Source: Cymbomonas tetramitiformis (Eukaryota; Chlorophyta; Pyramimonadophyceae; Pyramimonadales; Pyramimonadaceae). From it: a stretch of 64,000 bases of DNA. The notes under the pieces are model-generated. The model was not told the DNA's origin. It saw only the letters and a list, made by a program, of their open reading frames with translations, and did no database searches. Positions 1-64,000 of this stretch are shown piece by piece (position 1 is the first letter of the stretch; every line of letters begins with the position of its first letter). The stretch spans positions 1 through 64,000 of the forward strand of contig LGRX02029345.1 in assembly GCA_001247695.2 (NCBI GenBank), written 5' to 3'. The position numbers were made by a program, and so were the translations under genes.

Positions 1-3000
1 TTTGCAATAACAACTCTACCCAGCTCTACCAACTTTGCCACATATCGATTCCTCACTGCCACATGACGTGTCGCTGCATTGTTCAGAACAATTTCTGCCT
101 GTGCCACCGAAGCATGATTATCTCCATGAATTGTCACAGGTTGCTTGACAGGCGAAAATTCAGACAGCAGATTTACAACATACTCTACGTCCCGTGCACA
201 TTCTGACAGCGCTATCAGTTCTGCCTCTGCCGTGCTAACTGCAACTGTCTTCTGCAACTTAGACGAATACATGACAGTGCTTCCATTCAGTCGCACCAAT
301 GAACCTGTAACAGAGCGCCTGGTCACTTTATCTGCAGCATGGTCCGCGTCTGTATAAGCTGTCACTATCAACTCAGCAGTCAGTGAAGCTGGCGAACTAC
401 ACTGCAAAGTCAAACAAACATGCACAGTTCCCTTCAAATATCTCAGCACACGTTTCAAATGCTGCCAATGCTCCTGCCCATAGCAGTGAGAGAACCTGGC
501 CAAATAACAGACTGCTGTCAGAATATCAGGCCGTGAGCAACGTGCCAGCCACATCAGTTCCATCACCAGATTAACATAAGGAAGCTTCTCCAACTTCTCC
601 TCCGAGTCCACAGGCAACAAAGACAGTCTGGGCTCCATAGGTGTCATACACGGATTGCAGTCCTGCATAGAATACCTCTCCAGCATACGCTGTATCAGCC
701 CAACCTGACTGATTTGACACTCCCTGACAAGACCATAGTCACTGAAAGTCAACCTCATGCCCAGCAACTCCACCAACGGGCCCTTGTCCTTACTCGGATA
801 CTTCTCACTGAATGCTTTGAAGAATTCCACCTTCCACTCCACTGATGAAGTGAACACAGTGTAGTCATCCACGTGTACGTACACAAACACCACCAGTGTA
901 CCAAGCTGCCAGATGTAAAAGAGACACGGGTCAATGTTGGACACCCGGAGCCTGCTGTCATAAGCCAGCAGAAAGTTCTTGCTCGTCTTGTACCAGATGC
1001 GCGGTGCCTGTTTCAAGCCGTACACACTCTTCTGCAAAATTCCATACAGTACTCCCCGTACTGTCCGTGCATTAGGCCAGCTGACATACATAGGAGTGTC
1101 CACGTCCAGCTCTCCGTTCAAAAAGCAGGTGATGACGTCCAGAGCAAACACCAATAGTCCCAACACCAAACTGAGCTGAATAAGAATTCTCAACGTTGAC
1201 AACTGTGTACACGGGGCATACACGTCCTCATAGTGCACCCCATGCTGCTGACCATTACCACACACCACCCATCTGGTCTTCCTCTCAGTCACCTCTCCAG
1301 CAGAGTCCAGCTTCGCTTTGTACACAGCTATCATGCGCATTACCTTCTCACCAGCAGGTACCGACTCCACCGGCGCGATTGCCTTCTTCACATCAATAAG
1401 AGCGCACTCCTCCTTGTGATCTGACTCCTGCCACTGCACTGCATCAGGTCCCTTCAACAACTGAACCCATCCTTTCGGCTCGGTCACTCCAACTGGCAAC
1501 CCCGTCAATTTCTCCTCATGAGCTGCCAAAGCAACATGACGATTCTCAAACCTCACTCGAGCCTCACACACATCAACTGCCGAGCCACTCACTCCAGCAT
1601 GACGTTCCAATATCACCTGATACGGCAACACGTGATCCTCTCGTGCCGTAGCACACACCACTGCTGCCTCCCATTCACCTCCTCCTGACTGCTGCAACTC
1701 CACCTTCTCAAACAAAGGATAGAATGAGTTCACTGTCAACTCCACACGAAACTCAAACAACAGCTCAAGATGCTCCACCCGTGCTTCCAGAAACACACTC
1801 ACCGGTGTCCAAAATGTTCTTCCACCAGCACTTTTCAACTTCACTACACCAGTGAACTCATCACCCTTTGGCTCCACGTAGGCACGCAGTTCCAGTATCA
1901 CTGTCGCTGTACCCCCAAACACTGTAACGAAGTTTCCATCCAGAGCCTCGCAGTCGTACAACGATCTCAACGGTGTCAGCATAGAGGGATCCCAGGACAT
2001 CACCAGCTTTCCATACTGATCAACGCGCTCGTCGAACCGGACCATACCACTTCTGACCACCTTCTCCTTGTCCTGGCTGTACAGCAGATAAGCCGTAGAT
2101 CTCTCTTCGTGTCCCACGTAGATCAAAGGAGTAGCCCGATCAGCCAGTTTGGAACGCAGGCTCGCGTCGATGAAAGCGTACGCACGACAACCAAACACTC
2201 GTAGCACAGACAGATCGTACTTCTGGTTCAGCACCTGCAAGCTGGACTGCATACCCAGCCCAGCCTTGCAAAGTCGATTGATAAGATACACAGCGTGCCT
2301 CATAGCCAAAGGCCACATAGTCGCGGGCAAACCAGCAGTCGCCAACATAGCCCTCGCCTTCGTCTGCAGAAACTTGTTCATGGTCTCCGCCCTGGCATTG
2401 TTCTCGTGTAAGTACGGTGACGTTGTCCTCTGCACAATAGCATTGTCCTCACAGTACTTCTTGGTCTTTCCAGACACGATGGTAGAGTCATTGTCAGAGT
2501 GCAACACCAGCACGTCCAAGTCGTACACCACCTGCTCAACACGAGTCTCCTCCTCAAGGAACACTCGCCCAGTCGCCCTCACCATTTTGCGATAGTCCTC
2601 CAGAGCGTCCACATACTCCAGCTTCTGTTTCCAGACATAGAAGTGACACACATCAGAAAAGTCATCCACGTGAATAGTGTACCCACGATAACCTTTTGTA
2701 GATGTCACGAACGGTCCGCCATGGTCAGTGAACGTCAGCTGCCCCATCTTGACAGACACCTCCCTCTTGTCCACCACCTTCCGTACAGACTTCGGGACCC
2801 TTCCCCTATCTGTCGTCTGTGATGGCCTCTTCGGCGCCGCCACCTGGCACGCCATACAGTTCACCGAACAGCTCAGTACATTGCTGTTCCTCAATTCCTC
2901 AGAGTTGACCCCAAGGTTCAACCCCTGAAGGTCCATGACCTCCACATACTTGTCACAAGCATGACCAAGCCTGAGATGTGCAACAACCTTCACGTCCACC

Positions 3001-5447
3001 CTCGGGACCACATACTGATCAAGATACAGCACAACCACTGGCCACGGAGTCCCCTGGATAAAAACACGACCAGGCTCGGACTCCTCCAGCTCAGACACGT
3101 TATAGCACTGATCCGTTCTCGCTGAGAATATCACGCTGCCCTTCGAGTATACATGCAACTCCTCAAACTTCGTCGTCAGACTCCACCACGCAGCATTTGG
3201 CTTGTACGGCACCACAAGCATAAACTTCGTGTTCACGGGGTCCTTAGGAAAGTCCATGAGTATCTTGGTCAGCAGTCTCTCAATGAACATATCGTCGTAC
3301 GGTGGATTACCCCAGAAGCTTCGTCCCGTCAGACAATGAAGAAACACCGAGTTCACCAACGAGTAGTACTCGCTCACCTGCCGATTGTGCTCGTCAGCAC
3401 ACATATCCAAATGAAAGGGCCCCTTCTCAATGTTCCACCTCTGGAACTCGGTGAACTTCCAGTTGCATTTGTCCCTCACCGGACTACTCTTCTTCTTGCC
3501 GCACTCCACCCCCGGCAGCGCCGCCTCCTGTACGACAACCTCAGGTAAAACATACACGTTCCCCTTTCTACAGACGTCGTACTCGCACAGATTCTTCTTG
3601 TCCTTCAGCACACGGTCCCCAAACTGTGCATACAAACCGTACTTGTCCTCCAGGCTCACCGCGGACACCAGATTGAAGGGGGACTCAGGCACATACTGCG
3701 CCTCTACCAACAGCACGTCAGCCTTCTTCGTCACCCGATTCCACAAGGTAATATACCCACGGCCTCCCCCACGAGACGTCGTCACCTCTCCAGCCATGAC
3801 CTTGAACGCCACCGCTGATGACGCGTTCACCTGAGCGCCCTCAAACATAGACAGGTCATTAAAAATAGACCTCGTGGCCATGCTATCAAAATACAGCTCT
3901 CTCTCAGAGTCCACCACAGTTGCTGCACACAGGTCTTCCTCATGCACCGAGTCCTCATAGTACTCCTTCTGCACTAGTGCGTCATTCTCCTTGTCTCTGT
4001 CGTACACACCGTACACCCAGGTGTCCTCCAATACCTCACCAGTGTATATCACCTTCTGGTTTGCCACTGTAGCGACCACCGGACAGGCAACATGAACTTC
4101 TTCATGATTCTCCAAGCTCCACAGCTCCTCCGCAGACACTTCCGTACGACGCGGCCTCGCTGAACTCGATGAAGGTCCATTCTCCACCGTCGCTGCTACC
4201 GCGTCAGGTGACTTCTTCGCCGCGATTTTCTTCAGCCTCCGCGCATAGTTCTCACGAACCCCTTTCTCCTTAGCAGGATTGAGCTTGATGAACTCCTCCA
4301 TACCTGCCGGGTTGCTTATCCAGCACTTCTCTGCAGAATGTACACCAGAGCACGTAGGACATATCAATTTCTTCCCGTCATTGAACCTTTTCTCCTCGCT
4401 CTGCCTCCTTCTGTCCGCAACCAGTGCTCTTGCCACTGCAACAGCCTCCTCGTCCACAGTAGCTCCCACAATACTCGATGAATGAACCGCCGATTGCTGT
4501 ACGACATTCACATAGAAATACTCAGACCTCTGCATAAGCATATCAAACGAAGGACGTCGTTCCTTACTGATATCCGCAACCACCTGCGAATACTCCATAG
4601 GCATAGCCGCAACAGCCAGAGCAGTCACCAGCACCTCCACAGTTGCCGGGTCAAGCTTTGCACCCCCATAGTTGGCCACTGAGCACATAACGTCACCAAA
4701 ATATCCCAACTGCTTCACCGGGTCCTCATTGGCGTTCACCGTCAGCTTGCATAGCTTCTTCATTGAGCCCGCGAGTTGACCAAACACCTGCGGCTCCACT
4801 TTACACTTCAGTTTCCTGAACGCCTTCAACCCGTCGTTACCACAGCGTCGTACAACGTCAAAGGCGTCCCCAGCTGTCACCTGCTTCAAAATAGCTGACA
4901 AAATTGTACTGGCCATACTCGCAGAACCAGGCACAGTAACAAAACTGCCGCTGTCGTCAAAGACCTCTTCAAATTCGTCCTCGTCCTCTGCCTGTGACGC
5001 AGGCTTGTCTTCTGCCCGTGATGAAGGCTTCTCCTTTGCAGCCATGTTGCCATATCCTCTCGATTTAGGCATATACAAGTCCAGTCCTTTGATATCTGCA
5101 ATATCTGACACTTGATAGTCGCACACCAGTTCTAGCAGCTCAGGATAAAACGTGACTGCTGACTCTAACTGTGTCTTAAATTGTACCAAGGACTCATACT
5201 GATTCCTCTCTGTACCCGTGTACTTCGTCGTACCCAACAACTTCACAACGCACTGAACTGTCTTCTGTGCGTTGGCAGTGCTCATTGCACTCGACGCAGC
5301 TTCTTCATTCTCTGTCGATTTCCCAGACTCCTTCTTCTCTGAAATCAAAGCCTGAATTGTCGCTTCCATTGATTTCATAAAACTAGCCTGCTGCTCTACC
5401 AATTCCTGAAGCTGCGATTCCCTCGTAGGATACTTTACGTCCGCCAT
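1..5447 (-). CDS. Ty1/copia gag-pol polyprotein with an extra Dam-like methyltransferase domain (partial at left edge)
   Basis: One uninterrupted reading frame starts at the ATG at 5447 and is still open at base 3, about 1815 codons, so the stop lies outside the window. Domains in order: a gag region with a zinc knuckle near residue 363 (CPTCSGVHSAEKC); a protease-like FDSMA near 520; a methyltransferase-like block at about 665-810; an integrase zinc-binding region near 820-865; integrase core with D908, D985 and E1021 (D,D35E spacing); copia reverse transcriptase with VHVDDYT (D1527, D1528); RNase H with YTDADHAADK near 1700. The order protease-integrase-RT-RNase H is diagnostic of copia. 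The intact frame suggests a young, possibly active copy. It lies antisense and upstream of the GFS12-like exons, perhaps in an intron of that gene. The methyltransferase-like block is not a normal part of copia polyproteins. Confidence 0.93.
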   Translation of the reverse strand, partial: MADVKYPTRESQLQELVEQQASFMKSMEATIQALISEKKESGKSTENEEAASSAMSTANAQKTVQCVVKLLGTTKYTGTERNQYESLVQFKTQLESAVTFYPELLELVCDYQVSDIADIKGLDLYMPKSRGYGNMAAKEKPSSRAEDKPASQAEDEDEFEEVFDDSGSFVTVPGSASMASTILSAILKQVTAGDAFDVVRRCGNDGLKAFRKLKCKVEPQVFGQLAGSMKKLCKLTVNANEDPVKQLGYFGDVMCSVANYGGAKLDPATVEVLVTALAVAAMPMEYSQVVADISKERRPSFDMLMQRSEYFYVNVVQQSAVHSSSIVGATVDEEAVAVARALVADRRRQSEEKRFNDGKKLICPTCSGVHSAEKCWISNPAGMEEFIKLNPAKEKGVRENYARRLKKIAAKKSPDAVAATVENGPSSSSARPRRTEVSAEELWSLENHEEVHVACPVVATVANQKVIYTGEVLEDTWVYGVYDRDKENDALVQKEYYEDSVHEEDLCAATVVDSERELYFDSMATRSIFNDLSMFEGAQVNASSAVAFKVMAGEVTTSRGGGRGYITLWNRVTKKADVLLVEAQYVPESPFNLVSAVSLEDKYGLYAQFGDRVLKDKKNLCEYDVCRKGNVYVLPEVVVQEAALPGVECGKKKSSPVRDKCNWKFTEFQRWNIEKGPFHLDMCADEHNRQVSEYYSLVNSVFLHCLTGRSFWGNPPYDDMFIERLLTKILMDFPKDPVNTKFMLVVPYKPNAAWWSLTTKFEELHVYSKGSVIFSARTDQCYNVSELEESEPGRVFIQGTPWPVVVLYLDQYVVPRVDVKVVAHLRLGHACDKYVEVMDLQGLNLGVNSEELRNSNVLSCSVNCMACQVAAPKRPSQTTDRGRVPKSVRKVVDKREVSVKMGQLTFTDHGGPFVTSTKGYRGYTIHVDDFSDVCHFYVWKQKLEYVDALEDYRKMVRATGRVFLEEETRVEQVVYDLDVLVLHSDNDSTIVSGKTKKYCEDNAIVQRTTSPYLHENNARAETMNKFLQTKARAMLATAGLPATMWPLAMRHAVYLINRLCKAGLGMQSSLQVLNQKYDLSVLRVFGCRAYAFIDASLRSKLADRATPLIYVGHEERSTAYLLYSQDKEKVVRSGMVRFDERVDQYGKLVMSWDPSMLTPLRSLYDCEALDGNFVTVFGGTATVILELRAYVEPKGDEFTGVVKLKSAGGRTFWTPVSVFLEARVEHLELLFEFRVELTVNSFYPLFEKVELQQSGGGEWEAAVVCATAREDHVLPYQVILERHAGVSGSAVDVCEARVRFENRHVALAAHEEKLTGLPVGVTEPKGWVQLLKGPDAVQWQESDHKEECALIDVKKAIAPVESVPAGEKVMRMIAVYKAKLDSAGEVTERKTRWVVCGNGQQHGVHYEDVYAPCTQLSTLRILIQLSLVLGLLVFALDVITCFLNGELDVDTPMYVSWPNARTVRGVLYGILQKSVYGLKQAPRIWYKTSKNFLLAYDSRLRVSNIDPCLFYIWQLGTLVVFVYVHVDDYTVFTSSVEWKVEFFKAFSEKYPSKDKGPLVELLGMRLTFSDYGLVRECQISQVGLIQRMLERYSMQDCNPCMTPMEPRLSLLPVDSEEKLEKLPYVNLVMELMWLARCSRPDILTAVCYLARFSHCYGQEHWQHLKRVLRYLKGTVHVCLTLQCSSPASLTAELIVTAYTDADHAADKVTRRSVTGSLVRLNGSTVMYSSKLQKTVAVSTAEAELIALSECARDVEYVVNLLSEFSPVKQPVTIHGDNHASVAQAEIVLNNAATRHVAVRNRYVAKLVELGRVVIA

Positions 5448-5480
5448 GACGACTGTATCTACACTATCAGACCTATATCA

Positions 5481-5492
5481 GGCCCATAACCT
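5481..5492 (-). other. Candidate copia primer-binding site (half-tRNA type)
   Basis: On the element's sense strand, 34 bases before the polyprotein ATG, the sequence AGGTTATGGGCC appears. It is complementary to GGCCCATAACC in the anticodon arm of eukaryotic initiator tRNA-Met. Drosophila copia is known to prime from an internal fragment of that tRNA, so this is a good candidate. I saw no conventional TGGTATCAGAGC primer site. Confidence 0.5.
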
Positions 5493-5925
5493 AGGATAAT
5501 CAACTTCTACTAACTTCATATATCCAGTAGAAAGTGTACGAACACACACTCATACGCACACACACTGTTGATTGATTTAAACTGATAATGAATGTTTGTT
5601 CGTTACACACAGTGCTTATATCACATAGCACTGTTCAAGTGCTCACTGTTACTCAGTCATAGCTACTTCTATACTCGTACTAGTACTCTTGTGTTCTTGT
5701 GACAGATACTGTATCCATTTTGAATTGATCTTCTGTCTCTTGTAATCTCATTGTCATCATTGTTCTGTTCACCTTTACACATAGTACTGTACTCTGTCAT
5801 ACTGTCATACTGTCATACTGTCATACAGTCATTGAATTTGTCTTTTGAGCTCTCTGTCTTTAACACTGTCTCAGAGTCCACAGTTTTCCTAGTCTGTATG
5901 TCTGTCTGCATACATACGAAGTATA
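5493..5925 (-). repeat. Putative 5' LTR / leader of the copia element
   Basis: By position, the 5' LTR should lie directly to the right of the primer-binding site. The stretch is low in coding potential and contains four tandem TCATACTG words near 5800-5825. The other LTR is outside the window, so the ends cannot be fixed and no target duplication can be shown. Confidence 0.35.
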
Positions 5926-5931
5926 TGTATG

Positions 5932-5966
<35 letters not shown>

Positions 5967-5980
5967 GTATATGTATGTAT

Positions 5981-6013
<33 letters not shown>

Positions 6014-6087
6014 ATGTATGTATTATATATATATATATATATATATGTATATGTATATGTATGTATTATATATATATATATGTATTA
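5925..6087. repeat. (TA)n / (TATG)n microsatellite
   Basis: Almost pure TA and TATG runs in several blocks. A 125-codon ORF crossing it is an artefact of the repeat. It separates the copia leader from the GC-rich GFS12-like exons. Confidence 0.9.
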
Positions 6088-6366
6088 TAGACTTCCTGCC
6101 ACGCCGTTCTCAGGGCAATGACGTGTAAAATTATAGCACCCACCAAAATGGGCCATGGGAGTAATGCCATGCGCATGCCACCAAATATCCTCCTCACGAC
6201 TCAGCCAATCAAGTTGCTGTGATCGTCGCCTTTACCTCACCAAAATCTGCTGCAGCACACACCTTACGTGGATCCCCGGTGTCTGCCACCCCCCTCCCCT
6301 CCCCCACACCCACAACATATGGATTACGGGTGCACCGCACGAGCCCGCCCCCCTCCGTGGATCGCG

Positions 6367-6426
6367 TGCCCGGGCATCCAGATGGACGTCGTGGATCGTG
6401 TGCCCGGGCATCCAGATGGACGTGCT
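6367..6426 (+). repeat. 33-bp direct duplication at a splice acceptor
   Basis: The block with GTGCCCGGGCATCCAGATGG occurs twice, 33 bases apart (6367 and 6400). The second copy carries the likely acceptor CATCCAG at 6415, used for the first recognisable GFS12-like exon. The duplication creates a second identical acceptor at 6382. Confidence 0.8.
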
Positions 6427-9400
6427 GAGCGCGGCGGGTGCGTGGGACGACGTCGCAGGCGCACAGACCAACCTCTTCGGAGGTGTGTCAAGCTCCAGCA
6501 GCTTGTCGGAGACCCCCCCGCGCGGGGGCCTCCTGGGGGGGCGCTCTAGCAGCGGCAGCGTGGAGGCGTCCACGGGCGGCAGCGACTGGGGATGGGTGCC
6601 CCGGCTGTCACAGGATGACTGGCAGCAAGCGCTCTCCGTGGCCACCTCAGGCGCTCCCCTCCTCGCCCTGACCCGCCCCCGATCCTCTCTTGCCCGCCTC
6701 GCCCTCAACCATACGTGCGTCCCACGCTGTGGCTGCTCCGCTTCTCTGCATCACGCGAGCGGCTCTCCAGCGCCGGCCGTGGATCGCGCGCTGCGGGCAG
6801 GGCTTATGCTTCTCGGAGCCGCCATACGGCGATCTAGTCATCTAATGAAACGGGGCAGAATTGCTCTGAAACCTCTCGACAATCGCTCGACAGTAAATTT
6901 CAATCGTTCGATTGCGATCACAGACTCAGAAAGAAATCGCAGCAGTCGGATCATGCTTATTTCTCATTTCCGCATGACACACTCAACTCTGTCGAGCGGT
7001 TTTTAGAGTGTTAAGCGCTGCCAAGCAGTGTGTTAATCTCGCACAAATTAGTAAACATGAGCGTAGTTTTCTTTCACAACTTATCTCAAATAGGTCATAG
7101 TAGTGGGTTTAAACGTCTGGAGACCAAGCGCGGCTTCATTAGCCTCGGATTCGCTCACGCCATTCCCGCAGTGCACTTGGGGCCAAGCGAACCGCGGAAT
7201 GCCATAGCGCGTCATAACTTGCGTGTTTAGGCATGCAAGTTATGTTAACTTACTAACTTAAGTTAAAGTATCATAAACGGTGTGCTGGGTTAGCTCGCTT
7301 GAGCGCGAAATGTTCAGATGGCGGGCGGTGACCCGTGATCGGAACCAGCGGATCTATGTCTTATATATGGAAGGAAACCCTATCTAGTAGTTGCATATGG
7401 TCGGTTGAAGAAACTCGGCGTGGGGAATAGCGTGACTCTAGTTCAACCGCATCTAATGTACATTGAATCTTACTTAGAAAAAGTAGCTTTCCGCAAATCT
7501 ATTTCTAATTCGTTCCAGCCAATTCGCCACGCTGAGTTTTTAGCCTTTGACCAGCCCAACTAGGGGGCGTTGACCCCGGTGTCAAAAACATTGTTGACAC
7601 GTGGCAAATAGCGACCGCGCAAAAATTACGGTATCTGACGGTCTGAGATGTTGTTTATCAGTTTTCCGTGAATACTGATCCTCGGATCCACGAGATCGTT
7701 CCATCGGTCGGGGTTTCGGACTGTATAATCACCGTATGACATGACAGCAATTCCGCCCCACTAAATATGGGCTTAAATCACCGTACGTCGTCGGGCGCTG
7801 CGCCGGTGCGAGACGCATACGGCAGAACCTGCAGCGAGTGTTGGGCAGCAAGATGCGGAGCAGGAGGAGCGTGTGTGAACCAGGGGGGCGCTGAGGGGGC
7901 GGGAGAGTGTTTGGGTGCAGGGAGGGAATCTGGCAAAGAGGAGGAGCCGTGGGCGATGTCGCTGACGGTGGTGCACAGCTGGCAGTCCCATCGGAAGACA
8001 CTGAAGGTGCGCCTCCCTCACGCGTCGACTGCTCTAGCCCGCCCGCAGGTGCCACCAACACCGGGATTCGTCTGCACGTGCTGCCAGCGGATTGGTTGTG
8101 AGGGAGGTGGGGAGGCATTGGTGGGGCAGACGGCCATCGTGACCGAGGACGAGGCGCTCATGATGACAGCGGGAGGCGGGGGCTCCTCGGACCCTGCCGT
8201 GGTGCGCTGCTGGGACCTGGCCAACGGAAAGCTCGTCCTCGAGTACACAGGTGCTTCTCTCCTCGGCACCCTTGAGCCGCTACCGAGCTGCCGCGAGGCC
8301 CGAGGCATCGGCAGAGGGATCTCTCAGCAGACCACAGCAGAAAGCTGCCACGTGGCGCCTCGGATAGCATGGTTCCGAGAAGACCAGATGGACCGAGCGG
8401 AGCACAGGGGCGCGGTCATGCTGTGCGTGACGTGCAGCCCAGCTCTCAAGGAGTCACGCGTGGGGGCTGTTCCTTGAATCGCGCAATCTTTCCATGCGTG
8501 TGGGGGGCAGGCCTGAGTGGGCGTGGGGGCTGCTGAGGTGAGCGTGGGGGCTGTGACGCAGCACACCACCGGGAGGCCTTCTGCCATGACAGCACACCCT
8601 CTGGCAGGCGTTCTTGTTCTGTCCCGCAGGCGCCCAAAAGAGTGGGGGCTAGTGCGCAAGGGAGTGTTCATGGGGCCGAAGTGGGGCAGACGTTGGGGAG
8701 AAGCGTGTCATATGTTTCGACTTTGGTTTGGATCGCAGGGCACAAGGAGATGCCGGTGAAGCTCGCGATGCTGGACGGTGGCCATGAGGTGGCGAGCCTG
8801 GATGCCGGGGGCGCCGTGCATGTGTGGAGCGCCAACAACGCCGAGCGCCTTGTTCGCTTCACGGTGCCCTCCCTCCCTCCCTCCCCCTTCCCCCACCTCT
8901 CTTCCACCATCCTCGATCGTGTGCTTGAGGTGCCCAACATTGCTAGTTGTCCTACCTTCCCAACATGGACCGACGGTAGCTTGTGTCCGAAGCCGCTGGT
9001 GTTTTTGGGTCCCCCACTAGTGGAATGGGGAGTGGATGGGGAAAAGGAGGGTGGATGGATCGGCAGGAAGGAGCGGTGCCGGTGCTGATGAGTCAGCGGG
9101 ACAGCTCAGAAGAGGAGGAGCGAAAGAACGCCGGCGGCTTCACCTGCATGGCGCTCGCCGGTAACCTCCCGCACGGATTGAGTTTCATTCCCCTCCCCAC
9201 GTGCGCACCGCAAGTGCCGCACAGGGCGCTGCCCCTCCTGGGGACGTGCTAGGCCGGCGATTGGCCGGCGATTTGCTCGGCGTGTCGCCTGCAGTGTACC
9301 ATCGGTTGTAGATATGGCATGTGGTGCATCATTGGTCAGAGTGATGTCCCGCTGTCTGTCATTGACCAAGGAGTTATCCTATGATTTTCCTCTGTCTGCC

Positions 9401-12285
9401 ATACAACAGGATCGCGGTTCCTCGAGGTGAGGATGCTGGCTGTGGGTGTTGAGAGGCGCGGTGGTGGGCATGCAGGAGATGGCTGGGACGGTCACCTGAT
9501 CGCCGGCACTGCAGATGGGCAGCTGCGCGCGCTTCACGTGGACTCGGCGCGCATCATGGCTCCCTGGGGAGTGCTGCCGGCATCCGCCACGAAGGATGCG
9601 GAAGCGCTCCCCCACATCACCTCCATCATCGTCGGCAACTCCTCAAGCGCAAGCGGGCACGCGCTCCTCCCTCTCCCTCATCTGCCGCTGCCCCTTCTCC
9701 CCCGCATTAGCCGACGGTGCACACACAAAGCAGAGTGTTCTGAACAGCAGAGGATTTGATGAGTACCCGCGCTGTCCCACTCGATGGACGGCCCGATGAG
9801 GATCGTGTGGCACTCAACGGACGGCCCGATGAGGAACTTTGCTTATGATGTTTAAGACAGTTCTTCCATTTCTGGATCCTATCACTCATTGGCAATAGTT
9901 CATGCCGCGTCGGTTGTAGCCTGAACTACTGTTGGGAGAGAGCTTGTACATATTTATGCTTTTGTGTGAATGAATTTAGTCCGCGAAAATCCGTGTGATC
10001 GGCTGATACGGCCGAGATGATACCGAGGAACATCAGACGTTTGTCCTCTGCGTGTTCATTTGCTTTGCATGCCACGTCAGCAGGCGCCTGCATTTCCAGA
10101 ATGCGAAGGAGTTACTCCACATCCGAGAAATCGTGCCTGACTTGCTCAGTGTTCTGGCATGCTCAAATACAAAGGATTGCAAAGTGAAAGAATTCTGACA
10201 GATGGCGTGATGAGAAACCGACATATGGTATTCGATCGACGGCCATGATTAAAATCGGAGGTCTCTTCAGAAGGCGCAGCTGCGTCCTTGGAGAGCACAT
10301 GCGGCGCGGCGTCGACGTGGCAACAATCGGTGAGGGGCGTCGAAGCGAGGGGCCTACGCTGCAGAGGAGACGATGCTGCAGATTGACTGAATGTGCCGCG
10401 GGCGGGGTGCAAGGGGAGCAGAGCTGCTGGTGCGAGGACCCCTTCAAGGTGGCTCTGCGTGGGGCTGAGATCAGGTGGGAGGCAGCCAGCCACACTGCTC
10501 GCTGACGCGGGCTGCTTGCGGAAGGGAGGTGCATCACGAGGGCGACGCGCCTGCAGCCATCTACGATGCTAGGGAGGAGGCCAGGCCATGCGCGGCGCTT
10601 CCCTGGAGGCGGTGGCCCAGAGAGGGCGAGCAGAGAGCCGAGGGCGCAGCGCACCGAGTTGCTCGGCATCGACCGCCCCGCCCCATGCGCCCCGGCCTCG
10701 GCACGCAGGCGCTGTGCGTAGGCAGTGGTCCGCATTCCGTTCTGACAGAATCGCAATCACCTTGTGCTGCGTGCCGGGGGGCACGCTCTGACGAAAAGTT
10801 GCGCCCCTCCCCGCTGTGCACTGTGCGCAGGGGATATGAGCCTCCTCGACGGCCGCAGCGGCGCCATTCAGGCCAGCTGGAGGGCGCACGACGGGCCAAT
10901 CACCTGCATGCACGCAGTTGGCCAATGGGGTATTGTTACAGGGTCCCAGGTGACCCCCATGACACCTCAGGCCATGCCGCTGTTCCCTCTCCTCTGCTGC
11001 GCTGTTGTCCCAACATCCGCCGCACACCTGCCTCATATCTTCCTTGCCCCTCTCTTCTTGTCTTCCCAGTGCCTTCTTCCAGTGTCGGGACGGTGAGAGC
11101 TTGGCCCGGACACTGCTGCCGTGGCGCGGTGAGAGCTTGGCCCGGACACTGCTGCCGTGGCGCTGGTCGACTCGCATTGCTTCCTCAGGGCACTTTCTCA
11201 AGGTGATGGGGCACGGAGGGGTATCATGGCCGTCGCCGGGCGCCAGTTGATACTTGCAACGAGATTAGGTTGATACTTGCAACGAGATTAGGTTGATACT
11301 TGCAACGAGATTAGGTTGATACTTGCAACGAGATTAGGTTTGTGCCGAGATTTCCAAGAGGAGCAGTGTTGAGAATGTTCCTCGAGCCGCAAGGGTCGAC
11401 TTTACCAGGCGCAAGCAGCCAGGGGTGTGCGCCCCTGGCAATGGACCGCGCCACCAAACGTTGACGCTGGCAGAATGCGTGTCGGTTGTTTGTACATCAT
11501 GACCTCGATGGTGCTGCGCTTGAGTGCGAATAGTTGGGTAATGGGGAGCGGAGCTCTGGGGCGGGATTTCAGGATAAGCTGCTATCCGTGTGGGATATTC
11601 GCTACCTACGACAGGGTTACCAACCAAGCATGGGCACAGGCCCACTGGTGCATACGTTCAAGGGGCACAAGGACGCCATCTCTGCCCTCATGCTCCACGA
11701 CTCAGGCATGCCCTTCCCTGTGATCTGCGGAGCTTGTGCCCCGCTCCATGCTGCGCCCAGAACAAGTGAGGCTCAGCAGTACATGTTGGCACCCGGAAAC
11801 GGAAACCAGTGGGTACTGCTTGTGGAAATACCGTGTGGGTGCTACCATGGTGCATCCAGCAAGGACATGTGCTGCATAGGCCAGCGCCTCTATTGCTGCA
11901 GCGAGGCAACGAGCGGGTGGTTCGGGCACAGATGTTTTGTCGGTGGCGGGAGCTCGGATCGGGCTTGCGTCACTGCAGCCCCCCTCACCTGGCGCCACCA
12001 CGAGCAGTGCAGACAACACGGTACGCCAATGCCTCCCTAGCACGCCCATCTCGCTACGGACCCTCAGCTTTCTTGGTGCATAGTTTCCCGACGCTGTTGA
12101 ACGAAACGTCTGAGAAGTAAAGGTAGAGAGGATGGATGATGCAGCAGGTGAAATTCAAGCCGATGCGGCTGCGCAACCAGAGAGGCAATAAAGAAACTGC
12201 GGCCATGGCAGATGTAGGCGTGCTCCCTCACAGCCGCTTGTTCTTCGTGGCCACGGAAGATGGTTATGTTAAGATTTGTCATTAA
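6416..12285 (+). CDS. GFS12: C-terminal WD40 part of a GFS12/WDR81-type BEACH-WD40 protein
   Basis: Exons I can support: 6416-6650, 7921-8006, 8130-8250, 8739-8863, 9097-9160, 9410 to about 9660, about 10414-10474, 10831-10949, 11573-11705, 11932-12020 and 12148-12285 (TAA). Where both ends are known, the phases join correctly. The translation follows the plant GFS12 C-terminus in order: a DWGWVP linker, a blade ending RCWDLANGKLVLEY, the blade AGGAVHVWSANNAERLV, FTCMALAG, HLIAGTADGQLRALHVD, SLLDGRSGAIQASWRAHDG, DKLLSVWDIRYL, FKGHKDAISAL, DVLSVAGARIGLASL and the terminal LPHSRLFFVATEDGYVKICH. In plants the protein also has kinase-like and BEACH domains and acts in endomembrane trafficking; those exons would lie to the left, beyond the copia element, and are not visible. 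Two donors read GC (6651 and 11706). The ends of the 9410 exon and the start of the 10414 exon are uncertain. Confidence 0.82.
6651..7920 (+). other. Long intron of the GFS12-like gene
   Basis: A 1.27-kb interval between two exons that join in phase (G plus GG). The base composition is more AT-rich than in the exons. Apart from a short inverted word (TTAAC/GTTAA rich, 7225-7265) I see no feature in it. Confidence 0.6.
11092..11163 (+). repeat. 36-bp tandem duplication in a GFS12-like intron
   Basis: Two perfect adjacent copies of a 36-base unit beginning GGTGAGAGCTTGGCCCGGAC. Each copy carries a GGTGAG donor-like word. It lies in the intron between exons 10831-10949 and 11573-11705. Confidence 0.85.
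11246..11338 (+). repeat. 23-bp minisatellite, four copies
   Basis: Four head-to-tail copies of GTTGATACTTGCAACGAGAT plus TAG, identical to one another. Intronic in the GFS12-like gene. Confidence 0.9.
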
Positions 12286-13533
12286 TCATGTCGCTAAAGA
12301 TAAACTCACAGGCATTCTGCAACAGGGTGAGGAGGGGGGGTATAGCCCACCTTCTTAGATAAGCATTGCCAGCACAGTAGTGCGTCAGAGAATTATTGGA
12401 CTTAGCAATTCAAAACCAATGGGATCGTTGACGGAGGTCGATGTTGTGCATAATGTATGTTGAGCCTTATCTTGCATCTTAGAACATTCCAGGATACAGA
12501 CCGCCCAGTATACATTAAGCTGTTCAATGTGTTGCCAGCAACACCACACATTTTGGACTGCGGTGTGCGATGATATGTTGGCATAGTATTCGCGCGAATA
12601 AGGTTGAAGAGACCTCGGCAAACCACCTGATACGTTGTCAACTTATTAACTTCAGAAATGAAATTTGGAAACCATCAAGTCGAAAGTGTAGCACAGCCCT
12701 AGACGATTATGTTTCTATACTGTGCGTCTTTGAAAGTGCAGTTTTTTGCTGACGTCCGTTTGCGGTGATAGAAACGTATGCTGGACCGCCCTTGCATGAG
12801 CAGCCCTACAATCTCTGGGGCTCCTAACGGGCGCCGAGCTCTTGTATAGTTCGCAAGCACATCATTCACGGTAATCAAGTGCCGAGTATATCGTGGTAGG
12901 TTGCATTGGTCTCGCAAGAGGATATCCTGCTCTTGTATATTATAGTTCCTGCATGTGGTGTTACCGTGCAAATGTAGAATCGCTTCCGAAAATAGTCGGC
13001 ATATATAAACATGTATTTCCACCATACTGAAGCCACCAAAGTAAATTGAAATCCAAGGAAGAACGGTTGGTTTCTTCGTGTTCATTGCATAAGGTACAGG
13101 CTATTTATTTTCTAAAAGCCATATATATTTGTGTGTGTGTATATATATATAAACTTTATTGTGTGTGTGTGTGTGTATATAGAATGCCTTCATAGACAGG
13201 GCGAAGACAGGATGACACCTTTAACAGTGGTGTCATATCAGAATCAAAGACAGCTCCAAGAAATTCAAAGACACTCTGAAGACGTCATGTGGGACGGTGT
13301 GTCACAGCATGCCACAATGATAGTACAGTAGACCGTAGTACCCCACCTACTGTGCGGTACTTGAACCTTGTTATCTACGATACGTAAAGTAAGACGAGTT
13401 TGTTTGCGACCGTTGTATTCTAGGTTTTACAAGCCCTTGAGTATATATTGTGTTGGATGCAGATATATTAAGCGTGAATTGGTAACCGAAAAAGCTAGAA
13501 ACTAGAAAGCACCAACTGTTTTGTGGTACAATT
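12286..13533. other. No recognisable gene
   Basis: AT-rich sequence after the GFS12-like stop codon. It contains a short GT/TA microsatellite near 13128-13180. The ORFs here are short and show no domain I recognise. Confidence 0.5.
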
Positions 13534-13848
13534 ATGGCGTTGAGCACCTTGTTTGGAGGGGACGGTCCGCGTATCTGGATGCGTAAGGACATGGAAGATC
13601 CCGCGTGCGCTTGCAATGTATGTGGGAAGAAAGAAAGAAGAAAGAATCATATCTACTTTTGCGACGGTGTCGCAAACTTATGCACGACGTGTCCCTTCGA
13701 AGCGCGACTATCTAGTCCTACTACTATATATATAGCCTTACTTATTGTCAGTATCTCTATAGCACCAGCTCAGTACTATATACATTGTCTTATGTCACTG
13801 CACAGTCAATCTCTCAACTGTAACCACACAAAGTTCAAAAAGTTTTGA
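13534..13848 (+). CDS. Small ORF with a Cys-rich motif, doubtful
   Basis: A 104-codon ORF. Its first 45 residues contain CACNVCGKKERRKNHIYFC, a partial zinc-ribbon or PHD-like cysteine pattern. The reading frame then enters the direct repeat that begins near 13666, so the second half is repeat sequence, not protein. It may be the stump of an exon cut by the repeat, or chance. Confidence 0.25.
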   Translation: MALSTLFGGDGPRIWMRKDMEDPACACNVCGKKERRKNHIYFCDGVANLCTTCPFEARLSSPTTIYIALLIVSISIAPAQYYIHCLMSLHSQSLNCNHTKFKKF

Positions 13849-14521
13849 TAACCACACATAGCTTCCTATGCAAGCTCTTTTCCTCAACATGTAACAGACT
13901 GCAGAATACAGTTCTGACGCCAGTGGTTAAGTACAACTTCAAGAAATGCACAACTTCACATGTAATAAAATATCATAAACCATAAATTGCTATATCATAT
14001 AACACTGCTGTTTTCGCGGTCTGAGCAAGAATTCTCTTTTTGGAACTCACTGTTACGAAGGCAAAACAAAAATGAGCGTCTGCTCTAACTTGGTAACGCC
14101 GCCCTATATGCTACAGTCACTATCTCCGGACAAGATGTAACACCCAGCTGTACTTCCGTACTCTGTCTCTGTCTACCTCACTGTTGTGACTGCTCGCGCG
14201 TATTGTGCTGCGCGTGCCATATGTTCGTCACAGGGACTACTGTCCCAGGTAGGTGTCACAACCCGGCTATGGTACACGACAAGCCGCGGTTTGTGACAGC
14301 TGTCGCGAGCTTATGCACGACGTGTCCCTACGAAGCGCGACTATCTAGTCCTACTACTATATAGCCTTACTTATTGTCAGTATCTCTATAGCACCAGCTC
14401 AGTACTATATGCATTGTCTTATGTCACTGCACAGTCAATCTCTCAACTGTAACCACACAAAGTTCAAAAAGTTTTGATAACCACACATAGCTTCCTATGC
14501 AAGCTCTTTTTCTCAACATGT
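13666..14521 (-). repeat. Duplicated LTR-like block at the 3' side of the gypsy element
   Basis: A stretch of about 215 bases (13666-13887) recurs at 14302-14521 with few changes, 636 bases apart. Read on the minus strand, the interval between equivalent points runs from TGTTGAG to TGTTACA, which has the TG...CA form of an LTR. The position directly downstream of the gypsy reading frames fits a 3' LTR followed by the start of a second LTR copy. A second reading is a shorter LTR from TGTGACACC to TGTTACA (about 13890-14256). I cannot choose between them without the 5' LTR. Confidence 0.5.
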
Positions 14522-15106
14522 CAAAGGGTTTCGAAACACCATCACCCACATACATCTTCTTCCTATGGGCCCATGCTCCAGATGTTCAATCACATGCAAG
14601 CGTCCAGCATGACACAGTTTGCGAAAGTACCGCGCCCTGCTCTCAGTCATGTCTGTCATGTGTAGTGCGATGGCACGTGGATGCAAGCCACCACTCTGCT
14701 GGCCAGCACTGCCAATGGCAATGCAATATCCAGTACGGCAAACCAAGGTGACGTTGTTACTGCATCACATACTCCATACTTCTCCTTCCAAGCACGATAA
14801 TTGCCCGGCTGTAGTGCATTGAGGGCCTCAGGCCATCCCAACTGCGGGTTCCAATCGGTGTTCATAATCTCCAAGTGAGGCCACTCCAGTGGCATCACCT
14901 TGCCAATCACACCTGTACCAGCCCACGGGTCCCAGACCTGTGTGATCTTCTTCCAACTCACCTCGTGCGCCAGGCGCCTGACTTCCTGAGGAACCGTCAT
15001 AACCAGCTCCAAGCCCCAATCCAGCTGACTGGCAATCTTTACTTGGGCTCTGTTCAACTGAGTAACGTCCCCCCCTCTTCTTCACCTCCTCCGGGCTCAT
15101 GGCTTG
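14513..15106 (-). pseudogene. Methyltransferase-like C-terminal region of the gypsy element (stop and frameshifts)
   Basis: Downstream of the integrase-PHD ORF and its TAG, the same frame continues from ATGAGCCCGGAGG for about ten codons. A run of seven Gs (about 15074-15080) then shifts frame. The following frame encodes a Rossmann-type methyltransferase-like pattern: VWDPWAGTGVIG (SAM-binding motif I), NTDWNP, and VCDAVTTSPWF (motif IV position, a TSPPY variant). A second shift near 14660 leads to VIEHLEHGPIGRRCMWVMVF and a stop near 14515. The fold call rests on motif order only; catalytic status is doubtful because motif IV reads SPW. Either the copy has decayed or there are homopolymer errors in the assembly. 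Confidence 0.55.
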
Positions 15107-17368
15107 CTATTGCACTGTGGCGGCCTTACGTAAGCTTCTCGCACGGGTGTGCTGCTCTGAACACTTTCGGCTCAGGATGGTGCGGTGACCATCATGCCAA
15201 TGCCCTGGCATCAAGTCTGTGATCACTCTACTCAGTTCTTCCTGGCTTCCCCATGCCACTCGGTCTGGGAGATCCCCCATGGTCCCCTCTTTCCTGGCAA
15301 TCTGTCGCGACGTAAGTGCCTGCCATGGATGCTCGCGTCCCAACCTTACTGACCGGTGTGGGCCCACGTCCGCAGGCAACAATATCGTGTCCGCTCCCAG
15401 TTTCTCCTTCAGCTGCAGCTCCATGGCAGCCATTCTCTCCACGATAGATACGCCCACCTCGGCGGAGGCTGCCACCATAGTCGCACCCAAGCATTTGGGG
15501 CATTGCCAGTCTCCTTCAGGCACTTTGTCCAGCGCTGGCTCCAGACACCAAATGTGATAACCACGATTACACGTGTCACATAACAGCATAGATGCCTCGT
15601 CATCCGTCCTCATGCACTTCTGACACGCAAGATGTTTGCTGGGAATGGCTGCGCTGCAGTCGTACTGGTCCTTCAGCTGCAAGTGGCACGGCGCAATGCT
15701 TTGCACCGTGTTTTTTCTCGAAGCTTGGTGCTGTCTTCCAACACCACCACCCCATCCTTCTGCACCTTGACCAACTTCAGAATGGCTGGCTTGGTGGCCA
15801 CCTCCATGGTTGCCAGAGCGTGGTTGCTGTCTTATATATACGAAGTCGCCCGCCTTGAACTGATGCGGCTTCGGCTCGTAGCTGCCGCTCCTCCTATGTT
15901 CGTACAGAAGGGTGTCACGGTGTTGAGCGATTTCCAAGTTGCATCCTGCGTGCACCATGAGCTTCTTCACGATAGCCGCTCGCTGCAGCAAATCATCAGC
16001 CAGAGTCCGCTCGTCCTGCTTTTCAAAGTCCAGCTCAGGTCGCGCGCGAAGGTCTGGTGGCACAGTAGCCTCATGGGCGAACAGCAGCGTGAAAGGTGCA
16101 ACTCCAGTCGACTGCTGCTTGGCTGCATTGTAGCTGAACACAAGTGACCAGAGCATCTCATCCCACTCGAAGTCCAGGCCCTTGTCGAGGGCCATCTTCT
16201 TGAAGCAAAACTTAATGGTGCGTACCACCCGCTCGGTCAGGCCATTGCTCTCTGGGGAACCTGGCGAGGTGACTCTCCGGTCGATGAGACACTGTCTGCA
16301 CAGTGTGGCGAAGTCACCCTCAAATTCGGTACCCCCATCCACGAGGCATTCCGCTGGCGCCCCAAACACTGACAGGACGTGGTTGCGAAACGCGCTGGCG
16401 ATGGTGGAGGCTTCCTTGTTGGGAATCGGAACGCACACGATGAAACGCGTGTAATGCTCTGTCATGACCAAGACGCGCTGGTTCCCAGCCTTCGTGACGC
16501 GTTTTGTGGGCCAAGCCAAGTCCAGGGACCAGCGATACATGAAGGACTTGATCTCCAGCGGTGTGAGCATCGCCTCCTCCCGAGCGTAGTGCGTCTTCAC
16601 CCTCTGGCAAGTTTCACACTGTGTAACCACTGCTCTGACATCCTGTTTCATGCCCACCCAATAATGGCGTTGCCACAACAGATTCAATGTCCGCCTGATG
16701 CCCCAATGGCCAGTCCTCTCGTGGTACTCGCGCACAAGCTGAAGCCTGTCACCGGGCTTGGGTACCAGAAGCTCCTTACCGCTGATGGTGACCATGTACA
16801 GCTCGCCCATGAGCCCGTCCCATCGGTGACGAGCCGCCCTCTTCCTGACTCTGTGGTACTCCTCCTTGGGGACTTCCACTGAACCTCCGGTCTTTATCCA
16901 CGCGAGACATAGTTCGTCCTCGTGTATGTCCGGGTACTTCTCCCGGAGCGACTCTTGTTGGGTCACACTAGCCATCATGGCGACCAGTCTCGTCGTGTCT
17001 GGCAGCCTAGGCAACCTCATCTCTTTCTCCTTCGCCGCTGGTGCCCACTCTGGCGCTGAGTTCACTTCCACAGGTTTGTCCCCAGGCCTCGAGAAGGCTT
17101 GACGGTGCCGCGCCTTGTAACCCGCGACCTCCATGGAGGCGAGCTTCCATTGTCGGCGACGTGGAACTGCGTCCGCTGTGCCCAGTCCTTGCGTGCCTTT
17201 CTGCCCCTGACTGCACATGTGCTGCAGTCGCTGCTCCCAGTCCTGGTGACTAAGGCGTCGGGCGACTTGCTGAGTGTAGTCGCTGGACCTGGTGACCCAC
17301 TCCGCCAGCTGCGCTTTCACCGGCTCCGGTGCCAATTCTGAAGCGGTTGTCACCTTAGCAGACCCCAC
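15107..17368 (-). CDS. Ty3/gypsy integrase with C-terminal PHD finger
   Basis: 753 codons. The zinc-binding HHCC domain has H217, H221, C251 and C254. The integrase core shows WSLDLAW (D283), VDGGTEFEGDF (D344) and NGLTERVVRTI (E379). A GDFVYIRQQ segment near 508 matches the usual integrase tail. Residues 582-626 form a canonical PHD finger, C4HC3, with MLLCDTCNRGYHIWC and GDWQCPKC. Chromoviruses usually carry a chromodomain here, so the PHD replaces or adds to it. No reverse transcriptase or RNase H is present upstream. Residues of about 520-555 read as out of frame: the neighbouring frame gives AILKLVKVQKDGVVVLEDST, and the frame returns at a run of As. The ORF therefore hides two compensating shifts. 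It ends CAA-TAG-CAA. Confidence 0.88.
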   Translation of the reverse strand: MGSAKVTTASELAPEPVKAQLAEWVTRSSDYTQQVARRLSHQDWEQRLQHMCSQGQKGTQGLGTADAVPRRRQWKLASMEVAGYKARHRQAFSRPGDKPVEVNSAPEWAPAAKEKEMRLPRLPDTTRLVAMMASVTQQESLREKYPDIHEDELCLAWIKTGGSVEVPKEEYHRVRKRAARHRWDGLMGELYMVTISGKELLVPKPGDRLQLVREYHERTGHWGIRRTLNLLWQRHYWVGMKQDVRAVVTQCETCQRVKTHYAREEAMLTPLEIKSFMYRWSLDLAWPTKRVTKAGNQRVLVMTEHYTRFIVCVPIPNKEASTIASAFRNHVLSVFGAPAECLVDGGTEFEGDFATLCRQCLIDRRVTSPGSPESNGLTERVVRTIKFCFKKMALDKGLDFEWDEMLWSLVFSYNAAKQQSTGVAPFTLLFAHEATVPPDLRARPELDFEKQDERTLADDLLQRAAIVKKLMVHAGCNLEIAQHRDTLLYEHRRSGSYEPKPHQFKAGDFVYIRQQPRSGNHGGGHQASHSEVGQGAEGWGGGVGRQHQASRKNTVQSIAPCHLQLKDQYDCSAAIPSKHLACQKCMRTDDEASMLLCDTCNRGYHIWCLEPALDKVPEGDWQCPKCLGATMVAASAEVGVSIVERMAAMELQLKEKLGADTILLPADVGPHRSVRLGREHPWQALTSRQIARKEGTMGDLPDRVAWGSQEELSRVITDLMPGHWHDGHRTILSRKCSEQHTRARSLRKAATVQ

Positions 17369-17418
17369 AATGGGTACAGTATGGCAGCTAACGCGCCATG
17401 CTCCTCCTCCTCACTTTC

Positions 17419-17880
17419 CTAGCTCTTTGGCAGTTTGGTCGTACTGACCTCCGCAACTGCGTACAGCAGCTCCATAGCTCTGCGATCCATGGCGAGGCCA
17501 GGTATCCCAGCCAACTCCTCATCACTCATGCCCCGAGCCATGCGCAACTCACTCGCAGCGCTGTACCCCATGGCAATGGCCTTCTCGTCCAGGTTGACCT
17601 CTCTGGTCCCTCCTTCCTCCTTGATGTCACCTCTCCTCACCACCGTACCTGCACGTGGGGCACGAAAGGCTCGGGAGTTCTGCGTCGCCAGGATGGTTGG
17701 CAGTACTCGCATGGGTTCTCCCACCACGTTAGCGATGTAATGGGGCTTCATGTCCCCAGTGACTACTTTGCGCGGCTTCCAGCCTCGCTGTAGGATGTCA
17801 CTCACGTATTTGTCTGGTGGCCTGTCCACCAAGCAGGAAGACTTGGAGACCAGGCAGCTTTCCGACTCTATATTTCCCAA
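17419..17880 (-). CDS. Upstream ORF of the gypsy-like element, function unknown
   Basis: 153 codons on the same strand, just upstream of the integrase ORF. It contains AMGYSAASELRMARGMSDEE and a RRAMELLYAVAEVS tail. I recognise no domain. It could be the end of a gag-like protein, or the first exon of a gene joined to the integrase ORF by a short intron (donor GTGAGG near 17425, acceptor GCTAAG near 17357). The missing reverse transcriptase would normally sit between gag and integrase. Confidence 0.4.
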   Translation of the reverse strand: MGNIESESCLVSKSSCLVDRPPDKYVSDILQRGWKPRKVVTGDMKPHYIANVVGEPMRVLPTILATQNSRAFRAPRAGTVVRRGDIKEEGGTREVNLDEKAIAMGYSAASELRMARGMSDEELAGIPGLAMDRRAMELLYAVAEVSTTKLPKS

Positions 17881-17950
17881 TTATTTTCCGACTGTGTTTC
17901 TTTTAGAGGGGGCTGTCAAACGTTGGTAATCGTTACCTGGTTTCAGCGTT

Positions 17951-18165
17951 CTGGACAAGGAAGGCACTGGAGAGGAGGATGAGGAGGGTGAAGAGGTGGA
18001 TGAGGAGGAAGAGTTTGATGAAAAAGAGGAAGAAGTTGTAGAGGAGGGGGAAGGAGAGCTGGAGGATGAAGAACAAGAAGAGGTTGATGCGGATACACCA
18101 ACCAAAAGGAAAAGGGTTTCTAATTCCGGATCAAAGCGACGCAAGCCGCGCGGGATTGATATGTG
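17951..18165 (+). CDS. Possible acidic exon with a basic nuclear-localisation-like end
   Basis: After a TTTCAG acceptor at 17940-17945 the frame encodes a long Glu/Asp run followed by TPTKRKRVSNSGSKRRKPRG, a typical bipartite nuclear-localisation pattern. No start codon or clear donor can be assigned, and the next element begins at about 18270. It may be an orphan host exon caught between the gypsy and the foldback element, or a low-complexity accident. Confidence 0.3.
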
Positions 18166-18269
18166 CGCACAAGAAAAGACCCTTGTTTGTCTGTTTTGTT
18201 TGATTAGGAATGAGTGTAACCTTTTTAATAACAACTTGTTTGTGAGGCCTTGCAACTAATGAGCTTTGC

Positions 18270-19938
18270 AGGAAGGATCGACTTTTGTACCCACCCTGGG
18301 TCCATGGACCTACCACCAAGCCCATGGACCCACCCTGGGTCCATGGACCTACCACCAACCCCCCTGTCTTTAAATGCTCTAGTGAGGTGGTCTTTGTGAG
18401 TGTACTGAAGCACCATTGCGTTGTAACTACTGAGCATTGCCGGAAGGATCGACTTTTGGACCCACCCTGGGACCATGGACCTCCCACCAAGCCCTTGGAC
18501 CCACCTTGGGTCAAAAGACCTAGTATCTGGACTACTGTATTGGGACTATTGGGAGCGCAACCTTTTTAACAACTTGTTTATTGCGTTGGTGTGTTAAAAC
18601 TGGAATGGGAGTATAACATTCGTTGTAAAGGCGCACTAGGATTGAGTGCTTAAACACACAATGCTACACGCGGTGCATGGCTTCATAGTAGCATAGTAAC
18701 TAACAAAGCATGTCTAGGTCCTTGTTATAGGGTCCTAAGAGCCTGCACTAAAAGGCTGTGCAATGCATCATGGGCCAATCCCTGCCTCACTCACTATACC
18801 CTATCATCTATGACAGCTGATGATACGCTGGGTGCCAATGCATCTAACCCGGATGGCAGCACCGTCACGGCGGAGGCCGATGGCTCAACAATCGCAGGGG
18901 GGTTAGCTGCTTCCGTGGAGACCAATCAAACCTCGTCCTGAGGTAGTGCGCCCCCGGTCCCGCACCACAACAGAGCTTACTTGCTGCGCCGTAAAGGTAC
19001 GTCCTGGACCTGAAATTTAAGTCCTAGACCAAACAAATCATGTAGGTCCCATGCTATATACATATAGCGCACCAATTCCAAAAGAAAATGGGCAGCACTT
19101 CAGTTGGTTCCGTTCAGTTGGTACTCAACCGCAAACCATGTACTTCTCCATGGACCCGTATGCGCTGGACGAAAAACAACTGTAATGCGCCTAGATGAGA
19201 ACACATAAAAAGGGGACGCCCAACAAGGGAAAATAACGCATCTTCAATCAACGGCATGAGCATCCGGGAGAGGACCTGAAACCAAAGTCTCTTCTTGGGG
19301 GGTCCTTCTTAGGAGCATCGGTCCCTCCCCGAGCTGCCTTAGCATCAGCCTCAAGTCCTGCCTGCCATACCACCCCACTAGAGCATTGATCAAAGACAAG
19401 GGACCTACTTGGTGGTAGGTCCATGCATGGACCCAGGGTGGGTCCAAGAGTCGATCCTTCCAACAATGCTCAGTAGTTGCAACGCAATGGTGCCTCAGTG
19501 CACTCACAAAGACCACCTCATTATTAATAGCATTTAAAGACAAAGGGGGTTGGTGGTAGGTGTATGGACCCAAGGTGGGTCCAAGGGCTTGGTGGTAGGT
19601 CCATGGACCCAGGGTGAGTCCAAGAGTCGATCCTTCCGGCAATGCTCAGTAGTTGCAACGCAATGGTCCTTCAGTACACTCACAAAGACCACCTCACTAG
19701 AGCATTTAAAGACAAAGAGGATTGGTGGTAGGTCCATGGACTCAGGGTGGGTCCAAGGGCTTGGTGGTAGGTCCATAGACCCAGGGTGGGTCCAAGAGTC
19801 GATCCTTCCGGCAATGCTCAGTAGTTGCAACGCAATGGTCCTTTCGGTACACTCACAAAGACCACCTCACTAGAGCATTTACAGACAAGGGGGTTGGTGG
19901 CAGGTCCATGGACCCAGGGTGGGTCCAAAAAAAAGTCG
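18270..19938. mobile_element. Foldback-like element with TIRs built of tandem subrepeats
   Basis: Left arm 18270-18515 holds copies of GATCGACTTTTG followed by CCACCCTGGGTCCATGGACC. The right arm 19370-19938 carries the same words in reverse complement, in about three and a half tandem units of 172-176 bases (GAGTCGATCCTTCC at 19449, 19625 and 19797). The outer ends pair: GTCGACTTTT...GGACCCACCC. Long inverted arms made of direct subrepeats are the mark of foldback elements. The core (18516-19369) holds one small ORF (18810-18941, 43 codons) and nothing recognised. Confidence 0.65.
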
Positions 19939-20033
19939 ACCCATGGGAACTATCTATGGAACAAACCCCTAAAGCAAATTAAATATACCAAACGCACGCG
20001 TAAACACTACATATACATAAAAGCTAGGAGTTA

Positions 20034-20968
20034 CAGTAGAAACTCTATTACTTTTTTAATTATATAACGAATTTCTTTAAAAAATCGCTGTAAAGATAAA
20101 TTTCGAATTAATTATTGAAATATTACAGGTAGGCGTGAAAAGATAAAAAAAAATAAGCCAACAATTAAATATTGGATCTCGTCTTTTCACAGCTGGTAAA
20201 CGTAGAGATAATGTGCGCATTTAATTCTGCGCCTCGGACGGACGTGGCTGGGCAAAAAATGGCAAAGCGAAAAACAAACTCGGTACACGCTAAAAGATTC
20301 CTGCAAGCGCCATTTTCGAAATATCTTGCACGCATATACGGCTCCGTGCGCGGGCTCCGGCCAGGCACGCGCGTTTCGCTATCCCCCGCTAAGGCGTGAT
20401 GTACCGACAGGGTCCCGACAAGGTGGGCATGTTCCTAACCATTTTCGACCATGCTGAATCCGATGACGACGTCCGTTTAGATTGACGACGACCGATTAGA
20501 GCCGTATAGGGCCCCACGCCGTGCTCAAGGTGGGCCTAGGCAAATGCACCTGAGCGCAGACACACTGTTACGTCGGCGGTGATGCTTAAAAAATCAAGCA
20601 CGTTTTAGTAACACCAAGATATCAATGCAGGAATTTCGGGGCCGCTATCGACTAGTAATTCTATAACGATTGGATCGACCAATTTTAGATCTGATCGTTA
20701 TAGAGTTGTCGATGAGGCAGTTTGTTTTATCCGGACAACGGCCGATCAAGACAAACAAACACCACAATATTTAACGCGGTAACCGCATTTCAAGGCTTGC
20801 AAAGATAATAATAAAGTTCGAAACTAAATAATTGAAATGGCGGAGCTCAAAGATAAAGATAAGGATAAATTTCAAATATATATAATTGACGTGTCCCAAA
20901 AAGTTTTGCATTTCAATTAGTTTTTCACTTGCACGAAAAACAATAAAAAAACAATAAAGTTTCTACTG
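20034..20968. mobile_element. pogo/Tc1-like non-autonomous DNA transposon
   Basis: The left end CAGTAGAAACTCTAT and the right end (reverse complement CAGTAGAAACTTTAT) match at 14 of 15 positions. Both ends are flanked by TA, the target used by Tc1/mariner/pogo elements, and CAGT ends are common among pogo-like families. Length is 935 bases. No transposase is recognisable; a 75-codon ORF at 20172-20399 has no known motif. Confidence 0.7.
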
Positions 20969-21012
20969 TATGGACAGCTACCTTAAAGGCCAGTAAATAT
21001 GTGTCCATGGAC

Positions 21013-21988
21013 TCATACTTCACACCCGCCTCCTGCGTTAAAAAAAAAAAAAAAAGCGAAGCAAAGGGGACCACATTGGTAAACCACCAAAGACTCCCAA
21101 ACAAGTAGTGAACACAAACAAGGAAAATAGCGCACCATTTCGAAAACTCCCCTCACCACTTTATAATTAGGGGCCTCCGCCGCGAGGAATTCATCGTAGG
21201 TCCAATAGGTGGCGGGGTGAGCCCTTAGGCTATCAAGCCACCGGTAGGGTTTTGCGTTCTTGCTCTTCACTCCAACACGTAACAAAACCGCATCATGTAA
21301 GGTAGGAAGATCGTCCATGGTTTCCACCAAAAAGAGGAACCTGCTTCCTGCTGCCGCCTCAGGCACACCATCGCCAAGCACCGTCGCGTAGTCGCGGAAA
21401 GGGCTTACGTACCGCGGTGCGGGTGCGATCACTCAACACGTAACCCAAGAAGGCCAACTGATCTTTTATGACTTCAAGGTAAGGTTTGCGCGGAGTCCAA
21501 AAATGCAAAAACTTTTCAAAAATCTTTTATTTGATAAATAGGTTGCCCAGAGCACCCTGTACATATTGCGCACTTCAGGTATCAAATTGACCACGTTAAT
21601 GAAAAGTTATGGTCGATACCGCTCGGTCGCCCCCCCATACTTATCCATACTTAAGCGCAAACTTGAATCGCTCGTATCTCAAAATCTAGATTTTGAAAAG
21701 TTTTTGCATTTTTGGACTCCGCGCAAACCTTACCTTGACTTAGATATCGTAGTCGACGGCGCCCTTGCCATCGAGGAGGTACAGTCCCTCCGTATCTGGG
21801 GCAAAATACCCCTCAAGGGCATGCTTCCCAAAATCCTCCGTTAGGGCGTCCGCGAACTCGCGGAGGTTCTTTGCGGACACCGCGTTTCTTTGCACCAGGT
21901 TGCGGAGCGCAAGCCAAGCGCAATTCGCAAGTCTTTGCGTGCCAGCAAAATAAAGCGCCTTGGAAGACATTTTTGTCAAGAATGTCAC
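21013..21988 (-). pseudogene. Unidentified minus-strand ORF split by a MITE
   Basis: The upstream part (21988-21740) encodes a run ending GLYLLDGKGAVDYDI. After removal of the MITE at 21475-21736 and one 4-base duplication, the same frame resumes after a single TAA with VIKDQLAFLGYVLSDRTRT (to about 21410). A further open frame follows with FLFLVETMDDLPTLHDAVLL, up to a likely GTGAGG donor near 21160. Introns may explain the frame change near 21405 (GTACGTAAG donor). I do not recognise the protein. The upstream end coincides with the breakpoint of the CACTA copy. Confidence 0.45.
21475..21736. mobile_element. MITE with 52-bp TIRs and ACTT target duplication
   Basis: The left end CAAGGTAAGGTTTGCGCGGA and about 32 following bases are repeated in reverse complement at the right end with one indel. 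The flanks read ACTT on both sides, a 4-base target duplication. Length is 262 bases, with no coding capacity. Confidence 0.75.
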
Positions 21989-24018
21989 CGCGGGCTTTGA
22001 TGGCGGGCCCCGCTCCCGGCATCGTGGTCACTACCTTCGGGGAGAAGGGCAAGCCATTGGGGCTAACGTCCTTGGAGATTGACCAACTGACCCGCGGCTG
22101 GATGCGAGCGAGTATTCCCGCTTACCGAAAGCTTTTTCAACAACATGCTGAGTACGACCTGTTCCGGCGGAGGTGCAACCTGCAAGCTCGCACGCATGTA
22201 CTATCTGTAGTATACCTGCAACATATTGTCAACTTGTTTCTGTATGTTTATCATATATTGTAAGTATACTAAGAATATGTTGTCATCACAGGGAGAATGC
22301 CGCGCGCTCTAAACAAGCACTGCGGTACCGACAAGAGGTGGGTGTTGTGCCTGCGATCGCGTTCGGTCCATTGGAGGACCCTGAAGGATGGCTTGGTCGT
22401 CAATACACGGCTTACGAGAAGTCGCTCATGATGGGTCCCGAACCCATGTGTTCCAAGTACAACAAGGTGAACATCGGCGGTGTCTTCTATCGCACTAGAG
22501 ACGGGGACAAAGGGAAAGTGACAACCCAGTGTTTCGTCCGCGCATCCTTCCCCAAGAATGATGCCGATGCCGATGACGAGTGGGAGGACAGGTACGACCT
22601 CAACCACCAGTTTGCATGCTTCTTTGCCTTTTCGTATATCTCTGCAACATATATGCAATACGTCCCCAACATATTGAGGGTATGTTGTACGTATATTACA
22701 AAAACATTGAACATTTCGTGCGCAGGTATGGTATCATCAACGCCATTCTGCGGGTTAGCATTGGCGGTGTGCTCTACACTTTTTTAAAGTGTGATTGGCT
22801 ACCCGTGCCCACGGAAGCTCAGATCGCAAGCTTCAAGCTGAAGAACTCCATCCTCGGCGTGGACAAGGTGTCCAAGGCTTACTACACCTTCAACCCATGG
22901 GACACCTCCAAGTACACTATGGACAACCGAGAGCCCTACCTACTGGCCACGTCAAGTCCAAGCGCAAGTACAGTAAAACCCGGGGTATAAGAAAACGCAC
23001 CTATAAGAAAACAGCCGCTGGATTTTTGCCAAAATTTTAAGAAAAAGAAAATACGCCAGCGCTGGCTTTCCCCTCGAGACGCGGACAAAAGCACCCTAAT
23101 TAAGAAAATTTTGGGCTGGGAAATGATATATTGGAGATCCAAAAATTGCTGAAAACCATGATATTAAGAAAATCTTCGCTTGATTTTATTGCGAATGCCT
23201 TCTTTTACGGAATATTACGCCTATGCTTACAAACGATATATCAATCTGTTCGTCTATGAAAGACCTATTTGTGGTTCATCTTTCAGCCAAAATGGCCAAG
23301 TATATCAAAAGTTATGCCTATTCCGAGCATTTTCGGTTATTACACTATACCACTCGCGTACGCTGCACAGTTTGCTGCGAATGCGTTCTTTTACGGAATA
23401 TTACGCATATGCTTACAAACGATATATCAATCTGTTCGTCTATAAAAGACCTATTTGTGGTTCATTTTCCAGCCAAAATGGCCAAGTATATCAAAAGTTA
23501 TGCCCGTTCCGAGCATTTTCGGAGAGATGACGTAGGAATGCCCCTCTTTCCCAAACAGCTTTCTCTTCTCGGTCTTAAATTCTTGCTCAGTGAGCACAAA
23601 CTCGCCAGATAGGCTCTTCAGGGTTTGGAGCGCCAATCTTGTGGTTGCTTCCATTGCTGTTGGTTGCCTACTGTATTGCTCGGATGCAGTTGTCCGTCTG
23701 AGACGACACTCATCGTTTTAAGAAAACATTAAGAAAGCAGCCGCTAGTTTTTTAATAACTGTAGTGATAGTCAAACACCCCTGCATGGATTCAGCGGTGA
23801 TACTTGATACGAGCGACCGCAATATGGAGAAACTTGCACTCGTTGATAGGCCCGTAGGTAGTGATGGTCACTTTGACACATGCGGGAAGTGTAGAGTCGG
23901 TGGCGAGCTCCTTCTGTGTGAGAGGGCAGGCTGCAAAGAGGCTATGCACGTGCGATGCGCAGGGCTCACCGACATCCCCACTGGAATGTGGTACTGCAGA
24001 AAGTGTGATGACGCATAG
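21987..24018 (+). pseudogene. 3' part of CACTA transposase gene, copy 1
   Basis: The equivalents of the last exons are visible: ALMAGPAPGIVVTTFGEKGK, then the exon with GPLEDPEGWLGRQYTAYEKS (about 22292-22591), then the exon starting near 22726 with GGVLYTFLKCDW. The pogo-like insertion separates PYLLA from VVIVKHPCMD, and the PHD finger follows (CGKCRVGGELLLCERAGC, stop at 24018). The exons encoding the catalytic aspartates and the candidate Glu are absent. It cannot encode a working transposase. Confidence 0.85.
22971..23761. mobile_element. pogo-like insertion in CACTA copy 1 (TA duplication)
   Basis: Copy 2 reads AAGCGCAAGTAGTGATAGTC without interruption. Copy 1 has 791 extra bases at that TA, with TA on both sides. 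The insert starts CAGTAAAACC and ends AATAACTG, so both ends are CAGT in inverted orientation. It contains two direct copies of about 142 bases (23194-23335 and 23380-23521). A small minus-strand ORF (23451-23654) has no known motif. Confidence 0.8.
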
Positions 24019-24509
24019 TAGTGCCTCTGTACACATTTGATATACCTGTAATATACCAGATACGTATTGCGGACATATTGTAAGTATTATGCAATATGTG
24101 AGCAGCAGGGGGGTCTTACCCCTTTACCCCATGCAGTCATGTGTTGCATAATTCACTCTGATTGTAGACATATTGCACATGTACTAAAGATATTCTGCAT
24201 GAGGGAATGTTTCAATATGTGTTCAACACATATATTGCAAACGTGTTGAATGATTCATCTGATTGTAGACATATTGCACATGTATTGAACGATTCCTTAT
24301 GCGTGAATGTTTCAACATGTGTTCAACACATGTTCAGTACGTGTGTTGCAGGCGGTTGCAGACATATTGAACACCCCTCCAATCGTTTTGCCTTATTTCA
24401 ATACATCGGGGCCCCAATTCAAAAAGCCCCCCAGAACCGACTTCTGCGATACGCGTCCAAATGCCGTGAAAACTTGTCCCCATAACGCTAGACCCTTCCT
24501 TAGATGATA

Positions 24510-24740
24510 CTAGGCGGATCGATCTCAAAAAGAGATCTCCACTAGGCCATCTGACCGTAGGATCATGTGCGCGACAGTGCTTCGCTTTTTGCATCCCAAC
24601 ATGCCACGCCATAACGCGTGGGTGGCGTCGCGGTAAATGTACGCGACTGCAGCGGCACTGTCATCGTTAGCGTCTGGCGATCGTGAGATCGGAAGTTCGT
24701 CTGTGTCACCCGTTGGGATTCGCGCTTTGCTGCTGCTGAT

Positions 24741-24776
<36 letters not shown>

Positions 24777-24814
24777 GTAATTTGGCCAGGTTCCAAATCA
24801 TAAGGAGCAGAGGT
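24510..24814 (-). mobile_element. Single Helitron-like unit inserted in CACTA copy 1
   Basis: Relative to copy 2 (AGCACTTGGTATCATC), copy 1 has 305 extra bases at this point and no target duplication. Read on the minus strand the insert begins ACCTCTG, passes a (CTTA)n tract and (CAG)n, and ends with a GAGATC...GATC hairpin, then CTAG, directly before a T. A 3' hairpin followed by CTRR and insertion without duplication are Helitron features. The 5' TC is not evident. The body matches the units of the array at 25-35 kb. Confidence 0.65.
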
Positions 24815-25025
24815 CCAAGTGCTAGTGGGTGAGTCTGACACCATTTGGGTGCCCATGCTAGCATACTCATTTTCGCTGTGTCCAGGCTTATCGCGGTTCA
24901 ATAGTTTGGCCAATATGTTACACGTGTATTGGAATGTCCAGATGTTAGCATACCGTCTTCAATATGCCTCCAATATGCCTCCAATACGTGTTCAACACGT
25001 GTATTGAACCCGTCTAGAAACGTAG

Positions 25026-25740
25026 AGACCTCTGACCTTTATAATCTTCACCCAAACCAAATTTTCATCTCCGTTCGCTGTACGTGTTATGAATTTAGAT
25101 ATGGGTCATCTGAATGACCATCTCCGTTCGCCTTTTTCTTTATTTGCTATGTATGCGGAAAGTGAACGGAGATGGTCATTCAGCAGCAGCAGCAGCAGCA
25201 GCAGCAAAGCTCGAATCCCAACGGGCGATACAGTCGAATGTTCCATCTCACGATCGCCAGACGCCAACGATGACAGTGCCACAACAGTCGCGTGTATGTA
25301 CCACGACGCCACCCACGCGTTATGGCATGGCATGCTGGGAAGCAAAAAGCAAAGCACTGTCGCGCACATGATCCTGCGGTCAGATGATGTAATGGCGATA
25401 TCCATGTTATCATCGCATGGTAAGTAATCGTGCTGTCCAAAAAGATCGACGCCTAGTGGAAATCGCATATTTGTGATCGACAACGCCTAGAATAAACTAA
25501 ACTTGGCCTATGCCACGTCAATCAGCAGCAGCAGCAGCAGCAAAGCTCAAATCGCAACGGGCGTCACAGACGACTTTCGATCTCACGATCGCCAGACGCT
25601 GACGATGGCAGTGCCGCTGCATTCGCGTGCATTTACCGCGACGCTACCCACGTGTTATGGCATCGCATGTCGAGACGCACATATTAAGCACTGTCGCACA
25701 CATGATCCTAACGCTCCGGGGAGGACTTAAAATGCCAGAT
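25026..25740 (+). mobile_element. First two units of the Helitron-like array
   Basis: Unit 1 starts with GACCTCTGACCTTTATAATC at about 25028 and ends in the hairpin-CTAG at about 25490. It carries an extra inverted pair, TGAATGACCATCTCCGTTCG (25110) and its reverse complement (25160-25182), before the (CAG)n tract. Unit 2 (about 25518-25738) is diverged and lacks the 3' hairpin. The unit body AAAGCTCGAATCCCAACGGG is shared with the main block. Confidence 0.7.
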
Positions 25741-28545
25741 CATATTTGATACGCAGCATTATTCGACGGTTTCACTCGCTGCACGCACAGCTCAACAGCG
25801 GAGCGCTGATTTTTGAACGTGGCTTTTTATGTGTACAATGCCCACATAGGTTGCATGCTGTTATTCTGTGTGTTTCGTTTTTGGGACGCGTTGCGCGCAT
25901 GAGCATGGATGCGCGCGCGCATGCTTGTTTTCGATATTCGTCGTTTTGGTCACGACGTGCGCATAATCAATCGTTGCTTTGATCGCATGTGTCCTCATTC
26001 AGTATGTAAGAACTGCATGCATGCGATTGTGCGCGCCACATAAGTGCATGCTGCGCATCGGCATGTACCCGCGCGCGTGTGCGTTGACTGTGAGCATGCT
26101 CTCGCAGTTGCAACGATAATGTATTTCCGTTGCCAACACGTTTGCGGTATTGTAGCACGCGTACGAAGAGCGGCGGCCAACTTATCATGCAAGTTGCTGT
26201 AATATAAAGGTGTGTGTGTGTGTGTTTGGCACAGGGTCATGATGGCGGAGGTCGATGAGACGTCATTCGTGCTTCGATTTACAATGCTGCGACCGATCGA
26301 AGTAGCGCGAGGTTTGATGCACGTTCATGGCGGTGAAATGCACGTTTATGTATATATGATATAAGAAGCGCTTGCCCATTAATATCGCCACACGTGAAGG
26401 CAGCCAACCATGCATAGGCTCGCGCCAGCCGCGAGTGGGAATTGCAAATGTCACTCAGTCGAATGATGAATTATAACGAGCAAGTAGTGTATGCATGTAG
26501 CCGCAGTCAGGTATCATTCCGATGGTTACATGTTGAATATTCACACGCATGCATTATCAACACCCACCATTCATACAGGAATGCACTACGGGCACATCAA
26601 TATATGTGCCAAATCATGGAAGCAAAGTAGCTCTTGCTTCTCTCTCACACACGAACACACACACACACATCACATACTCAGCACTAAGCACTAAGTTACA
26701 CACCACGGAGAGCATCATATATATCACGCCCTGCACATGCACGTTGATGCGTTTATCGGATGATGAAGGAGGACGATGTCCACGAGACTCGCACAAGTTC
26801 TTGGTCTGGGTTCGATCCCCGGCGTCCTGCATCAGTAAATATTGCTTTATTCGCACGTTTTCCGGCTAGATACACAATTACGCATGCACAATCATATAAT
26901 AATCCGCATACACACCCAATCATTTGCGTCTCGGCATAATGTGATATTTTTTATTCCCAAGGGTAATTGTTAAAGATTGCATTCGATATACGCATCAGCC
27001 TATTTGCGCACAGTTTGTGCAGCATGCAGTCATAATGAGATTTTCACATTGTCAAAATTTAAAGTACTAATATGATGATCATAGTAGTATGCCATGCGTG
27101 CGTGCTAGATGCCAACTGCCACAGTGCTACAAACGTTCCCCCCTTTGCTATTCGTCCTAAAACACAAATGCCAGCTCAAGATGGGCAATATAATTCTATG
27201 CATGTGCAAGGGGTATCAATGGACATCAGATTATGCAGTGCTCGCCTCAAGCACCACCTTAGTCACTGTCTCGGCTTGTGCTCAAAATTATTGATGAATA
27301 TCAGCGAGTGCGTTGTGAGTGCATACGCCCGTTGATGCGCACACCCACACGCACTAAGCACACACGCACTAAGCACACACGCACGCGCGCGCGACACACA
27401 CATACACACACATAATAAAGTGAACGAGCTAATGCGCATGCCAATCAAAGCTAGACGTATATATACATATATATATATACAACGTTGTATATATATATAT
27501 ATATATGGGGACTTCAATGCAGCCGATTTCCCTCTCGAATTTCACGGTGTGCGCTCGAGCACCAACGTGTGATATTTTCATAATATACTTGCAGTGTAAC
27601 ACTGGCTGAGCTTCCAACGTGGCTGCACACTTTCTTTTTTGGCTAGGATGTGTGGGTGCGGTATATAGTCATGCCCTGATCTATTCCCACAAGCATGTTT
27701 CTCACATCCACTGGATTGATGGTGGGTCTGCTTTTGTCAGCGGGCAACGTGTGCATGCTACATGCGACATGCATATCGATTGTTAAAGTGGCAAGAATGT
27801 GTGTGTGCGCGTGCGCTTGCAGTCGCGAGTGTGCGTGTGTGTGTGTGTGTGTGTATGAGTTGTGTTTGGATGCGTGTGCAAGTATGTAATTATGCGCGTG
27901 CATGAGTGTGGCTTTTCCTTGGACCGACTCCTTTGGCACACCGTAGCCGCAGAAGATCAATTGCACTATGTACCCACACCGGGGATCAAAGCATTCAGCC
28001 ATGATTGTGTGTGTGTGTGTGTGTGCAGAGAGTGAGCATGTGTATCACATGTATGCAAAATGGGCATGTGCACCACCAACTCATGTATAGTGAGCCTCCA
28101 TTATTTTTCACATGATGTTCGCCCCCACCTAAGCAATTGCCACAAGCTGACGGACATCGCCATACACGTGTAGCAGAAAAGTAACTCTGCTACGAGGGTC
28201 ATATATTGCTTGCTCAGACTTCAGCTACCACTCCAAGAGGTTGTTGACATCAACATTATCCACATCAACATGTATAACGCTCCATATATTCTTCACGATT
28301 TGTTGCAGACATGTCTCATCAATTAGGCAATCTTAGTACTGATTATGCAATTAGCGCTAATTGCGCGCAGCGCGCCGCGATGTTGATGTATTGATCGGTG
28401 CGTGAGCATTTACATTCTGCACATTCAACATATTGTTTTCGATGCCATGCATGTGCAAATGCTAAATAGTATGTAAGATATGTATGCAGAGTGTTTGTTT
28501 ATTCGACTACACGTGTATCTACACTACAATTGCCAAGCGTAAGCA
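25741..28545. other. Non-coding, microsatellite-rich interval
   Basis: AT-rich sequence with (GT)n at 26208-26224, 27830-27855 and 28003-28024, (AC)n at 26645-26670 and 27340-27410, and (TA)n at 27460-27510. Scattered words such as GCATGC and TGCGCGCG are common. ORFs here are short and repeat-driven. It separates the two parts of the Helitron-like array. Confidence 0.6.
26772..26834 (+). ncRNA. tRNA-like remnant (B-box), possible SINE head
   Basis: CTGGGTTCGATCCCCGG forms a perfect T-arm with a consensus B-box. The flanking AGGACG and CGTCCT can pair as an acceptor stem. The middle is too short for normal D and anticodon arms, so this is not an intact tRNA. It could be the decayed head of a SINE or a tRNA fragment. 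Confidence 0.3.
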
Positions 28546-28552
28546 ACGTGCG

Positions 28553-29090
28553 AAAGCTAAGGAAACGTTCGTACTAGAAAATAAGTAATCATAGTAACTA
28601 TTTGTGTCCCTGATAATCATATTGGATAGCCAAACCTTGCTCCGCCATTCAATATTTGCAACTAGCTTACATTACATGTACGCTGCCACCATATATCATA
28701 TCTAGCTATATAACACATTTAATATCTCACATCCCAAATCATATCGCCGTACATACATAACAACCGCCCAACTGATAACTAATGATTACCTGAACGAAAG
28801 GGATATATCATCATCCATACACCTCCACCAAGCGCAACCAACACGCGAACGCTAGGGAAAAGTTTGCACTAGAAAGTAACGTATCATTATAGTAACTAGC
28901 TATGTCGCCTTGGTAATCATATTGGACATCCAAACCTTGCTCCGCCATCATCTATTTGTAACTAGCGTATACTACATGTACGCCGTCGACATAATATATC
29001 ATATCTAACCATATAACACATATAATGTCTCACATTGCAAATCATACCGCCGTGCATAACAACCGCCCAACCAATCACTAATAATGAACA
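28553..29090 (+). repeat. Tandem duplication of about 290 bp
   Basis: The segment 28553-28790 (from CTAAGGAAACGTTCGTACTA) is repeated at 28848-29090 with roughly 80-85% identity by eye. Shared words include CCAAACCTTGCTCCGCCAT and ACAACCGCCCAAC. It abuts the main Helitron-like block. No coding potential is seen. Confidence 0.6.
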
Positions 29091-29114
29091 ATATATTGAA
29101 CCGATTGAATTGTC

Positions 29115-30133
29115 GGATGGCCTAGTGGAGATCTCATCTTTGAGATCGACCGGGCCTAGACCTCCGACCTTTATAATCTTCACCCAAACCAAATTACCTA
29201 CCTCTGACCTTTATAATCTTCACCCAAACCAAATTTTCATCTCCGTTCGCTGTACGTGTTATGAATTTAGATATGGGTCATCTGAATGACCATCTCCGTT
29301 CGCCTTTTTCTTTATTTGCTATGTATGAGGAAAGCGAACGGAGATGGTCATTCAGCAACAGCAGCAGCAGCAGCAAAGCCCGAATCCCAACGAACGACGC
29401 AGTCGAATTTTCGATCTCACGATCGCCAGACGCCAACGATGACAGTGCCACTGCAGTCGCGTACATCATTTATCGCGACGCCACCCACGCGTTATGGCAT
29501 GGCATGCTGGGAAGCAAAAAGCAAAGCACTGTCGCGCACATGATCCTGCGGTCCTATGATGTAATGGCGATATCCATGTTAACATCGCATGGTAATTAAT
29601 CGTGCTGTCCAAAAAGATCGACGCCTAGTGGAGATCGCATATTTGTGATCGACAGCGCCTAGTAGTCAATCAGCAGCAGCAGCAGCAGCAGCAAAGCTCG
29701 AATCCCAACGGGCGATACAGTCGAATGTTCCATCTCACGATCGCCAGACGCTAACGATGACACTGCCACAACAGTCGCGTGTATGTACCACGACGCCACC
29801 CACGCGTTATGGCATGGCATGCTGGGAAGCAAAAAGCAAAGCACTGTCGCGCACATGATCCTACGGTCAGATGATGTAATGTCGATATCCATGTTAACAT
29901 CGCATGGTAATTAATCGTGCTGTCCAAAAAGATCGACGCCTAGTGGAGATCGCATATTTGTGATCGACAGCGCCTAGACCTCTGACCTTTATAATCTTCA
30001 CCCAAACCAAATTACCTTACCTACCTCTGACCTTTATCGTCTTGGCACCAAGTAAATTACCTTACTTACTACCTCTGACCTTTATAATCTTCACCCAAAC
30101 CAAATTACCTTACCTTACCTTACCTTAGTCAAT

Positions 30134-30166
<33 letters not shown>

Positions 30167-30460
30167 GCTCGAATCCCAACGGGCGATACAGTCGAATGTT
30201 CCATCTCACGATCGCCAGACGCTAACGATGACAGTGCCACAACAGTCGCGTGTATGTACCACGACGCCACCCACGCGTTATGGCATGGCATGCTGGGAAG
30301 CAAAATGCGAAGCACTGTCGCGCACATGATCCCGCGGCCATATGATGTAATGGCGATATCCATGTTAACATCGCATGGTAATTAATGGTGCTGTCCAAAA
30401 AGATCGACGCCTAGTGGAGATCGCATATTTGTGATCGACAGCGCCTAGTACTTAGTCAAT

Positions 30461-30499
<39 letters not shown>

Positions 30500-31997
30500 A
30501 GCTCGAATCCCAACGGGCGACGCAGTCGAATTTTCGATCTCACGATCACCAGACGCCAACGATGACAGTGCCACAACAGTCGCGTACATTTATCGCGACG
30601 CCACCCACGCGTTATGGCATGGCATGCTGGGAAGCAAAAAGCAAAGCACTGTCGCGCACATGATCCTACGGCCAGATAGTGTAATGGCGAAAATTATTTT
30701 AACATCGCATGGCCGACGCGATGTTCGGAAATCAGATAGATTCGCTTTTACATTGCATAGCAGACGCGAGGATCGAGAAATGCCATATCATTAATGGACT
30801 GGCAGACTCGATGTTCATGTTCGGATCTCTCGTGTGCGCCACGTCGGCAAGATAAATAATCCCATCGACCGTCAGATGCGCCTAGTGGAGATCTTAATTT
30901 AAGATCGACCGGGCCTAGACCTCTGACCTTTATAATCTTCACCCAAACCAAATTACCTTACCTTACCTTACCTTACCTTAGTCAATCAGCAGCAGCAGCA
31001 GCAGCAGCAGCAAAGCTCGAATCCCAACGGGCGATACAGTCGAATGTTTCATCTCACGATCGCCAGGCGCTAACGATGACAGTGCCACTGCAGTCGCGTA
31101 CATTTATCGCGACGCCACCCACGCGTTATGGCATGGCATGCTGGGAAGCAAAAGGCAAAGCACTGTCGCGCACATGATCCTGCGGTCATATGATGTAATG
31201 GCGAAAATGATTTAAACATCGCATGGCCGACGCGATGTTCATGATCATCGCGTCATTACATCATGATATGACGTAACCGACGCGATGTTCATAGATTCGC
31301 TTTTACATTGCATAGCAGACGCGAGGATCGAGAAATATCAAATCATTAATGGAATGGCAGACTCGATGTTCATGTTCGGATCTCTCGAGTGCGCCACGTC
31401 GGCAAGATAAATAATCCCATCCACCGTCAGATGCGCCTAGTGGAGATCTTAATTTAAGATCGACCGGGCCTAGTACTTAGTCAATCAGCAGCAGCAGCAG
31501 CAGCAAAGCCCGAATCCCAACGGGCGATACAGTCGAATGTTCCATCTCACGATCGCCGGACGCTAACGATGACAGTGCCACCGCAGTCGCGTGTATGTAC
31601 CACGACGCCACCCACGCGTTATGGCATGGCATGCTGGGAAGCAAAAAGCAAAGCACTGTCGCGCACATGATCCTGCGGTCATATGATGTAATGGCGATAT
31701 CCGTGTTAACATCGCATGGTAATCAATCGTGCTGTCCAAAAAGATCGACGCCTAGTGGAGATCGCATATTTGTGATCGACAGCGCCTAGACCTCTGACCT
31801 TTACCGTCTTGGCATGAAGTAAATTACCTTACTACCTTTGACCTTTATCGTCTTGGCATCAAGTAAATTACCTTACTTACTACCTCTGACCTTTATAATC
31901 TTCACCCAAACCAAATTACCTTACCTTACCTACCTCTGACCTTTATAATCTTCACCCAAACCAAATTACCTTACTTACCTTACTTACCTTAGTCAAT

Positions 31998-32030
<33 letters not shown>

Positions 32031-32879
32031 AGCTCGAATCCCAACGGGCGACGCAGTCGAATTTCCGATCTCACGATCGCCAGACGCCAACGATGACAGT
32101 GCCACTGCAGTCGCGTACATTTATCGCGACGCCACCCACGCGTTATGGCATGGCATGCTGGGAAACAAAAACCAAAGCACTGTCGCGCACATGATCCTAC
32201 GGCCAGATAGTGTAATGGCGAAAATTATTTAAACATCGCATGGCCGACGCGATGTTCGGAAATCAGATAGATTCGCTTTTACATTGCATAGCAGACGCGA
32301 GGATTGAGAAATGTCAAATCATTAATGGAATGTCAGACTCGATGTTCATGTTCGGATCTCTCGAGTGCGCCACGTCGGCAAGATAAATAATCCCATCCAC
32401 CGTCAGATGCGCCTAGTGGAGATCTTAATTTAAGATCGACCGGGCCTAGTACCTTAGTCAATCAGCAGCAGCAGCAGCAGCAGCAGCAAAGCTCGAATCC
32501 CAACGGGCGATACAGTCGAATGTTCCATCTCACGATCGCCAGACGCTAACGATGACACTGCCACAACAGTCGCGTGTATGTACCACGACGCCACCCACGC
32601 GTTATGGCATGGCTTGCTGGGAAGCAAAAAGCAAAGCACTGTCGCGCACATGATCCTGCGGTCATATGATGTAATGGCGATATCCATGTTAACATCGCAT
32701 GGTAATTAATCGTGTTGTCCAAAACGATCGACGCCTAGTGGAGATCGCATATTTGTGATCGACAGCGCCTAGACCTTTGACCTTTATAATCTTCACCCAA
32801 ACCAAATTACCTTACCTACCTCTGACCTTTATAATCTTCACCCAAACCAAATTACTTTACCTTACCTTACATAGTCAAT

Positions 32880-32924
<45 letters not shown>

Positions 32925-33356
32925 AGCTCGAATCCCAACGGGCGACGCAGTCGAATTTTCGATCGCACGATCGCCAGACGCCAACGATGACAGTGCCACT
33001 GCAGTCGCGTACATTTATCACGACGCCACCCACGCGTTATGGCATGGCATGCTGGGAAGCAAAAAGCAAAGCACTGTCGCGCACATGATCCTACGGCCAG
33101 ATAGTGTAATGGCGAAAATTATTTAAACATCGCATGGCCGACGCGATGTTCGGAAATCAGATAGATTCACTTTTACATTGCATAGCAGACGCGAGGATCG
33201 AGAAATGTCAAATCATTAATGGACTGGCAGACTCGATGTTCATGTTCGGATCTCTCGTGTGCGCCACGTCAGCAAGATAAATAATCCCATCGACCGTCAG
33301 ATGCGCCTAGTGGAGATCTTAATTTAAGATCGACCGGGCCTAGTACCTTAGTCAAT

Positions 33357-33398
<42 letters not shown>

Positions 33399-33830
33399 AG
33401 CTCGAATCCCAACGGGCGACGCAGTCGAATTTTCCGATCTCACGATCACCAGACGCCAACGATGACAGTGCCACTGCAGTCGCGTACATATATCGCGACG
33501 CCACCCACGCGTTATGGCATGGCATGCTGGGAAGCAAAAAGCAAAGCACTGTCGCGCACATGATCCTACGGCCAGATAGTGTAATGGCGAAAATTATTTA
33601 AACATCGCATGGCCGACGCGATGTTCGGAAATCAGATAGATTCACTTTTACATTGCATAGCAGACGCGAGGATCGAGAAATGTCAAATCATTAATGGACT
33701 GGCAGACTCGATGTTCATGTTCGGATCTCTCGTGTGCGCCACGTCAGCAAGACAAATAATCCCATCGACCGTCAGATGCGCCTAGTGGAGATCTTAATTT
33801 AAGATCGACCGGGCCTAGTACTTAGTCAAT

Positions 33831-33866
<36 letters not shown>

Positions 33867-34215
33867 AGCTCGAATCCCAACGGGCGACGCAGTCGAATTT
33901 TCGATCTCACGATCGCCAGACGCTAACGATGACAGTGCCACAACAGTCGCGTACATTTATCGCGACGCCACCCACGCGTTATGGCATGGCATGCTGGGAA
34001 GCAAAAAGCAAAGCACTGTCGCGCACATGATCCTGCGGTCATATGATGTAATGGCGATATCCATGCATGTTAACATCGCATGGTAATTAATCGCGCTGTC
34101 CAAAAGGATCGACGCCTAGTGGAGATCGCATATTTGTGATCGACAGCGCCTAGACCTCTGACCTTTATCGTCTTGGCATCAAGTGAATTACCTTACTTAC
34201 CTTACCTTAGTCAAT

Positions 34216-34248
<33 letters not shown>

Positions 34249-35126
34249 AGCTCGAATCCCAACGGGCGATACAGTCGAATGTTCCATCTCACGATCGCCA
34301 GGCGCTAACGATGACAGTGCCACTGCAGTCGCGTACATTTATCGCGACGCCACCCACGCGTTATGGCATGGCATGCTGGGAAGCAAAAGGCAAAGCACTG
34401 TCGCGCACATGATCCTACGGTCAGATAGTGTAATGGCGAAAATGATTTAAACATCGCATGGCCGACGCGATGTTCGGAAATCAGATAGATTCGCTTTAAC
34501 ATTGCATAGCAGACGCGAGGATCGAGAAATGTCAAATCATTAATGGAATGGCAAATTCGATGTTCATGTTCGGATCTCTCGAGTGCGCCGCGTCGGCAAG
34601 ATAAATATTCCCATCGACCGTCAGATGCGCCTAGTGGAGATCTTAATTTAAGATCGACCGGGCCTAGTACCTTACCTTAATCAGCAGCAGCAGCAGCAAA
34701 GCTCGAATCCCAACGGGCGACACAGTCGAATTTTCGATCTCACGATCGCCAAACGCCAACGATGACAGTGCCACAACAGTCGCGTGTATGTACCACGACG
34801 CCACCCACGCGTTACGGCATGGCATGCTGGGAAGCAAAAAGCAAAGCACTGTCGCGCACATGATCCTACGGTCAGATAGTGTAATGGCGAAAATGATTTA
34901 AACATCGCATGGCCGACGCGATGTTCGGAAATCAGATAGATTCGCTTTTACATTGCATAGCAGACGCGAGGATCGAGAAATGTCAAATCATTAATGGAAT
35001 GGCAGACTCGATGTTCATGTTCGGATCTCTCGAGTGCGCCACGTCGGCAAGATAAATAATCCCATCGACCGTCAGATGCGCCTAGTGGAGATCTTAATTT
35101 AAGATCGACCGGGCCTAGTACTTAAT

Positions 35127-35171
<45 letters not shown>

Positions 35172-35390
35172 AGCGCAAATCCCAACGGGCGACACGGACG
35201 AACTTCCGATCTCACGGATTCCAGACGCTAACGATGACAGTGCCACTGCAGTCGCGTACATGTACCGTGACGCCACCCACGCGTCATCGCGTGGCATGTT
35301 GGGATGTAAAAAGAAAAGCACTGTCGCACACACGATCTTACGGTCAGATGGCCTAGTGGAGATCTCTTTTTTGAGATCGACCGTGCCTAG
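29115..35390 (+). mobile_element. Main tandem array of Helitron-like units
   Basis: About 14 units head to tail. Hairpin-CTAG ends fall near 29160, 29662, 29978, 30448, 30918, 31472, 31788, 32449, 32771, 33343, 33817, 34152, 34667, 35119 and 35390. Each unit has an optional leader ACCTCTGACCTTTATAATC with (CCTTA)n, then TCAATCAG, (CAG)n of 5-14 repeats, a conserved body (AAAGCTCGAATCCCAACGGG to CATGATCCT), a tail and the 3' hairpin. Two tail types recur: GATCGCATATTTGTGATC and GATCTTAATTTAAGATC, the second with a longer subterminal region. Units of the two types are interspersed. No helicase or Rep protein is encoded. Confidence 0.72.
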
Positions 35391-35627
35391 TATATATATA
35401 TAACATTGAGGCTTTCTGAGGTGTGCCCACATGCATCGCAGTTGTTGAGATGTTCAGGCGGCCACTCACTTTTGACATCCTTGCGCAGTCAAATTGATCT
35501 GTCCCCCCGCGGTGGTTGCTACCGTCCTGATTGCCTTCCAGGGCCTGCCTTTTCTTTGGTGGGCGCTCCTATTGTGCTTATCCCTTTCCTGAATGCGGTA
35601 CGATAGGAAGTATACAATATATAGTAT

Positions 35628-35709
35628 GAAGAGGTGCTAATTAGCCCCAATATGACCTGAAGGAGCGTCAGCGACTTCAGGTCATATTGGGGCTAATTAG
35701 CTCCTCTTC
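35628..35709. repeat. Near-perfect 35-bp-arm hairpin
   Basis: Arms 35628-35662 and 35675-35709 are complementary at 34 of 35 positions around a 12-base loop (GAGCGTCAGCGA). The arms contain GCTAATTAGCCCCAATATGA. The size suits a small MITE or a small-RNA precursor; no flanking duplication is obvious. Confidence 0.7.
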
Positions 35710-35899
35710 ATGATATATTTGTGACACATCAGCCCTCGATTAATCGAAGGGATCATGTGAGAGCCACGTCATGGAATATGCTTTGCAACAATATTTCTCG
35801 ACTCTGCCACGTCATCACAACTCGCGATATATTGCTCAAATATTGCTTACAGTACAAATATTGCTTACAGTAGCGTCATCGGTGTGTCATCAGTGTCGA

Positions 35900-35938
<39 letters not shown>

Positions 35939-37100
35939 TCATGTCATGTCATGTCAATGTCATGACATGTCATCACAGTCTATCCTACCTCAGGCTGTTT
36001 TGTAACCGGCGCGTCAGCGCACGGTGATCTGTACCGTCGCGTCAGCGAACGGCGAAGCGAACGGTGAAGATGTCTACGATGATCGTCTGTCATCAACGCA
36101 GTCGATCGTCTTTTCAATCGCGAGTCACATTATAAAATACTAGCCAATCGGAAACTCAAAAAACAGATTTCCAAGATCGTTCGAGTTTTCAGTCGTCTGT
36201 CATCGTCAAAAAGATACTGCCAATCAATGCTTAGAAAGCTGGATTTCTAAGATCGATGCTTCGAACTTCGAAATTAACCCAAAGGGGAGTTCTGATGCAA
36301 TTTCAAGCCCATTTCTTGTTAGCATCTTCCCGTGCACCTCCTGCTGTGACCCTGCCGCTGTGACCCTGCCTGCTATGAATATCTTTGTGCATACTGTAAT
36401 GTTTCTGCGACTGACGTTAAGTGTGTATGCATCGATATGTGTATGCATGACTAACTTTTTGCTTACATGCAGGATCAGTGCTCGACCGCATGATGACCTT
36501 CGACTAGTCGACCCCTTTCCGCTTGTGTTCATCTTCGACCGACTCCACGCTCAACGCTCGCCTACGAGATCCTCGCTGCATCCACGCATACCATTTTAGT
36601 TTCATATGCACTTTCGTGTGTGTGCCCTTCATGTCACTGTACGTTTTCAGATGACTTGTGTATTCTCCCTAAATCCCCCGATCCCCCCCGCCATATGCCC
36701 CATGTGGCATCCGCGTATGCCCCCTTGTGACACACGCGCCCAATGTGTTTGTTGCTCAACTGGTGTGCCGCATTTTGTATGCACTCGCTTACGTGTGTGT
36801 ATCGCATTCGTTTGTTTTCATCTTGTATGTTTTCGTTCCGACGTCTTGTGTGGGATCCGGGGGCTTTGGGTTTTTCTCGCCCATCACCGCGCACCGCCGA
36901 AATCCCGGCCATGCTTTTGCCGTGTATGTTCTGTTTGCATAATGTATTTGTCTGACACGCATTAGAACATTTTTAGGCAGAGCACAGCACAGCATTTCGC
37001 AGGCGTTGTCGGCTTTGACCTAATTTCGGGTCAAAGTCGTCAATGCCACGTGTTCAGGGCTGGGTCACAGGGCATTGGCATTTTCCCAAATTCGTAATAT
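35710..37100. other. Unassigned interval
   Basis: Contains a GTCGCT hexanucleotide run (35902-35940) followed by ATGTC repeats. The region 36224-36532 and the 36.6-36.95 kb ORFs show no recognisable domains. A TTGACC-type inverted word (37012-37034) is also present. Confidence 0.45.
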
Positions 37101-37106
37101 TTCATT

Positions 37107-37170
37107 TGAATATTGGGGCTGTTTGGCCCCAATATTCTGAATATTGGTGCTGATCAGCACCAATATTCAA
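37107..37170. repeat. Two adjacent palindromes of 30 bp
   Basis: GAATATTGGGGC and GCCCCAATATTC flank a 6-base centre. Directly after it comes a perfect palindrome, GAATATTGGTGCTGATCAGC and its mirror. They share the GAATATTGG arm, so the four arms can pair in alternative ways (cruciform or double hairpin). Confidence 0.75.
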
Positions 37171-37702
37171 TGGAATCTTCCGAACATTGGGAACACGTCA
37201 ATGCACTTGACCAATCCAGTTCTGAACACGTGGCCGCCTTACTTCCACATCAGCATTTCATCATTAATATAGCTCAGAATTGCTGCCTGCGTGGCACGTT
37301 TTCATTGGTCCAAACCCGATGTGTCATAAATATATATATATATATATATTGAACCTTACAATAACGTTTCTGATACCTCTTTATATATTGGACCTCACAA
37401 TAAAGTTTCTGATAACTATTTACATATTCCTTTCCCAACGTGGCGCCACTGCTCACTTGGCAGCCATCCCCGCGTCGCCTTCTTTTCGGCTTTCACCCAC
37501 CTAGGCAGTTGTCGCCTTGGCTTTGCAATCGGGTGTCCCAATGCATATTCTAGCTGATGTGCATACAATCATGTGCATGTGGTGTTTATATTGACCCCTT
37601 TGGCTACCACTACCTTGTCTGTAACCGGTATGGGCTATCACGGCACATCATGCCGTTCGTAATGTGTTGGCATCTATGCTGAAGCAAGTCTTCGATGGTA
37701 GG

Positions 37703-39602
37703 CTATTTTTCGGGGAATAGATTGGTGCTAAATGGGGAATAGAAATTCTGACCATTTCTGGGGAATAGATTATATGTCACATGCCATCTATCGTTTGTAC
37801 TATCAATTATGAACTATCACTACTGTAGGTGTCCACCGCTCGTGTCCACCGCGGAGGTTCAGCGTGTGCAATATTTTGCGTCTAGCACACCCCCTTCTTG
37901 TAAACAATTTATTGCATGTAGCATGAAGCATAATTTTTTCCACCATTCGATTCTAAAGCGTTTGTATGCATTAGGTGAATTCCTTTCGTTTGAGCTATCG
38001 ATTGGCCCCATCCGCAACCGCATCAGCTTAGCATTCAGTCGCGACTGCAAGCTAAGTTGGTGCGGTGTGAGATGGTTTCAACCACTTGCGGCTTTGCAGA
38101 ATAGGGGTTTCCGTGAGAATCTTCTCACGAAACTTGGCAGTGATATTGTTCATAGCAATATCAGTGCACCCTCAAGAGCATATGGCAAGACGTTGAGTAT
38201 ATTAAAGATGGCCGCGTGCTGGCATGATGCCTTTTGGGTTTGAAACCCAAACCCAAACATGCCAAACAGCGAAGGGCTTCCCGTGAGTTCAAGCGCACGT
38301 AACTTCGCAAAATATATTGATAAGATGTATATATTTCACTTTTCGGAAGTGCAAGGTTTGCGATAGCTTGTGCGCGAAGTTGACATATTATTTCTTTGAC
38401 CCAGATTTACGAGTTTGAATAGCAAGCTAAAATCTGTGTCAAAGAAATAGTTAAACCATTTTGCGCACAGACTTTCTTAGACCTTGTGCTTCGAATATAT
38501 CATCAAAGATACATATATTGGCAATATTTCTACGCAGTTACGTGCGCTAGAACGCACGGGAAGCCGTTTGCCGTTTAGCATGTATTGGGTTTGGAAACAT
38601 TCGAACCCAAGCCCAATAGATCTGCCAAAGAAATAAACCGATGGTTTTGCCAACAAGTTATCTCCTTGAGCTTCTGAGAACTGAAATATATATGTCTTGT
38701 AAATATTTGTGCATAGTTTCGCGCGCTATAACGCACGGGAATTACTTTTTCAGTTTGGCATGTATTGGGTGTGGGTAAACTCGAACACCAACCCAATAAA
38801 TCTGCCAAAGAAATAAATTGATGGCTTCGTGCACAAGGCTTTTGAGGCCTTGGGCCTTTGGCAACTAAAAGATACATATCTTACTAATAATTTTGCAAAG
38901 TCACGTGCGCTAGAACTCACGGGAAGCCCTTTGCTGTTTGGCATGTTTGGGTTTGGGTTTGCGGTTTATCCAAACCCATGATGTGCAGCACGCGTTTTGC
39001 GCATAGCTTACATCAGAGGTTGTGCGTTTGAGGGTGCATCAATATTGCTGTTAGCAATATTGGTGCCAAGTATCGTGCGCTAGAACGCACGAGAACCCCT
39101 CCGCTGTTTGAGTTTTTATGCGATGTGCATGGCAGTTATAAGGGCCTATCAGCTTAGCTCGCAGTCGCGACTGCAAACTGAGCTGATGCGGCCACGGATC
39201 GGCTCAATCAAGAGCTCAAAAACTTTCTAGGAGTCTAAATGATATATCTATGTGCGTTGCGAACGTTGGAAAAATGTTTTCCTAATCTAATTTACTCGCA
39301 AACAGTGTGGGGTAGACGTGCAGTGAAGCCTTAATTTAATATTCACGGCCGTGAATTCCAGAGACCAAAGTGACCAAAAACCGTTCGATTGCCAATCGAA
39401 CGGTTTTTGGTCACTTTGGGAACACGTCTGAAAATACTTAGTGTTGTCTCGCGTGTTGTCACCAAGCCTAAACTCACGATCTCACTCCCAATGGTGATAG
39501 TAGACGCATGTGCGTGTGGCACGTCCATTTCTGGGGAATAGATTATGAATTTCTATTCCCCGATTAGCACCAATCTATTCCTCGAAAACCTTTTTTCCGT
39601 CT
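37703..39602. mobile_element. TIR element of about 1.9 kb rich in internal hairpins
   Basis: The left end (about 37708-37770: GGGGAATAGATTGGTGCTAA then GGGGAATAGAAATTC) returns in reverse complement at about 39527-39595. Inside are a second inverted pair around AGTCGCGACTGCAAGCT (38030-38060 and 39160-39180), a TTTCTTTGAC hairpin at 38390-38450, and three tandem units of about 190 bases with CGCTAGAACGCACGGGAAGC (38545-38960). No transposase is seen; the 60-130 codon ORFs follow the tandem units. Confidence 0.6.
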
Positions 39603-40010
39603 TGGATCCAGCCTTTGTCATCGTGGAGGATCGCAATCATCATGAATATTCGCCTGATTGGAAGCCCGACCGATCACGGTGCTCAACCATGATGGACGAC
39701 GAGGCAGACATATCGCGATTGACGTGAGCCTTGCATTCCCTTGTTGTGCCTCGTGCGTATGTGAGAGTAAGAACTCTCGCGCATGCCCAATCACCCCCTC
39801 CAACGCGCCGCGTCCAGACTCCTAAAATCTGAACGGATCCTGCGTGCGCAAGAAGCATGTTCTTCCTAAGACACCGAAGAATTAATATGCAAACTTATAT
39901 TGTGTTCGGCATACAGTTGTATACTGAACACCACACTCGTTGCACTATCCCTCTTGTTCACGGTCTGTCTACGGATATCACAGTAGTAATTTCATTTGCC
40001 TATGGGCAGA

Positions 40011-40226
40011 TGAGCATTAAAATAATTTGCTTACACGCAGACTACCATTAAAATCATTTGTCTACGTGCATTCTACATTAAAATCATTTACCTACGCGCA
40101 TACTACATTAAAATCATTTGTCTACGTGCATTCTACATTAAAATCATTTACCTACGCGCATACTACATTAAAATCATTTGCCTACGCTCATACTACCATA
40201 TATGACATTTGCCTACGCGCACTGAA
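40011..40226 (+). repeat. 30-bp minisatellite, about seven copies
   Basis: Units of the form CATTAAAATCATTTGCCTAC plus GCGCATACTA, alternating between two slightly different types (GTCTACGTGCATTC and CCTACGCGCATAC). The overlapping 68-codon ORF is a product of the repeat. Confidence 0.88.
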
Positions 40227-40559
40227 CATTTAACCCATATTCGATAATTTATGGGCCCAACTTAAAGTGAGGTATATACACTGAACGGCATGCAACTCGC
40301 CGACAAAATCCATCCCATCATCGTCCCAGTGGAGTGAGAAGCATTCAGGAATATGACGGGACCGTCGGCGGCAAGATACCATCCGCTTCGACACATCCCA
40401 AACCAAGCATAGCGTACCCATCACAAACACGAATCCACGGCCGAAAATGTAGGGTATAGCGGGGAACTCCTATCGAGTTTTTGCACCACAGGTCGTCGCA
40501 TCAGGTATTCCATTCAGTGCTCAAGCGCAAGCAAGCAGAAGTTTCAAACCAAACAGGAT

Positions 40560-42240
40560 CCCGGTTTGTGATGCACGCTCCACCAGGTCTCCCCTACTCC
40601 GATGCAGGGCACCCTCAAAATGTTTCCATCTATCGTGGTATGGACGTCTGATGGGGGGTCAACGGACACCTAAGTGCTCGTATATCCAGTGAACGAAAAG
40701 AACAAGTGCGGGCACCGAAGTGCTCCCCGCAGAATGAAGGGAAGGCTCATAACGTGGCCATCGCTACTCTCTGCCTCTGCCTCCCGTCAGAAAGGCATCA
40801 CATGGACAGCCGCGTCCCAACAACCACTTCCGACCGGCGGTCCGTCCCCGTTCACAACGAAGTGCAAGTACCAAATATGTGGGTCTATGGCCCCGGCACG
40901 TGTAATAACCATGGCGCACAGGACAAGAAAGTGACCCAGAGCCAGATGAATTATCCACCGCGCTCCCTATACGACTGAGAGGCAGTACCCGCCAGAAAGT
41001 TACCGCATGGACAACCACATCCCATCATCCACATCCCTCCACTGGCCGTCCCCATTCACAACGAGATGCCAGCACTCCCTATACCACAAATGGTAACCAG
41101 ACCCCCAGGGTTTAGTATTTATTCCTTGGGAATTAAAAAAACGAGAATCGGGAATAAAATCATTCAAGTATATTTTGGGAATAAGTAATACCTTGTTACG
41201 TAATGACTATATTGCATCAGTTAACACGGCACGGCACGTGCTCGTGGTATGCTGCTGTATAATCACGTTATAGTACGTTTATATATACGCACAGTACTAT
41301 GCTGTAGTGACACTGATAATTATGACACTAATGATTATATAAACAGTAAAGCTCTAATTGTATATTCCACATAATCGCTATGTATATACAATGGGACAAA
41401 ACGTTTCATACATATTCGTTATTGAAACTTTGTCGCTCTTCCACATCGTAAACTTCCGATCTTGTGGCGATGGCGCAAGTCGCGCCAGGTGGGGAAGGGG
41501 CGGGGGGCTCAGGCTCGGCGTCACGCTTCAACGCGGCAATGTGTGTGGGTGGGTGGGTGGGGGGGGGTGGGGGGGAGTCGCGTATGTGGTCAAGTACTTT
41601 CTTCCCTGGTCGATTAGACGCTAAATGACACAGCGCATCGACAGTGATATGCAATTTTACGTTCCGTACAATCGTGTTTATATATCGACTTTCTATACTA
41701 CAGTGACAACTATAATAGAACTAATTACACAATTATCTAGATACCGACCCCCAAAGGGGTTACAGAGGAGGAGCGAGGAGGAAAGGGTGGGAAGGGGGCA
41801 TGTAGTGTATAATTATACTGAAGTATATATTATTATCATTATTATTGCCAGATATGCCGTAGATGCATGTAGTACCAAAATATTGTATTAATAATCTGAT
41901 GCCTTACGTAGTTATACCGCGTTCACGAAATTAAGGCGCCACACGAATGTCACTTGATGTCAATACGTAATTATTATTCCCAAAACAGACATGAAGGATT
42001 CTATTCCCGATTTTTCGGTTTTTTTATTCCCATGGAATTATTATCCCGTCCCCCAGCAGGTGAGAACGCCATACGGTACCGGGCGAATGGGAGAGCAAGT
42101 CGCAGACTAACGTCTGGAAGCTCCTGAAGAGGCAGTGCCCATCAGGAAGGCACCCGGCAAGGACAACCACACCCCCACCCTCATCAAGCGGCCATCCCCG
42201 TTTACAACAATATCGAAAAGGCCAATGCCGGACCGGCTGG
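40560..42240. repeat. Diverged repeat copies interrupted by a TIR element
   Basis: Three diverged segments (about 40700-40870, 40930-41075 and 42105-42215) share the pattern GCATGGACAACCACATCCC ... CCGTCCCCATTCACAACGA. Between the second and third lies the TIR element at 41108-42040. ORFs through the copies do not agree with one another in frame, so I treat them as non-coding. Confidence 0.4.
41108..42040. mobile_element. Non-autonomous TIR element of about 930 bp
   Basis: Left 41112-41180 (TTGGGAATTAAAAAAACGAG, ATCGGGAATA, TTTTGGGAATAA) and right 41967-42035 are inverted copies with roughly 75% identity by eye. A GT-rich run and AT-rich DNA lie between. No transposase is visible and the exact ends are not certain. 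Confidence 0.5.
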
Positions 42241-43079
42241 TACGTACACAATAAACACACACCCATGTTTCCACTTTAGATAAAACCAAACCACAAGAAT
42301 ATCCTTATGGGAATTTCTAATAAAATTCCCTTTATTCTTGCAAGGGGACATATGTACTCGAGTCACTCAGGGGCAGTGGCAAGAGACAGGTGAACAAGAT
42401 GATTGGACGGAGAAACATCTAAGCCATGCAATAAGCTGATACATGCGACTGCTGTCTTGGTGTCGTCAGAATGCACGGCTTGCAAATGGATGGGACATTA
42501 AATCATGAGAGGTAGTGAGACTCGTACAGCAGTGACGATGCAGTATGTAGAGCTGGATGTAGCCCGAAGGATCATTCAGTAAGCAAGAACTGAAGGCCTT
42601 ATACGAGCTGTTTAGTTATTTAAATTGCCAGCAGGTAATCGAATCCTAGTACTGCATTGGCGGCAGTTCGTGTAAAATCGAACGGCTAGAGTCCACATTC
42701 ACATGAAAGGCTTATATCACCAGTGAGGAATCCGCATCATTGCTGATCCCATCGTCATTTTGCCCAAAGGCATCGATAAGTAAGCAACTCCCATCAAATG
42801 GTTTGTTTAAGCAAGACTTCAAGTTTGATTGTTAGGCAAGTTACCCTTTTGGAAATGGCTGCAATGAATGTGTCGCCATGCAAGAATGTTTAATATGTCG
42901 AGTACGCACACTCGTACAGTCACCTCGTCACATTGATAGAAAAATTCGGCAAAAGAGAGCTCTCTGAATAGATTCCATAAGCGTCAAGCCCGACTTTCCG
43001 CGGTGACTATGTTGTTACTTGTCAATGCGATTTCTGCAACATACACCTATCAGCATGTGGATCAAGAGCTAATGGTCCA
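42241..43079. other. No recognisable feature downstream of FARSA
   Basis: Unique-looking sequence without long ORFs or repeats. It must contain the 3' UTR and polyadenylation signal of the FARSA gene, but I cannot place them. Confidence 0.5.
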
Positions 43080-46000
43080 TCATGCCTCATTTGGAATTTG
43101 CAGTCGGCAGATGGGGTTCGCACGAACCAAACCCAAGTTTACCTGCACAACACAGCAAGGCAACATAAGTAGCATAATGGAACAACACGACGCAACAATG
43201 CAACACGCCACAACAATGCAACATAGGTAGCATAACGCAACAACATGACACAACAATGCAACATAGGTAGCATAACGCAACAACATGACACAACAATGCA
43301 ACATCAGTAGCAGCAGTTGCCTGAGACCCCGAAAACAGCTATCACCCTTCGGAACATTGTACGATTTTTATCGCATGACTCATGCTGGTGAGCAAAAGCT
43401 GCTCACATTCACTTGCAAGTCGCAGGCAACCAGTGCTTATTGATGCAAAGAAGGTACAGCCCAAGGATATCTGGAGGTGCTCCGGACATGCACGGGCATT
43501 ACCTTGTGGCCGAAGAGATCGCGAATATTGTCAATGTCATACAATATCATGGTGGGCCTTCCAAAGAATCAGAACCCCTTTTTCTCAGCACAAACACCCT
43601 GAGGTGCAGGACACTCCAGAGCTGCGGCCCACTGCAGCGTGCACCTCAGAGCTGCGGCCCACTGCAGCGCGCACCTCAGAGCTGCGGCCCACTGCAGCGC
43701 GCACCTCAGAGCTGCGGCCCACTGCAGCCCGCACCTCAGAGCTGCGGCCCACTGCAGCGCGCACCTCCGAGCTGCGGCCCACTGCAGCGCGCACCTCAGA
43801 GCTGCGGCCCACTGCAGCGCGCACCTCAGAGCTGCGGCCCACTGCAGCGAGCATCGACCCAACGTGTGGCCAAAACCTTTTCATCTGGGGAAAATGTGCA
43901 ACCGCAGTCCACCTCCATTGGCTACGTCCGCACCAGCATAGCATCAGGTTTGCTTGTCAAAGACTGAGAGGCTACTGAAGCAACCGGAACCGAGGTGCAA
44001 GCTTTGGCGGCACTCTGGGGTCGTACTCAAGAGTTGTTCGAATCGCAGAGCAGACCCAGAGGGACGGCCGGCTGAAAATAGGCAAGAGGCGCCAGCTGGC
44101 AAAAGGGCTCACAATGACAAGTCGAGGTGACAGTCCGCTTCGCAAGGAACCCCCCAGAACGCAATATACAGTTTCTCAATTTATACAAGGCAGCATGAGC
44201 AGCCCTGGCGCCCTCAGTGGCCTCACCGCTCAAGACTGAGCCCCCACGCAATGACGGTGACGTCTGGCGGCAGCCCCATAGGCTCCAGCATCTCCTGCAG
44301 GCCCCACACGTACTGCGCGTCAAGCTCAACGCCCCACACGTACTGCGCGTCAAGCTCAACGCCCCACACGCAGCCGCGCCGTCAAGCTCAACGCCCTGCC
44401 ACGTACTGCGCGCTGGCTCAACGCCCACACGTACTGCGCGTCAAGTTTAACGCTCTACACGTACTTCGCGCGCTGCTTCAACGCCCCTACTGCGCGTCAA
44501 GCTCAACGCCCCACACGTACTGCGCGTCAAGCTCAACGCCCCACACGTACTGCGCGTCAAGCTTAACGCCCCACACGTACTGCGCGTCAAGCTCAACGCC
44601 CCCGTGCTGAGCGCTCATGTCGTTGTGCGCCCCAAATCCATGGACGAGGTCCTCGTGAATTCCACCAAATGGGAGGTGGGGTTTGCGCATACCCCCCCAC
44701 CCACTTGCGCGCATCGTAGCGGCTTTGAACCTTCTAAGTGCGTGGGGCGAGCTCCTTGTGTGTTCCTCATGCATGGGCGAGGTCCTCACACACCCCTCCC
44801 CAGCACTCGTGGTGAGGTCCTCGCACACCCCTCCCCAGCACTTGTGTTGAGGTCCTCCTGATTCCAGTTAGGTGCAGACCGCGCCGAGGATAGTGTGAGG
44901 AGCGGTTTCCTGATTGAAGGAGGCCTTTCAGATCCAAAAAGGGCAAGGTAAGGAATATCACCGGACGGAACATCCCGGAATTGCCGACCTCCACCCACTT
45001 CTTAAGCTTCGGGTGGTAGCTATGTAAACAACATACCCCACACTTTCCACGCTGACTCGATATTAGACGCAAATTGACAGAATACAGAGTTCAGCACCAA
45101 AAGCTGCTCTCACCGGCCTGAGACGGGACATCGCCAAGATGATGACAACAGCAAGGGGCGGGGCAGGCAGACGAAAGAACTGTCAAGCTTACCTGAAGAT
45201 CTCCATGCTCGGTTCGGTGTACGGATTGAAGGCGGGTTTGAACTTGAGCTGGGTGATCCCTGTTATCGTTGTACACCCCAAAATTTCGCTCTAAGCTACA
45301 AGAAGTCTCTTTTGCCTTTCCACGCGACTTTCTTCGAATATGCTTTTACTTTAATCTGTTACTCAGCAGAGACCCTCACTGGCCGGCGGAGGGGCCCTAG
45401 CAGCGTGCACAGAAGTTGCAGGCGGCTTACAGCAAAGCATGTGATGAGCTGCAGTGCGCTAGGCTCCCAAACGTCACTGCAAAGCCTTCCGAGATCCACG
45501 CACCAAGCCTTCTGAAGAACTCGTGAAGAATACCGATGAGATGACCCAAAGTCAACCCTCTGTCGCAGATTACACCTGTATGAGAACACTCCCACCCAGC
45601 ACTCAGGGCCGCGCTGCGAGATTCTGATTGTGCGGGACTTTGGTGTTCAACAAAAACCTTACGCACCGACGCCCACCACGTGAACAGGAAACAGCTTTCA
45701 AGTTCGGAGCAACTCGCGATCAAACGAGATGACACTCACCTTCGATTTGATGGAACTCTGCCAGATGAGTGCGGTCGACTGCCTCGTTACGGAACACGCG
45801 ATCGATCGAGAAGTACTTTGCAGGCTTGAACCCCTCCTGCGAAAAGGCCACGGCGTTGCTAAGAAACATGCCAGGGTTTAGGAAGCCTCTGAAACATGAA
45901 AAATGAGTTTGAAACGCGCTCTACATAAGCATGAAATGAAGACTCGAGTGCACTTAAGTGCCACTGGCGAACTCATTTTCAAACCGCAAAACGGAGTTCC

Positions 46001-48396
46001 GGGACACACCTGGGCCATTTTATAGAGCATACGCGATGATACTGCAGTTGTATGCGTGCGCATGATATTCTTTTTCGCCTCAGCCAAGCTCCAGTCGTAG
46101 TTGTAACTGTATGGAAAAGGGACGCGCTCAAAATATTGAAGGCGCATTCAAGCAGGAGCCAAAAGGTTTGACAATACGAGCCCGAGAGAGGTTTTCAAAG
46201 TTTACCCAATGGAGCCATAGCCGCCAGTTTCGTGCGTCGTGCGGACACGTTCCAGATAATCCGGCGGGAACGTGTCGCTGGTTTGCGGGGTTGTCATGAA
46301 GAAGGTGTCGTGTGCATCACGTGCCGGATGCTGCTGCGGCTGGAAGAGTGCGTCAAAATTCCAGAAACTGCCGCCCGTGCATCCCCATTGGATCAGCGTG
46401 GTTGAAAGGTGAGTCAAAAGCATGTAAAGATACGTACGAGTTACGAGCACACCTGTTCTCGACATAACGGTTGGTCGGCATCTCTTCAAACCTACGCATA
46501 TTCGCATTCAAGAGGGTGAGGCGCCGACTTGAAACTTTGTATTTGCCGAGCAGACGTACTCATCAAACTCTCTACATCTCAGGCAGTTCCTGCAGCATGG
46601 TGCACTTTGAGGAGAAATTGAGCTCGAGGAACAGCCAGAATCCGATATATCTGCCAGGTGAGCATCTGCATTGATGAGGTACGAGCGTGAGCTGATGAGA
46701 TTTCTGTGAGTATTCTGCGATGCGATTCGGTAAGTGTGCACCAAAGAATGAACGCACCCCATTGCAAAGAAGATTTCGCGGAACTCCTTGCGAACCTGTC
46801 CAGTGACGGGAGGGACGCTGAAGCTGACTACTAACGTCATCAACGGGGCGTCTTGCCAAATAAACAGTGAAGAAACATCAAGCGCAAAATACATGGCAGG
46901 AACTTGACGGCCATACTCCACGTCGACTGTTGCTGGGGTTAACAGGGCGCGTTCCCTATAAGGTGCGAGAACGCTATTGACAGACTTCAACCGCAAAAAC
47001 CGCGTTGGCCGTGTTACCTTCAACAGTGGATGCAAGTGGCCGCCCTCGGTGGGTTTCCCGAGCGCACTGTAGTTGTAATTCTTGAAAGCAGCAGTTTTCC
47101 AAGAACCACTGACAAAAACTTTCCGTCAGTGGGTGGAGACATATTCCGCTCTGTAGAAATGGAGTGGCCGTATCGGACGGAGTGCCAGTAGCAACTGGAC
47201 TATGCTGAAGGTTTCAAACCTATTCGTCTTCATACGTGTAAGGCAGAGAAGCTTTGTTTCTCGGCGCAGACAACTAGTGAACAGAAAACAGGCACGAATG
47301 CTTACTCTTTCATCATCTCTGCATTCAAGTCGGTATACAGCTTCGGTTTCTCGAGCGCAAACTTAGATCCCTTTTCCACGGCATAGTACTTGCATTTCCT
47401 GCGTAACCAAAATGCAATAGCTAACGTGACGGAACCGAGAGATCCAGCAACAGTACAGACGCTGAATAAGAAGTTGCAAAGGACTTACTCTTGGGAAATC
47501 AATTTGCGCTGCTTCAGCTTTTTCTCTTCGGCTGGTGCAAGCGTCTGAGAAACGAGAACATAATTTTAGAAGCGCAAGCAACCAAATAGAGGTCCGAGTC
47601 AGGAATGCCATAGAGTGTTCTTCACGAGGGGGGCGTTTCCACAAACCAAGCATGAAAGGTACACAGTCACACAAAAAATCGTTCTTACCGCTCCCGCAGC
47701 GATGGCTTTCAAGTTCTCGAGGCACTCGTCTTTGATGGTGTCCACCTGCTTCCGGTGTGAAATTTTGAATCAAGGAAAAGAAACGCGTTGCGGGCACGCT
47801 AAAAAGTTGAGGACACCAAGTTGCAGGTGATACCTTTCTCATAACGAGCGGATTAGAGCCTTTAACGAGTTCGAACCACTTGTTCACCATGCCTTGCTTG
47901 AACCCCACCTCGGCAGTCTTCCCCAAAACGGCCTACCGAAAAGGAGCACACCAAGCATGTAACGTGTGGGCGGCAAAAACGGTAAATCTTTCCCAGAACC
48001 AGAATAGATAGACTGATCGTCACCTTCAAGTCGTTAAGAGAAATTCCTTCACCCGGAATTGCGAGAAAAGTTTGTGCCTCGGCAGATGCGTTAGCGTCCA
48101 CGAAGCCCTTCGCCTCAGCACTTAAAGCCCATCTGACAGAATCAGTTTCCTGAACAAATGACAAGTAACTTCTGAGGAAATTTATCGACAAATTTGAAAA
48201 CGAATATCATAACTAAACGTGATCGCACACTCACCTTAGCAGCAACCATCTCGTACGAGAGCAGGCTCTTCAATATGCCAACAAGATCGTTATGCTCGAT
48301 GCCGTTAGTTTCGGCATACTCCCGAGAGTTCTCAATAGCCGAACTCTGTAGAAATATCAACAACGCCTTCTCCATTTCCTGTTTGGGGTCTGCCAT
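43080..48396 (-). CDS. FARSA: Phenylalanyl-tRNA synthetase alpha subunit, cytosolic type (complete, 18 exons)
   Basis: Exons: 48396-48235, 48149-48024, 47932-47834, 47745-47689, 47544-47489, 47398-47306, 47108-47018, 46795-46758, 46491-46453, 46367-46206, 46106-46010, 45836-45740, 45575-45504, 45259-45193, 45019-44962, 44294-44227, 43557-43503 and 43142-43080. They sum to 1500 nt (499 residues plus stop), every junction is in phase and GT-AG. The enzyme attaches phenylalanine to tRNA-Phe as an alpha2-beta2 complex in the cytosol. Visible marks: N-terminal winged-helix-like region (MADPKQEM...[12 protein letters not shown]), [38 protein letters not shown], class II motif 2 [20 protein letters not shown], motif 3 region GLSLERPTMI, and end NPICRL. 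Human FARSA is 508 residues, so this is full length. Two introns hold 30-bp minisatellites. Confidence 0.96.
43617..43858 (+). repeat. 30-bp minisatellite in a FARSA intron (8 copies)
   Basis: Eight nearly identical units of GAGCTGCGGCCCACTGCAGC plus GCGCACCTCA, in the intron between exons 43557-43503 and 44294-44227. The period is a multiple of three, so several frames stay open on both strands; these ORFs are not genes. Confidence 0.93.
44303..44605 (+). repeat. Second 30-bp minisatellite in the adjoining FARSA intron
   Basis: About ten units of CCCCACACGTACTGCGCGTC plus AAGCTCAACG, with several shortened units (44385-44490). It starts within 10 bases of the acceptor of exon 44294-44227, so the array reaches the splice acceptor region. 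Confidence 0.9.
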
Positions 48397-50000
48397 GCTT
48401 TTCTCGGTTGTTTTAATCAACGCGAAGATTTTGCAAATGAGAATTCGTCTTTCGGCTGCTTGGTTTTTTTCACCACGGATCTATTGTTCCTAAATTCTGG
48501 ATCGTGATCTCTTCCGCTCGTCTCACGGATCGTGATGCGTCTCTTTGCTTGTTCTATCTCTATCACAGTATCATGACATCTCTGACGTGCCATCCATGCC
48601 ATACTGTATCTCTATGACGTGCAACCCCCCAGGCGGGGGGGTTGACCCAGTCGCCCACCCCCTGAGTTGTGCGTGCAGTGGGCGGCGTAGTGAGTGGTGG
48701 GATGCGGTGGTGTGCATCCCACACGTCGACTGGACATGGATGAAGGGATTTTACACGGCAACGATGGCTGGTGGCTTGGAGGAATGACAAGAAGAATCAT
48801 CAGAAATCGTGGAGGTTAATAGGGTACAGGGCGGGGTACAGCGTACAGGGCGGCCGGCAGCAAGGCCTTGCGGGGGTGGCCTGGTGGGAGCAAGTGGGAG
48901 TGAAATGGTCATGGCTTGAGGTACGATATGCCCCTACGTACCCTATGTGGAGGTGGGTGCATGTAGGGGAGGGCACTGGGGGATCGTGCACAAATGGGTT
49001 GCTGACCCAGTTGTTGGATTTGGCACAGCGACACCTAAAATCTGTCACCTGCCTCATCCTAGAGTAGTTTGGGTGACCGTCACTCGTAGGCCGAAACCTA
49101 ATCCCTGCACGTAAAGTAAGGTATATGTTTATCTCTTTTATCTTATCAATTCGACCGTTCTGATATCGAAACCCTATCTTAGGGTATAACGACACATAGA
49201 TATATATCGGCCCTGTATATCTAGCAGGTTTTGGTTCGAACCATCGCTTTTACACTGCTTCTACTATGAGTGACTAACCGCCGACGCTTGGGATGGAGTG
49301 AGCGGTCGCTAGGGGAGCAAACGCGGTTCAGTGGTATGGCCTAGGCAGCTTGGTTGATTGAGCGGCTTCGCGGACGGTGCACTTGGGCGTTTTGCGAGTT
49401 GATTTTACGTTGGCTGGATTTTACCGTACTTCCGGTCGATATCACACCGTTTGCGGTACCCGGGGATCCTTTTAAGTCCACACGACTTCATCGAGTTTTT
49501 CGTCCTTATCCGCGAGACGCTCTCGACGACCACCACCTCTTGGCCGCCACCACCGCGACCGCTTCCCGTTCACACCCGCTTGCTCCACCCCACCACCCCT
49601 ACAGTCATTTCAAATAATTATAAAACATTTACGCTAGCAAAGGGGACAAAGTCCTGATGGTGCGGTATCCCTGCAAAGCAGGCTAGTGAAAACATCCTTG
49701 GGGAGAGGGGGGGGGGGTGGGGGCGGCCCCTCCCCTTGGGGTCTCGTTGGGAGCCGGGAGTTTTACACTCCCAGCTCCCAACCCATCTTATACTGCAAGA
49801 CTTTTGAAAATTATTGCAAGAGAGTTTGAAGAAAATCGTTTGACTGTTGCACGGCTTCTGTTTCCGTCATGGTTTCATTGCTCGAGATGTCAACGGTATG
49901 TGGGTCAGTGTTTAAGGTGGTGGTGGTGTTTAACAGAAACACGTCTCGCCTATTTTTGGTGTGTTGCCTACAAATTCTTGAAAGTCTGTTGAGGAGTGGT
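48397..50000. other. FARSA upstream region, otherwise unassigned
   Basis: The FARSA promoter must lie just right of 48396, but I see no clear TATA or Initiator. Further right are G-runs (48628-48640 and 49706-49722) and AT-rich stretches. ORFs of 60-130 codons show no domains. Confidence 0.45.
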
Positions 50001-51036
50001 TTAATCTTACCACGGGGAACACCTATCGTGTTGAGGACAGCGGACAGTACCAAAAAGAGGAGGGAAGTATACCATGAGTGGCCACTACCCAAATTCATGG
50101 TCCTACCACAAGGACCAATGGGCAATTGCGGTTTCGATCACTAAATTGACTATTTGAGGCACAGGCAACATTTGCACATGATATTTATGAGTTAAATGAA
50201 TTTTATTTTTTGTAGCGGCGGCCCCCGTGAGACTTTAGGTGTGTGGTTGAACGACACGCTTTAGGGGTGTAATTTCACCAAAAGCTTGAAGAAAATGGTG
50301 GTCCTACCACAAGGACCACCGTTATTTTGAGTATTAGGAGTCACATGGGGGGCTCACGGTGATGCTCATGGTTATACATCTTGAGTTTATGACCAAATAA
50401 GATAACTGAATCGGTCACTTCGCACCCTCATCATTATTTCCGCTCTATTTCAGCATGGCGCATGTTCAACACAATGCAAATTCCGAATTTAGTGAATTTC
50501 GGACTTTAGAAATTGGCATTCATCCATTCTAAATGTACACGCCAGTCGAAAAATAAGATATTTGGATGATGTTAGACTTTCAGAAATTCGCAATACATAT
50601 ATACTTGAAGATTTAATGTGCTGCACACACCAACCTTGCGATATATGCCTTCTAGCAAGCAATTATGATGGCTGGCTGGTCAGCTCGCGTGACCACTGTT
50701 TTAGGGGGGAAACCAACGAGCCAATATATTAGAGGGGAAGCCAACGAGCCAACGAGCCAATATATGCATTCCAACCGGGCCTACCGCCCAAATATGATTG
50801 GGACATATGTATAGGTTCAATTTGTTGGTATCCGCGCAGGTGTAGTGTTGATATATGATTGGTAAAAACTTATTGAAGATGAGTCACTAATTTGCCACAT
50901 TTTGAATGTTCCAAAAAATCCGTTTTGAAAATTTTGACCGTAGAGGTTTGAAATGCGTTCGTCATGGATATATGGGATGGGTATATGCCAAACCAGCGTT
51001 CAAATAAATTAATATAGGACCTATATATACCACCTT
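50001..51036. other. AT-rich DNA with repeated GGTCC-type palindromes
   Basis: The inverted words GGTCCTACCACAAGGACC (50099-50118) and GTGGTCCTACCACAAGGACC (50301-50322) recur; a related, longer one lies at 51092-51140. A direct repeat with CCAACGAGCCAATATAT sits at 50714-50765. No gene is recognised. Confidence 0.45.
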
Positions 51037-51823
51037 TCATGGGATAGCGACCACAAATATCGGTAAGCGACCAATTAAATTATTTGAAAAGCGGTCCTTG
51101 TGGGAGGACCAGATCCGGATCTGGTCCTTCCACAAGGACTGCGGGCAGTAGCCATGAGTGTAAGAACTTTGGGCCATTTCACGGTGCTTATGAAGGGCTT
51201 GGAATTTGCATTGGTGATTGTCGTGTCGTGGTGACCACCCGTAATAGGGCTCAATATCACTCCGATGATAAGGAAGGTCTTGAGTGGGCCATGGACAAAG
51301 CGAAGAGGGAAGTACCTTGTCGCTTTCGTTCAGAACTTCATTCCAAATATCAGGGCTGACTCCTGTGTATTCTAGCCTCTTCTTCGTGACTCTGGACTTG
51401 GGAAGGACGTTAAGGAACCATCTGGCAATATTTTTCTGTGTAGGCCTCCAGTCAAAGGTTGGTTGGGTATCATTGGGTGCACTGTCTATAGTTATGATGA
51501 CAACATCCGAAAAGTCATCCTTATAGCATCCACCAGGGGTCATCACCCGTCCAATAGCCATGTGGGATAAATGGGATAGTGTTATGCGGGAATCTGAAAA
51601 CAAGTTTGAAGCCTTTATCGAACCATCTTTTTTGGTTTTTGGGAGACAGCGGAAGGATCCATGTTCCTGAAAATCCAGGGACAGTGTTGGCCGCTTTATG
51701 TCCCATTTCCAAGGTAGTCATGACCGCCGAAGATTTGCCCTTATCTTTCCCATCGATCGAAGGGGGGATTTCCATAAACGATTCTGCCAATGCCCGGTTA
51801 TCGGGTTCACGTAGGCATCCCAA
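51037..51823 (-). pseudogene. Unidentified reading frame with a frameshift
   Basis: Two overlapping minus-strand frames (51823-51521 and 51603-51037) continue one another if shifted near 51590. Together they cover about 250 codons, with KNQKRWFDKGFKLVFRFP in the first and VVIITIDSAPNDTQPTFDW in the second. I recognise no family. It could be a decayed transposon gene. Confidence 0.3.
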
Positions 51824-52696
51824 GCGAGACCATCAAAGCCAATTTTCCCATGATGGCAGAAGGTGCTGGAACAGTCACACCGCTTGCTTTGTGACTCTTC
51901 CTATAGTAGTGTGTATGACTGTCACCCGAACCCGAACCCTAACAGTTTATGCCCATATAACGGGCTAACTTATCAGCTTTCGAATGCTGAAATCTGTATA
52001 GGCAGCCCTGACCGGGAGTCCCGGTGTAGGCCCCTATGACAGATTCCTAGGTAGCCAACACTGGACCTGTGACTGATCCGTAAGCCCGTGCTGTGACACA
52101 TCAAGGTGTCACAGGTAGCTAGGACCGAGACCGTTCCGACTCCGTGACCGTTCCGGGTATATCTAGCTTAGGGTTTATTTCTTATACGAGTTTATCTATA
52201 TTGGTTCACTGACTGTCTGATATCTTGAACCGGGATATTCCAGTAGGTCGTGGACCCATTCCACGCTATATATATTCCACAGCTAGTTTGGCCATGATTG
52301 GCTAGAGCGGCCGCTTAAAGAGGTGGTGCGCGGCGGCGCGTTTGGGGACTCGCGGGAATTTTGAGATGAGCTGTTTGCGTTGAGCGTCTTTGAGCCGCGG
52401 CTATGGGGGGTTCGACCTGGAACGGGCCTAGTCGACGCAATGTTCATTTACGGTATTACGCTTGCCCTGATCCCGCTTGCTACCGATTTTTGGGCTGGTG
52501 GCTCGAGCACCTTCGACCTCGACGACGTCTTCCAGTGCCCCTCGCTCGCATGGCTCTACCGCTCCTTCCGTAACTGTGGCGTCGCATCTTCCCCGCGACA
52601 TTACCCGAATGCGCCCCCGCGTACCACCTCCCATCAGGCTTTCAGAGTTATGGGTGTTACCACCAGAGCAAAGAAGTCCCTCACGAGGGACAGCGA
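51824..52696. other. Unassigned interval
   Basis: Contains ACCCGAACCCGAACCCTAAC (51925), too short to call telomeric, and a + strand ORF at 52380-52727 without a recognised domain. It ends at the CACTA copy 2 boundary. Confidence 0.4.
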
Positions 52697-53496
52697 CTTT
52701 TCTAGACGGGTTCAATACACGTGTTGAACACGTATTGGAGGCATATTAGAGGCATATTGAAGACGGTATGCTAATATCTGGACATTCCAATACACGTGTA
52801 ACATATTGGCCAAACTATTGAACCGCGATCAGCCTGGACACAGCGAAAATGAGTATGCTAGCATGGGCACCCAAATGGTGTCAGACTCACCCACTAGCAC
52901 TTGGTATCATCTAAGGAAGGGTCTAGCGTTATGGGGACAAGTTTTCACGGCATTTGGACGCGTATCGCAGAAGTCGGTTCTGGGGGGCTTTTTGAATTGG
53001 GGCCCCGATGTATTGAAATAAGGCAAAACGATTGGAGGGGTGTTCAATATGTCTGCAACCGCCTGCAACACACGTATTGAACATGTGTTGAACACATGTT
53101 GAAACATTCACGCATAAGGAATCGTTCAATACATGTGCAATATGTCTACAATCAGATGAATCATTCAACACGTTTGCAATATATGTGTTGAACACATATT
53201 GAAACATTCCCTCATGCAGAATATCTTTAGTACATGTGCAATATGTCTACAATCAGATGAATCATTCAACACGTTTGCAATATATGTGTTGAACACATAT
53301 TGAAACATTCCCTCATGCAGAATATCTTTAGTACATGTGCAATATGTCTACAATCAGAGTGAATTATGCAACACATGACTGCATGGGGTAAAGGGGTAAG
53401 ACCCCCCTGCTGCTCACATATTGCATAATACTTACAATATGTCCGCAATACGTATCTGGTATATTACAGGTATATCAAATGTGTACAGAGGCACTA

Positions 53497-56400
53497 CTAT
53501 GCGTCATCACACTTTCTGCAGTACCACATTCCAGTGGGGATGTCGGTGAGCCCTGCGCATCGCACGTGCATAGCCTCTTTGCAGCCTGCCCTCTCACACA
53601 GAAGGAGCTCGCCACCGACTCTACACTTCCCGCATGTGTCAAAGTGACCATCACTACCTACGGGCCTATCAACGAGTGCAAGTTTCTCCATATTGCGGTC
53701 GCTCGTATCAAGTATCACCGCTGAATCCATGCAGGGGTGTTTGACTATCACTACTTGCGCTTGGACTTGATTGGCCAGTAGGTAGGGCTCTCGGTTGTCC
53801 ATAGTGTACTTGGAGGTGTCCCATGGGTTGAAGGTGTAGTAAGCCTTGGACACCTTGTCCACGCCGAGGATGGAGTTCTTCAGCTTGAAGCTTGCGATCT
53901 GAGCTTCCGTGGGCACGGGTAGCCAATCACACTTTAAAAAAGTGTAGAGCACACCGCCAATGCTAACCCGCAGAATGGCGTTGATGATACCATACCTGCG
54001 CACGAAATGTTCAATGTTTTTGTAATATACGTACAACATATCCTCAATATGTTGGGGACGTATTGCATATATGTTGCAGAGATATACGAAAAGGCAAAGA
54101 AGCATGCAAACTGGTGGTTGAGGTCGTACCTGTCCTCCCACTCGTCATCGGCATCGGCATCATTCTTGGGGAAGGATGCGCGGACGAAACACTGGGTTGT
54201 CACTTTCCCTTTGTCCCCGTCTCTAGTGCGATAGAAGACACCGCCGATGTTCACCTCGTTGTACTTGGAACACATGGGTTCGGGACCCATCATGAGCGAC
54301 TTCTCGTAAGCCGTGTATTGACGACCAAGCCATCCTTCAGGGTCCTCCAATGGACCGAACGCGATCGCGGGCACGCCACCCACCTCTTGTCGGTACCTAT
54401 TTGCATGTTTAGAGCGCGCGGCATTCTCCCTGTGATGACAACATATTCTTAGTATACTTACAATATATGATAAACATACAGAAACAAGTTGACAATATGT
54501 TGCAGGTATACTACAGATAGTACATGCGTGCGAGCTTGCAGGTTGCACCTCCGCCGGAACAGGTCGTACTCAGCATGTTGTTGAAAAAGCTTTCGGTAAG
54601 CGGGAATACTCGCTCGCATCCAGCGGGTCAGTTGGTCAATCTCCAAGGACGTTAGCTCCAATGGCTTGCCCTTGTCCCCGAAGGTAGTGACCACGATGCC
54701 GGGAGCGGGGCCCGCCATCAAAGCCCGCGGGACACGGCCGGCAGTAGCTCTTTCTCGGTTCAAGAGCATGGTCAGGATGCCTCGTAGGGAGCGCAAGGTT
54801 TTCAACCTTAGATAGCCGTTCATGATGCTTGCCACGGGGAACGCATTGTTCTTCACCCACCTAGCTAGCTTGCCATTCATGGACTCGAAGGCATACATCC
54901 ACCATTCACGCACAGGTCCGAATCGCAGGAGCAGATCGGCCCAGTGCCAGATTTTATGGGTGTTGATTGCAAGCCACTGTGGAGGACCATTCGCTTCCAA
55001 GTCCTCAAAGAAAAGTCTGGTCTGCTCTCTCAAATACTCCATATCCTGCACGTACGAATCAATACGTTTGTAACATATATTCAACATACCTGTGACATGT
55101 GGAACTCATATCACACCAACATTGAATACGTACCCGAGGTTCTATGGAATGCGCAGTGCATTCCCGTATGATGATAGTCAGTTTGGACACAATGTCCTGC
55201 AGCGCATTGTCGACTTCACCATCATCGCGAGGCCAAGAGGACAATACCGCCAACAACTTGGACTCGAAAGCCTTCAAAGCCGCATGCGCCTTGAGGTGCT
55301 TTGCGTATTTTGCGCCGTTGGAGGCGGTTGAGGTGCGCAACAAATGCTTATGCCCATCGCCCCACCGGGTGACTCCCCGCAACTCCTTCAAGAAGGCGAG
55401 TGCTGTTTCCCGAGAACGTAAGGTGGTCGAAGCCTTCGGACGCGGTGGGATCCCCCATGGACCGTTTGTCATTTTGTACACCTCATGCGGTTCCCCTGTC
55501 CGTGTTGCCGTATACCGTCAACACGTGTATGACATATTGAACACAATTACAGAAATGTTGCACTAATACAAAACTCACCTTTCGAATTCTGCACCCACTC
55601 CGTTTGCCCCCATTCTGGGTGCAGGCCCTCCTCCTCGGCAAAGTTGCGCGCGGCCTCGTTGAAATCCAGCCCAAGCAGCGTTGTTGCAAGCCTGTTTCCC
55701 AAGTTCATGATTTCGTGCATAGGATCATAGAGCCAATCCAACGCCAAGTTAAAGTACGACAACCTTGCGAATGCGGCGGGCAACTTGAATCCGGTGGCCG
55801 AGAAACGTTCCGCCATGTCCGCTTTCGACCAACTTGATTTGGAAAGTGCCTCGTGTATTTCGCCCATTCGCTTGACAAACGCATGCGTGTAGTTCTCCGG
55901 CGGCCCTGCATGGCACGTGCACAAGTAATACAACATATCTGTGGTATGTTGCAGGCATGTTGATGCATGTTGCAAACATGCTGCAAACAATCAAACTGGG
56001 TGGCATAGCGATGAGAGCGTACCAGGAGGATGTTGCTTGAAGAATGCGTAGAAGATTCTTCCCAGCGCTGGACTGTGACATCCTTTCGTACGGCACAACA
56101 TGCAACACTTGTAGGCGTTTACATCCATTCGCTTCCCGGCATCGACCAAGCCTTTGTAATCCATGATCACCCCGAGTAGCATGCACCGTACACGAACATA
56201 CTCCTCGGAAAAGGCGTCCCAAACTCCGCAGCCCGTCTCCCACAACTCCTCCAACTCGTCGACCAGCTTGTCGTACAAAAGAGTCGTATCGGCGGGATGG
56301 ATGCCATTAAGAATACCGTAGACCTCAAGGTACTCGTACTTGGAGCGTATCTCCGGCGGCAAGTTCAAGATTTGGAAATACATGGGAAACACGCCCGCCT

Positions 56401-59400
56401 TGTTTTTCCATACGGAAGCCCCATCCGCGCAGAACAGGATGATTATATTCCGCAACTCCTGGAAAAACTCTGGGTACCGCGCCTTCTTCTCTTTCCACGC
56501 ATCTCCGTCTGCACACTCCGGACAAAATACAACTCACCGCGGTATACATACAACTGTATGTGTACATCTGCAATATGTCAAAGACATACGTTAAGTGTAT
56601 TGCAGATATGCCCTTTGCAGATCCTATCACAAGCATTGGGATCATAGACGCGTGCTGGGCTCTTACCCCAAATTGTGTCTTTGCGTCCACTTTCAGGAGA
56701 CGTATGACGGCCATGCGCCCGCATGAGCTCAGCAACTTCAGGTGAATGGAATAGCCTCCGGAAAATTTCCTTCAAGGGCCACCAAAGGAATTGCAATCGC
56801 GGCTTCTTCGGAGTGCCATCCTCCGGAGTGCCATCCTCCTCCGCCGCTCCAAAGCTTTGCCACCGGCATTCTTTACAGTGTGGACAATGATCCGCGTTCT
56901 CCAACTCCTTCTCGTACAAACAACATCCATTGACGCACATGTCCACTCGTTGGTACGGCGTACTAAAAGCGTCGAAAGTACCCATAGCTTTAGCGAACGT
57001 CAAGGGGAAATGGGTTTCGCGAAGCTCATCAAAGTTGTGAAGTAGGATCTCACACAACGAGGAAAACGATTTTTGGGTCAAGTTTTCCTCCAAGTTCCAT
57101 TCCAGAAGATCCGCGAGGAGCTTAGTTGATCGCCGCACGTTGTGGTCCTGCGTACACATCGCAATTTCAGTGGTTGTCAATACATATGCAATATACTGCA
57201 ATACATTGTCAATATGTAGGAGATATGCATACTACATATTGCACGTGCAGTTCACTGCACGATATTTGGCATAATAACGCGTTCTTACCGTCTCCCCTCC
57301 GAAAAGCTCCTTTGCAGCATTCACAATACTTTCCAATTGTGTAGCAATCGCTGCTTTAACGGAGTGGACGGCATCTCCGTCGTCTTCTTCATCGAACCCC
57401 AAATCCTCCCCACCGCCATCCTTGGTCTCACCATCGGCATCCTCGGTCTTAGGCGCATCGCCATCCTCGTCGTCGGGAACTCCGGCCTCGCCGCCTTGAC
57501 TCGACACATCCTTGGCTTCCACGTCCTGTTGTGCGTGTACCACCTCGTCTTCTGCGCTTGTCCTCCCGGCTTCCTCAGCATGTTCGCCCTCCTTGTCATC
57601 CATCGTGACGTCCACATCCGTATGTCTGTAGGAGAGTTGCAATGCACCTTCAACACGTTGTCAACATATTGCGAATGTGTTGTCACGCAAGCTTGCCCAA
57701 TCATTCATGGGAGAGAAAGGGCGTAGAGTACCTTAAGGTTTCGCCGCGGTTGCCACAAACTACAGCATCGATTTCTTCAGGGTCCGGTGCGGGTGGCTGG
57801 ATCTGCCCGTGGAGTTTCCGATGTCGTGTGCGGGTGGCCTTGCTCACCACGTTTCCACGTAGGTCAACTCCGTAGCACATGGCACAATCACATAGAAACC
57901 GCCCTCGCTCCAATGTTACGGTGCCCACATTTCGACGATGCATTGCATGGAGCGAGAGCCAAGGATCGGCTTCGCCCGCCGTGTCCTTCACCTCACCCAT
58001 CTCGGTGTCCTTCGCCTCAGCTGGCTCTTCCACCGGAGATCTGCTTCGCCCACCGCAGTATATCTCCCATACATATTCAATATACCGGCAACGGTTTCTG
58101 ATATATTGCAACATATTATATCATGAAAAATCAGTATGCAAGTTGAGGTGCCTAAATATTCGTACATACCTCATGGGCTCTTCCATCTCGGCAGCCATGG
58201 CATCCGTGGTAACTGCAATTAAAGACCAAACTCCAACCGCACGGATCAAATCTGGCCAATCATTTATTGTCGAAACGCTCCTCCAATGTCGCCCAAGGCA
58301 CCGAACCTCCCGCACATTGTCTCGTGTAGGATTATCGAGTTGAGAGTCGTCGGGCAGCAGCGAGCCGTATGTAGTCGCCTCGAAGTTGCCATCGTGTACT
58401 AGGTAGACAACAGTTTCCATACGGATCGGTGTCAAAATTGCTTGATGAGCTTCGAAGAAGTCGTAGGCTTCTTCCGCATTCGATGGTAGGTTGTCTCCCT
58501 CGGGGGTAACGTCAAGTGGAAATTGGTGAGGACTACGTTCCGCGTCAACAGTGACTACATCAATGAATCCAGAAATCCCGAAATAGTACCTGCCGTCGTC
58601 TAAACCAGCTGAATTTGCCGCCTCGTGCGCCTCGGGGGGCGCCTCGCCCGCATCTCTGCACAATATCGTCCCAACATGTTTCCAACATCCCATCAACATG
58701 CTGCAACCATCACGATAGCGTGCTGCAGCATAGTTACGGCTAAAGCAAGTAGGCAAGGAAACATGATGAGATGTATCACCTGGAAAAGCTCTTCGATATG
58801 GACGATGAACTAGTCGACATTGAGGATGCCCGCAAGTCAGGCATGCTACTTCCGATGGTCCCATCTAAAGCATGCCCCTCGTGCGCCTCGTACGCCTCGG
58901 GGGGCGCCTCGCCCGCATCTCTGCACAATATCGTCCCAACATGTGTTCAACATCCCATCAACATGCTGCAACCATCACGATAGCGTGCTGCAGCACTATT
59001 GCAGCGAGCCACGTGAGGAATGGTGGGAGGGAAACCATGCCCCACGAGAGTCCCTTACCTTGCACTCCCGCCGGCTAGTGGAGGGCTCGTGGGTGCCTCA
59101 GCATTGGGCGGCGGGGGGGACTCCTTGCTTTGGGCCTCGTGCGCCTCGGGGGGCGCCTCGCCCGCATCTCTGCACAATATCGTCCCAACATGTGTTCAAC
59201 ATCCCATCAACATGCTGCAACCATCACGATAGCGTGCTGCAGCACTATTGCAGCGAGCCACGTGAGGAATGGTGGGAGGGAAACCATGCCCCACGAGAGT
59301 CCCTTACCTTGCACTCCCGCCGGCTAGTGGAGGGCTCGTGGGTGCCTCAGCATTGGGCGGCGGGGGGGACTCCTTGCTTTGGGCCTCGTACGCCTCGGGG

Positions 59401-60643
59401 GGCGCCTCGCCCGCATCTCTGCACAATATCGTCCCAACATGTGTTCAGCATCCCATCAACATGCTGCAACCATCACGATAGCGTGCTGCAGCACTATTGC
59501 AGCGAGCCACGTGAGGAATGGTGGGAGGGAAACCATGCCCCACGAGAGTCCCTTACCTTGCACTCCCGCCGGCTAGTGGAGGGCTCGTGGGTGCCTCAGC
59601 ATTGGGCGGCGGGGGGGACTCCTTGCTTTGGGCCTCGTGCGCCTCGGGGGGCGCCTCGCCCGCATCTCTGCACAATATCGTCCCAACATGTTTTCAACAT
59701 CCCATCAACATGCTGCAACCATCACGATAGCGTGCTGCAGCACTATTGCAGCGAGCCACGTGATGAATGGTGGGAGGGAAATCATGCCCCGCGAGAGTCC
59801 CTTACCTTGCCTCTTGCATGCCACGAATCCTTTCGACAATCCGTTGCAAGCAATTAGGCACCGGTGGAACAAGTCGAAACGATTTCCCCTTAAAGGTTAC
59901 CGTTGCCGGTTCTAGCTCCAAGATGTCGGAAGGTGGTAACCAAGTCGGCCACGCGGTATTGTCTGGAGATAAATCGTGCGCCAATCTGGAGAAATCGTGC
60001 GGGAGCAGTCGCGTTGGCAGCCACTTATGATGCCATACCGTGTCCACTTCCACATAGTGCGCATCGACTTTCCTGCAATGTGTTCCAGGATCCCTACAAT
60101 ATAATCTCAATATGTATGCAACATATGGTAACCATGTTGCATACATGTAGCAAAGAGTCCTGTGAAGCAAGAAAGACACAACCTCAACGTCGAGAAGAAA
60201 GAGAAAGGGTGCTACCTCGCGGACAACTCCAGTTCCCTCGTAGATATTGGAAGATGTGGAGGCGCAATCCACGCCAAAAGGCGTTCCTTCTTCGTAATCG
60301 TTTCATACTCCGGGTCGCGGAAGCCTTCCGCGGTACTCCAACCTTCCGGGAATATGAGCTTGATATTGGGAGGGGGTTTGAGGGATGTACCCTCCTGAGC
60401 ATTGGAAGGTTTGATCGGCTCTCGATCGGCTAAGCACCCGCCTTGCGCGGGATTTCTCATCGCGCGCTTGGCTAACGAAGATTGTTGTACGGGGGGGGCC
60501 GCCTTCCCTTGGACGAGGGCGGCGGCTCTAGCCGAAGGCAAGCCGGTTCGATGTCGCTCCGCATCACTTGGTGATGATGATTGAGGGGATCGTTCATGGC
60601 GAGGTCGCTTTTCACCATGAACAATTTGATCTCCTCGGACCAT
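53497..60643 (-). CDS. CACTA Tnp2-type transposase with C-terminal PHD finger (complete, 16 exons)
   Basis: Exons: 60643-60216, 60072-59806, 59667-59557, 59418-59308, 59169-59059, 58920-58780, 58655-58170, 58040-57732, 57625-57289, 57147-56667, 56508-56023, 55905-55579, 55495-55134, 55045-54549, 54429-54130 and 53995-53497. They total 5253 nt (1750 residues), all in phase with GT-AG ends. Tnp2 marks: DMCVNGCCLYEKELENADHC (about 837), PLKEIFRRLFHSPEVAELM, then CADGASVWKN (D956) and GVIMDYKG (D1044) in the core, and YAFESMNGKLARW (E1373) in the DUF4218-like part. A DUF4216-like GGVLYTFLKCDW follows. The last 45 residues are a C4HC3 PHD finger (CGKCRVGGELLLC ... HVRC ... WYCRKC). An upstream zinc-finger-like FLCDCAMC...RHRKLH lies near 610. 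The D, D, E assignment is by position only. Confidence 0.9.
58780..59667 (-). repeat. Tandem exon-intron duplication in the transposase gene (249-bp unit)
   Basis: Acceptors at 59667, 59418, 59169 and 58920 are exactly 249 bases apart. Each unit holds a 111-base exon (37 codons, DAGEAPPEAHEA then QSKESPPPPNAEAP) and a 138-base intron with identical splice sites. The exon is phase-symmetric, so copies can be added or lost without a frameshift. A further, diverged acceptor with the same DAGEAPPEAHEA start is at 58655. The 345-codon + strand ORF here is a shadow. Confidence 0.92.
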
Positions 60644-60962
60644 ACTGCATTGAAGTCCCCTTTACCACGCCCATCACCCTTCGAAAATGTACTGCAACTA
60701 TGCTGTAATATGTTGGACATATACTGCGGACATATTGACGATATGCTGAAGGAACTTTCAAGTAAAGCAATAACCCAAAAGTAGGTTTTCGGACCCCCCC
60801 CACAAAAAACGCACACAAGCTATGTCGCAAAATATAGCTCCTGAGTCCATATAACAAGTCTCACCAGAATTGAAGAACATGTTTTTTCAACTTTTTTAGG
60901 GCTCACTTCAACACTTCCGCAGCATACTGAAAGGGGGGGCTAAAGGCAGGGCTCAAGGTCTT

Positions 60963-61043
60963 GAGCCCTCACGTATTGAAGTGAGCCCTCACGTATTGAA
61001 GTGAGCCCTCACGTATTGAAGTGAGCCCTCACGTATTGAAGTG
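60963..61043 (+). repeat. 20-bp tandem repeat, four copies
   Basis: Four identical units of GAGCCCTCACGTATTGAAGT. The same words reappear in the arms of the adjacent hairpin element (61130-61379), so both may derive from CACTA subterminal repeats. Confidence 0.88.
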
Positions 61044-61129
61044 ATCCCTGCCTTGAGCTCTGCAGGCGGTTGCACGCGGTTGCACGCATATTGACCTTTA
61101 CAAAAATTTAAAAACTTTTTAGAGGAGAA

Positions 61130-61379
61130 TCTGTTCAATACTACTTCAATACGGGAGGGCTCACTGCAATACGTTACCGCTTGCAGGCGTATTGAAATGG
61201 CGTATTGGAGATGTATTGAAAACTGCTGATGTCAGCTTTGCCAGTGCCACGTCAGACGGATCTTCGCAAAACTGACTTGGCACTTTTTCGACCCATCTCC
61301 AATACGCCATTTCAATACGCCTGCAAGCGGTAACGTATTGCAGTGAGCCCTCACGTATTGCAGTAGTATTGAACAGATT
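61130..61379. mobile_element. Hairpin element (MITE-like) with 85-bp arms
   Basis: The left arm 61130-61216 (ATCTGTTCAATACTACTTCA to CGTATTGGAGATG) pairs with the right arm 61297-61379, with few mismatches. The unpaired centre is about 80 bases. It lies between the divergent genes and may instead be part of the promoter or terminal structure of the CACTA element. No clear target duplication. Confidence 0.65.
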
Positions 61380-61502
61380 GAACGATTTTCGGGGAAACAA
61401 TTTTGGAATTTTAATTTTTAGGAGAATCTGCACCCCTCGTTCGTGAATCGAACGGCCGAATTCGTAACTCAAGAAGTACCCCCAAAATGACCCCTGAGAT
61501 GG

Positions 61503-61672
61503 CCTGGATTAAAAAGGTTGTCATTGACCTTTAGATGGAGGTGGTACACTTCGCCAGCGAGGAGGAGCTCAACTCCTCGCAGACAAGGTGTATACCTCCA
61601 GTGGGACTCGAACCCACTACCGCAGGCTTTGAAGACCGACGGCCAACCACTAGACCATTGTGACAACGAGAT
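61503..61672 (-). mobile_element. tRNA-derived SINE
   Basis: On the minus strand an A-box (TGGTCTAGTGGTTGG, 61657-61643) and a perfect B-box (GGTTCGAGTCC, 61614-61604) stand 28 bases apart. The T-arm GTGGGTTCGAGTCCCAC is complete, and the anticodon-loop position reads CTTCAAA. The acceptor strands do not pair, so this is not a tRNA gene. A GC-rich hairpin (GAGGAGTTGAGCTCCTC) and a T-rich tail (CTTTTTAATCC) follow, as in SINEs. Confidence 0.6.
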
Positions 61673-62041
61673 TGAAAAGATGTTGCGTATTGGACTACAG
61701 TACAGTAACGTATGAACACAAATGAAAAATCGGGTTAGACGTTCCCCCCCCCCAAAAAAAAGAAAAAGAGCGCGATGACAATCGAGATGCACGATGGACG
61801 AAATTTCAAAATGCATTTCCAAACGGTCGGTCGTCGCAGGTGCAATGCGCCCGACACATGCGGCCAACATGCGTGCACGATGCATGGTAACACTCATCGC
61901 ATCACGGCAACGTACGGAAGGCCTCCTGGAAGCACGTTGACGTTCCAGCAGCCGCCCTTCCAGCACGTTCCAGCACCAGCCAGCAGAGGTGTAAACAAAG
62001 CCAGCAGAGGTGTAAGAAAAGCCAGCAGAGGTGTAAGAAAA

Positions 62042-63920
62042 ATGTCAGTCAAAGAGTTGCACGCTGAGTATGTAGAAAGCTGCGAGCTGTTTGGCGTTGA
62101 GCATACGCACGAGGGCTTCGTTGACTACGTTGCGAAGGTGAGGGCAAAGGGGACACCTAGCGAGCCCAAAGGGATCGAGGAAACCCCATTGGCTTTCCTC
62201 GACAAAGGCAAGAAAAGGGCGAAGGAAGACGACGAGGACGATGAGGAGGGAGGGGGGGAAGGGAGCAAAAAAAGGCGCAAGGGGGCTCGAAGCGCGTTCG
62301 AAGCTCAACTAATTAAAGCATGTCACGAGGAGTTTGGTACGTACTAAGCATGCGGCTTCGTTTACTTAACTTGGTTCCTTCGGTGCATGAAAAAATATTG
62401 ATTTGGGAAGGGTTTGGGGAGAATTACTTGCAGAATTGCGTGTGAAGGACGGGCGTCTTGAGCCCCTACTTCACGTGCCGAAGCAAGAGTCCGCGGTGTC
62501 GAAGTACGTCACCGCGGTACAAAACCGCTGCAAGTGGGCGACCGCGCCCACTAACTCCTTCGTGCGGGCGAAAGCCCGTTCGATCGTGAACAACAATCGA
62601 TATCTTTGGAAGTGCGGCCGGTGGGCGACCGACACGAAAACCGGAATGTGTACGTGGGTGGACCCCCAAAAGCTACATCCGTACACCACGTGTATGGAGG
62701 AGGGGGTCCCTACCACATGCCCGGTGCGGCAAATCGCCAAGAAGATGGAGGTGCTCAAAGCCCTCCCCGAATTCGAATTGGAGGAGGGGCCTAACAGCAA
62801 GGTGGAGTGCTTGCAAGGGGAGGCAAGACAGCGGCTGGGTACGTTCCCACCCTCTAATACACGTGACACACGCTCGCAGTATATGTGAAGCATGCCACAG
62901 CACACCTTCAGCATACTCAGCATACTTGTGCACCTTTCTGAAAGGTAGGGCAACAATATGCCTGCAATATGTATGTAGTATGCCTGCAACATACCTGTAA
63001 CATACCTGTAACATACTGTACACATACGACATAAAACTTACGGTTGATAGCATTTTTTGTTTGCAGTCGCCTATCTCTACGACCACAACGCCCCCGACAA
63101 GGACGACGAGGAGGAGGCTGACCGCCTGGAGGCGGATGCCAAGAAAAAGGAGGTGGAGGCCAAGGCCAAAAAAGCACCCGCCTCCGCATCCGCATCCGCA
63201 AAGGGCAAGGCCAAGGCCTCGGAGGGCCCCGCCTCCGCATCCGCAAAGGGCAAGGCCAAGGCGGCCGCGTCACCGGCCCCGTCACCGGCCAAGCCCGCCA
63301 AGCTTGCCAAGCCCGAAGCCCCCAATGTTGAAGACATCTTCAAGGTGGGGAAAGAGGTGGTGGTGTACGCGGGGGCTCAAACGGAGTACGAAGCGATGAA
63401 GAGTTCGCTCCGTCCCGACAAAGGCGGACTCGTGACGAACACCGGCCGATTGAAGGCCAACGTCGGGCTGTTCGCCGGGTTGGTGGTGGCGAATGCGGTT
63501 GGGGATATTCTCCCCAACCACATCATGGACGGCCCCGATTTCCCCCTCACCGAGGGGCTCATCGGTATCAAGGTGCGCACCAACCCTTTCAATATGTGCA
63601 CAATATGTGTACAATATGTCTGTTATAGTACTGTAATAGTACTGTAATAGTACTGTGTACTATATTTCCAATATTTGACACATGTATTTCGTTTGGTGGG
63701 GCTGCAGGTAACTGATATCCTCGACATGAAGATGCTTTGCAAAGAGAAGCCATATGCATATGTCCGCAGCGCCATCTCCTACATCATGAAGGAGGTGGAC
63801 AAGCGCCTCCCGGAAGGGATGGACGCTAGCCACCGAGTGGGGAATCCCGGCTCGGAGGCGTCCCTCCTCTTGCAGAAGGCCTTCATGCGCGAGGGAAGAA
63901 CAAAAATAAAAACCTTGTAG
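62042..63920 (+). CDS. Second gene of the CACTA element, function unknown (4 exons)
   Basis: Exons 62042-62336, 62434-62838, 63067-63572 and 63708-63920 total 1419 nt (472 residues plus TAG), with GT-AG introns in phase. The frame stays open upstream to an ATG at 61775, through three ASRGV(N/R)K repeats; I prefer 62042 because the upstream stretch looks repetitive. Features: a KKRAKEDDEDDEEGGGEG then KKRRKGAR nuclear-type segment; a basic, Trp-containing region with WKCGRWATDTKTGMCTWVDP; Ala/Lys-rich repeats with AKGKAKA; and a final globular part with LTEGLIGIKVTDILDMKML. Many CACTA elements encode a second, DNA-binding protein, which would fit, but no known domain is seen. It is divergent from the transposase gene. 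Confidence 0.75.
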
Positions 63921-64000
63921 TGGACGTAGCCTACGTACGGCAGGGGGAGCATTTGTGAAACAAATTTGACAATTTGTAATTGTATTCAATATTAATTGTG

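Follow-up and report, generated by a model that had tools for sequence, protein, structure and literature searches.

A Ty1/copia LTR retrotransposon of the prasinophyte green alga Cymbomonas tetramitiformis carries, between the protease and the integrase of its polyprotein, an additional domain that resembles the Dam (N6-adenine) methyltransferases of phages. The observation, which goes back to an earlier note on this DNA, is confirmed by the agreement of profile matches, tblastn, predicted fold and motif conservation; the identity of the domain as a Dam-like N6-adenine methyltransferase is supported by sequence comparison and modelling, and it is plausible that the domain is active and marks cDNA. 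Homology, predicted fold, position, recent amplification, purifying selection on the domain and the recurrence of this layout in another, distantly related copia group can be regarded as established.

The window (the whole stretch of 64,000 nucleotides that was analysed) is a contig end and holds most of one such element, with a single LTR, the 3' end being missing at the end of the contig. Its features, with residues numbered along the Gag-Pol frame, are as follows.

3..5447, minus strand: copia Gag-Pol frame, open over 1815 aa and truncated by the contig start
N-terminal part of the 1815-aa frame, minus strand: gag, first in the Gag-Pol order
Residues 519-602, minus strand: protease-like region (Pol_BBD 17.4 bits, below cut-off)
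2988..3530, minus strand: predicted Dam-like N6-adenine methyltransferase domain with margins (residues 640-820; predicted fold about 660-815)
Residues 668-764, minus strand: Dam-like match to PF05869 (30.6 bits on the whole frame)
3393..3413, minus strand: HLDMCAD, motif-I-like (residues 679-685), with its D and A falling on conserved columns of phage Dam
3291..3317, minus strand: FWGNPPYDD, catalytic motif IV of the NPPY type (residues 711-719)
Residues 925-1012, minus strand: integrase (rve 19.9 bits, below the cut-off of 32.6)
Residues 1074-1142, minus strand: SH3_retrovirus (63.4 bits, far over cut-off)
Residues 1362-1605, minus strand: RVT_2 reverse transcriptase (110.9 bits, far over cut-off)
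C-terminal to RVT_2, minus strand: RNase H region, assigned by position
5481..5491, minus strand: primer-binding-site-like GGTTATGGGCC, immediately inside the 5' LTR
5492..5891, minus strand: 5' LTR with ends TAGGA...TCCTA; the L031 copy has an LTR of 95.6% identity to it

Both motifs lie in frame exactly where the earlier note had placed them, and the frame is as intact as it had maintained. In the Pfam scan, the order of the Gag-Pol domains is that of copia plus one additional domain: a single polyprotein contains RVT_2 with the integrase upstream of the reverse transcriptase (RT), and other genomic copies have direct LTRs and a short target-site duplication. The sequence GGTTATGGGCC presumably fits the anticodon stem-loop of the initiator tRNA-Met, as in half-tRNA-primed copia elements. 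Ten loci of 8-10 kb were taken from the genome for the analysis of LTRs and target sites. Eight of them have LTR pairs of about 365-445 bp that are 93.0 to 100% identical; L034 has a longer 5' LTR copy, L040 has a partial LTR pair, and L039 is the one locus of the ten in which no LTR pair was found. Among the seven copies with both ends seen, six have a perfect 5-bp target duplication (CCCCC, which sits within a C run, CCGCG, CTGTG, CTCGG, CGTGG and CAGGG) and one, L035, has none. A DIRS element is not what this frame describes, with integrase and RVT_2 downstream of the methyltransferase in the window and the recombinase family absent from the Pfam scan of the contig-cut 1815-aa frame.

The earlier note had named as refuting a lack of any methyltransferase hit by profile together with a predicted fold of another kind; instead, a profile hit and a methyltransferase fold were both obtained. 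The METHYLTRANSFERASE is real, as the Pfam Dam profile PF05869 exceeds its gathering score on the whole frame (30.6 versus 28.1 bits) and reaches 35.9 bits (E 7.6e-9) on the 181-aa piece alone, which also matches PHROG 111 'DNA methyltransferase' (E 3.2e-6); the phage N6A equivalog TIGR01712 gives 27.1 bits and its cut-off of 97.05 is not reached. The piece has both hallmarks of Dam, a (D/N)PP(Y/F) catalytic motif and a motif-I-like D..A...N, and N75 and P77 are invariant across the alignment of copia and phage Dam sequences (A4). When the same piece was compared by tblastn with 50,697 phage records, 56 records were found at E <= 1, and each of the 20 listed among these (E 3e-4 to 0.7) coincides with an annotated methyltransferase gene, at an identity of just 23-27%. 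One such phage gene was used to gather 80 Dam loci from viral contigs, 20 of which were aligned for a phage-only HMM. This HMM gives the piece 22.6 bits (the best of 5000 shuffles reaches 9.8), the full-length twin P0002 17.4 bits and the diverged Cymbomonas proteins P0017 and P0018 15.1 and 12.9 bits, respectively. Profile-profile comparison leads to a probability of 85.7 (E 5.5e-6).

Other searches had little to add. No methyltransferase was found at a useful E-value in searches of PDB sequences, either with a single sequence or with profiles (the combined profile picked up Mediator subunit 31 at 3e-5 and KsgA at 0.36), the PADLOC search gave an E of 0.05, and scans of viral contigs with the copia domain and with copia RT, as well as a scan of genome contigs, returned nothing informative. 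A profile search for free-standing relatives retained 2 of 741 candidates, both of which are copia fragments.

A structure model of the domain (pLDDT 83.7) has an N6-adenine methyltransferase fold, whose nearest folds are CAPAM/PCIF1 and phage Dam, the best solved match being CAPAM. The alignment behind this model included phage rows, and its likeness to phage Dam is thus not fully independent; the copia rows alone give a poor model (pLDDT 56.4), with CAPAM again on top (E 0.01).

The domain is abundant in its own genome, where at least 150 copies were found (150 scored among 7128 candidates). All scored copies match over 179-181 of the 181 residues at 88-100% identity, 69 of them (window included) are identical over 181 aa, and the best database protein, CYMTET_2561, is also 100% identical to the domain. 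The element family has been amplified recently. A pseudogene is ruled out, as 149 of the 150 scored copies have no stop codon in the domain and only one does. NPPY, which the earlier note had described as preserved, is found within WGNPPY at every one of the 50 loci L001-L050, i.e., in 47/47 distinct copies (L031-L033 repeat L001, L004 and L007), 30 of which were returned as identical while 17 were not chosen for identity. The motif is complete in 17 Cymbomonas-like proteins of the database, of which 14 have NPPY and three have an altered version (NPLY in P0005, IPPY in P0011 and NMPY in P0017); P0019 begins within the motif and is hence outside the 17.

Purifying selection holds the domain about as strongly as RT and integrase. 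Its dN/dS, calculated from 21 sequences (the window and L031-L050; 200/210 pairs with dS > 0.05), is 0.103, to be compared with 0.086 for pre-integrase plus integrase, 0.107 for RT, 0.066 for RNase H, 0.138 for protease/linker, 0.181 for gag and 0.255 for the integrase-RT linker, for which 11 sequences were usable, or 10 in the case of RNase H; gapped codons and stop codons were excluded, and the pairs are not independent. When the window is compared with each of six diverged copies, dN/dS is 0.07-0.17 for the Dam-like domain, 0.10-0.15 for RT and 0.07-0.10 for integrase.

The second copia group comes from metagenomes. A first protein search yielded one metagenome protein, P0020, at 35% identity, and a search with P0020 yielded four more, P0021-P0024, encoded on ENA contigs of 4.6-6.5 kb. 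These are copia polyproteins with the same domain order as the Cymbomonas element: Pol_BBD is over cut-off in all four scanned (P0021-P0024), RVT_2 in three, and rve is over cut-off in one and under it in three. The domain sits at the same position, with the motif YANPPF, an E replacing the D of motif I and a shared C-terminal RVFIQGTPWPV; NPPF is kept in 5/5 proteins (P0020-P0024). PF05869 has no match at E <= 1 in P0021-P0024, the phage-only HMM has none in P0020-P0024, and tblastn of P0022 against phages found none. For three of the four proteins scanned, PCIF1_WW comes out as the closest family (best E 0.0027 on whole proteins, and 9.7e-5 among nine domain pieces, A1). In an alignment built with phage rows, which favours such counts, the residue of the phage enzymes is retained by the Cymbomonas group at 16/39 phage-conserved columns versus 11/107 others (Fisher p 7e-5) and the second group at 10/39 versus 11/107 (p 0.02), while the mutual agreement of the two copia groups at phage-conserved versus other columns (16/39 versus 29/107, p 0.08) is not significant. 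P0014 and P0025 (EukProt), which are close to the Cymbomonas sequences, may come from the same species, and no second host was therefore counted for them.

The two groups are far apart. Identity to P0002 is 35% for P0022 and 28% for P0024 in the domain, and, in the same order, 26 and 28% in integrase, 26 and 26% in RT, 31 and 34% in RNase H and 27 and 28% in the protease region, gag being unalignable. Within the second group the domain is roughly as conserved as integrase and RT, apart from P0024 (domain 77% versus integrase 89%). Because its dN/dS is like that of RT and integrase, and because the same domain occupies the same place in a distant copia group, the domain is, as far as these sequences tell, an old and selected part of a copia lineage. 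A single capture that preceded the split of the two lineages would be the simplest reading, the alternative being capture in one lineage followed by transfer to the other. The earlier note had conceded that the region might prove to be a usual part of related copia polyproteins with another role; related copia elements do carry it, and no pointer to another role was seen.

How does this compare with known systems? As the earlier note had pointed out, DIRS retrotransposons carry such a domain and some LTR elements carry cytosine methyltransferases; both have examples in the literature. DIRS1-like elements have a phage/bacterial-type N6-adenine methyltransferase domain (PF05869) in a retrotransposon polyprotein, the role of which is called unknown in the consulted part of PMC3266345, but they differ by an RT-RNase H-methyltransferase order, a tyrosine recombinase, inverted or split repeats and no protease or DDE integrase (PMC3783388, PMC3266345, excerpts). 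In the copia element, compared with DIRS by description only, the methyltransferase is followed by a DDE-type integrase and RVT_2, and there are LTRs and 5-bp target duplications. SymbioLINE-Dnmt, SymbioDIRS-Dnmt3 and KnitGypsy-Dnmt3, the last of which is reported to be under purifying selection, are also retrotransposons with a captured DNA methyltransferase, but the enzymes there methylate cytosine and the carriers are LINE, DIRS and gypsy elements, and the Symbiodinium copia elements are described as being without any DNMT domain (PMC5890265, in part). Phage N-6-adenine methyltransferases (PF05869, PHROG 111, TIGR01712) share with the copia domain the D..A...N, NPPY, W and G..F positions and the predicted fold, but each is encoded by a gene of its own (the four that were viewed measure 181-217 aa) and the copia domain is 15-23% identical to them. 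A further parallel is with the ParB-methyltransferase accessory proteins of algal DNA transposons (e.g., Sola1-1_Ec32), where a mobile element of algae brings along an N4-C or N6-A methyltransferase that, according to a proposal, marks the transposon's own sequence (PMC12477816, in part). An opinion article mentions DAM and DCM for clades of gypsy and of DIRS elements, the word copia being absent from it (PMC6338049, in part). Among the papers listed in searches of the open literature, judged by titles, abstract starts and passages, no description of a Dam domain in a copia element was found. Both Cymbomonas genome papers (2015 and 2023) are without the word 'copia', the 2023 paper has neither 'methyltransferase' nor 'Dam' and the 2015 paper, in which 'adenine' is absent, refers to a cytosine methyltransferase located on a scaffold of high coverage.

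The explanation that we favour, to which we would give about an even chance, is that copia captured a phage-type Dam-like N6-adenine methyltransferase that is active and methylates the element's own cDNA at or before integration, helping it to escape silencing. A Ty1/copia polyprotein would have taken up the enzyme between the protease and the N-terminal part of the integrase, and the domain would be catalytically active, as suggested by the retention of NPPY/NPPF and of the motif-I D/E..A...N. In the model, the final strand of the domain (near residue 809) lies some 15 residues ahead of the HHCC-like finger of the integrase, located by eye from residue 824, and the domain would therefore be joined to the integrase before any cleavage, and made and packaged together with it; fusion to the integrase in the mature particle is putative. 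A methyltransferase beside the integrase could gain access to cDNA inside the particle and to the site of insertion, adenines of the cDNA might then be methylated before or at integration, and new copies would be born with 6mA. The likely benefit would be that silencing is escaped or delayed, as many unicellular eukaryotes have 6mA in chromatin that is permissive for transcription; a second possible benefit would be that the cDNA is shielded from host nucleases. The 6mA paper, in which Cymbomonas is not mentioned, also cites a proposal that 6mA silences transposons in animals. Several observations run against this explanation: (i) the top structural match, CAPAM, is an RNA rather than a DNA enzyme and (ii) P0017 (26.6 bits) and P0018 (23.0 bits), both diverged Cymbomonas proteins, fall under the PF05869 cut-off, as do P0021-P0024, in addition to the three altered motifs and the E in motif I of the second group. 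The missing match of that group to the phage-only HMM, the phage rows behind the good model and the Mediator subunit 31 hit in PDB sequences weigh in the same direction. A broader version, in which an ancient copia lineage with prasinophyte and metagenomic hosts took up an adenine methyltransferase once, retained it next to the integrase and writes its own 6mA anti-silencing mark on each new copy, is possible, though we hold it only tentatively.

Methylation of RNA is kept as an option because the fold is CAPAM-like, and the structure and weak profile matches also allow an RNA substrate. The domain could be a CAPAM/PCIF1-like N6-adenosine RNA methyltransferase acting on the element's mRNA (e.g., on the cap-adjacent adenosine), with effects on stability, translation or packaging. 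We find this unlikely: although CAPAM/PCIF1 is the best solved fold match and has N6-adenine chemistry, it is an RNA cap enzyme with chains of 467-494 residues versus about 155 in the copia domain, PCIF1_WW (PF12237) gives P0001 just 12.3 bits (cut-off 31.1), far below the score of the window domain against PF05869, and a place next to the integrase would favour a DNA step. Somewhat more doubtful is the idea that catalysis has been lost and that the domain is a nucleic-acid-binding or structural module of the polyprotein. Degenerate Dam-like domains do occur in DIRS elements, and the altered motifs of P0005, P0011 and P0017 and the E for D in the second group point the same way, but the catalytic motif is intact in every protein of that group and in all 47 distinct Cymbomonas copies examined, under a selection that resembles that on RT and integrase.

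A target outside the element, with the enzyme acting on host or invading DNA instead of the element's DNA or RNA and serving, for instance, to fight algal DNA viruses, seems improbable. Such a role is a general hypothesis for retrotransposon methylases (PMC6338049, in part), and the Cymbomonas genome is described as rich in endogenous giant-virus and Polinton-like sequences (PMC10675990, in part), but the Gag-Pol fusion ties the enzyme to the particle. Hardly credible, finally, is a chance similarity or an ordinary copia linker without enzymatic origin, for which the low identity to phage Dam in alignments and the PDB sequence searches could be invoked; chance is for the most part ruled out by the curated profile over its cut-off, phage tblastn, shuffles and fold, and a linker by selection (dN/dS of 0.103 versus 0.255 for the integrase-RT linker).

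Retrotransposons with cytosine methyltransferases, and DIRS elements with Dam-like domains, were already known; here a Dam-like domain belongs to an LTR family that has a DDE-type integrase and dozens of near-identical copies, and the domain is under selection similar to that on RT. If methylation of its own cDNA is indeed what the copia domain performs, the element would be the adenine counterpart of DNMT-carrying retrotransposons, with an insertion that the host reads as active chromatin, and 6mA on young copies would show clearly that a retroelement can place an activating mark on its own sequence. Should the target be RNA, it would be a retroelement carrying its own mRNA methylase. Nanopore reads of C. 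tetramitiformis exist, according to the consulted part of PMC10675990.

In the frame that encodes the copia Gag-Pol (3-5447, minus strand), the protease-like region reads DSMA at residues 520-525, and the corresponding motif in P0021-P0024, which belong to the distant metagenomic copia polyproteins of group 2, is DSGA, the usual copia protease motif. To the eye, the group 2 copia polyproteins P0021, P0022, P0024 and P0026 have hydrophobic segments resembling membrane spans, located after gag and ahead of the protease; the Cymbomonas elements seemingly lack such segments.

One of the fetched genomic loci (L040) has a head-to-head pair of copies within a single 10-kb stretch. In P0011, a C. tetramitiformis protein named 'heat shock protein 90-associated' by NCBI, an HSP90 piece (PF00183) is fused to the gag, protease and Dam domain of the element, the latter with the motif IPPY. 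This fusion reflects either an erroneous gene model or insertion of the element within or next to an HSP90 gene.

Two further frames lie in the window:
15107-17368, minus strand, Ty3/gypsy-type integrase (Integrase_H2C2, 66.5 bits; rve, 34.5 bits)
58820-59857, plus strand, 345 aa, sub-threshold match to the thiamin pyrophosphokinase C-terminal domain (25.9 vs 27 bits)

The gypsy-type frame encodes a PHD finger (41.2 bits) downstream of the integrase, which is the position occupied by the chromodomain in chromoviruses. The 345-aa frame is possibly an exon of a host gene.
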